Shown here: positions 1-33,736 of the stretch, in pieces
How positions within the stretch are numbered: the first letter of the stretch is position 1
Layout of the letters: each line of letters starts with the position of its first letter
Made by a program: the position numbers and the translations under genes
NCBI GenBank assembly: GCA_947175605.1
Contig: CAMWNH010000018.1
Span: 1 to 33,736 of the forward strand
DNA from: an uncultured Porphyromonadaceae bacterium
GTDB taxonomy: Bacteria; Bacteroidota; Bacteroidia; Bacteroidales; Muribaculaceae
Length of the DNA stretch: 33,736 nucleotides
Direction: 5' to 3'
The notes under the pieces: generated by a model
Told to the model about the DNA's origin: nothing
Database searches by the model: none
Seen by the model: the letters and a program-made list of their open reading frames with translations, nothing else

Positions 1-10
1 TGCGTGCGTA

Positions 11-181
11 TTATTCGCCGGGGATGATAGCTTCGCTGGGGCAAACGCTGGCGCAGGTGCCGCAGTCGATGCAGGTATCCGGATCGATGTGGTAGATTTC
101 GCCTTCGCTGATTGCGCTAACGGGGCATTCGGGGAGGCAGGTGCCACAAGCCACGCAAGAATCGGTAATTACGTATGCCAT
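11..181 (-). CDS. 2[4Fe-4S] ferredoxin, 56 residues
   Basis: A small bacterial-type ferredoxin that carries electrons between cytosolic redox enzymes. I translated it directly: 56 residues, starting at the ATG ending at 181 and stopping with TAA at 11-13. Two cluster motifs are visible: CVACGTCLPECP at residues 9-20 and CIDCGTCASVCP at 37-48. Each has the CxxCxxCxxxCP spacing that binds one [4Fe-4S] cluster, so eight cysteines in all. There is no room for other domains, and the length is normal for clostridial-type ferredoxins. It is expressed alone: a Bacteroidetes promoter lies at 231-260 with a leader of roughly 40 bases. The partner enzyme cannot be told from the context. Only 10 bases follow the stop, so its terminator is not in view. 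Confidence 0.95.
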   Translation of the reverse strand: MAYVITDSCVACGTCLPECPVSAISEGEIYHIDPDTCIDCGTCASVCPSEAIIPGE

Positions 182-230
182 AATAGTCGTTTTTGATTGT
201 GTTGAATTATGTGAGAATTGTTTGTTGGTG

Positions 231-260
231 CAAATTTACGCTTTTTTTTGAACATGTCAA
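231..260 (-). promoter_or_regulatory. Bacteroidetes-type promoter for the ferredoxin gene
   Basis: Read on the minus strand, the -7 box is TAAATTTG (231-238), matching TAnnTTTG, and TTG at 258-260 is the -33 element, with a 19-base spacer. The predicted transcription start is near 224, about 40 bases before the ATG. Confidence 0.7.
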
Positions 261-276
261 GCGTCACGGCCAAAAA

Positions 277-1689
277 TTATTGGTCCACGCTTTCCATTTC
301 CATTTCTTCAGCCTGTTTGTTCTTCTTCACGTTCGGCGCTTCAAGACCGTAGTGATGTTTGGCATTCAGAACTTTCAGCCAGATACCGAAGAGTATGGCC
401 AGGAATCCGAACGAGGCGAAGATCAGCATCGGCACGCGGTATCCGCCCGTTGCGTCCAGAGTCGTACCGATAAGGAGTGGAACCAGGCAAAGACCGATAT
501 TCTGTATCCAGAAGATGAGGCAATAAGCCGAGCCAAGGATATTCGCGTTGATGATCTTCGGAACCGAAGGCCACAGTGCGGCAGGCACAAGCGAGAACGA
601 AACACCGAGAATCAGGATGAGCGTCACGGCAAGCCATACTTCCGGAACCATCGGCAGCAGGAACGCAAAGCCCAGATGGCAGCAGGTCATGATCACCGCG
701 CCGATTATCAGCATCGTAGCGCCGCGGCCCTTATAGTCCAGGAAGGCACCCAGAAAAGGCGTCAGCACCATTGCCAGAATCGGGAACACGCTGAAAAGGC
801 GCGATGCCGTCTCGGCGCTCACATTCAGAGTCTCCTGCACGTAGTTGGGCGCATAGCGCTGGAATGGGAAGATGCCGCTGTAGTAGAGCACGCAAAGAAG
901 TGCCACCAGCCAGAACATCTTGTTGCTTAGGATCTTTCCAAGGTCCGAGATGTGGAATTCCTCGTCCTCGCCGCCCGAAATATCCGCGCGTCCCTCGGCC
1001 TTGAGTTCCTTGTCGAGCTTGCTGTCCATGAAGGTGAACACCGTATAGCAGATAAGGCCGATGAAGAGGAGGGAAGTGCAGAATGCAACAGGAGCAACTA
1101 CCGACTGGTCGAACATATTCGAGAATGCAGGCGAAATCCACATCACGGCAAAAACGCCCAAGCGGGCAATCGACATTTCAACGCCCATGGCCAGAGCCAT
1201 CTCCTTGCCTTCGAACCACTTGGCAATGGCTTTCGACACCGTCGTGCCGGCCATTTCGCATCCGCAGCCGAAAATCATGAAGCCCAGCGACGCCATCTTG
1301 GCAGAACCCGGGAATGCTACCCACCAGCTGTCCAGCCACTCGCAAAGCTGCGTACCCTGGAACCACTCGCTGATACCGATAAGCTTTATCACAGCGCCGA
1401 TAACCATCATCGAGGCCGACAGTATACCAGTGAAGCGGATGCCCATCTTGTCAAGGATGATGCCCGCGAAGATCAGGAAAAAGAAGAATACGTTCAGGAA
1501 ATATTCAGATGCGGCATACGTGCCGAAAGTTGCGCTGTCCCAGTTGAGCTTTTCTTCGAGAAGCGACTTGAGAGGCGACATTACGTCCACAAACATGTAG
1601 GCGAAGAACATCATCGACGCCACCAGGATCAGTGCCGTCCAGCGTGCCCATGCCTTGTCGTTGAGGGCCTGTTTGATTGCTTGGGTCAT
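277..1689 (-). CDS. MFS transporter, 470 residues
   Basis: A major facilitator superfamily permease of the inner membrane. The 470 residues contain about twelve hydrophobic segments. A motif-A-like loop, ILDKMGIR (about residues 78-85), follows an early helix, and a second copy, FLDYKGRG, lies near 318 in the other half, as expected for the two six-helix bundles. The N-terminus (MTQAIKQALNDKAWARW) is cytosolic and the C-terminal tail is charged (KKNKQAEEMEMESVDQ). Substrate cannot be assigned from sequence; this type is common and unannotated in Bacteroidales. It has its own promoter at 1748-1778. The ferredoxin downstream has its own promoter, so the two are probably separate units. Confidence 0.88.
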   Translation of the reverse strand: MTQAIKQALNDKAWARWTALILVASMMFFAYMFVDVMSPLKSLLEEKLNWDSATFGTYAASEYFLNVFFFFLIFAGIILDKMGIRFTGILSASMMVIGAVIKLIGISEWFQGTQLCEWLDSWWVAFPGSAKMASLGFMIFGCGCEMAGTTVSKAIAKWFEGKEMALAMGVEMSIARLGVFAVMWISPAFSNMFDQSVVAPVAFCTSLLFIGLICYTVFTFMDSKLDKELKAEGRADISGGEDEEFHISDLGKILSNKMFWLVALLCVLYYSGIFPFQRYAPNYVQETLNVSAETASRLFSVFPILAMVLTPFLGAFLDYKGRGATMLIIGAVIMTCCHLGFAFLLPMVPEVWLAVTLILILGVSFSLVPAALWPSVPKIINANILGSAYCLIFWIQNIGLCLVPLLIGTTLDATGGYRVPMLIFASFGFLAILFGIWLKVLNAKHHYGLEAPNVKKNKQAEEMEMESVDQ

Positions 1690-1747
1690 TGTGTGATGAT
1701 TGGATTAGAGTGAAATTGATTCGTTGGCGGAAGTTCATTCCGGACTG

Positions 1748-1778
1748 CAAAGATAATATATTTACACCTCCTTGTCAA
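1748..1778 (-). promoter_or_regulatory. Promoter for the MFS transporter gene
   Basis: On the minus strand: TATCTTTG at 1748-1755 (-7 box) and TTG at 1776-1778 (-33 element), separated by 20 bases. The start would be near 1741, giving a leader of about 50 bases before the ATG at 1689. It diverges from the plus-strand promoter at 1819. Confidence 0.7.
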
Positions 1779-1818
1779 CTTTTTTTGACTTCCGTCGTCG
1801 AAATTCCCGAAAATTGCG

Positions 1819-1826
1819 TAATTTTG
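1819..1826 (+). promoter_or_regulatory. -7 box of the DUF4491 gene promoter
   Basis: TAATTTTG fits TAnnTTTG and lies 28 bases before the ATG at 1854, so transcription would start around 1833. I see no good TTTG at the proper upstream distance, so only half the signal is supported. Confidence 0.5.
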
Positions 1827-1853
1827 CTTATAATTCATTCTCAAGCTAAGTTC

Positions 1854-2159
1854 ATGATATTTTTGGATATGTGCAATTTCGACGGCCTGTTTGTCGGCTT
1901 GATGACTTTTCTGATCATCGGTGTGTTTCATCCTCTCGTCATCAAGGGCGAGTACTACATGGGCCAGAAATGCAACTGGCTTTTCGCTATCGGAGGGCTT
2001 GCATCGCTGGTAGGCTCTCTTTTTACAGCCGGAGTTGTCTCTATCTTGTTGGGTGTCACCTCTTTTTCCTGCTTTTGGTCCATCCTTGAAGTCCGCGAAC
2101 AGCGCGAACGTGTCCGCAAAGGATGGTTCCCCGCCAACCCCAACCGAAAAGAAAAATAA
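1854..2159 (+). CDS. DUF4491 family small membrane protein
   Basis: A membrane protein of unknown function. From the ATG at 1854 it is 101 residues; an ATG at 1869 would give 96 and is equally possible. The sequence carries family hallmarks as I recall them: FDGLFVGLMTFLIIGVFHP near the start, VIKGEYY, and the end FSCFWSILEVREQRERVRKGWFPANP. Two or three hydrophobic stretches (about residues 10-30 and 40-75) imply membrane insertion, with a basic C-terminal tail in the cytosol. An open frame extends upstream to 1677, but the -7 box at 1819-1826 lies inside that stretch, which favours a start at 1854 or later. It is a single gene converging on the radical SAM gene 60 bases downstream. Confidence 0.85.
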   Translation: MIFLDMCNFDGLFVGLMTFLIIGVFHPLVIKGEYYMGQKCNWLFAIGGLASLVGSLFTAGVVSILLGVTSFSCFWSILEVREQRERVRKGWFPANPNRKEK

Positions 2160-2186
2160 GCCAATCCAGCGCCCGAATGTGTACGG

Positions 2187-2203
2187 ACGTGCCTTTGGCA
2201 CGT
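2187..2203. other. Short hairpin between convergent genes
   Basis: A perfect 7-base inverted repeat ACGTGCC / GGCACGT with a 3-base TTT loop lies between the convergent stops at 2159 and 2220. It has no T tract, so it is at best a weak terminator for either gene. Confidence 0.3.
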
Positions 2204-2219
2204 TGCCAACTCTAAGCGT

Positions 2220-3080
2220 CTAAATACCGATCATTTTGTTGAACGCCCCGGGCTTTATTCCCCATCGCGGTGCTATCAGCATGTCCCCCGGAGCTGAAGC
2301 CACGAATCGTTCTACGGCTATGTCATCGCGCAGAATATCAAGTATTTTCCGGCATAGTGCCGCATAACTCTCCGGCGTGAACCGTACCATATCGTCGCAT
2401 TTTCCGCCCTCAAAATCCCGTGCCAGAGCTGTCCCGCGCAAAATCTGCAGATGGTGCAGCTTGACCGTCGAAACCGGCAGTCCGTTCACCCTTCTGATGG
2501 TTTCAAGCATCATCTCCTCGTCCTCCCCGGGCAGTCCCATTATCAGGTGAAGTCCCACTGGCACACCGGCCGCTGCACATCGCTGCACGGCATCGGTCGT
2601 CATGGCCCACGTATGGCAGCGGTTTATCCGTAGCAGCGTTGCGTCGTGACTGCTCTCTCCCCCGATTTCCATAAGCACGGGCTTGCCAAGACCAGTCAAC
2701 CAATTCAGCAGTTCATTCGGCAGGCAGTCAGGTCGTGTGGAGATCACTACACCTGCCACATCCGCTTCCGAGATAGCCTCGGCCACCTCGGCTATTACAA
2801 CGGATATAGGCGCATGAGTCGGTGTGTGGCTCTGGAAATAAGCAAGATAGCGCATGTCGCTATACTTTTTCGCAAAGAACTTTCGGCCGCGCGCAATTTG
2901 CTTGTGCACGCTCAGTCCCGCCTTTTGCGCGTCAGGCGAAAACGCCCCGTTGAGGCAGTAAGTGCATCCTCCTCGCCCGCATGTCCCGTCACGGTTCGGA
3001 CAAACGTGTTGGGTATCAACGGGAATCTTTTGAATCTTACCCTCAAAATGCTCTGCCAAAAACGCTGCGTAGCTCTTCAT
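2220..3080 (-). CDS. TIGR01212 family radical SAM protein (YhcC-like)
   Basis: A radical S-adenosylmethionine protein of the YhcC/TIGR01212 family, whose substrate is not established. The start is placed at 3080 because MKSYAAFLAEHF matches the usual N-terminus and its ATG overlaps the aroC stop as ATGA; this gives 286 residues. The cluster cysteines lie in CPNRDGTCGRGGCTYC: C27, C39 and C42 (CX11CX2C), with an extra C34. Later blocks fit the family: STRPDCLP, LMEIGGESSHD, GLHLIMGLPGEDEEMM and LHHLQILRGT. A longer in-frame start at 3113 would run back into aroC and is unlikely. It is the last gene of the dedA-to-radical-SAM operon. Confidence 0.88.
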   Translation of the reverse strand: MKSYAAFLAEHFEGKIQKIPVDTQHVCPNRDGTCGRGGCTYCLNGAFSPDAQKAGLSVHKQIARGRKFFAKKYSDMRYLAYFQSHTPTHAPISVVIAEVAEAISEADVAGVVISTRPDCLPNELLNWLTGLGKPVLMEIGGESSHDATLLRINRCHTWAMTTDAVQRCAAAGVPVGLHLIMGLPGEDEEMMLETIRRVNGLPVSTVKLHHLQILRGTALARDFEGGKCDDMVRFTPESYAALCRKILDILRDDIAVERFVASAPGDMLIAPRWGIKPGAFNKMIGI

Positions 3081-4036
3081 TGGATTCTGTACGCACGGTC
3101 TTCGAGAAGGCAATCAAGTATCACCATAGCAGCCATGGCCTCTACAACCGGAACAGCACGCATGGCCACACACGGATCATGTCGCCCCACACGGCTCCCC
3201 GCCGGCAGTGCTTTCGCAAAAGTCGGAGTGGGTTTGAACGCCACGCGGAAACGTATCGGCATGCCGTTCGATATGCCGCCCTGAATTCCCCCGCTGTGAT
3301 TGCCGGAAATCTCGACCTTGCCGTCTTTCCTGATGGAAACTTCATCCATCACCTCCGAGCCTCGCGCCTCGGCCAGTGCGAAACCGTCGCCGTACTCAAA
3401 CCCGTGGGCGGCGTTTATGCCCATCATGGCCTCGGCAAGGCGCGCGTGCAACTTGCCGTACACCGGTTCTCCTATTCCCGCCTGTACGCCCGTGATTGTG
3501 CAGCTCACACTCCCGCCTACACTATCGCCCGCTGTCCGGGCTTCCATAATTTTCTCGAGCGACTGCTCCAGACGGGCCTCGATCCGCAATTCAGGCATCA
3601 TTTTGGACAGCGCCATGCGGGCGAATGCACCGGCTACTACACGACAGGCTGTCTGGCGTGCTGACGAGCGCCCACCGCCTCTCGGGTCGTTGAAGCGCCG
3701 GTATTTCAGTGCATACGTGTAGTCGGCATGATTCGGTCGATAGCCGCTGACAATGTCCTTGTAGTCCTCCGGGCGGGCATCCTTATTGCGGATAATGAAG
3801 CCAATGGGTGCGCCGGTCGTGAATCCACGATATATTCCGGACAGCACCTCCGTCTCGTCTTCTTCCTTGCGAGGCGATACACTGCCGCCGCCTGGACGGC
3901 GACGCACCATTTCGTTGCGCAACAGTCCGGCATCGAATAAAATCCCGGCAGGCATGCCGTCTATCACCCCTCCGATTGCCGGCCCGTGACTTTCGCCAAA
4001 ATCTGTCAGCCTAAATAGATGTCCGAATGTATTCAT
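3077..4036 (-). CDS. aroC: Chorismate synthase, internally short
   Basis: Converts 5-enolpyruvylshikimate-3-phosphate to chorismate with reduced FMN, the last step of the shikimate pathway. Diagnostic motifs are present: FGESHG (H17), RRRPGGG (45-51), NHADYTY (H103), RGGGRSSARQT (119-129), NHSGGIQGGISNG (246-258) and GRHDPC (D287). At 319 residues it is about 30-40 shorter than typical bacterial AroC (about 350-360). The loss appears concentrated between residues about 150 and 168: where relatives have a long segment after the RSSAR helix, this protein goes almost directly to GDSVGG. The frame is open and flanking motifs are intact, so this looks like a real in-frame shortening. It overlaps the radical SAM gene by 4 bases and follows ybaK by 19. 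Confidence 0.93.
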   Translation of the reverse strand: MNTFGHLFRLTDFGESHGPAIGGVIDGMPAGILFDAGLLRNEMVRRRPGGGSVSPRKEEDETEVLSGIYRGFTTGAPIGFIIRNKDARPEDYKDIVSGYRPNHADYTYALKYRRFNDPRGGGRSSARQTACRVVAGAFARMALSKMMPELRIEARLEQSLEKIMEARTAGDSVGGSVSCTITGVQAGIGEPVYGKLHARLAEAMMGINAAHGFEYGDGFALAEARGSEVMDEVSIRKDGKVEISGNHSGGIQGGISNGMPIRFRVAFKPTPTFAKALPAGSRVGRHDPCVAMRAVPVVEAMAAMVILDCLLEDRAYRIQ

Positions 4037-4055
4037 GTCTGTGTCCTTCGCATTG

Positions 4056-4556
4056 TCAATCGGTTGTGTCCTTTACGAGATCGCACACCGAGGCTCCTAC
4101 GAAATCTATCAGGACTCGAGGGGCGATCTTAATTTGAAGACCCCGCACGCCGGCGCTTACGAAAATCTCGTCAAAGTCCTGTGCCGTGCTGTGGAAAAAG
4201 GTCGGGAACGGCTTCTTCATGCCTATCGGCGAGCAACCCCCTCGGATATATCCCGTTAGAGGCAAGAGCTCCTTCATGGCTATCAGTTCGGCTTTCTTTG
4301 CTCCGGCCGCATGTGCAGCCTTCTTCAGATCTATTTCGCAATTGCCGGGAACAACACAAACGAAATGCCCACTACGTTCACCATTCAGGACTATTGTCTT
4401 GAAAACCTGACGGATATCCTCGTCCAACTCCTCCGCTACATGAGCCGCGGCAAGATCATTCTCATCCACGGTGTAGGGAATGAGAGAGTAGGGGATGCGC
4501 GCCCGGTCAAGCAGGCGCGCAGCATTGGTCTTCTTTATTTCCTCTTTTTTGGACAT
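4056..4556 (-). CDS. ybaK: YbaK/EbsC-type Cys-tRNA(Pro) deacylase
   Basis: An aminoacyl-tRNA editing protein that hydrolyses Cys-tRNA(Pro) made by mistake by prolyl-tRNA synthetase, acting in the cytosol. It is 166 residues, normal for the family. The conserved lysine sits in QVFKTIVL (K53). The family glycine block reads LTGYIRGGCSPIGMKK, followed by VSAGVRGLQIKIAP near the C-terminus. The stop of trxB and the ATG of this gene share one base (TAATG), so translation is probably coupled. A related deacylase specificity, such as ProX or general YbaK-like editing, cannot be excluded from sequence alone. Confidence 0.92.
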   Translation of the reverse strand: MSKKEEIKKTNAARLLDRARIPYSLIPYTVDENDLAAAHVAEELDEDIRQVFKTIVLNGERSGHFVCVVPGNCEIDLKKAAHAAGAKKAELIAMKELLPLTGYIRGGCSPIGMKKPFPTFFHSTAQDFDEIFVSAGVRGLQIKIAPRVLIDFVGASVCDLVKDTTD

Positions 4557-5491
4557 TATTCGTTAAGCATCAGGAATTTCTCTGCGTCAAGCGCAGCGCG
4601 GCAGCCCATACCTGCAGCCGAAATAGCCTGCTGATACACGGGATCTGCAACGTCGCCGGCGGCAAACACCCCATCGATGTTCGTGCGGGTTGTCTTCCCG
4701 TCCGTAACGATATACCCCTGCGGGTCAAGTTCGATCTTGCCCTCGAAAAGCTTCGTATTGGGCTGGTGGCCGATTGCAAGGAAGAACCCTTCGACATCAA
4801 CGGTGAACTCTTCCTCTTGCGGTGTGCCCTTGAAGCGCACCAGACGTGCTTTCTCAAGAAGTTCGCCGCCCTCAAGACCCACGGTCTGCGTGTTGAATAG
4901 AACTTCAATTTTATCGTTTTCCTCCACACGCTTCTGCATCACTTTCGAGGCGCGGAGATAATCTTTTCTGACGATAAGATATACTTTCGAGGCGAGCCCG
5001 GCAAGATAGATGGCTTCCTCACAGGCGGTGTCGCCGCCACCTACAACAGCCACGGGACGGTTGCGGAAGAAGAATCCGTCGCAAGTCGCGCAGGCGCTAA
5101 CACCCATGCCGCGATATTTCGTTTCGTCCGGCAGTCCGAGATACTTTGCCGACGCACCGGTCGATATGATGATCGTGTCAGCCTCAAGTGTATCCTTGCC
5201 GTGGTCTACCACAACCTTGAAAGGACGCTCGCTGAAATCCACATCCGTCACCAGGCCGGAAATAATTCGTGCACCGAAACGCACGGCCTGTGTGCGCAGG
5301 TCCTCCATGAGTTTCGGGCCTTCCACGCCGTCGAAATAGCCCGGGAAATTTTCAACCTCGGTTGTAGTGGTAAGCTGACCGCCGGGCTGCGGACCTTCCA
5401 CGATTATGGGCATCAGATTGGCGCGGGATGCATATATGCCGGCTGTGTATCCGGCAGGGCCGGAGCCGATGATAAGACATTTGGTTCTCAT
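4556..5491 (-). CDS. trxB: Thioredoxin reductase
   Basis: A flavoenzyme that passes electrons from NADPH to thioredoxin. It is 311 residues, as usual for low-molecular-weight bacterial TrxB. The FAD-binding GSGPAGYTA is at residues 9-17, the redox disulfide CATC at 134-137, the NADPH-binding VGGGDTACEEA from about 150, and the second FAD contact GVFAAGDVAD near the C-terminus. The ORF begins directly at MRTKCLIIGSGPAG, so the start is clear. It lies 50 bases downstream of the LolA-like gene and overlaps ybaK by one base. I saw no strong promoter just upstream, so it is probably read from the operon promoter. Confidence 0.96.
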   Translation of the reverse strand: MRTKCLIIGSGPAGYTAGIYASRANLMPIIVEGPQPGGQLTTTTEVENFPGYFDGVEGPKLMEDLRTQAVRFGARIISGLVTDVDFSERPFKVVVDHGKDTLEADTIIISTGASAKYLGLPDETKYRGMGVSACATCDGFFFRNRPVAVVGGGDTACEEAIYLAGLASKVYLIVRKDYLRASKVMQKRVEENDKIEVLFNTQTVGLEGGELLEKARLVRFKGTPQEEEFTVDVEGFFLAIGHQPNTKLFEGKIELDPQGYIVTDGKTTRTNIDGVFAAGDVADPVYQQAISAAGMGCRAALDAEKFLMLNE

Positions 5492-5541
5492 GTTGTGCTT
5501 ATGATTAGAGAGTTATGTAAAGGTTATATATTCATGCTATC

Positions 5542-6168
5542 CTAACGGAGGTCGACAGTCTCGAGCACGTCATAGTCGGCGGCTTTGAAGCGGAACGCTC
5601 CTGCTCGCGGCTTTGGAAGCTTGCGCGCCGCTTTTACTGAGGCCTGTATTTCGGCTCCGTTGTCGAAAACAATGTTCAGGGCCGTCGGAAAGCCCGTCTT
5701 GTCCTTGACAGTCAGCGTGGCTTTCACGATCCCTGCTGCCGACTTGCCTTGTGGAGTCAGCACCACTCGGGAGCATCCTTCAGGAGCGCCGTCAACGCGC
5801 ATGGCTTTGTAGCGCGATGCATAGTTGTCGAGAATAATGAAAGGGTTAGACTCCATCAGTTCGTCAAGAGTAGGTTCGGAGATACTCACACTCTTGTTTT
5901 CCTCCATTAGGGTCCACTGAGTCTTTCCGTCGAACCATACACGCACTCCGGGAATCACCATGGCGAAGGCTTTCCCGCTTACAGTTATACACCCGTCGAA
6001 GTCGCCGCCGTTGCCGCGGATGGTGAAATCCATCTGAGCTGCTCCGGTCGATCCGAGTTCCGCCGAGCAGCGGCGCAGTATGTCATCGGCCGTATTGTGC
6101 TGAGCCTCGGCCATCAGACCGAGAAGTAGGCATAGAAGAAGCGTGAGCGTTCGATATCCGTGATTCAT
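5542..6168 (-). CDS. LolA-like outer-membrane lipoprotein carrier
   Basis: A periplasmic protein of the LolA/LolB-like fold, expected to carry lipoproteins across the periplasm to the outer membrane. It has 208 residues with a signal peptide ending near AEAQ (about residue 22). The body matches the family pattern: TADDILRRCSAELG at the start, MDFTIRGNGG, an amphipathic beta-rich centre with VWFDGKTQWTL, and NPFIILDNYASRYK. The position beside ftsK, a recurring Bacteroidetes arrangement in my experience, supports the call. Sequence similarity to E. coli LolA is low, so a different lipid or lipoprotein carrier role remains possible. Confidence 0.8.
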   Translation of the reverse strand: MNHGYRTLTLLLCLLLGLMAEAQHNTADDILRRCSAELGSTGAAQMDFTIRGNGGDFDGCITVSGKAFAMVIPGVRVWFDGKTQWTLMEENKSVSISEPTLDELMESNPFIILDNYASRYKAMRVDGAPEGCSRVVLTPQGKSAAGIVKATLTVKDKTGFPTALNIVFDNGAEIQASVKAARKLPKPRAGAFRFKAADYDVLETVDLR

Positions 6169-6199
6169 AACAATATAACGCGTTTGTTTGGATTTTAGT

Positions 6200-8995
6200 T
6201 CAAAGATTCGAAAGCACCTGTTCCACCTCGTCAGAGGTCATCTGCACCTGACGGGGGTTGTTGCCGTTGGGAGGACCGACGATGCCTAAGGTCTGGAGAT
6301 CCTCCATAATGCGGCCCGCGCGGTTGAAGCCGATCTTGAACTTGCGCTGTAGCATCGAGGTGGACGTCACAGACTGCGTGCCCACAAAACGGGCGCACAT
6401 CATGAACGTCTCATCCTTCTTGCTCACTTCTCCCGAGCCGCCGATTCCGCCGAGTTCAACGAGTCCGCCCGCACCATCCGTGGCAGGAGGCTCGGGAAGA
6501 GGATAGGCCGTCTGATAGCCGATCTGCTCCGAGATGTGGTCGACTACAGCCTCGATTTCTTCGGTCTCCACCAGTGCGCACTGCACGCGATCCATCTGGC
6601 CGCTGTTGCTGAAAAGCATATCGCCGCGACCGATAAGGCGGTTCGCACCGGGAGCATCGAGAATTGTGCGGGAGTCAACCATCTGCTGTACCCGGAAGCC
6701 TATACGGCCGGGGAAGTTAGCCTTGATCATACCTGTAATCACGTCTGTCGAAGGACGTTGCGTGGCCAGAATCATATGCATGCCCACGGCGCGTGCCTTC
6801 TGTGCGATACGGGCGATGGGCAGCGATACATCCTTGCCTGCAACCATGGTGAGATCTGCAAACTCATCCACAATTATCACTATATAAGGCAGGTAGCGAT
6901 GTCCCTTGTGAGGGTCGAGCCTACGTTGGCAGAAGCGTTCGTTGTACTTGGCTATGTCTCGCACCCCTGCCGTGCTCAGCAGGTCGTAGCGAGCCTCCAT
7001 TTCCTCACACAGGCTCTGGAGGGTGGTCACGGCCTTCATCGGGTCGGTGATGATGGGATTATCCTCATCAGGGAGCTTGGCCATGTAGTGATTTTCAAGA
7101 GCTTTGTACACGCTGAACTCAACACGCTTGGGGTCGATCAGCACGAATTTCAGTTCCGAAGGATGCTTAGCGTAGATCAGCGACATTATTATCGTGTTCA
7201 AGCCTACGGATTTACCTTGACCGGTCGCACCGGCTACAAGCAGGTGGGGCATCTTGGTCAGGTCGGCGATGAAGATGTCATTCGAAATTGTAGCGCCCAA
7301 AGCCATGGGGAGGGCCATTTTGGCCTTGGCCCGCTGATATGCCTCACTCTCAAGTACTGTGCGGATTCCCACGATCTGAGGCGACGCGTTGGGAACCTCG
7401 ATGCCAATCGTCCCCTTACCCGGCATAGGAGCGATAATACGAATGCCTTGTGCCGCAAGGTTCATGGCTATATCGTCTTCAAGATTCTTGATGCGCGAGA
7501 TCTTCACACCCTTGTCAGGCACGATCTCGAAAAGCGTGACTGTCGGACCCACGGTTGCCTTAACCTCGGCAATCTCTACTCCGAAACTGCGCAAAGCCTC
7601 GACAATCATGTTCTTGTTCTTTTCCTGTTCCTCCTCGTCGATAGGAACGGAGGCGGGACGCTCGATCAGAAGCCCTGTCTTGGGTGCCTTGAAGTTACCT
7701 AACTCGGCCTTGTGGTCGTAGATGGTGTCGAGGCCCAGATGATCGCCGTCGTTGATTTCCGGGCCTTCGTCTGGCAGTTCATGTACATCGTCTTCACCGT
7801 TGGCCATATTGGTGATAGTCAGCACGGGAGAGGACTGAGCTGTATCAGGAGCCTTCGGGAGATTCACGGTGAAAGGAATTTCATCGGTTTCGATTTCTTC
7901 TTCAGCCGATTCTTCTTCAGCTTCTCCTTCGCCAAGCACATTGATGTCGGGAGCATCGAATTCCTGTGCGATTTCTTCCGTCTCCTGCTGTTCTTCAGCC
8001 TCGGGCGCAGTTTCGACTTCCTCCTCTGCTTCAACTTCTTCTTCAACCTCATCCTCGTCCATCTCAGTGTCTACGCTGTGAGCGGGCTCTCCCTCGGCCT
8101 CGTCAAGCGAACTGATGTTTACGGGGGATGGTTTTACGATCGAACTAACTTTCTCGCCCAGATTTTCAGGTAGTTTGCTCTTCACGCCTCGGAACGTGGC
8201 TATTGCCGCGCGGAAAAATGTCTGCAGCGGATGCAGGTATATTGCCACCAGACCCCCGAACAAAACCACAGCCACGGCATAGGCTCCCAATCCGCCCGAA
8301 AAGCGCTGAATCATATCGTTGATGTAGTAGCCGTGATTGCCTCCAAGGTGGAAGAAGCCTTCGGAGTGGAATGTGAGCAGGCCCATTATCAGCGAAATAG
8401 CTACAGCGGAATAAAGGCTTTTGAACGTGAGTGTTATGATGTTAAGCTTCACCGCACGCATGCATCTCAATCCGATCAGGAAGATATAGAGCGCCAGAAT
8501 GAACGATCCGATACCGAGTGTATCGACCATGAGGAACTTGGCAAGACGTGCGCCAACGATGCCGCCGGCATTGCCTACTTCATCGCCGGATGCTTCAATT
8601 TCCGTAATCGAACGTCCGTGTGTGATGCTTTGGTCAAGCTGACCGTTGAAGAAGAAGCTCACGGATACACCGACCATCACCACGGCAATCACACATAGAA
8701 TAATTCCGCAGGCAAGGTGTGTGCGGTAGTCGGTGAAGAAGTCCTTCAGCCCGTACTTCGGCTGCGCGGGCTTCCGTGCAGGCGCGGGGCGTTTGGTCGT
8801 TGCTCCTCCCGTGCGAGTGCGTGTGTTGTCGCGTGCGGAAGCCGTTTTGGGCCGTTCCTGAGAGTATTTGGTTCTTTTTTCATTATTGCGCTTGGCTTCG
8901 GTATTGCGGTCCTGAGGACGAGGTCTTACGGGAGCGCCGCCCATACCAAGTTCGTAATCATCAAAGCTTTGCGCAGTCCTGTTTCTATCGGTCAT
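6200..8995 (-). CDS. ftsK: FtsK/SpoIIIE DNA translocase
   Basis: Division-associated DNA pump that moves chromosome ends through the closing septum and aligns them for dimer resolution. It is 931 residues. After a basic, disordered N-terminus (1-80) come membrane segments (about 93-115, 155-176, 190-208 and 237-256), then a linker at about 290-440 very rich in glutamate. The motor follows, with Walker A GATGQGKS (589-596) and Walker B IIVDEFADL (about 707-715), and ATQRPSTDVITG at about 744-755. The C-terminal winged-helix gamma domain (about 864-931) has SMLQRKFKIGFNRAGRIM, which reads the chromosome polarity motif. rpe lies 46 bases upstream and the LolA-like gene 31 bases downstream. Confidence 0.97.
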   Translation of the reverse strand: MTDRNRTAQSFDDYELGMGGAPVRPRPQDRNTEAKRNNEKRTKYSQERPKTASARDNTRTRTGGATTKRPAPARKPAQPKYGLKDFFTDYRTHLACGIILCVIAVVMVGVSVSFFFNGQLDQSITHGRSITEIEASGDEVGNAGGIVGARLAKFLMVDTLGIGSFILALYIFLIGLRCMRAVKLNIITLTFKSLYSAVAISLIMGLLTFHSEGFFHLGGNHGYYINDMIQRFSGGLGAYAVAVVLFGGLVAIYLHPLQTFFRAAIATFRGVKSKLPENLGEKVSSIVKPSPVNISSLDEAEGEPAHSVDTEMDEDEVEEEVEAEEEVETAPEAEEQQETEEIAQEFDAPDINVLGEGEAEEESAEEEIETDEIPFTVNLPKAPDTAQSSPVLTITNMANGEDDVHELPDEGPEINDGDHLGLDTIYDHKAELGNFKAPKTGLLIERPASVPIDEEEQEKNKNMIVEALRSFGVEIAEVKATVGPTVTLFEIVPDKGVKISRIKNLEDDIAMNLAAQGIRIIAPMPGKGTIGIEVPNASPQIVGIRTVLESEAYQRAKAKMALPMALGATISNDIFIADLTKMPHLLVAGATGQGKSVGLNTIIMSLIYAKHPSELKFVLIDPKRVEFSVYKALENHYMAKLPDEDNPIITDPMKAVTTLQSLCEEMEARYDLLSTAGVRDIAKYNERFCQRRLDPHKGHRYLPYIVIIVDEFADLTMVAGKDVSLPIARIAQKARAVGMHMILATQRPSTDVITGMIKANFPGRIGFRVQQMVDSRTILDAPGANRLIGRGDMLFSNSGQMDRVQCALVETEEIEAVVDHISEQIGYQTAYPLPEPPATDGAGGLVELGGIGGSGEVSKKDETFMMCARFVGTQSVTSTSMLQRKFKIGFNRAGRIMEDLQTLGIVGPPNGNNPRQVQMTSDEVEQVLSNL

Positions 8996-9041
8996 TGCGG
9001 AGAAATGTGTGTCGTAAGTTATCAGATCGGTTGATAGTGGT

Positions 9042-9686
9042 TTAAAGGGCGGCCAGCTGAGCGATTACGGATTTTGGATCGGGTGCGGCAAACACGGCAT
9101 TCCCGGCCACAAGCACGTCTGCTCCGGCCTCTGCAAGCATCGGCCCCGTAGTGAGGTTCACTCCGCCGTCTATTTCAATCAGCGCCTTTGATCCGCTTTC
9201 ATCTATCAGCTTGCGCAGTCGGCGTGTCTTTTCCAGGGTATGCTCAATGAATTTCTGACCGCCAAATCCCGGATTCACACTCATCAGAAGCACCATGTCC
9301 AGCTCGCCTATAATATCCTCAAGTGTGCCGACGGGTGTTGCGGGGTTGAGTGTCACAGCCGCTTTCATTCCGGCGTCCTTTATTGCCTGGACCGTGCGGT
9401 GGAGATGCGTGCAGGCCTCCTGATGCACGTTCATTATACTCGCGCCGCAGTCGCGGACCGCACCGACATATCTTCCCGGATCGACAATCATCAGATGCAC
9501 GTCCAGCGGTTTGTCCGTGAGTGCGCTCACTGCTTTTATCACAGGGAAACCGAACGATATATTGGGCACGAAGACGCCGTCCATAACATCGCAGTGAATC
9601 CATCCTGCTTCACTTTCCTGAAGCATTTTTATGTCGCGTTCGAGACAGCCGAAATCGGCGGAGAGAATCGAAGGAGAAACTATCAT
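9042..9686 (-). CDS. rpe: Ribulose-phosphate 3-epimerase
   Basis: Interconverts D-ribulose 5-phosphate and D-xylulose 5-phosphate in the pentose phosphate pathway. The start at 9686 gives MIVSPSILSADFG, the standard N-terminus, and 214 residues, close to the usual 215-225. A longer in-frame start at 9734 would overlap dedA and add 16 unrelated residues. The TIM-barrel metal and catalytic motifs are present: SADF near the N-terminus, HCDVMDGVFVPNISFG, LDVHLMI, MSVNPGFGGQ and IEIDGGVN. The gene begins 5 bases after dedA stops, so the two are cotranscribed. Confidence 0.96.
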   Translation of the reverse strand: MIVSPSILSADFGCLERDIKMLQESEAGWIHCDVMDGVFVPNISFGFPVIKAVSALTDKPLDVHLMIVDPGRYVGAVRDCGASIMNVHQEACTHLHRTVQAIKDAGMKAAVTLNPATPVGTLEDIIGELDMVLLMSVNPGFGGQKFIEHTLEKTRRLRKLIDESGSKALIEIDGGVNLTTGPMLAEAGADVLVAGNAVFAAPDPKSVIAQLAAL

Positions 9687-9691
9687 CTTGT

Positions 9692-10354
9692 TTATTTCTT
9701 TTTGAATGCGTTCCAGACAATGTATACGATGCACAATCCGAGGAGTATGAATCCTGCGAGCGTGAGGTAAGAATTGTATTTTTCGACGGCTTCATACAGC
9801 GCCGGGAGGCTGACGTGCTGCGCGAGCCACCAGCCCAGTCCGGCAAGAACTCCGTTCCACACAAGTGCGCCGAGACCTGTGAAGATTGTGAATGTGCCGA
9901 GATTCATCCGTGCGATGCCCGCAGGAATGGAAATGAGCTGACGGACAGCGGGAATCAGTCGTCCGACGAAAGTTGAGATCGCTCCGTGACGGTCAAAGTA
10001 GTCCTCGGCTTTCCGCACCTTTGCTTCATCAATCAGACATGCGTGTCCGAGGCGTGAGTTGGCGAAGGCATAAACTACAGGACGGCCAATAAGCAAGGCA
10101 AGAACATAGTTGATGAGGGCTCCCACAATTGCGCCGGCTGTAGCAACCAGAACTACGAGAAATATATTCATGTCGCCCCTCTGGGCAGCCAGATATGCAG
10201 CCGGTGGAACTACGACTTCAGATGGAAAAGGCACGAATGAACTTTCAATGACCATGAAGACGAACACAAAAAGATAACTGGCATTGTTTACAAACCAGTC
10301 AAAAAAGGCCGCTGCATCGAATATCACAAGCGGCAGCATCAGGGCGTCGATCAT
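9692..10354 (-). CDS. DedA family (VTT domain) membrane protein
   Basis: An inner-membrane protein of the DedA superfamily; characterised relatives flip undecaprenyl phosphate or other phospholipids across the membrane. It has 220 residues with an N-terminal hydrophobic helix, then the family block FMVIESSFVPFPSEVVVPPA (about residues 34-53), a helix pair, and GRLIPAVRQLISIPAG (about 131-146) with the paired arginines typical of the family. A C-terminal helix ends in FKKK. It is the first gene of an eight-gene operon, with the promoter at 10416-10447 about 60 bases upstream. The lipid substrate cannot be told from sequence. Confidence 0.92.
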   Translation of the reverse strand: MIDALMLPLVIFDAAAFFDWFVNNASYLFVFVFMVIESSFVPFPSEVVVPPAAYLAAQRGDMNIFLVVLVATAGAIVGALINYVLALLIGRPVVYAFANSRLGHACLIDEAKVRKAEDYFDRHGAISTFVGRLIPAVRQLISIPAGIARMNLGTFTIFTGLGALVWNGVLAGLGWWLAQHVSLPALYEAVEKYNSYLTLAGFILLGLCIVYIVWNAFKKK

Positions 10355-10415
10355 TTTATCTTGGAGTAATGATGTTGGTTTTTAAGGAGTTGGATATATG
10401 CATTATAATGTCTTA

Positions 10416-10447
10416 CAAAGTTAGCGAATTTTCTGTCCAAATGCAAA
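10416..10447 (-). promoter_or_regulatory. Promoter for the dedA-to-radical-SAM operon
   Basis: On the minus strand: TAACTTTG at 10416-10423 (-7 box) and TTTG at 10444-10447 (-33 element), with a 20-base spacer. The -33 element lies in the T tract of the terminator just upstream (10452-10488), so the two signals share bases. Confidence 0.75.
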
Positions 10448-10451
10448 AAAT

Positions 10452-10488
10452 AATTGCCCCGACATCGACGGGCGATGGCGGGGCAATT
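10452..10488 (-). terminator. Intrinsic terminator of the glutaminase-like gene
   Basis: A 10-base stem (AATTGCCCCG with CGGGGCAATT), one A-G mismatch, then 5 more pairs around a 5-base loop. On the minus strand it is followed by a T-rich run (10451-10445). It lies 68 bases past the stop at 10557. Confidence 0.9.
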
Positions 10489-10556
10489 GAGCAGAATTAT
10501 ATAACATTCAACCATAAATTTCTTTTTAAGCGCCCTTAGGCAGTGTTGCTTAAGGC

Positions 10557-11492
10557 TTATTCAATCGTCACTCTTGCGGAAGAGTAGACATTGAGCCCAA
10601 GCTTGGCTGCGAAATCGGCAACAGCTTTCGCTGCGCGTACGCTCACGCCGTTTTCACACAGGCGGGGCGAGTAAGCTGCAATTGCGCCGAAGCCCGGGAC
10701 TACGGCCAGCACAGTACCGCCGAAGCCGGCTGCGGCCGGAAGACCGGTACGCATCATCCAAGCGCGACGACCATGTTTGCCAAGCTTGCGCGAGGCCATA
10801 AGACCGACGACATTTGCGGCAACCGCGCCATCAAAGGCATAAATGCCAGTGCGGGGATTGCGACCGTCCGCAGCTATTGTTGCGCCCATCACGCCAAGCT
10901 GTTCGGCCGTGAGCTGAAGCGACATAAGTCGGGCATAAACATCAATGCTCTTGTCTGCATCGTCGTATAGCGTGTAGCCTGCATCGGACAGTACTTCGGC
11001 CATCTTCATCGCTGAAGCCTCCTCAGAGAGAAGCTGATACAGGCTGTCGTTGAAATCCGGTTCTCCATCGGTAAGGGCAAGAACTCTGTCGAGCAGAACC
11101 TGATACTTTCCGTCGCGGTCGCCCTGCGGAGCGACGGCGCTCACGGCGCGGATAGAATGTGCTCCGAATGCGATTTTAGGCTTTGTGCCGCATGCAGCTT
11201 TTTCTGCGCAGCAACAGCTGCCGCTCTTCTTGGCAAGTTCCTCGGGCGTATACTGGCTCAGCAGTTCCACGCTCAGAGGCAGGCGTGCGATTTTGCCCAT
11301 AGCTGCCGGTGTGTTTACGGCGCCTTTGGATAGCGTGCGCCCGTCTGTCAGAACCACGGCAATGCCGAATGCATCTGCATCGGTGTTTTTGGCAAGGCGA
11401 GGATCAACTTCGCCTTCCGTCTTGTCCTTATTGCTTTCATAGGCCTCGTTCAAGGCCTTTTCAACATCGTTGATGGAGATTTTTCTTTCCAT
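10557..11492 (-). CDS. Glutaminase-fold protein lacking the catalytic residues (probable pseudoenzyme)
   Basis: Clearly a member of the serine-dependent glutaminase (GlsA) family. DVYARLMS, LGVMGATIAADGRNP (200-213), GGTVLAVVPGFGAIAAYSP (258-276) and NGVSVRAAKAV (281-291) match the family in order. However, the active site looks lost. The catalytic SxxK motif (usually SISK/SVSK) is replaced around residues 63-70 by AAMGKIAR. The FNS and NAGAI motifs are absent; instead there is a Cys-rich stretch GSCCCAEKAAC (91-101) and HSIRAVSAV. The catalytic Asn pair after the conserved Ser-Glu is replaced by EASAMKM (158-164), and the DWxY tyrosine and KSG serine are replaced by WMMRTG and AAG. So it probably does not hydrolyse glutamine by the known mechanism. 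Length (311) is normal. It is transcribed alone and ends at a strong terminator. Confidence 0.8.
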   Translation of the reverse strand: MERKISINDVEKALNEAYESNKDKTEGEVDPRLAKNTDADAFGIAVVLTDGRTLSKGAVNTPAAMGKIARLPLSVELLSQYTPEELAKKSGSCCCAEKAACGTKPKIAFGAHSIRAVSAVAPQGDRDGKYQVLLDRVLALTDGEPDFNDSLYQLLSEEASAMKMAEVLSDAGYTLYDDADKSIDVYARLMSLQLTAEQLGVMGATIAADGRNPRTGIYAFDGAVAANVVGLMASRKLGKHGRRAWMMRTGLPAAAGFGGTVLAVVPGFGAIAAYSPRLCENGVSVRAAKAVADFAAKLGLNVYSSARVTIE

Positions 11493-11572
11493 AGTATCGG
11501 TTAAGTATTAGTGTTTTGTTAGATGTGTGTTTTTCGTAGTGGATGTGTCTTTCAGTTTTCGAATATAAAACA

Positions 11573-11603
11573 TCCCCGGGGGCATTTTAGTTGCCTCCGG
11601 GGA
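11573..11603 (-). terminator. Terminator downstream of nagB
   Basis: A 12-base stem with one mismatch (TCCCCGGAGGCA with TGCCCCCGGGGA on the minus strand) and a 7-base loop, followed by TGTTTTATATT. It lies 41 bases past the nagB stop. Confidence 0.75.
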
Positions 11604-11643
11604 CGTGAAAAAAATCTAATTGTCGGAAAAGGACCTGTCCGTT

Positions 11644-12435
11644 TTAGAGATTGCCCTTTTCGATATCCTTGAAGTAGCGGTAGGTGTCCACCTTGAGTTC
11701 GCCGCATGCATCCTCATCGGCCACGATGATAGCCTTGGGGTGCATCTGGAGTGCGGAGATGGTCCACATCTGGGAAATGCCGCCCTCAACACCATGCTTC
11801 AGGGCGCGGGCCTTGTTGTGTCCGTTGACGATAAGCATCACCGAACGGGCTGCCATCACGGTGCCTACACCGACGGTGAGTGCGGTCTTGGGAACAAGGT
11901 CAACATTGCCCTCGAAGAAGCGCGAGTTGGCGATGATCGTGTCGGTGGTGAGGGTCTTCATGCGAGTACGCGAGGTGAGCGAGGAGCCCGGTTCGTTGAA
12001 GGCTATGTGGCCGTCGGGACCTACGCCACCCATGAACAGGTCTATACCGCCATAGGATGCGATTTTTTCCTCATAGGCCTTGCACTCGGCTTCGGGGTCG
12101 GCAGCGTTGCCGTTGAGGATATTTACGTTTTCGCGCTTGATGTCGATGTGGGAGAAGAAGTTGTTCCACATGAAGGAGTAGTAGCTTTCGGGGTGTTCCT
12201 TGGGGAGATTGCAATACTCGTCCATGTTGAAGGTAACGACGTTCTTGAAGCTAACCTTGCCTTCCTTCACGAGTTTGATGAGCTCGCGGTACATGCCAAG
12301 AGGAGAGGAACCGGTGGGGCAGCCCAGAACGAAGGGATGCTCCTCGGTGGGATTGGCTTCATTGATGCGTGCGGCCACGTATTCGGCGGCCCAGCGGGAA
12401 ACGGCGGAATAGTCCGGTTCGATAATCAGTCGCAT
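11644..12435 (-). CDS. nagB: Glucosamine-6-phosphate deaminase
   Basis: Converts glucosamine 6-phosphate to fructose 6-phosphate and ammonia, feeding amino sugars (host mucin, peptidoglycan) into glycolysis. It is 263 residues, close to the E. coli enzyme (266). Catalytic residues fall at the expected numbers: D72 in FNMDEY, D141 and H143 in [12 protein letters not shown], and E148. The phosphate-binding [12 protein letters not shown] is at 38-49. The ORF begins at MRLIIEPDY, the usual NagB start. The outer-membrane protein gene lies 61 bases upstream with no terminator between, so they may be cotranscribed. A strong hairpin terminator follows at 11573-11603. Confidence 0.97.
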
Positions 12436-12496
12436 AATTGATTTTTAGGTTTAATTGTTGTATATTAAGTGAATCGGTAGGTTCTGAATATTCTTT

Positions 12497-13111
12497 TTAG
12501 AAAAGCCAAGCGGCTGTGATGGTCCAGTAGTTGGTGCGTCCGTCAATGTCGACGGGATTGGTCCCGATAACTTTCTTTTCAACGAACTTGGTCATGCCGA
12601 AACCATAAGATGCACCTATCTGGAGATGCTTGATGAGCTGAACACCAAGACCAACGTTCCAGGCCACATCGACCTTCTTTTCTTTGAAGGCATCTTCGAT
12701 GGCGCGCTTTGAAACGAGGAATGCGAAGTCGGGACCCGTGAAGATGTAGGGAGTAATGATACTGCCTACAACCGGAAGGCCGATTTTGTATTTGAAGTTG
12801 ATGGGAATGTTGATGAAGTCGCGACTTTTGTAAAGACCGTCTTCATTTGTCACGCTTACGGGTGCGGAAGAATTGCGGCGCGTGTACATAACGGAGGCGT
12901 CAAATGCCAGATTCACAACGGGAATGGTGAATTCGCACTGCAGACCGGCCGTGATTCCGGCGCGGTTGTCGGAGTTGAACGTGGACTTGTCAAAACGCAT
13001 GGAGTTGACGTCGATACCTACACGTGGGCCAATGCGGAATTGCGCTGAAGCTGTTGCGGCAACGGCCACTATGGCCACAAAAGCAATGATTGCGCGCTTG
13101 AAATTATTCAT
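12497..13111 (-). CDS. Outer-membrane beta-barrel protein
   Basis: A small porin-like beta-barrel protein of the PorT/OMP_b-brl type common in Bacteroidetes. It has 204 residues with a signal peptide (MNNFKRAIIAFVAIVAVAA, cleaved near ASA-Q at about residue 23). The mature part is a run of alternating beta strands (FRIGPRVGIDVNSMRF, GITAGLQCEF, INIPINFKYKIG, LGVQLIKHLQIGASYGFGM) and ends in YWTITAAWLF, with the terminal phenylalanine that the BAM machinery recognises. No function beyond the outer-membrane barrel can be claimed. It has its own promoter (13152-13183) just after the rubrerythrin terminator. Confidence 0.87.
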   Translation of the reverse strand: MNNFKRAIIAFVAIVAVAATASAQFRIGPRVGIDVNSMRFDKSTFNSDNRAGITAGLQCEFTIPVVNLAFDASVMYTRRNSSAPVSVTNEDGLYKSRDFINIPINFKYKIGLPVVGSIITPYIFTGPDFAFLVSKRAIEDAFKEKKVDVAWNVGLGVQLIKHLQIGASYGFGMTKFVEKKVIGTNPVDIDGRTNYWTITAAWLF

Positions 13112-13151
13112 TTATAACGAAATTAGATTTCTTAAGGAACTGTTATGCATG

Positions 13152-13183
13152 CAAAGTTAAGTAAAAATCGGAAATCTGCCAAA
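13152..13183 (-). promoter_or_regulatory. Promoter for the outer-membrane protein gene
   Basis: On the minus strand: TAACTTTG at 13152-13159 and TTTG at 13180-13183, with a 20-base spacer. Transcription would start near 13145, 30-35 bases before the ATG. Confidence 0.75.
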
Positions 13184-13200
13184 AAGCAATACGCAAAAAA

Positions 13201-13229
13201 GAGCTCCGGATTCACAAAATCCGAAGCTC
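13201..13229. terminator. Terminator of the rubrerythrin gene
   Basis: GAGCT-C-CGGATT pairs with AATCCG-A-AGCTC, with one mismatch and a 5-base loop. Six Ts follow on the minus strand (13200-13195), so it terminates the rubrerythrin message from 13258. A short T run is also present on the plus side. Confidence 0.88.
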
Positions 13230-13257
13230 TTTGAATTCGTTTATGTCTCGAAAGAGA

Positions 13258-13854
13258 TTATACAAGTTCCTGAACATCGTCGAGGGCGATATAGTGTTCG
13301 CGCGGATGGTCGCAGCCGGGGCATACCATCGGGGGCTCTGTACCCACATATTCGTAGCCGCATACGAGACACTTCCACGTGATGGGTTTCTCGCGTTTCC
13401 ACATGGTGCCGTTCTTTACCTGATCCAGCATGCGCAGGAAGCGATTGTGGTGATTCTCTTCAATGGTGGCGATGGCCAGGAAGTGTTCGGCGATGTCATC
13501 GAAGCCTTCTTCCTGAGCGACCTTGGCAAAAGCCTTGTACATGTCTACACCCTCCGAAAGTTCCTCGGCAGCGGCACATGCAAGGTTCTCGGCCGTTGTG
13601 CCGATTACACCTGCATCAGCAGATACGGGCACCGTCACCTGACCGCCCTGCAGGAATTTGAAGTACACCTTGGCATGGTGCAGTTCGTTTGCTGCAGTTT
13701 CGTTGAACACCTGTGCAACGGGGAAATATTTCTCCTTGGTTGCCTGCTGTGCGTAGAATGTATAGCGGGAGTAAGCGGCGGATTCAGCCAGATATGAAAG
13801 AACGAGGTTAGCCTCGGTTTTTGTCCCTTTCAGGCTTTTGGGTTGAGTTGTCAT
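13258..13854 (-). CDS. rbr: Rubrerythrin
   Basis: A cytosolic non-heme diiron peroxidase that reduces hydrogen peroxide to water, a common oxygen-defence protein of anaerobes. The start at 13854 (MTTQPKSLKGTKTE) gives 198 residues. The upstream in-frame start at 13968 would add 38 residues with no family match and would cover the promoter of the divergent operon. The ferritin-like part carries diiron ligands E24, E57xxH60, E98 and E132xxH135. The C-terminal rubredoxin-like domain has CLVC (162-165) and CPGC (178-181) to bind one iron. It is a single gene followed by a strong terminator. No clear -7 box was found in the 127 bases upstream. Confidence 0.96.
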   Translation of the reverse strand: MTTQPKSLKGTKTEANLVLSYLAESAAYSRYTFYAQQATKEKYFPVAQVFNETAANELHHAKVYFKFLQGGQVTVPVSADAGVIGTTAENLACAAAEELSEGVDMYKAFAKVAQEEGFDDIAEHFLAIATIEENHHNRFLRMLDQVKNGTMWKREKPITWKCLVCGYEYVGTEPPMVCPGCDHPREHYIALDDVQELV

Positions 13855-13930
13855 AATTCCGAAGTTTATGAGTTTTATGTTAGTTGAATTGTTTGCTGTT
13901 TGATAAAAGAACAAGTTGTGCAAAAAAAGG

Positions 13931-13962
13931 TTTGCTCGGGGGTGAAAAAAATAGTATCTTTG
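13931..13962 (+). promoter_or_regulatory. Promoter of the RyR/FHA-protease/CHAT operon
   Basis: TTTG at 13931-13934 and TATCTTTG at 13955-13962, with a 20-base spacer: a full match to the Bacteroidetes consensus. The start falls near 13969, only about 12 bases before the ATG at 13982, so the leader is very short. It is the only promoter recognised for the six genes to 21183. Confidence 0.8.
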
Positions 13963-13981
13963 TGACAAACACGATTAAATC

Positions 13982-15142
13982 ATGTTGACAGTTCAAGAAA
14001 AATCAGTTGCGGCCCTTGTATCAGGCATGTTTCCCGAACAGGTGAATTTCGATTTCCGCGCTCCATTGCGTTATGGCAGCGGAAGTCATGTCCACATAAT
14101 TGTTGTCGGTGAAGGCCCTCTTGCAGAGGCATGGATGAAGATGTCCACTCTGGTGTGTCACTATCCGAATTACGAGCGTTCCCGGGAGATGTGTACTCGC
14201 CTCACATGGGTGGGTGTATCTCCGATGGAAGTAGATGAATATGTGTACGAACACCGTGAGTTCTTCGATAATTGTCGATGGCGTGTTGTGGATCTTTCGA
14301 AGGAGGAGATAACGACGAAGCTTCACAGACCGATGTATGAAGGGAGACGGAGTGATTTCGTTGATGTGGAAGTTGAGTTCGTCATCGGCCGATATACCAA
14401 TCGTATATTCCAGCAAAAGCTTGTTCGCTGGCAGATGGATCCGGAGCGGCAGCTAACAATCATATTCTGCGGACCCGACAGAGATAGGAATATGAGATAT
14501 GCCACGCATACGGCCAATCGGTTGCCGATAGGTTCGATGCCGGTGCAGATTCTGGCCTACGGGCCTGAAGGAGCCGAGGCAGCCGGTGTAAGATTCATCA
14601 GCGAGAATACAGACCTTGAGGGGCAATACGGCAGGATGATGGAAATGGCCAAATATCTCAACTATTTCTATAACGCAAGCTTTGAGATGAGGCACATACC
14701 CACGGAGTTGCCGCGCGATGAGGTTGAAAAGGCCTGGGAGGTTGTGAAAAAACCTTCGATACGTCTTTCCAATCTGTTCAACGTCCTGACTATGGCCGGT
14801 AAAATGCGGACGTTAGGACACAGTCGTGAGGATTGGAGGACCTTCTATGCTCTCACAGCCCGGGAAATCGAGGAAATGACACCTACCGAGCATAACCGCT
14901 GGAGCGTGGAGCGGCTTATGCAGGGGAGCCGTCCGTGCACGGACGCGGAACGCTCCGAGATTCTCAAAGATATGTCCTTGAAAAAGAAGTATAAGAATGA
15001 GCGTAACGCCCATTTCGATCTTGTGGCCTTTAATGAGCTTGGAGTGGACGAGACGGGCGAGAATGTGGCAAGATACGATAGCGATCTGATTGCGGCCATT
15101 CCGCTGATTGTGAAATCTTTCTCGGATTATGACAATGAATAA
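13982..15142 (+). CDS. Rossmann-fold plus RyR-domain protein
   Basis: A 386-residue soluble, probably cytosolic protein, first of the six-gene operon. The N-terminal half resembles a TrkA-N-like Rossmann domain: HVHIIVVGEGPLAEAWM (36-52) has a beta strand followed by GxG (43-45) and a helix. The central part (about 155-230) adds further alpha/beta segments, for example QLTIIFCGPD. The C-terminal 90 residues look like a bacterial RyR domain: EHNRW (303-307), then RLMQGSRP, HFDLVAFNEL (344-353) and YDSDLIAAIPLIV. RyR domains are known from ryanodine receptors and in bacteria often follow a Rossmann domain; a nucleotide-like ligand is suspected. No membrane segment or enzyme motif is visible. 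A ligand-sensing role is inference. Confidence 0.72.
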   Translation: MLTVQEKSVAALVSGMFPEQVNFDFRAPLRYGSGSHVHIIVVGEGPLAEAWMKMSTLVCHYPNYERSREMCTRLTWVGVSPMEVDEYVYEHREFFDNCRWRVVDLSKEEITTKLHRPMYEGRRSDFVDVEVEFVIGRYTNRIFQQKLVRWQMDPERQLTIIFCGPDRDRNMRYATHTANRLPIGSMPVQILAYGPEGAEAAGVRFISENTDLEGQYGRMMEMAKYLNYFYNASFEMRHIPTELPRDEVEKAWEVVKKPSIRLSNLFNVLTMAGKMRTLGHSREDWRTFYALTAREIEEMTPTEHNRWSVERLMQGSRPCTDAERSEILKDMSLKKKYKNERNAHFDLVAFNELGVDETGENVARYDSDLIAAIPLIVKSFSDYDNE

Positions 15143-16436
15143 GACAAAGCCGGTGTACTATTCTCTGAACCTGTCGGATGGCCGCGTGCTTACGCCCGGA
15201 GCCGGGAAGAGGGTAGTGATAGGGCAGGGGCCTGACGCCGACCTGCGTCTGTCTAATCCCGGCCCGTATGAGGAAATGGTTGTCGCCCGAGTTGAATCGT
15301 GCGGTCCCGGCAGATGGCGGCTCATCAGGCTTGGACGCGATTATCCAATTGCTGTGAACGGGCGAGATATTGCACATGTCCACTATCTGGAAGATGGCGA
15401 CTCGCTGGAGATTGGTGGTCTTGAACCGACTTTCCGCTTCCGGCTGCATGAGGGTGAGATTCCTCTTGACACAAGAATCGAGCATCGGACGCCCCGGACT
15501 TTGCTTCTCGCAATGTTCGCGGGAAGTATACTCGTGCTTGCAGGCCTGGTATGGTGGATGTCACGGATCACAGGGCGCGATGCATTGTCCGATGAGATGG
15601 TTGAGCAGGCCATGAGTGCCGTATGTCGAATTGAGGTTGATTCGCTGCTGTATTTCGAGGGTGATTCGCTGATTGAATATTACGCATACCCCTCACCACG
15701 CACAGGCACGGCTTTCCTGTGCACTGATTCCATGCTCGTGACAGCCCGTCATTGCGTCGAGCCGTGGCTGAATGCGGTTGTAGCGGAGGACATCCCGAAT
15801 GTTGCTTCAAGTAATGACCGGGCAGTTCAGCTTGCACTGAAAGCAGAGACGGCGGCGCAGCTTGCAGATGAAGACGACGCTCGGCATATGCTGATAAGTT
15901 CGTTTACGGTCACTGATTCGGACGGACGTGTCCGCCGTATGCGTTCGTCCGATTTTAAAATCGATCGTTCACGCGATGAAATAATTGAGCTCGGCGGATG
16001 GGACGAGGAGCTGTATTGGCGTAATATCCAGGCCAGGTATGAGGACGGTGAAATGATGCTTGGCGATGCCGTGACTTGCAGGTTGGATACTGCCGGGGCA
16101 ATTCAACTGGCTGACGCCGAGCTCGTGGCCAAGGAGCTGAAGCCTCGCCGTACTTTAAGTTTCCTTGGTTTTCCGCTGACACAAGGACACGATGAGACTC
16201 CCGAGCTTGAGAGCGACTACCTGCGCCAGCCGTTGCATGAACTGGACGGCGAAACGGGAATTTATATGATGCTGGCACACGGCGGCCGCCTTGCTCCGGG
16301 ATACTCCGGCGGCCCGGTGCTTATGCGTTGCGATGCTGCCCCGGCAGGTTTTGTTGCTGTGGGTGTTATCTCTGTACTTGACCGCACGAACGGGCATCGG
16401 TCATATTCAGTGCCTGTTACATCTATTCCAAGATAA
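15129..16436 (+). CDS. FHA-like / transmembrane / trypsin-like serine protease
   Basis: A 435-residue membrane protein with three parts. Residues about 10-107 resemble an FHA domain (VVIGQGPDADLRLSNP, IAVNGRDI, LEDGDSLEIGG), but the phosphothreonine-reading residues are altered: the Gly-Arg is GQ (32-33) and the Ser/His pair is missing, while NG (77-78) remains. A single helix spans about 124-143, preceded by RIEHRTPR, so the FHA part is cytosolic and the rest periplasmic. Residues about 157-435 are trypsin-like: TARHC (H208), GDAVTCRL (probable D313) and PGYSGGPV (S393), plus GTAFLCTDSMLVTARHC. The triad looks intact. Its start overlaps the previous gene by 14 bases; the ATG at 15135 is an alternative. 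No substrate can be named. Confidence 0.82.
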   Translation: MTMNKTKPVYYSLNLSDGRVLTPGAGKRVVIGQGPDADLRLSNPGPYEEMVVARVESCGPGRWRLIRLGRDYPIAVNGRDIAHVHYLEDGDSLEIGGLEPTFRFRLHEGEIPLDTRIEHRTPRTLLLAMFAGSILVLAGLVWWMSRITGRDALSDEMVEQAMSAVCRIEVDSLLYFEGDSLIEYYAYPSPRTGTAFLCTDSMLVTARHCVEPWLNAVVAEDIPNVASSNDRAVQLALKAETAAQLADEDDARHMLISSFTVTDSDGRVRRMRSSDFKIDRSRDEIIELGGWDEELYWRNIQARYEDGEMMLGDAVTCRLDTAGAIQLADAELVAKELKPRRTLSFLGFPLTQGHDETPELESDYLRQPLHELDGETGIYMMLAHGGRLAPGYSGGPVLMRCDAAPAGFVAVGVISVLDRTNGHRSYSVPVTSIPR

Positions 16437-16445
16437 TCAGACTAT

Positions 16446-17090
16446 ATGCTTATACATCAGGGAGAAAAATATACAATACACGCCGAACGCGGAGCCGACG
16501 GAACCCTGCGGGCTCTGAAAAGAGGTGTTGACGGAAGCTGCCGCGAGGAGAAGTTCTACCCGGAGCGCGACTGCTCGGCAATGGCCGGCGATACGGATGA
16601 GTATACGGCGTGGGAGATAATCCGCGATATTGCCGCGCAGCTGGATGAGGGATGTTTGGTGCCTGTTGAGCCGAGCCATATCATGATAGCGGGTTCGGGC
16701 AGTTTCGAGCTGTGTGAGTGGAGCCATAGTCATGATCCTCGGTTTACAGCCCCTGAAGGTTATGAGCCCATATGGGCTTTGGGAGCCTCGATTTTCTATC
16801 TGGTGCTTGGATGTCCGGTCTTCCAAGGCGGCGGTGGTGCATATCAACATGCCACAACGCCTGTGCCTATGATGCGCAGAAATGCGTCTGAACTTTCCGC
16901 GTTGGTGGGTAAGTGCCTTTGCTTTAAACCTTCCGACCGACCGTCAGTCAAAGAAATAAAAGCTGCGGCAGAGGAGGCGCTGAAGCGATTGGACAGTGTG
17001 CCGCCGGCCCGCGCCCTCAAACATAAGCAGCCCGGCTTAAGAAATGCGGTCGACAGCCTCGACAGCCTATGGCCGGAAAAGATGGTCTGA
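16446..17090 (+). CDS. Compact protein pseudokinase
   Basis: A 214-residue cytosolic protein that matches the C-lobe of Ser/Thr protein kinases. APE (102-104), IWALGASIFYLVLGCPVFQG (109-128), and RPS with its arginine (165) in KPSDRPSVKEI are clear. The N-lobe is very short, with RALKRG (K25) as the likely VAIK lysine. The catalytic loop is degraded: HRDLKPSNI aligns with LVPVEPSHI (71-79), so the catalytic Asp, Lys and metal-binding Asn are gone. DFG aligns with EWS (91-93). I therefore predict no phosphotransfer, and a scaffold or ligand-binding role. It lies 9 bases after the FHA-protease gene. A non-kinase explanation is possible but less likely, given the ordered C-lobe motifs. Confidence 0.7.
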   Translation: MLIHQGEKYTIHAERGADGTLRALKRGVDGSCREEKFYPERDCSAMAGDTDEYTAWEIIRDIAAQLDEGCLVPVEPSHIMIAGSGSFELCEWSHSHDPRFTAPEGYEPIWALGASIFYLVLGCPVFQGGGGAYQHATTPVPMMRRNASELSALVGKCLCFKPSDRPSVKEIKAAAEEALKRLDSVPPARALKHKQPGLRNAVDSLDSLWPEKMV

Positions 17091-17097
17091 AATACTA

Positions 17098-17730
17098 ATG
17101 GAAAAAGCAATGAAGAGAAGGAGTTGTATATTTGTGATTCTTGCACTTGCAGTCTTTTCCGGATACGCACAGGATGCGCGGATGAATGAGCTGATAGAAC
17201 TTGTCCGCGGCCTCAAGTCCGGTGGTCAGAAGGCCTTCGATGCTGCGGCGGAAAAGATGAGCACGGATCTGACATGGACGCCAATGAATGAGCTGAAGGC
17301 TTCCGATCCTAAAGCCGAATGCAGGGCTTCGGATCGTGTTCCGGGCTTTAAACTGAACAAGATGCTTGCTGCGGCTGAGCAGAAGCGCCGTTTCGAGGCA
17401 TCTACCGGAAACATGCTTAACGGCGAAAATCCAAACTTCAATTACTCGCTTTACGAACGCGGAATCAAGCCGATGTCTACTCTCGAGTACACATTAAAGG
17501 GTCGTTCGGGCGCACAGTGTATAGTGCTTATGCCATACGATGGTTTGAAGGCCTCGGACCTGGAGGTTAGTGTGAGTTGCGGCGGGAAGACGCTCGAGAA
17601 GACGTGCACTAAAGATGCATTTATTTTTACAGGTAAAGCGCCGCAAGGGCAGCCTCTGAAAATTACAATCAAGAATACAGGCGACAAGGCACGCTCCTTT
17701 GCCATCCTCAATTATAATTCACGCAAATGA
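17098..17730 (+). CDS. Small exported protein, unknown family
   Basis: I do not recognise the family. The ATG at 17098 (7 bases after the pseudokinase stop) gives 210 residues; ATG 17110 is an alternative. A signal peptide is clear: MEKAMKRRSCIFVILALAVF, with likely cleavage after GYA (residue 24). The mature protein has a helical first half (GLKSGGQKAFDAAAEKM) and a beta-rich second half, about residues 120-210. The latter ends with a strand pattern like a small beta sandwich (SGAQCIVLMPYDGLKASDLE, LKITIKNTGDKARSFAILNY), vaguely like pre-peptidase C-terminal domains. Two cysteines lie in the last 90 residues. It overlaps the CHAT gene by 4 bases (ATGA), so its product is probably made in step with it. 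Confidence 0.75.
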   Translation: MEKAMKRRSCIFVILALAVFSGYAQDARMNELIELVRGLKSGGQKAFDAAAEKMSTDLTWTPMNELKASDPKAECRASDRVPGFKLNKMLAAAEQKRRFEASTGNMLNGENPNFNYSLYERGIKPMSTLEYTLKGRSGAQCIVLMPYDGLKASDLEVSVSCGGKTLEKTCTKDAFIFTGKAPQGQPLKITIKNTGDKARSFAILNYNSRK

Positions 17731-19934
17731 ATCTGTTTCGGAAAATATTCGTGTCAGGAGTGCTCGTTGCCATAAGCTGTACCGGGGCTAATGGCTCGGA
17801 ATGCGCTATGCTTGACAGCCTTATCTCCGAGGCAAATCATGCATATCTGCTTGGGCAGAGAAGCCTTATCGCGGATTTGGTGGATAAGATCAGCGATATG
17901 ATTTATTATTCCACCGAACTCAACGCCGACGAGAAGGAGGGCTACAATGCCTCGCTGCAAAAGCTTGAAGGTAACGAGGCTTATCTCAGAGGCTGCGCAG
18001 ATGAAAATGACGGGACGGCCTTCCTGGAAGCTGAACGTTTTTATGAGATGGCGCAGTTCACTGATGCGCAGCGGTTTTCGACGGGCGCGCTTATCGACCT
18101 TGAGCTTGCACAGCTCTATTACAAACTTGAGAGATACTACGAAGCTCTGGAATGTATGGAGAAAGTGCTTGAGTACTATGATACCACACAAATCTACGAG
18201 CCCGGCGACAATGAATGGAACTCGGCGGAGATGCAGAAGGCAATTATTCTTGCGCGTCTTGGTCGTGGTGCGGAAGCGAGAGCACTCGCGAAGTCCTCAA
18301 TTGATTCATACAAGGATAAGAAGAACATCGAGTATGGACGGGCCAGCAGAATGTATGCCAAGATTATTGGTCTAACTGGATCAGACCGGCGTGAGGCTCT
18401 GAACGCATACAAGGAGTACTTCGCTCTCCAAAAGGCGGATGCGCTTGAGCGTTTTGCTGAGATGGATTCGAAGGCAAGGGAAGAGTATTGGATGATGATT
18501 CGCCCCTTCGTGACGGATGCGTATGCACTTGAAGATGCTGATCCGGCTTTTCTTTACGATCTGACACTGTTTGCCAAAGGCCTTCTCCTACAGCTCGATG
18601 CGCGAAATGATTCCGACGGACGTCCGACGCGTAAGAATCTTGAATCGCTGACCCTTAGCTGGAAAGATATCCGCTCCAAACTGAAAAAGGGTGAGGCTGC
18701 AGTGGAGTTTATTCAGTATCAACCTTTCGGAAGCTCGGAGCCGGCAATGGCCGCTCTTGTGCTTCGTCCCGGTAAGGCGCCGGTGTGGGTGGCGCAGCCT
18801 GCGCCTGCGCGCTTTGAGAAGCGTTTCGGACCTCTGATCGACGACGGCATGCGCAAGACGAAGGACATGGTTTATGGTGATCCGATCTTGCCCGGCTTGG
18901 TATGGACGGAGGAGCTAATGAAGGAGCTTTCGGATGTGAATACGATTTTCTTCGCGCCTGACGGTCTGTATCATACGCTTGCAATCGAGTATCTTCTGCC
19001 GGATTATGGTCCGCAGGCGCGCCGTCTGACTTCTACCCGGCGTCTCATGGATCGCGGTTCCCGAAAGCTTGCCTTTGATGCAGGCGAGGGTATGCTCCTT
19101 TTCGGAGATATTGATTACGACTGCACTCCCGGAGAGGAGGAAGGCGCTGACAATGATTTCCGCGCCTATGTCGAGTTCATGAACTACTCTTTTCCGATGC
19201 TTGATGCCGATACGGACGAGGCCCGGAAGATTGCAATCATGCGCAATAATCCGGCAGATGCCCGTCAGCGCGGCATCTTCGCAACGGAAGGTAGTTTCCG
19301 ACGTCTCGCAGGCCGTTTTCCATCCGTCCTTGTGAGCACTCACGGAGTGTCCCTTTCTGCTAACTCACACCGCAATTACAGCTCGGATCTGAAACCGGCG
19401 GTGGAAGACGACGTACTGTCCACAACTGTGCTGAGCTTTACGAGTGTCAATCCTATTATTCGGGAGTATGGAAGCAGGGCGCGAACGCACTACGACGGGC
19501 TTGTATCAGCGCGCGAACTGGCCTCGCTCGACCTTTCGAAGTGTAAACTTTTCACGCTGTCAGCGTGTCAGACAGGCCTCGGTGAGGTAACGGCCGACGG
19601 CGTGTATGGTTTGCAACGCGGGTTGAAGAATGCCGGAGCCGGGGCGATGCTCGTGAGTCTGTGGAGCGTGCAGTCGGATGCCACCGCACGACTTATGACA
19701 TCCTTTTATCGCCGTCTGAATGAAGGAGAAGGCCTTCATGATGCATTCCGCGGCGCACGCCTCGACCTCAAAGCCGGATCTATCCGAGACGAATCCGAGA
19801 CGTCGCCTGCAGGCTCGAGCTTGTTTTTCAATCCGGCAACGCTTGCGGGTGGCTATCTCTTGGATGACTACGTACCGGATTATGATTTCCCGCAGTACAC
19901 GGATGCGTTCATACTCATTGACGCAATAGACTGA
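17727..19934 (+). CDS. Exported TPR-CHAT (caspase-like) protease
   Basis: A 735-residue protein with an N-terminal export signal (MNLFRKIFVSGVLVAIS), cleaved probably after ANG (residue 23); C18 could instead be lipidated, though the lipobox is poor. Residues about 30-290 are helical with TPR-like repeats (LAQLYYKLERYYEALECMEK and neighbours). The C-terminal half is a CHAT domain, a caspase-fold peptidase. Histidine is in VLVSTHGVSL (H539) and cysteine in LFTLSACQTGLGEV (C614), followed by GLQRGLKNAGAGAMLVSLWS, the usual family block. The His/Cys dyad therefore looks intact. It is the largest gene of the operon. CHAT proteases are mostly intracellular effectors, so an exported one is unusual. 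Substrate and trigger are unknown. Confidence 0.85.
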   Translation: MNLFRKIFVSGVLVAISCTGANGSECAMLDSLISEANHAYLLGQRSLIADLVDKISDMIYYSTELNADEKEGYNASLQKLEGNEAYLRGCADENDGTAFLEAERFYEMAQFTDAQRFSTGALIDLELAQLYYKLERYYEALECMEKVLEYYDTTQIYEPGDNEWNSAEMQKAIILARLGRGAEARALAKSSIDSYKDKKNIEYGRASRMYAKIIGLTGSDRREALNAYKEYFALQKADALERFAEMDSKAREEYWMMIRPFVTDAYALEDADPAFLYDLTLFAKGLLLQLDARNDSDGRPTRKNLESLTLSWKDIRSKLKKGEAAVEFIQYQPFGSSEPAMAALVLRPGKAPVWVAQPAPARFEKRFGPLIDDGMRKTKDMVYGDPILPGLVWTEELMKELSDVNTIFFAPDGLYHTLAIEYLLPDYGPQARRLTSTRRLMDRGSRKLAFDAGEGMLLFGDIDYDCTPGEEEGADNDFRAYVEFMNYSFPMLDADTDEARKIAIMRNNPADARQRGIFATEGSFRRLAGRFPSVLVSTHGVSLSANSHRNYSSDLKPAVEDDVLSTTVLSFTSVNPIIREYGSRARTHYDGLVSARELASLDLSKCKLFTLSACQTGLGEVTADGVYGLQRGLKNAGAGAMLVSLWSVQSDATARLMTSFYRRLNEGEGLHDAFRGARLDLKAGSIRDESETSPAGSSLFFNPATLAGGYLLDDYVPDYDFPQYTDAFILIDAID

Positions 19935-19956
19935 ATGAATTAATACACATCAATAT

Positions 19957-21183
19957 ATGACAAGATTATTTAGACTGACAACGGGCATATTGCTTTCAGC
20001 AGGCTTTATGCTACCTTCGATGCCTGCCGTGGCCCAGGGTGCGACTGAAGTCGACACCTGGGAGGTGTCCGTGAAAGAAATGGATCCGCATATGCGCGAC
20101 CGTATCTCATCGACTATGCGCGAACTGAAAGGTACGTCCGATGACCGAGGTATTATCTCGGAAATCGGTCAGGCAGTTGGCTTCGGTCTCGTGAGCTCTG
20201 CAGTGGATATTGTAGTTTCCGAGACAATAAACCTCGCCCAGATGCGTAAGCGCCAGAAGCGTGAGTGGCAGGCAATGATAGACAAGGAGAATAACTACAC
20301 GGACAGCATCACGAGTATAAAAGGCCTGAAGGATTTCTACGCCAAGAATTCGGAGCTGGGCGCTCTCGACCCATCGGACATCAACTTCAACGGCATTGAA
20401 ATTCGCGGCATGCGCAATGGTAAGGAGGTTATCTACATGGCCTGCAGCATCGACCGTTCGAAGCTCGACAATCTTTTCCGTCACAGCAAATTCAATCTTG
20501 TGCTGGACACCATGGCTTTCTATCCCTATTCATGCCACCTTCCCAATGTTGCGGCCAACGGCATTCGCGTGATGAAGGAGATTAAGAAAGAGAAGTCGCG
20601 CGTTGAAGGCGACACCATCCTGCGTCCGGGAGGCAATGGTTTCTCCTTCGAGGAGCGAGAGAATCTGCGAGTGGGGATAGATTTCGATCTCACGTCGTCA
20701 TGGATAAATGAGGCTGTGCAGGTGCATAGGGATGTAGAGCTGGGCAACTTCAGAATCTCGGTGAACATACCTGATAATGTCACGCGCTATACGTATTCGC
20801 GCAACGAAATCCTGTCGAAGGCTGAAGCATTGCCCGAGAGTGAACGTCAGGCCTTCCTCGCTCGGAATCTCGTGGGTGTGGAAGGCGAGTGTTTCGTTGT
20901 TCCGCGTTCATTCATGCCGCTTGACAACGGCAAACGTATGTGGGGCACGGGCGAATATAATATCAAAGTCAAGGTGCGCGAGCAATGTTCCTTCGCACCC
21001 GGAAGCGAGAAAGCCCGCAAGTGGCGCGAGGACTATGCACGCATGCGCAAGATGCAGAACCGAAGCAACGAGGTTCAGGAATATTTCGAGACGCTCTGGA
21101 ATCAGCAGGGAATGAATATTGTGAAGAATTCATATAAAACCGTGCTGACAACGGGTCTCAAGCACTATAAGTTGATGAAATAA
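19957..21183 (+). CDS. Exported protein, unknown family, last gene of the operon
   Basis: I do not recognise the family. It is 408 residues, starting at ATG 19957, 22 bases after the CHAT stop. A signal peptide is visible (MTRLFRLTTGILLSAGF; cleavage after AVA, residue 26). The mature N-terminal part is charged and helical (DPHMRDRISSTMRELKG). A glycine-rich hydrophobic stretch, IGQAVGFGLVSSAVDIVV, at about 68-85 could be an amphipathic or membrane-touching helix. The centre and C-terminus are mixed alpha/beta with strands such as FNLVLDTMAFYPY. No cysteine or histidine arrangement suggests an enzyme. It could be a partner, substrate or localisation factor for the upstream proteases. Confidence 0.75.
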   Translation: MTRLFRLTTGILLSAGFMLPSMPAVAQGATEVDTWEVSVKEMDPHMRDRISSTMRELKGTSDDRGIISEIGQAVGFGLVSSAVDIVVSETINLAQMRKRQKREWQAMIDKENNYTDSITSIKGLKDFYAKNSELGALDPSDINFNGIEIRGMRNGKEVIYMACSIDRSKLDNLFRHSKFNLVLDTMAFYPYSCHLPNVAANGIRVMKEIKKEKSRVEGDTILRPGGNGFSFEERENLRVGIDFDLTSSWINEAVQVHRDVELGNFRISVNIPDNVTRYTYSRNEILSKAEALPESERQAFLARNLVGVEGECFVVPRSFMPLDNGKRMWGTGEYNIKVKVREQCSFAPGSEKARKWREDYARMRKMQNRSNEVQEYFETLWNQQGMNIVKNSYKTVLTTGLKHYKLMK

Positions 21184-21187
21184 AGAA

Positions 21188-21225
21188 CAACCGGGTGCGG
21201 TCCTCAAATGGGGCGCACCCGGTTG
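21188..21225. terminator. Terminator at the end of the six-gene operon
   Basis: A perfect 12-base stem CAACCGGGTGCG / CGCACCCGGTTG, with a 14-base loop that can pair further. It sits between convergent genes ending at 21183 (plus) and 21247 (minus). The T-rich side is on the minus strand, so it may work in both directions. Confidence 0.88.
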
Positions 21226-21246
21226 CTGTATCTCAATGTCTGTATT

Positions 21247-22092
21247 TTATTCAAGGAAAGCCTTGCCGGCTGGAGTCATATACTGCGAGAGCTCCTGGGG
21301 GTAGAATGCTGCGGTGACAGCACCTGCAGCCATGCTCGAAACTTCGCCCTGCTGGTATACGAATACGATACGGCCTTCATAGTCGACGTAGTAGCTGCCG
21401 GTCTGGGGGAGTGCGGTTACCTCGGCATCGGCATTGGTCTGCTTGACGCGTTCGGCAATGACTGCGGGAAGTTCCTTGATGCCTTCAGCCGTGAATACGT
21501 CATCAAGATTCATTACCTTCTTAGCCGTGAAGTCGTAGTTGACATAGCTGATAACGGATTCTCCGTTTGCAGCATGTACGGGATAAGTGTAGGAAGCTAC
21601 TGCATAGGAAAGAACTCGGGGCGAGAGGGAGGCAACGGTACCTGAGATATTCATGAAGCCGTCAGCTTCCATGATGCCTACGTCTTCCTTAGCTTCTTCG
21701 ACAGCGCCATAGCCCAGAGAGTCGGCAACGCTCTTGAAGTATGCTTCGACAGCCTTTTCGCAAGGCTTGCTTACCTGACCGCCGGTAGCAGCGTTCATGA
21801 TAGCTTCGCGGAGAACAGCTACATCAGCATCCTCGATCGAGGTGGGCATCATGAGGCTGGCCTTTGCCGTGAAGGTAGCGTTATGATCCATGCTGAACAA
21901 GGTGTCAGTGCCGGGAATCGTGTATGTCTGTTCTTCGTCGAAGGTCTTGAATGCAATGCGGGTGTCTTCAGCCTCGCAGTTTTTTGTGCAAGCTTCTTTC
22001 TCGTTCTGTGTCGAACATGAAGATGCGGCGGCACCGAGCAGAAGAGTAAGGGCGCACGCTGCGTAAACGTGGATACGGTTTTGAATTTTCAT
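21247..22092 (-). CDS. DUF3298-type (RsiV-like) lipoprotein
   Basis: A predicted lipoprotein of 281 residues. The signal ends in LLLGAAASSC (C26, a loose lipobox). The remaining sequence resembles DUF4163/DUF3298 proteins such as RsiV and PdaC relatives. There is a beta-rich N-terminal part around residues 45-160 and a C-terminal DUF3298-like part with SVISYVNYDFTAKKVMNLDD (about 179-198) and GRIVFVYQQGEVSSMAAGAV. In other bacteria this fold binds lysozyme or acts with peptidoglycan enzymes; no such role is proven here. It is a single gene converging on the plus-strand operon. I found no clear promoter box upstream. Confidence 0.8.
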   Translation of the reverse strand: MKIQNRIHVYAACALTLLLGAAASSCSTQNEKEACTKNCEAEDTRIAFKTFDEEQTYTIPGTDTLFSMDHNATFTAKASLMMPTSIEDADVAVLREAIMNAATGGQVSKPCEKAVEAYFKSVADSLGYGAVEEAKEDVGIMEADGFMNISGTVASLSPRVLSYAVASYTYPVHAANGESVISYVNYDFTAKKVMNLDDVFTAEGIKELPAVIAERVKQTNADAEVTALPQTGSYYVDYEGRIVFVYQQGEVSSMAAGAVTAAFYPQELSQYMTPAGKAFLE

Positions 22093-22254
22093 TTCAGTTT
22101 GTTTATATGGTTGTTTGAATTATACGTTCGTTTTAATATAAATGCTCCAAGTGCGCGGATAGTTCACGGGCGTTGAAGAAAAAATGTATTTTTTTTCAGA
22201 CAAAACTGCAAGGCAGCCGGGATTTCAAAAAATTACAAAAAAATGGCCGGAGGA

Positions 22255-22286
22255 TTTGGAGATATGGAAAAAATGTACTACCTTTG
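22255..22286 (+). promoter_or_regulatory. Promoter of the tRNA-His gene
   Basis: TTTG at 22255-22258 and TACCTTTG at 22279-22286, with a 20-base spacer: a full Bacteroidetes consensus. The predicted start is near 22293, about 20 bases before the mature tRNA. Confidence 0.82.
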
Positions 22287-22313
22287 CAGTGCTTTTGAAA
22301 ACAAAGCCAACAT

Positions 22314-22388
<75 letters not shown>

Positions 22389-22400
22389 CTGAAACAAAAA

Positions 22401-22426
22401 GACCCGCAAGGATTTCCTTGCGGGTC
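22401..22426. terminator. Bidirectional terminator between tRNA-His and ridA
   Basis: A perfect 11-base stem GACCCGCAAGG / CCTTGCGGGTC with a 4-base loop, five As before it and five Ts after. It ends tRNA-His on the plus strand and the gcv-ridA message on the minus strand. Confidence 0.95.
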
Positions 22427-22444
22427 TTTTTGCGTTGCGTCGAA

Positions 22445-22822
22445 TCAGCGGCAAGCGATTACTTCGACTTCTACGAGTACGTTTTTGGGAAGGGTGCGTA
22501 CTGCCACGGCGGAACGTGCGGGGTAGGGAGGCTCTCCGAAAGCCTGTGCATACACTTCGTTCATGGCTGCGAAGTTGTCCATATCGCTGAGGAATACAGT
22601 TGTCTTGACAACGTGGGCCATGGTGAGGCCTGCTTCTTCAAGAATGGCGCGTACATTGGCAAGAGCCTGACGCGTCTGTTCCGTAATGCCTTCGGGAATT
22701 TCGCCCGTTGCGGGATTGATGGGAATCTGCCCGGATGCGTAAAGGAATGAACCGGTGTCTATGGCCTGACTGTATGGGCCGATTGCGCCGGGAGCTGCGC
22801 TTGTGGAAATCTGCTTTTTCAT
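22445..22822 (-). CDS. ridA: RidA family enamine/imine deaminase
   Basis: Hydrolyses reactive enamines and imines such as 2-aminoacrylate made by PLP enzymes, protecting those enzymes. It is 125 residues, normal for the family, and trimeric in relatives. Signature parts are present: [11 protein letters not shown] (10-20, with Y17), [14 protein letters not shown] (29-42), the substrate-binding arginine in PARSAV (R103), and VEVEVIA near the end. The ATG overlaps the yihY stop as ATGA. It is the last gene of the lplA-gcv operon, where it could relieve by-products of PLP enzymes such as GcvP. That link is inference from position. Confidence 0.95.
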
Positions 22823-24171
22823 GATTGCTTACTTACATTTGAGTTTATATCGATGTCTTTGATGAGTATTTTCTGCATGGCCGGACCGGAACTGTCCTCA
22901 ACTTCCTTGAATGCCTCTTCGACTCCGGGAAAGCGTTGTGTAAAACGGGGAATGAAGCCTCGAATTCCCAAAGTGTTGAGACGCTCGAACAGATAGTCCA
23001 TAGTCAATTTTTCGGGAGGCACGGACAGCTGATATCCGAAGCTGCGTTTATCCGAGTCCAGAACCACCTGTGCCACGATTGAAGCTTCGACGAGATGCCC
23101 GCATATGTCCGAGACGAGACGCGCCGGTAGATCATATTCCTCGATAAGCTCCCGCTCCGTAATGGCAGGCTTGTCGGTTCCAAAGCGTTGTGCTATCACA
23201 GCCGTTACGGCTACGAACGCCTTGCGACGGTAGAGCGGAGCGATGTTGCGGACCTCCTGATCGAAATTAAAGCTGAATATATTGGCGGACGAATAGCACA
23301 GCACTGCGCCGGCGAGTGTGATCATCCACACAAGCTGCATCCAGATGAGCAACAGCGGTAGGAAGGAAAATGATCCGTAAATCGCGTTGTAGCGCGAAAC
23401 GTACATCTGACCGGTGACAAAGAGCCATTGCACAACCAGAAAGCCTACGCCTGCGAAACATCCGGAAATAAGAGCCGGTACAACCGGGACGCGTGTATTC
23501 GGAAACAGCAGATAGACAGCTCCGAAAAACAGGCATGTCAGAAGCCAGGAACTGACTTCGAGAATACATGATATAAGCGGAGTCAGGAAATCGAGCGGAA
23601 AAACTGTGCGCAAGGTCGAGCTAAGCATGAGCTCGATACCGCTGACACATACCACGAGTATAGGCAGAATGAGCAGGAGAGAAGTGTAATCGCTGATTTT
23701 ACGGCCAAGGCTGCGTCCCTGACGGACTCCCCATATGCTATTGAAAGTATCCTCGGTCGTGCTTATAAGCGATACGAGAGTGTACAGCAGGAAAACGATG
23801 CCAACTCCAACGAACAGGCCTTCGGAAGCCTGGTTAAGGTACGAATCCACGAAGTTCCAGGCGTATTGGATTGCAGTCTTCTGCGCCGGGAACAGACGGT
23901 ACAGTTCCGTTTCGAGATAGCCTTGGAAACCGAACCCTCGGGCAATGGCCAGCAACAGGGCAAGAGCAGGCACGAGAGCCAGCATAGTGCGGTATGTCAT
24001 GGCACATGCCTGTGTCTGAACATCGCTGCTGATGAAAGTGCGTACGGTAAGGTTGACGGTCTTAACGGCCGTGACCCACCATTTGCGTCTGGTGTCCTTC
24101 CACACTCCGTCAGAGCAATATTCCCATATTTTTATGAGCCGGTCTTTGAGGCGTTCGAGTCGTTGATTCAT
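22819..24171 (-). CDS. YihY/BrkB family membrane protein
   Basis: An inner-membrane protein of 450 residues, longer than the E. coli member (about 290). The N-terminal cytosolic part is followed by about six membrane helices between roughly residues 60 and 300. [29 protein letters not shown] (about 50-78) is the usual opening of the domain, and [26 protein letters not shown] lies in the later half. An extra C-terminal cytosolic domain of about 140 residues (about 305-450) has a winged-helix-like look, with [20 protein letters not shown]. No enzyme activity is established for the family. It starts 7 bases after the Ntn-hydrolase stop. Confidence 0.9.
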
Positions 24172-24178
24172 AGGATTA

Positions 24179-25231
24179 TTATCTATTCTTTTTTTCAGAC
24201 ATCAGTTGTCGGAGAACACGAAGGTCGATGTATTTCTCGCGGTCGGAACCACGGAAGTGGAATACCGTGTCGCGTAAATCATTGGCACGCCTCGCAGCCG
24301 GCGAGTCAAACTCCGGAAGCGATGGCCCGAGGTCTTTGGGAATCTCACGAAGTGTCACGTCGTAGACCTCGGCGAGCGGCGGATAGCCGAGCGCCGCACG
24401 CATCTTCATGCCTTCCGCCGGGTCTTTTCCAGGCGTGACGCCGACAATTACTATCGAGGCTGTCGATATGCGGCGCGGAATGAACTCGCCATCGGCAATC
24501 ACGCAGTCTCCGTCGGCCATCGGGTCACGCTCCATGAGAGAATGGTAGAAGCTGCATGACAGACTGTCGGTCAGAAATTCGGGCGTAAGCGACTCCGGAC
24601 ACTTTCCGTCGAGGAAATGTCGGGCCGTGTCATATCTGATATAACCCGAACCGGAGCCGTCCTGTTTGCCTGATAAGGAAAAATTTGTGCGGATAAGCAT
24701 GTCCGAAGGCTCGTCCGAAGCATCGAAGCGGGTATAACCATGATCGTAGGTCTCGAAATATGCTGCGCCTCCGGCAGCATCGATAACACCGAAGTTGGCT
24801 TGTACGCCAAGTGGTTTGGGAAGCGTATCCAGCAGACATTTGAAGTCTTCGACCGTGCGGCACACCGTAAGCGCACGGCTCATCAGCACGGCTTCGCGGT
24901 CGACATAGTCGGTTGTGTCCGGCGCGAGATTGTAGCTTGCGGTGTTCATGATGGCGAAGCCGGCGTCGTTCATTCCGGCCCAGGCCTCGCTAAACAAGCT
25001 GTCGCCGGCGTTGAAAAGGCCCACGAAGCCCAGCTCGCCGGGATTACGACTCTCAACGCGGGCAAGGAAATTGGATGGAGCGCCCGTGTCGCGATGTTTC
25101 CAAAGCATGGGGCGCCCCGAAGCGGTGGCCTTGCATCCGGCTACCAGCGAGGTGCAGGCATACGACTGCGGTGCGACGATCGCAAGGAGCGGAAGCAGGA
25201 GGCTGAGATGGAGTAGACGGATTATTTTCAT
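24179..25231 (-). CDS. Exported Ntn hydrolase (C45/AAT-like)
   Basis: A secreted N-terminal-nucleophile hydrolase, expected to split amide bonds of acylated amino acids or small peptides. The start at 25231 is chosen because its ATG overlaps the lpd stop (ATGA), giving 350 residues. The signal peptide MKIIRLLHLSLLLPLLAIVA ends at SYA, leaving C26 as the mature N-terminus in ACTSLVAG. That cysteine is the expected nucleophile, so signal peptidase itself would activate the enzyme. Family features follow: GRPMLWKHRDTG (39-50) and DMLIRTNFSLSG near residue 200. It is closest in feel to the isopenicillin-N acyltransferase/C45 group; C69 or bile-salt-hydrolase-like activity is possible. The substrate is not known. 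Confidence 0.82.
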   Translation of the reverse strand: MKIIRLLHLSLLLPLLAIVAPQSYACTSLVAGCKATASGRPMLWKHRDTGAPSNFLARVESRNPGELGFVGLFNAGDSLFSEAWAGMNDAGFAIMNTASYNLAPDTTDYVDREAVLMSRALTVCRTVEDFKCLLDTLPKPLGVQANFGVIDAAGGAAYFETYDHGYTRFDASDEPSDMLIRTNFSLSGKQDGSGSGYIRYDTARHFLDGKCPESLTPEFLTDSLSCSFYHSLMERDPMADGDCVIADGEFIPRRISTASIVIVGVTPGKDPAEGMKMRAALGYPPLAEVYDVTLREIPKDLGPSLPEFDSPAARRANDLRDTVFHFRGSDREKYIDLRVLRQLMSEKKNR

Positions 25232-26490
25232 CGGCAATTCCCGCACGCGGTGGCGAGCAATTCGGTGAGGGTGGGATGTGGATGGATTACGTATGAAGCG
25301 AGTGTATCGATATCGGCGCCAAGCGCTACGGCAAGCGTGGCCTCTCCAATGAGCGCATCGGCGTCCTCGCCGAGTATGTGTACGGCCAGAATACGACGGC
25401 TGTCCGGGTCGGCGAGCACTTTTACAAAGCCTTCGCTTGCTCCGTCGGCCAGAGCCTTGCCGTTGCCTGCATAGAGTGCCTTTCCGCTTATGAACGCTTG
25501 TCCATCAGCTTCTAATGATTCTTCTGTCGGACCCACCCATGCGCAAGCGGGGTGGGTGAAGACCACGGATGGCATTGCCTGCATGTTCACGTTCTTGCCA
25601 AGAAGTATGCGAGCTTGCGCTTCGGCGGCATGAGCGAGCATACATAGGCCGTTACAGTCGCCGAGCGCGTATATTCCTTCTGCAGATGTGGCCATCGTCG
25701 AGGGGTCAACTTTTATGAATCCGCGTGGCGTGAGTTCTACATCAGTTTCCGCACATCCTTCCGGCACAACAGGGCGGCGTCCTACGGCCATGATGACAAG
25801 ATCAGTGTCAAGGGTGGAGATGCCTTTCCTATCCTCATAGTCAACAGCGAATCCCGGGTGGATGGCATTGACGGTGACACCGGTGAGGAACGCAATGCCG
25901 CGGCGCTTGAGAATGGAGCGCAGGCGTTTTGCCACGTCCTTATCGGCCGGAGGGAGTATTTCCTTACAGTATTCAAGGACAGTTACGTCCACTCCTTTGT
26001 CGGCAAGGATAGATGCGAATTCAAGGCCGATTACTCCGGCACCGATTATCGCAACTCGCTGCGGGAGTGTCTCGAGTTTAAGGAACTCGTTAGAATCTAT
26101 TGCCAGTTCGGCTCCTGAAATAGGCAGAGAGGCCGGTGCGGAACCGGTGGCGATATAAATCCTTTCGGCGCTATAGACGTTTTCTCCGACGCGCACCTTA
26201 CGCTCCGGGAGAAGGGCGGCCTCGCCTTCAATGAATTCAACGCCCGATAGAGCTGCGCGCACGTCGCCGCGCAGAGTATCCGTAATGTCGCGGACATGCT
26301 GCATGGCCTCTGCCCATGGAGCATCGCCCGAGGCGCAGAGAGTTTTGGTGGGTATGCATCCCCGGTTGAGGCAGGTCCCTCCGGGCAAGGACTTTTCGAC
26401 TATGGCGGTGCGAAGCCCTTCGGCGGCCAGCCCCGCGGCCAGAGTATAACCGCCGGGGCCGGCGCCGATTACGAGTGCATCAAACTTCAT
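25228..26490 (-). CDS. lpd: Dihydrolipoyl dehydrogenase
   Basis: Reoxidises the dihydrolipoyl arm of GcvH (and of 2-oxo acid dehydrogenases where present) with NAD+. The start at 26490 (MKFDALVIGAGPGGY) overlaps gcvPB by 11 bases and gives 420 residues; an open frame to 26577 has no family match. FAD-binding GAGPGG is at 9-14, the redox disulfide CLNRGC at 40-45, NAD-binding IIGAGVIGLEFA near the middle, and the second FAD contact GIYALGDCNG. The C-terminus carries HPHPTLTE with the active-site His-Glu pair (H405, E410). Its place after gcvPB fits a dedicated L-protein. Confidence 0.95.
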   Translation of the reverse strand: MKFDALVIGAGPGGYTLAAGLAAEGLRTAIVEKSLPGGTCLNRGCIPTKTLCASGDAPWAEAMQHVRDITDTLRGDVRAALSGVEFIEGEAALLPERKVRVGENVYSAERIYIATGSAPASLPISGAELAIDSNEFLKLETLPQRVAIIGAGVIGLEFASILADKGVDVTVLEYCKEILPPADKDVAKRLRSILKRRGIAFLTGVTVNAIHPGFAVDYEDRKGISTLDTDLVIMAVGRRPVVPEGCAETDVELTPRGFIKVDPSTMATSAEGIYALGDCNGLCMLAHAAEAQARILLGKNVNMQAMPSVVFTHPACAWVGPTEESLEADGQAFISGKALYAGNGKALADGASEGFVKVLADPDSRRILAVHILGEDADALIGEATLAVALGADIDTLASYVIHPHPTLTELLATACGNCR

Positions 26491-27979
26491 CGGCTGCGAG
26501 GCTTTGATATGTGACTTTAGGATGGAGCGCTGCCTCATTCTCGTCCGGATGTCGAACGGGTGTATGGAGAGGCGCATTCTTCAGCGTTTCAGGATCTTCG
26601 GCGGCTTCGCGTGCAATGGCGCGCATAGCATTGATAAATACGTCCAGTGTTTCGCGGCTTTCCGTTTCCGTGGGCTCGATCATCAGCGACTCGTGGAAGA
26701 GCAGCGGGAAGTAGATTGTAGGAGCATGGAAGCCCATGTCGAGCAGCCGCTTGGCCACGTTCATGGTCGTGCATCCTGTGGACTTGTCCCGGAGGCCGTC
26801 GAATACCATCTCATGCTTGCACGGCCCCGGAATCGGGAGCTCATACATCTCCTTGAGGGAATTGAGGATATAGTTGGCGTTCAGACATGCGAGCGGTCCT
26901 ACCTGTTCGATATCCTTGCCCATGGAAAGGATGTAGGCCAGAGCCTTGACAAATACGGCATAGTTGCCCAGCCATGAACTTACACGCCCGAGCGGATCGA
27001 GCTCGGTACGTTCGAAAGGAGTTTCGGTACTGTCGTCCAGAACACGGAGCATGCCGTCATCGCCGCGCACCACGCGGGGCATAGGCAGGAAGCGCTCGAG
27101 TCCCTTGCGTACACCTATAGGGCCTGCGCCCGGGCCGCCTCCGCCATGAGGTGTCGAGAATGTCTTGTGGAGATTGATGTGCATGACGTCGAAGCCCATG
27201 TCGCCCGGACGCGCCACACCCAGAAGTGCGTTGAGGTTGGCGCCGTCATAGTACATCAGTGCGCCGCATGCATGCACAGCCTCGGCAATCGCAGGTATAT
27301 TCTTTTCGAACATGCCCACGGTATTGGGATTGGTCATCATCACGGCTGCCACGTCAGGCCCCAATTTGGAGCGAAGGTCTTCAACATCGACGGTGCCGTC
27401 GGGAAGCGAACGGCATTCTACAACATCGTAGCCGGCTATTGCGGCGGATGCGGGATTTGTGCCGTGTGCGGAATCAGGCACAATTACTTTGCGACGGACG
27501 GCGCCTTCGCCACGCGAGGCATGATACGTGCGCACTACCATCAGCCCCGTGAGCTCGCCGTGTGCGCCTGCATAGGGATTGAGCGAGAACTCCGACATGC
27601 CTCCCATTTCGGACAGCAGTTCCTGAAGACGCCGGTAGATTTCAAGGGCGCCTTGCGCGCAAGCATCGGGTGTGGCCGGATGCAGGTCGGAGATACCGGA
27701 TAGCCGCACTGCTGCCTCGTTGATTTTGGGATTGTATTTCATCGTGCATGACCCAAGAGGATAGAAACCCGTGTCGACGCCGAAATTATTCGTAGAAGAA
27801 TTGGTGTAGTGGCGTACTACGGCAGGCTCCTCCACTTCAGGTAGTGCGGGCGTGTCTTTGCGTGCGAACTTTTCGGGAAGCACGAATTTTTTCGCGGTGC
27901 CGTAGCCGGGAAGCGAGTGACCTCTGCGGCCATGACGCGAGAGCTCGAATATGAGGGTGGAATATAGTTGCTTGTTCAT
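26480..27979 (-). CDS. gcvPB: Glycine dehydrogenase (decarboxylating), subunit 2
   Basis: The PLP-carrying half of split P-protein: it decarboxylates glycine and passes the aminomethyl group to lipoyl-GcvH. The start at 27979 (MNKQLYSTLIFELS) overlaps the gcvPA stop as ATGA and gives 499 residues. The PLP lysine is in INLHKTFSTPHGGGGPGAG (K272). Other family blocks are FYPLGSCTMKYNP (72-84), VPDSAHGTNPASA (167-179) and MMTNPNTVGMFE. A frame open to 28042 would overlap gcvPA and is not needed. Bacteria with split P-protein commonly keep the two genes adjacent, as here. Confidence 0.96.
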   Translation of the reverse strand: MNKQLYSTLIFELSRHGRRGHSLPGYGTAKKFVLPEKFARKDTPALPEVEEPAVVRHYTNSSTNNFGVDTGFYPLGSCTMKYNPKINEAAVRLSGISDLHPATPDACAQGALEIYRRLQELLSEMGGMSEFSLNPYAGAHGELTGLMVVRTYHASRGEGAVRRKVIVPDSAHGTNPASAAIAGYDVVECRSLPDGTVDVEDLRSKLGPDVAAVMMTNPNTVGMFEKNIPAIAEAVHACGALMYYDGANLNALLGVARPGDMGFDVMHINLHKTFSTPHGGGGPGAGPIGVRKGLERFLPMPRVVRGDDGMLRVLDDSTETPFERTELDPLGRVSSWLGNYAVFVKALAYILSMGKDIEQVGPLACLNANYILNSLKEMYELPIPGPCKHEMVFDGLRDKSTGCTTMNVAKRLLDMGFHAPTIYFPLLFHESLMIEPTETESRETLDVFINAMRAIAREAAEDPETLKNAPLHTPVRHPDENEAALHPKVTYQSLAADEV

Positions 27980-29304
27980 AAGGCTTCGACGGCTTCTATG
28001 TAGTTTCGGACATCGTCGGGCGTGCATATTTCGGTGGCACACACCAGAATTTCATTTTCACCGGTGACTTTGCCTGCGAGGATTCCTCGTTTGAGGCATG
28101 CGTCAAGAACCGTTTGAGCGGACAAACCCTCGGCTGTTTCGAGCAGACATTCGTTGAGCCATTCGCGTTCGGGATAGCGCATACGGAACCGGCCCGTGGC
28201 ACACAGGCGTTCCACAAGATCATGGGCTATCGATGCGCTCGTCTCATTTACTTCGCGAAGACCTTCCGGCCCGAGCAAAGATAGGTAGACTGCTGCCTGA
28301 AGCGTCATCAAACCCTGATTCGAGCATATGTTGGAAGTGGCTTTATGTCGGCGGATATGCTGCTCGCGGGCCTGAAGCGTAAGCACGAACACACGCTGGC
28401 CGTCGGCATCGGTTGTCGCGCCCACGATACGGCCTGGCATTTTGCGCATGAGGTTGTGCGTGCATGCCAGATAGCCCAGACCGGGACCACCGTAGTTCAA
28501 GGGGAGTCCGAGGCTCTGTGCTTCACCGCAAGCGATGTCCGCGCCCCATTCGCCTTGGCTGCGAAGCACACCGAGTGTCGAAGCGTGAGTGTTGATGATG
28601 AGCAGGGCCTTGGCGGCATGCACCTCATCTGCAAGACCCTCGAGATCTTCGAGTATGCCGTAGCGGTTGGGTGTGGCAAGAATCACGGCTGCAACATCTC
28701 CGGCGCCAAGCTGCGCGTGGAGTGCCTCGCGATCGGTGGCTCCTTCGTGCTCGTTCACAGTCTCGAGGATTATACCCGGCCCTTCAGCATAGGTTGCAAG
28801 CACTTGACTTACGGCCGGGAGAAGGGTGGCGCTTACAAGAACACGGCGGCGCTTCTTGCCGGCTGCGACAGCCATCATCATGGCCTCGGCTGTGGCTGTT
28901 GCTCCATCGTACATCGAAGCATTGGCCACGTCCATACCTGTCAGCGAAGCAATCATCGACTGATATTCAAATATGTATTGCAGCGTGCCTTGCGAGATTT
29001 CCGGCTGATAAGGAGTGTATGCTGTGTAGAATTCCGAGCGCGACGCTATTGCCTCAACGGCCGCAGGGCAGTAGTGGCTATAAAAACCGTATCCGGCGAA
29101 GCATGCAAGGTCGGCATTCTTGCGACCGAGGCTCCGAAAGTATCGGTTTATCTCTGCCTCGGGCATAGGTGCGTCAAGCCGGTATCCGCCTTTCAGACGT
29201 AATTGTTCTGGCACATCAGCGAAGAGGTCCTCGATGCTTGAAGCTCCGCAGCGTTCAAGCATCGCTTTGATATCCTCGGGGGTGTGCGGAAGATAGGGAT
29301 GCAT
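27976..29304 (-). CDS. gcvPA: Glycine dehydrogenase (decarboxylating), subunit 1
   Basis: The second half of the split P-protein; it resembles the N-terminal half of fused GcvP and forms the complex with GcvPB. It has 442 residues, near the usual 440-450. Typical blocks are YTPYQPEISQGTLQYIFEYQ (97-116), MDVANASMYDGATATAEAM (124-142) and NYGGPGLGYLACT (around 270). It carries no PLP lysine, as expected for this subunit. gcvH lies 12 bases upstream and gcvPB overlaps by 4 bases downstream. Confidence 0.96.
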   Translation of the reverse strand: MHPYLPHTPEDIKAMLERCGASSIEDLFADVPEQLRLKGGYRLDAPMPEAEINRYFRSLGRKNADLACFAGYGFYSHYCPAAVEAIASRSEFYTAYTPYQPEISQGTLQYIFEYQSMIASLTGMDVANASMYDGATATAEAMMMAVAAGKKRRRVLVSATLLPAVSQVLATYAEGPGIILETVNEHEGATDREALHAQLGAGDVAAVILATPNRYGILEDLEGLADEVHAAKALLIINTHASTLGVLRSQGEWGADIACGEAQSLGLPLNYGGPGLGYLACTHNLMRKMPGRIVGATTDADGQRVFVLTLQAREQHIRRHKATSNICSNQGLMTLQAAVYLSLLGPEGLREVNETSASIAHDLVERLCATGRFRMRYPEREWLNECLLETAEGLSAQTVLDACLKRGILAGKVTGENEILVCATEICTPDDVRNYIEAVEAL

Positions 29305-29316
29305 GGTCGGGATGTT

Positions 29317-29676
29317 TTATTTGATGGATGCTTCGTAGGCAGCTTCGTTCATAAGTGCGTCAAGCTCCGCAGGATCGGAGATGCTGACTTTGATAATCCA
29401 GTTCTTCATGGGGTCGGCGTTTACGAGGGTGGGATCATCCTCAAGCGCAGAATTCACTTCGATGACTTCACCGCTTACGGGAGAGAATAGATCGCTGGCC
29501 GCCTTGCGGCTTTCGATGGCGCCGAACTCTTCGCCTGCAACTACTTCATCGCCTTCTTCGGGCATATCGACATAGGTCACAACGCCGAGTTCTTTTGCTG
29601 CGAATGGAGAGATGCCGATGTAGCCTTCGTTGCCTTCTACGCGGATATATTCGTGGGTGGGGAGATACTTGATCAT
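29317..29676 (-). CDS. gcvH: Glycine cleavage system H protein
   Basis: The lipoyl carrier of the glycine cleavage system. It has 119 residues, slightly shorter than the usual 125-130. The lipoylated lysine is in AIESRKAASDLFSPVSGEV (K58). The N-terminal THEYIRVEGNEGYIGIS and the later NADPMKNWIIKV are normal H-protein blocks. It is the natural substrate of LplA encoded two genes upstream. gcvT lies 37 bases upstream. Confidence 0.97.
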   Translation of the reverse strand: MIKYLPTHEYIRVEGNEGYIGISPFAAKELGVVTYVDMPEEGDEVVAGEEFGAIESRKAASDLFSPVSGEVIEVNSALEDDPTLVNADPMKNWIIKVSISDPAELDALMNEAAYEASIK

Positions 29677-29713
29677 GATTTTCAGGGTGTTTTTATGAGG
29701 AATAGAAATTGAT

Positions 29714-30823
29714 TCATTTTTTATAACGTGTCGTGTAGAAACGTTTTTTCACTATTGTAGCTGGCACGGTCTTTTTGCGGATGCGCACTTGGAGTGGTGT
29801 GCCGAGAGCAGCACATCGGGCATCGACCAAGGCCATCGCCAGGTTACGGCCAAGTGTCAGAGAGCGATAGCCGGTGGTGATTTCACCCACTTTCACGCCT
29901 TCGGCATCCAGGACTTCAAAACCATGGCGAGCCGTAGCGGGTGAGTCTATTTCAAGGCCCACGACTTTTTTCTTCACGCCCGCCTCTTTCTGTGTTTTTA
30001 GAGCGTCGGATCCGATGAATCCTTCGGGCTTATCAAGTTTTACGAACATACCCAGTCCGCTCTCCAGAGGTGAGATTTCAGCCGTGAGTTCATCGCCGTA
30101 CAGAGGAAGACCGGCTTCGAACCGGAGTGTGTCGCGGCATCCGAGTCCGCAGGGTTGGACGCCGGAAGCCATGAGTGCGTCCCAGAGTTCCACTATGCGT
30201 TCGTTCGTGTCGTAAACTTCGAATCCGTCTTCACCTGTATAGCCTGTGCGGCTTATCACTACGGGCAGCGAGGCGTCCTCGCCGTCGAACATCTCGAAGG
30301 TGTAGAATCCCATCTGAGAGAGGTCCACACCTGTCACGGCCGAAAGAATCCGTTCGGCATCCGGGCCTTGCACGGCAAGTTCGCCGTAAGCGTCGCAGAG
30401 ATCGGTGATTGCCACGTTGTAGCCGTCAGCAGCCGATAGAATCCATTCGATGTCCTTATCAATGTTGGCAGCGTTGATGACAAGAAGATAACAGTCATCG
30501 GCAACTTTATAGACCAGAAGGTCATCCACGGTGCCTCCGTCTTCGTAGGTCATCATTCCGTACAGGATCTGACCGGCGGAGATGGCTGTGACGTCATTGG
30601 TGAAAATGTGATTCACAAAGCGTTCGGCATCGGGACCTTCGATAATTACTTCGCCCATGTGGCTCACGTCGAAGACTCCGACCGCTGTACGCACGGCCTG
30701 ATGCTCGGCGTCCAGCCCGGCGTATTCAATGGGCATGTCGAAGCCTGCGAACGGTGCCATTTTGGCTCCCAGGGCCGTATGGCGATCGTGGAGACAGGTC
30801 TTTTTGATTTCGGAATTTTCCAT
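29714..30823 (-). CDS. gcvT: Aminomethyltransferase (T protein)
   Basis: Moves the methylene group from aminomethyl-lipoyl GcvH to tetrahydrofolate, releasing ammonia. It has 369 residues, a normal length. Family motifs in order: MAPFAGFDMPIEY (22-34), GVFDVSHMGEV (49-59), ISRTGYTGEDGFEVY (about 190-204), GCRDTLRFEAGLPLYG (about 227-242) and GEITTGYRSLTLG near the C-terminus. It begins 17 bases after lplA stops. Confidence 0.97.
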   Translation of the reverse strand: MENSEIKKTCLHDRHTALGAKMAPFAGFDMPIEYAGLDAEHQAVRTAVGVFDVSHMGEVIIEGPDAERFVNHIFTNDVTAISAGQILYGMMTYEDGGTVDDLLVYKVADDCYLLVINAANIDKDIEWILSAADGYNVAITDLCDAYGELAVQGPDAERILSAVTGVDLSQMGFYTFEMFDGEDASLPVVISRTGYTGEDGFEVYDTNERIVELWDALMASGVQPCGLGCRDTLRFEAGLPLYGDELTAEISPLESGLGMFVKLDKPEGFIGSDALKTQKEAGVKKKVVGLEIDSPATARHGFEVLDAEGVKVGEITTGYRSLTLGRNLAMALVDARCAALGTPLQVRIRKKTVPATIVKKRFYTTRYKK

Positions 30824-30840
30824 TATGTTCGGTTTTAGAT

Positions 30841-31812
30841 TTAAGGTTCGGATGATAGAAGTTCCTGAAGTTGAGCGGCAGTGACGCCATGAATTTCAAG
30901 TTTCGGGTCAAGTGTTTTGTGTCCAATGGACCCGAAGGCCGGGATGCTTTCGATGGCGAGCTCAAGTGCGGCAATGCTTTCGGCATCCAGAAAGTCACCG
31001 GACAGGCGTATTTTTCCCGGGGCGCCGTAGCTTGCCGAGAGGATTCCCCGGCCCGGAATAAGGATTGTCCGCCTCCGACGGCTGTCCTCGTCGAGCTTCA
31101 GGAAAGAAGGATTGTAATAAGATTTCTCGATGTTCTCGATGGCATGTACATCCTCATCGGTCAAGGTTAGCGTGTCGCTGCATAACCTGTCATGTAAGTG
31201 TGAGATCAGTTCATCTTGACTGATGGCGAGCCCCTCGGCTTTCAGGCTCGTGATGCGCGCTTCGACGGATTTCACACCCTTTGATTCGAATTTTGCTCGC
31301 GCAGGAGTCAGGTGTTTCAGCAGCTCGGGCTGCGGCATTTCATACAGCAGAGTGGAGTGGGCTATTGCCCGACCGGGCAATGCATAGAACGCGCCACCGC
31401 TGACCTTGCGCCCGTGGATGCATATGTCATTGCGTCCGCTTGCCTCGGCTTTCAGTCCGAGATCCGACAGTGCTTGCGCCAAAGTTGTAGTCCATGCCGA
31501 AAAAATGGCTGATATTTCCTTGCCTTCATTTCTGGGACCGACGTAACTGAGCATCAGATTCCCGCCATCGGCAACGACTGCACCGCCTCCGCTGCGTCTG
31601 CGCACGATGTCGACTCCACATTCCCTTGCCCCGGGCACATCCACTTCTGCTGGAATACATTGGTTGCGGCCGCAGATAATAGTGGGCACGGATTGTTGCC
31701 ATACGAAAAAGTATTCCCCGGACGGCAGAGTATGTGCCACCCACTCCTCCATAGCAAGGAAGAATGGCAGTCGGCGTGGCTGCGCGGGCCGGGGTAGGGC
31801 GAGATAGATCAT
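30841..31812 (-). CDS. lplA: Lipoate-protein ligase A
   Basis: Activates free lipoate with ATP and attaches it to lipoyl domains, here most likely GcvH. It has 323 residues with the catalytic domain first: RRRSGGGAVV (71-80), GRNDICIHGRKVSGGAFY (126-143, catalytic K136) and GRAIAHSTLLYE. The accessory C-terminal domain (about residues 230-323) is present. It opens the glycine-cleavage operon, which makes its purpose clear. The ATG at 31812 is used because the LPFFLAMEEW helix just behind it belongs to the fold. A possible -7 box lies only 8 bases upstream, so the transcript might be nearly leaderless. Confidence 0.94.
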   Translation of the reverse strand: MIYLALPRPAQPRRLPFFLAMEEWVAHTLPSGEYFFVWQQSVPTIICGRNQCIPAEVDVPGARECGVDIVRRRSGGGAVVADGGNLMLSYVGPRNEGKEISAIFSAWTTTLAQALSDLGLKAEASGRNDICIHGRKVSGGAFYALPGRAIAHSTLLYEMPQPELLKHLTPARAKFESKGVKSVEARITSLKAEGLAISQDELISHLHDRLCSDTLTLTDEDVHAIENIEKSYYNPSFLKLDEDSRRRRTILIPGRGILSASYGAPGKIRLSGDFLDAESIAALELAIESIPAFGSIGHKTLDPKLEIHGVTAAQLQELLSSEP

Positions 31813-31819
31813 TACGCCC

Positions 31820-31827
31820 CAAATTTA
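31820..31827 (-). promoter_or_regulatory. Possible -7 box before lplA
   Basis: TAAATTTG on the minus strand matches TAnnTTTG but no TTG/TTTG lies at the right distance upstream. If real, transcription would begin almost at the ATG (31812). It may be chance in AT-rich DNA. Confidence 0.35.
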
Positions 31828-31847
31828 CAAAATATTTCAAAAATATG

Positions 31848-31926
31848 CGAGTCCCCGACCGAAAAAGTTAGCACTGACTTCAGGAAATTTTCTAACGCGT
31901 CGTTGGCTGGTATATTTAGGGACTCG
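31848..31926 (-). repeat. Long nested inverted repeat between ssb and lplA
   Basis: Outer arms CGAGTCCC (31848-31855) and GGGACTCG (31919-31926) are perfect 8-base complements 63 bases apart. Inner arms GTTAG (31867-31871) and CTAAC (31892-31896) are nested inside, with a short CTGACTTCAG palindrome within. On the minus strand the outer stem is followed by CATATTTTTGAAATATTTTG. This could be a structured RNA, an attenuator, or a terminator for the ssb unit. Confidence 0.5.
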
Positions 31927-31947
31927 TCACATATTACTCCCCGCTTC

Positions 31948-32262
31948 CTATCCGTTGCGGCCGGGCAGAAGTTCGAAGGAGTCTACGTAGATTTCCGTGA
32001 TGTTACGGCTTATGGCCGTGGCGTCTTCCCAGCGACGTGTGCGGATTTTTCCTTCAACCAGCAGACGCGTCCCTTTGCGGATATATTTTTCGGCAAACTC
32101 TGCCGCCGGACCCCACATGACTATATTGTGCCACTCGGTTTTTTCAACACCGCTTTGACTTCGCTCCGATGTTGCGAGGGAAAATTCGGCAACAGGGGTA
32201 GTGCCCACCATCTTCATGTGTGGATCACGGCCCACATTGCCCATGAGTATCGCCTTGTTCAT
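31948..32262 (-). CDS. ssb: Single-stranded DNA-binding protein, no acidic tail
   Basis: An OB-fold protein that coats single-stranded DNA. It has 104 residues with MNKAILMGNVGRDPHMK at the start, FSLATSERS, TEWHNIVMWGPAAEFAEKYIRKG (42-64) and LLVEGKIRTRRWED (67-80), all typical of SSB. The protein ends at ELLPGRNG immediately after the OB fold. The flexible linker and acidic tip (usually ending DDDIPF or similar), with which SSB recruits partners, are absent. This suggests a secondary or specialised SSB, or a short lineage-specific form. The ATG overlaps the proC stop as ATGA. Confidence 0.92.
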   Translation of the reverse strand: MNKAILMGNVGRDPHMKMVGTTPVAEFSLATSERSQSGVEKTEWHNIVMWGPAAEFAEKYIRKGTRLLVEGKIRTRRWEDATAISRNITEIYVDSFELLPGRNG

Positions 32263-33035
32263 TTCTTATAGGATGTGAGGATTGCATCGATAACAGCTGC
32301 GGAAAAGCCGCCACGGTCGAGAGCATTGAGCCCTTGAATTGTCAGGCCGCCGGGTGTGCACACCTTGTCTATTTCCGATTCGGGATGTTTGTCGTCGTCC
32401 TCGAGAAGCGAGCACGCGCCGAGAAGTGTCTGCACCGTATAGCGACACGCATCCGAAGCCTCAAGTCCCATCTGCACACCGGCCTGCATGCAGGCGCGAA
32501 TATATCGCAGGGCATACGCCGTCCCACAGGATGCAAGGGCCGTCACGGCAGGAAATTTCTCCTCTGCAATGCACACGGCATCGCCCATGCTTTTAAATAG
32601 ATTCCTGATCTCATTTCCGATAATATCCGAGTCGGCGCAAACGAAGGTCATCGACTGTCCGTGCGTTATCCCGATGTTGGGCATTATACGGGCCACGCTG
32701 TATGCGGGCAGCGCATTCTTCATTTCGCCTATGCTTATCATCGGCGAGAGCGTGGCCACGGCGCAACGGTCGGGAATATGCCCATTGAGCTTGGCAAACA
32801 TCTCGAGTGAAGCCTCCGCGGGCAGAGCGACAATCACGAGACTTGGCTGTTCACTGTAAAGCGCCTGCGTCAAGACCGTATAAGTCCGCAGATCGGATAC
32901 TTCGCGTAGTTTTTCAAGCCTGTCCTCGCTGCGGTTGTAGATGGAGGTGCGTATGCCGGCCTTGGCAAGTCCGCGAGCAATGGCCGAGCCCATTGCTCCG
33001 GCGCCGATGATCAGAATATTATCGAGAGAATACAT
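32259..33035 (-). CDS. proC: Pyrroline-5-carboxylate reductase
   Basis: Reduces 1-pyrroline-5-carboxylate to proline with NADPH, the last step of proline synthesis. The start at 33035 (MYSLDNILIIGAGAMG) gives 258 residues; the ORF to 33068 would begin inside the ompH terminator. The Rossmann GAGAMGSAIARGL is near the N-terminus, RIMPNIGITHG in the middle, and CTPGGLTIQGLNAL near the end. The usual ALSGSGPAY substrate block reads ALASCGTAY, a modest divergence. Overlap with ssb by 4 bases implies a two-gene unit. An alternative reductase of the same superfamily is possible but less likely. Confidence 0.88.
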   Translation of the reverse strand: MYSLDNILIIGAGAMGSAIARGLAKAGIRTSIYNRSEDRLEKLREVSDLRTYTVLTQALYSEQPSLVIVALPAEASLEMFAKLNGHIPDRCAVATLSPMISIGEMKNALPAYSVARIMPNIGITHGQSMTFVCADSDIIGNEIRNLFKSMGDAVCIAEEKFPAVTALASCGTAYALRYIRACMQAGVQMGLEASDACRYTVQTLLGACSLLEDDDKHPESEIDKVCTPGGLTIQGLNALDRGGFSAAVIDAILTSYKK

Positions 33036-33062
33036 TTTGCAGTCGCAGTAATTAAAACAAGA

Positions 33063-33094
33063 GAGCAATCAGGAGCTGTGCGCTCCGATTGCTC
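33063..33094 (-). terminator. Terminator downstream of the OmpH-like gene
   Basis: GAGCAATC-A-GGAGC pairs with GCTCC-GATTGCTC (13 pairs with a one-base bulge), with a 5-base loop. On the minus strand it is followed by TCTTGTTTTAATT. It lies 28 bases past the stop at 33122. Confidence 0.85.
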
Positions 33095-33121
33095 CACTCG
33101 CTTGTTTCTTTTATATGGAAT

Positions 33122-33712
33122 TTACTTTGCCGGAGTATAACGCTCGTTCAGGCCCTTTACCACCTCTTCGGTGATGTTAAGAGTCGGATTAAAGTATACG
33201 CCGCTTTCGCGGAACAGAATAGCGTCGTAGCCGTGCACGGCATTGTATTCCTTGATGAAGTTGTCTATCGAATCAGTGAGGCGGCGCTGCTGGATGCCGA
33301 TCTCATTATTGATTTTGGCCTGCTGTGCGCTCAGATAGCGGGCAGCTTCGTTCTGCTTCTTGTTGAAGTTGTTTACATCCGATTCAAACGACTGCTGCGA
33401 AAGATAAATGTTGTTCTGCTGCTTGCGCTCGATTTCCGCGCCGAGTGTCTGAATCTCCTGCTGCTTCTGGCGTTCCTGCTGCTGATACTGCACCATGAGT
33501 TTCTGCGAGGAGGCGGCAATTTCCTGAGCCAGGGTGTACTGGCTCAGAAGCGAATCATAGTCGATGTAGCGGATGTTGATGGTCTGCACGGCTTCGCCGG
33601 TTTTTGCGGCTTCAGCTGCGGGTGTGGCCTTTTCGGCGGGTTGGCTGCAGGCTGCCGCGCCTATGGCGAGTGCTGCAAGAATGGCTTTCGCCGTGATGGA
33701 TGCTTTGTTCAT
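33122..33712 (-). CDS. OmpH/Skp-like lipoprotein
   Basis: A periplasmic chaperone-like protein of the OmpH/Skp family that, in relatives, holds unfolded outer-membrane proteins. It has 196 residues, start at 33712. The signal ends in LAIGAAAC (C22), so the protein is probably a lipoprotein, unlike soluble E. coli Skp. After an Ala/Thr/Glu-rich linker come INIRYIDYDSLLSQY and a long coiled coil (about 65-150) rich in Gln, Lys and Glu (for example QYQQQERQKQQEIQTLGAEI). The C-terminal AILFRESGVYFNPTLNITEE is a normal family ending. Genes beyond the window's right edge could include bamA, but this is not visible. Confidence 0.9.
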   Translation of the reverse strand: MNKASITAKAILAALAIGAAACSQPAEKATPAAEAAKTGEAVQTINIRYIDYDSLLSQYTLAQEIAASSQKLMVQYQQQERQKQQEIQTLGAEIERKQQNNIYLSQQSFESDVNNFNKKQNEAARYLSAQQAKINNEIGIQQRRLTDSIDNFIKEYNAVHGYDAILFRESGVYFNPTLNITEEVVKGLNERYTPAK

Positions 33713-33736
33713 TACCTCTGATTGGTATATGTTGTA

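Follow-up and report, generated by a model that had tools for sequence, protein, structure and literature searches.

The window, a stretch of 33,736 nucleotides from an uncultured Porphyromonadaceae bacterium (contig CAMWNH010000018.1), carries six closely spaced plus-strand genes, named g1 to g6 here. An earlier, sequence-only reading had described the locus accurately. All six open reading frames are found as described, and the spacings are exact at a 14-base overlap, 9, 7, a 4-base overlap and 22 bases, with g4 starting at the ATG at 17098. The same holds for the position of a plus-strand promoter at 13931-13962. This site matches the pattern TTTG-N20-TAnnTTTG of Bacteroidales-type promoters. 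The pattern occurs four times across the window, where shuffles predict 0.31, and 13931-13962 is the single match within or immediately upstream of the operon, with none inside it. The strong hairpin at 21188-21225 (no strand assigned), taken by that reading as the end of the operon, was correctly placed and is as strong as claimed (-31.6 kcal/mol, z -4.6, equally stable shuffles 0/200). It lies between convergent genes and has a T-rich tail on the minus-strand read only. Because a smaller minus-strand stem with the tail GTTCTTTATT overlaps its left arm and no terminator-like site is listed there on the plus strand, the hairpin is better read as ending the convergent gene at 21247-22092, or as a two-way terminator. 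The flanks are minus-strand housekeeping genes as stated, except for a tRNA-His and one short plus-strand ORF of doubtful status. Pfam families among the 25 flanking proteins scanned include glycine cleavage P/T/H, chorismate synthase, FtsK and rubrerythrin. The PADLOC models SspH, PD-T4-2_B and mad8 match ordinary-looking genes in this set.

Domain composition of the encoded proteins

The first gene, g1 (13982-15142, plus strand), encodes a cytosolic protein of 386 amino acids with a Rossmann/RCK-like region and a divergent RyR-like domain, a candidate nucleotide sensor. Its C-terminus (14867-15139, plus strand; EHNRW ... AHFDL ... RYD) looks like a diverged RyR domain, judged by motif and profile comparison. 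The residues H304, W307, H344 and D366 are invariant in 25/25 loci and align in order with RyDEP H75, W78, H100 and D117. These RyDEP residues contact cADPR/ADPR, with H75 and D117 as the catalytic pair (PMC13232231). Residue spacing is longer in g1 (3/37/22) than in RyDEP (3/22/17). The canonical RyR genes L013_05 and L017_07, both counted by eye, have exactly the RyDEP spacing, and the canonical RyR neighbor L066_07 is missing the second histidine. An hhalign comparison of the g1 C-terminus with RyR scores 26.6, above the maximum of 20.7 among 150 column shuffles, at a probability of only 28%. The RyR assignment of the sequence-only reading draws on the motif, the profile comparison and relatives and goes undetected by Pfam: PF02026 matches neither g1 at E<=1 nor the three cassette relatives scanned. 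The protein is also homologous to channel-like proteins (Slo-like_RCK at 4.6e-4 in L013, below cut-off), and relatives of g1 either carry a fused channel-like membrane part or adjoin MscS-like channel genes. We consider g1 a better candidate for the sensor than the phospho-style parts of the cassette.

The g2 protein (15129-16436, plus strand; 435 amino acids) combines a degenerate FHA domain, one transmembrane segment and a trypsin-like protease. Phosphothreonine-binding FHA domains carry an arginine after the core glycine, plus SxxH. In the window FHA (15213-15416, plus strand; FHA 0.0027), IGQ replaces IGR and SxxH is missing. The residue after the core glycine is Q, E, D, H or N in 26/26 g2 copies and arginine in 0/26, with the SRxH stretch gone, and arginine occupies this site in 3/3 FHA domains of relatives from kinase clusters. 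The proposed FHA-membrane-trypsin architecture is borne out by a single transmembrane segment (15498-15563, plus strand) between FHA and trypsin in 26/26 copies. K/R number 75 on the N-side of the segment versus 54 on the C-side, and D/E 26 versus 72, which by charge would place the N-side inside the cell. The trypsin-like domain (15681-16433, plus strand) has invariant His208 and Ser393 together with Asp283 and Asp313, either of which could be the catalytic aspartate (each 25/25). PADLOC matches g2 with RT-Protease_XI at 5e-6, over the protease part, a generic stretch.

The third gene, g3 (16446-17090, plus strand), encodes a pseudokinase of 214 amino acids consisting of a C-lobe only, with an LWPEKM-type C-terminus. 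Active Hanks-type kinases carry the catalytic motifs HRD and DFG. Both are lost in g3 and kept in 0/23 aligned kinase copies (judged by eye); L090_05 retains the N-lobe but has HLE and SGFG at the motif sites. PADLOC matches the kinase part of g3, again a generic stretch, with mad6 at 5e-7. The window copies of FHA, Trypsin_2 and the Pkinase C-lobe fall below Pfam cut-offs, and each is above in at least one relative. The g4 protein (17098-17730, plus strand; 210 amino acids) has an export-like N-terminus and a helical part followed by a part that is beta-rich by eye. It is fused behind the pseudokinase in 10/25 loci, with a hydrophobic joint in 10/10 fused copies.

The two last genes encode an exported TPR-CHAT protease and its usual partner. 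Proteases of the CHAT (caspase) type use a catalytic His/Cys pair. In g5 (17727-19934, plus strand; 735 amino acids), with its CHAT domain at residues 397-687 (18915-19787, plus strand; CHAT 1.8e-34), the pair His539 and Cys614 is kept in 25/25 loci. Both proteases named in the sequence-only reading, trypsin and CHAT, therefore keep their catalytic residues in 25/25 loci. The g6 gene (19957-21183, plus strand) encodes an exported protein of 408 amino acids whose family has no significant relative in Pfam or the PDB, and a CHAT gene lies at most two genes away in 71 of 75 evaluable g6 loci. The export of g5 had been claimed, and by a simple test an export-like N-terminus is found in 22/26 g5 copies and absent in 4/26; it is also absent in 8/26 copies of g6 and 5/16 separate copies of g4, some of which may reflect start-codon errors of the gene caller. 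Pfam, NCBIfam, PADLOC and PHROGs return nothing significant for g1, g4 and g6. A PDB sequence search gives nothing usable for g1, g2, g4 and g6, only weak kinase C-lobe matches for g3 and only a TPR match for g5. By these sequence comparisons, g4 and g6 are two exported families without significant database relative.

The six genes are a conserved unit

The six genes form a genuine unit. All 25 non-redundant loci carrying g1 also contain g2, g4, g5 and g6, and g3 is seen in 22. Whether the genes travel together had been posed as the test of the operon, and they do. Gene order is kept in 22/25 loci, rotated in two, and interrupted by a TIR gene inside the cassette in one; g1 is the first of the six in 23/25. 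Scattered homologues had been named as contrary evidence. The cassette is not scattered, although g5-g6 pairs are also widespread without g1-g3, several of them adjoining ordinary genes. In the genome G033 the six genes occupy the same place in unchanged order, at 60-87% identity to the window, and housekeeping genes surround the cassette there as in the window's genome, G000. Against the G033 orthologues, pN is 0.10-0.31 and pS 0.70-0.79 with no stops, which indicates purifying selection. The distance matrices of g1, g2, g4, g5 and g6 are correlated for every pair (rho 0.47-0.76, 0/300 permutations). A chance cluster of unrelated genes is in effect ruled out by these neighborhoods.

The cassette is patchily distributed. 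With the own genome counted each time, g6 matches 24/397 genomes sampled from the family, the g1 profile 4/395 genomes of a phylum sample (the remaining ones partial) and the g2 profile 7/295 genomes of an order sample. At the limits used, the plasmid collection yields no g6 and the phage collection no g1. In the empty-site comparison, the downstream gene is matched in 39/49 genus genomes. Rubrerythrin lies within about 1.5 kb in 0/28 kept loci from genomes other than G000 and G033. Pfam, NCBIfam and PADLOC hold no model naming such a system, in line with the earlier remark that none was known. We found no published description of this operon or of an exported CHAT-g6 pair in a literature coverage that excludes most subscription papers. 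By these searches, the six-gene cassette is an undescribed conserved system of gut and rumen Bacteroidales.

TIR and RyR genes near the cassette

TIR genes are found in the fetched locus of 13/25 cassette loci versus 3/52 control loci (p 9e-6, with the 25 cassette loci not independent of one another); in the other 12/25 cassette loci the stretch fetched shows no TIR. Clustering at 70% identity gives counts of 11/18 versus 3/24 (p 0.002), and at 50% identity 5/6 versus 3/11 (p 0.05). The TIR profile combines segments checked against Pfam with similar ones and uses best-domain choice. TIR is above the Pfam cut-off in 12 of the 13 TIR-positive cassette loci, and L108 is called by our own profile only, as are the TIRs of the three control loci. 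Separate RyR-type genes occur in 10/25 cassette loci versus 1/52 controls, and in 4/6 versus 1/11 after clustering at 50% identity (p 0.03), as counted by an RyR profile partly built from RyR genes of these same loci; two of the neighbors counted, L081_01 and L090_01, are below the Pfam cut-off. The counts leave out nine loci repeating earlier contigs, g1-less loci of at most 12 kb, L013-L020, L061-L065 and the window itself. The control set includes at least L093, L100 and L104, apparent cassettes truncated where the contig or the fetched stretch ends. Because L104 counts as a TIR positive and L100 as an RyR positive among the controls, the TIR and RyR contrasts are if anything understated.

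In several of the neighboring TIR proteins the TIR domain is followed by a membrane segment. The L106 cassette contains a TIR gene, its product likewise with a membrane segment, set almost without gaps between g4 and g5. No TIR is found among the called genes of the window, and G000 has four TIR matches, on other contigs. PADLOC defense families number 14 among 115 cassette neighbors versus 17 among 115 control neighbors, the latter a random draw from a longer list. We reject a general defense island, as the PADLOC counts of cassette neighbors resemble those of controls.

A possible relay across the inner membrane

We tentatively suggest, at slightly less than an even chance, that the six genes form one inner-membrane-spanning signaling and protease unit leading from an NAD-derived nucleotide to exported proteases. 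The g1 protein would bind a nucleotide of the cADPR or ADPR type made by TIR enzymes, which in the window's genome could do so only from another location. Once bound to its ligand, g1 could act on the cytosolic FHA domain of g2 and on the pseudokinase g3, both of which would serve as scaffolds rather than phosphate readers. The g2 segment, and also g3-g4, a single polypeptide in many relatives, might then carry the change across the inner membrane. Outside, the g2 trypsin and g4 would activate the caspase-type protease g5, which would act on its usual partner g6 as probable substrate or effector. The likely output would be an envelope-level response such as self-killing or remodeling under phage attack or damage. 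We infer the cytosol-to-periplasm direction and the cleavage order. A possible but rather doubtful version has a TIR-made NAD-derived signal reach a soluble RCK-RyR receptor taken over from ion channels and then, via dead kinase and FHA, a periplasmic trypsin-caspase cascade, with g6 acting on the envelope.

The same unit could instead serve envelope physiology or stress and not phage defense. The signal might then run from outside to inside, with exported g4, g5 and g6 sensing the state of the envelope for readout by the cytosolic part, and an ordinary adenine nucleotide would sit in the RyR-like pocket. We consider this somewhat unlikely. The lack of a defense-family excess among neighbors would agree with such a role, as would the housekeeping surroundings in G000 and G033, the membrane segments following several neighboring TIR domains and the commonness of g5-g6 without g1-g3, in several cases beside ordinary genes. 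The association with TIR and RyR indicates NAD-type signaling used in immunity, however, and the presence of g6 in so few genomes of the family is unlike core physiology. The invariant g1 equivalents of the RyDEP catalytic pair would suit a RyDEP-like off-switch, hydrolyzing or soaking up cADPR-type signals of neighboring TIRs. This is improbable given that g1 heads the cassette in nearly all loci, that channel fusions and MscS-like neighbors of its relatives form a receptor arrangement, and that about half of the loci lack a TIR gene in what was fetched.

The sequence-only reading had RyR, pseudokinase and FHA read a ligand or partner state. As a phospho-relay, this would mean that FHA and kinase respond to the phosphorylation of a partner. 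Both folds are present, and the distant relatives L062 and L064 lie in clusters with intact-looking kinases, with canonical FHA residues in the L062-L064 relatives. We nevertheless reject such a relay as very unlikely because FHA and kinase are dead, their key residues being lost in every aligned copy. The sequence-only reading is supported for co-travel, protease residues, the g2 membrane segment and the g5 N-terminus; a relay reading phosphorylation is not. We give almost no credence to a chance run of co-transcribed genes without common function; g5-g6 and g1-type proteins are each found in other contexts, but the complete co-occurrence, the fusions, the rotated order with the same content and the congruent divergence all speak against it.

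Known systems share parts of the cassette. In Type IV Thoeris, the N7-cADPR produced by TIR switches on a caspase-like protease (PMC12847820). The cassette resembles it in the proposed logic from NAD-derived signal to caspase-type protease and in the TIR genes at about half of its loci. The cassette differs in the export-like N-terminus of its protease, with the inner membrane between sensor and protease, in its added trypsin, FHA, pseudokinase and g6, and in having no TIR gene in the window cassette. The RyDEP/R12 (RyR) phage proteins and B. thetaiotaomicron 3NRT share the order of the four ligand residues (PMC13232231) and represent the RyR fold family proposed for the g1 C-terminus, canonical genes of which lie near several cassettes. 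Compared with these, g1 is diverged, has longer spacers, is fused to an RCK-like Rossmann part and is missed by PF02026. In B. thetaiotaomicron NP_811686.1, an FHA-trypsin architecture with two FHA domains is catalogued (PMC2605481), with FHA N-terminal to trypsin as in g2; it is not known to come with an operon, RyR, pseudokinase or CHAT partner. The TPR-CHAT layout of g5 is that of Craspase (type III-E CRISPR TPR-CHAT / Csx29), and the export-like N-terminus sets g5 apart. The TPR-CHAT protein of Craspase has a partner encoded next door, as with g5-g6. Craspase itself was rejected, since PADLOC finds no Cas7-11/CRISPR families among the six cassette and 25 flanking proteins.

If the relay from an NAD-derived nucleotide to exported proteases holds, animal-like RyR ligand sensing, TIR signaling and caspase-type execution would be joined in one bacterial operon, with the execution step outside the inner membrane. 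We know of no described bacterial immune or death pathway with execution at that place. Even without a defense reading, gut and rumen Bacteroidales would hold a conserved, as yet undescribed system that includes two exported families, g4 and g6. Receptors of the g1-type family seem to control channels in one set of genomes and proteases in another, so that the nucleotide ligand of bacterial RyR-type receptors would become directly testable. The RCK-channel-like and MscS-like loci L013, L016, L017, L018 and L019 contain the same g1 family; their output would be an ion channel, compared with a protease relay in the cassette. In these five loci, a canonical RyR gene lies beside the g1-type gene or at most two genes off.

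Conservation and layout of the six-gene cassette

Six plus-strand genes (13982..21183) encode a Rossmann/RCK-like protein with an RyR-like part (g1), an FHA-TM-trypsin protein (g2), a pseudokinase (g3), a small exported protein (g4), an exported TPR-CHAT protein (g5) and an exported protein of 408 aa (g6). A sequence-only reading had described them as one operon, and all six ORFs, their spacings, the promoter (13931-13962) and the hairpin (21188-21225) were located as it had placed them. The promoter fits the Bacteroidales pattern perfectly and is the sole match inside or just ahead of the operon. The hairpin is far more stable than shuffled sequences. Its T-rich tail, however, is found when the minus strand is read, and it therefore probably terminates the convergent gene, or else both. 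The flanks encode ordinary metabolic and cell-division proteins (25 scanned). A promoter match of the same type (22255-22286) precedes the tRNA-His gene downstream of the operon (22315-22389).

The same reading had proposed asking whether the six genes travel together, and they do. A genome of the same genus carries all six with order and flanking genes unchanged, at 60-87% identity. A family search matched g6 in 24 of 397 genomes, the source genome included. A GTDB contig scan gave 161 g6 relatives, from which the best 80 were retained; nine repeats were then removed and earlier loci added. The 25 loci with g1, not counting the window, include Muribaculaceae, Prevotella and Bacteroides, among them the named isolates Bacteroides ilei Marseille-P3208 (L095) and Prevotella sp. 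tf2-5 (L101). All 25 contain g2, g4, g5 and g6. In 22 of them the pseudokinase could be identified: 12 encode it on its own, and 10 have it fused to g4. The order 1-2-3-4-5-6 holds in 22 loci and 5-6-1-2-3-4 in two; in locus L106 a TIR gene is inserted between g4 and g5. Distances correlate in all ten pairs among g1, g2, g4, g5 and g6. Genes were called with our own caller, which probably misplaced some starts; the counts of export signals are affected by this.

A possible seventh member is an exported-looking protein of ~220 aa encoded 10-54 bases upstream of g1 in L069/L109, L095, L096, L099, L101, L103 and L107. The L096 copy has a sub-threshold PPC match (0.0014).

Conserved protease residues and a proposed exported core

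A single membrane segment is found in 26 of 26 g2 proteins, and Ser393, His208, Asp283 and Asp313 in 25 of 25; g5 likewise keeps His539 and Cys614 in 25 of 25. Charge bias places the g2 FHA domain on the cytosolic side. Phosphate-binding FHA domains carry Arg at a position where all 26 g2 copies have Q, E, D, H or N, and the SxxH motif is absent. Both Arg and SxxH are present in three relatives (L062-L064), and those of L062 and L064 adjoin intact-looking kinase and PP2C-like genes. In g3 the kinase C-lobe alone is left, with neither HRD nor DFG in any of 23 aligned copies (judged by eye); one copy, L090_05, retains more of the N-lobe yet reads HLE and SGFG. The FHA and kinase halves of an older phospho-circuit have apparently survived as scaffolds. 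In the 10 fused loci the pseudokinase continues through a hydrophobic segment into g4, and the membrane is thereby crossed by a second physical route.

Clusters of intact-looking kinase, PP2C-like and FHA genes occur in L061, L062 and L064, and L062-L064 hold canonical FHA-TM-trypsin genes. These clusters are apparent ancestors of g2-g3 and of interest as signalling clusters themselves.

A CHAT gene lies within two genes of g6 in 71 of 75 evaluable loci (from the best 80 of 161), mostly without g1-g3. Such pairs have a small g4-like exported protein beside them in L077 (6e-5) and, as judged by eye, L079, L082 and L083. From these pairs and their g4-like neighbours, g4-g5-g6 has the look of an exported core, with g1-g2-g3 supplying cytosolic control as an add-on. 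The core in L083 (9596-15763) has a different neighbour: g4-like, TPR-CHAT and g6 genes are followed by a protein with a sub-threshold CHASE2 match (3e-4) and a small exported protein.

A candidate sensor, its possible signal, and comparison with known systems

The g1 C-terminus reads EHNRW ... AHFDL ... RYD, and H304, W307, H344 and D366 do not vary in any of the 25 copies. A search with PF02026, the Pfam RyR family, did not detect it. A profile of canonical RyR neighbours matched a channel-type relative at 9e-5 and a single g1 copy at 0.007. Profile comparison of the C-terminus with RyR scored 26.6, at a stated probability of only 28%; 150 column shuffles reached 20.7 at most, and the remainder of g1 scored 19.7. 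This chain of evidence points to a putative diverged RyR domain. A 2026 preprint reports that phage RyR-domain proteins bind or cut 2' and 3' cADPR and that the founding protein acts through H75, W78, H100 and D117 (PMC13232231). In g1 these four residues recur in identical order and are invariant, with longer spacers.

Relatives of g1 include channel-like proteins of the same order that have an RCK part, and soluble proteins beside MscS-like genes (MscS named by eye). Channel-like proteins with an RCK-like part and a g1-like C-terminus occur in L013 (7685-10223), L016 (944-3254), L018 (9893-12435) and L101 (12108-14141), and the first three directly adjoin a canonical RyR gene of ~96 aa. In L019 (9136-11389) and L017 (8083-10291) a gene called MscS-like by eye precedes a soluble g1-like protein, possibly as a nucleotide-gated channel pair; in L019 a canonical RyR gene also follows.

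TIR genes accompany 13 of 25 cassette loci but, among control loci that have g6 and lack g1, 3 of 52 (p 9e-6), the 25 being mutually related and at least three control loci resembling truncated cassettes. After clustering at 70% identity the counts are 11 of 18 versus 3 of 24 (p 0.002), and at 50%, 5 of 6 versus 3 of 11 (p 0.05). All 13 TIR proteins run against Pfam passed the TIR_2 cut-off, as did the genome matches of L069 and L084. The genes lie variously upstream of, inside or downstream of the cassette and differ in type (membrane-anchored, SIR2-TIR, TIR-FGE), so the association seems to have arisen repeatedly. A separate RyR-type gene is present in 10 of 25 cassette loci versus 1 of 52. 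No TIR was found among the called genes of the window; elsewhere in the source genome, other contigs gave four TIR matches.

Two results speak against a role in defence. The 115 neighbours of cassettes show no excess of PADLOC families over 115 neighbours of controls, and in 12 of 25 cassette loci the fetched stretch has no TIR. We therefore grade the claims separately. A transmembrane protease unit is well supported and very probable, and nucleotide sensing by g1 has an even chance. The complete chain, with output at the envelope, is somewhat less likely than not. Function beyond the conserved residues and gene company is what we infer.

In type IV Thoeris a nucleotide made by a TIR protein acts on a caspase-like protease (PMC12847820), and the cassette may work alike. 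It is nevertheless not a member, as it lacks a TIR gene and its CHAT protease looks exported. TPR-CHAT is shared with Craspase; PADLOC found no CRISPR family among the six cassette and 25 flanking proteins. The literature searched contained no description of the operon, and such absence is no proof. A 2008 catalogue (PMC2605481) includes FHA-trypsin proteins, without the context of this operon.

Other genes stand ahead of some cassettes. Directly upstream of g1 in L094 (1839-3348) are a sigma-factor-like gene and an anti-sigma-like/C39-like/RyR fusion, its RyR match at 9e-29 and the other names given by eye. Upstream of the cassette in L081 (362-6420) are a membrane protein whose C-terminus gives a sub-threshold RyR match (0.006), a SIR2-TIR protein and an nSTAND1 NTPase fused to glycosyl hydrolase 25.
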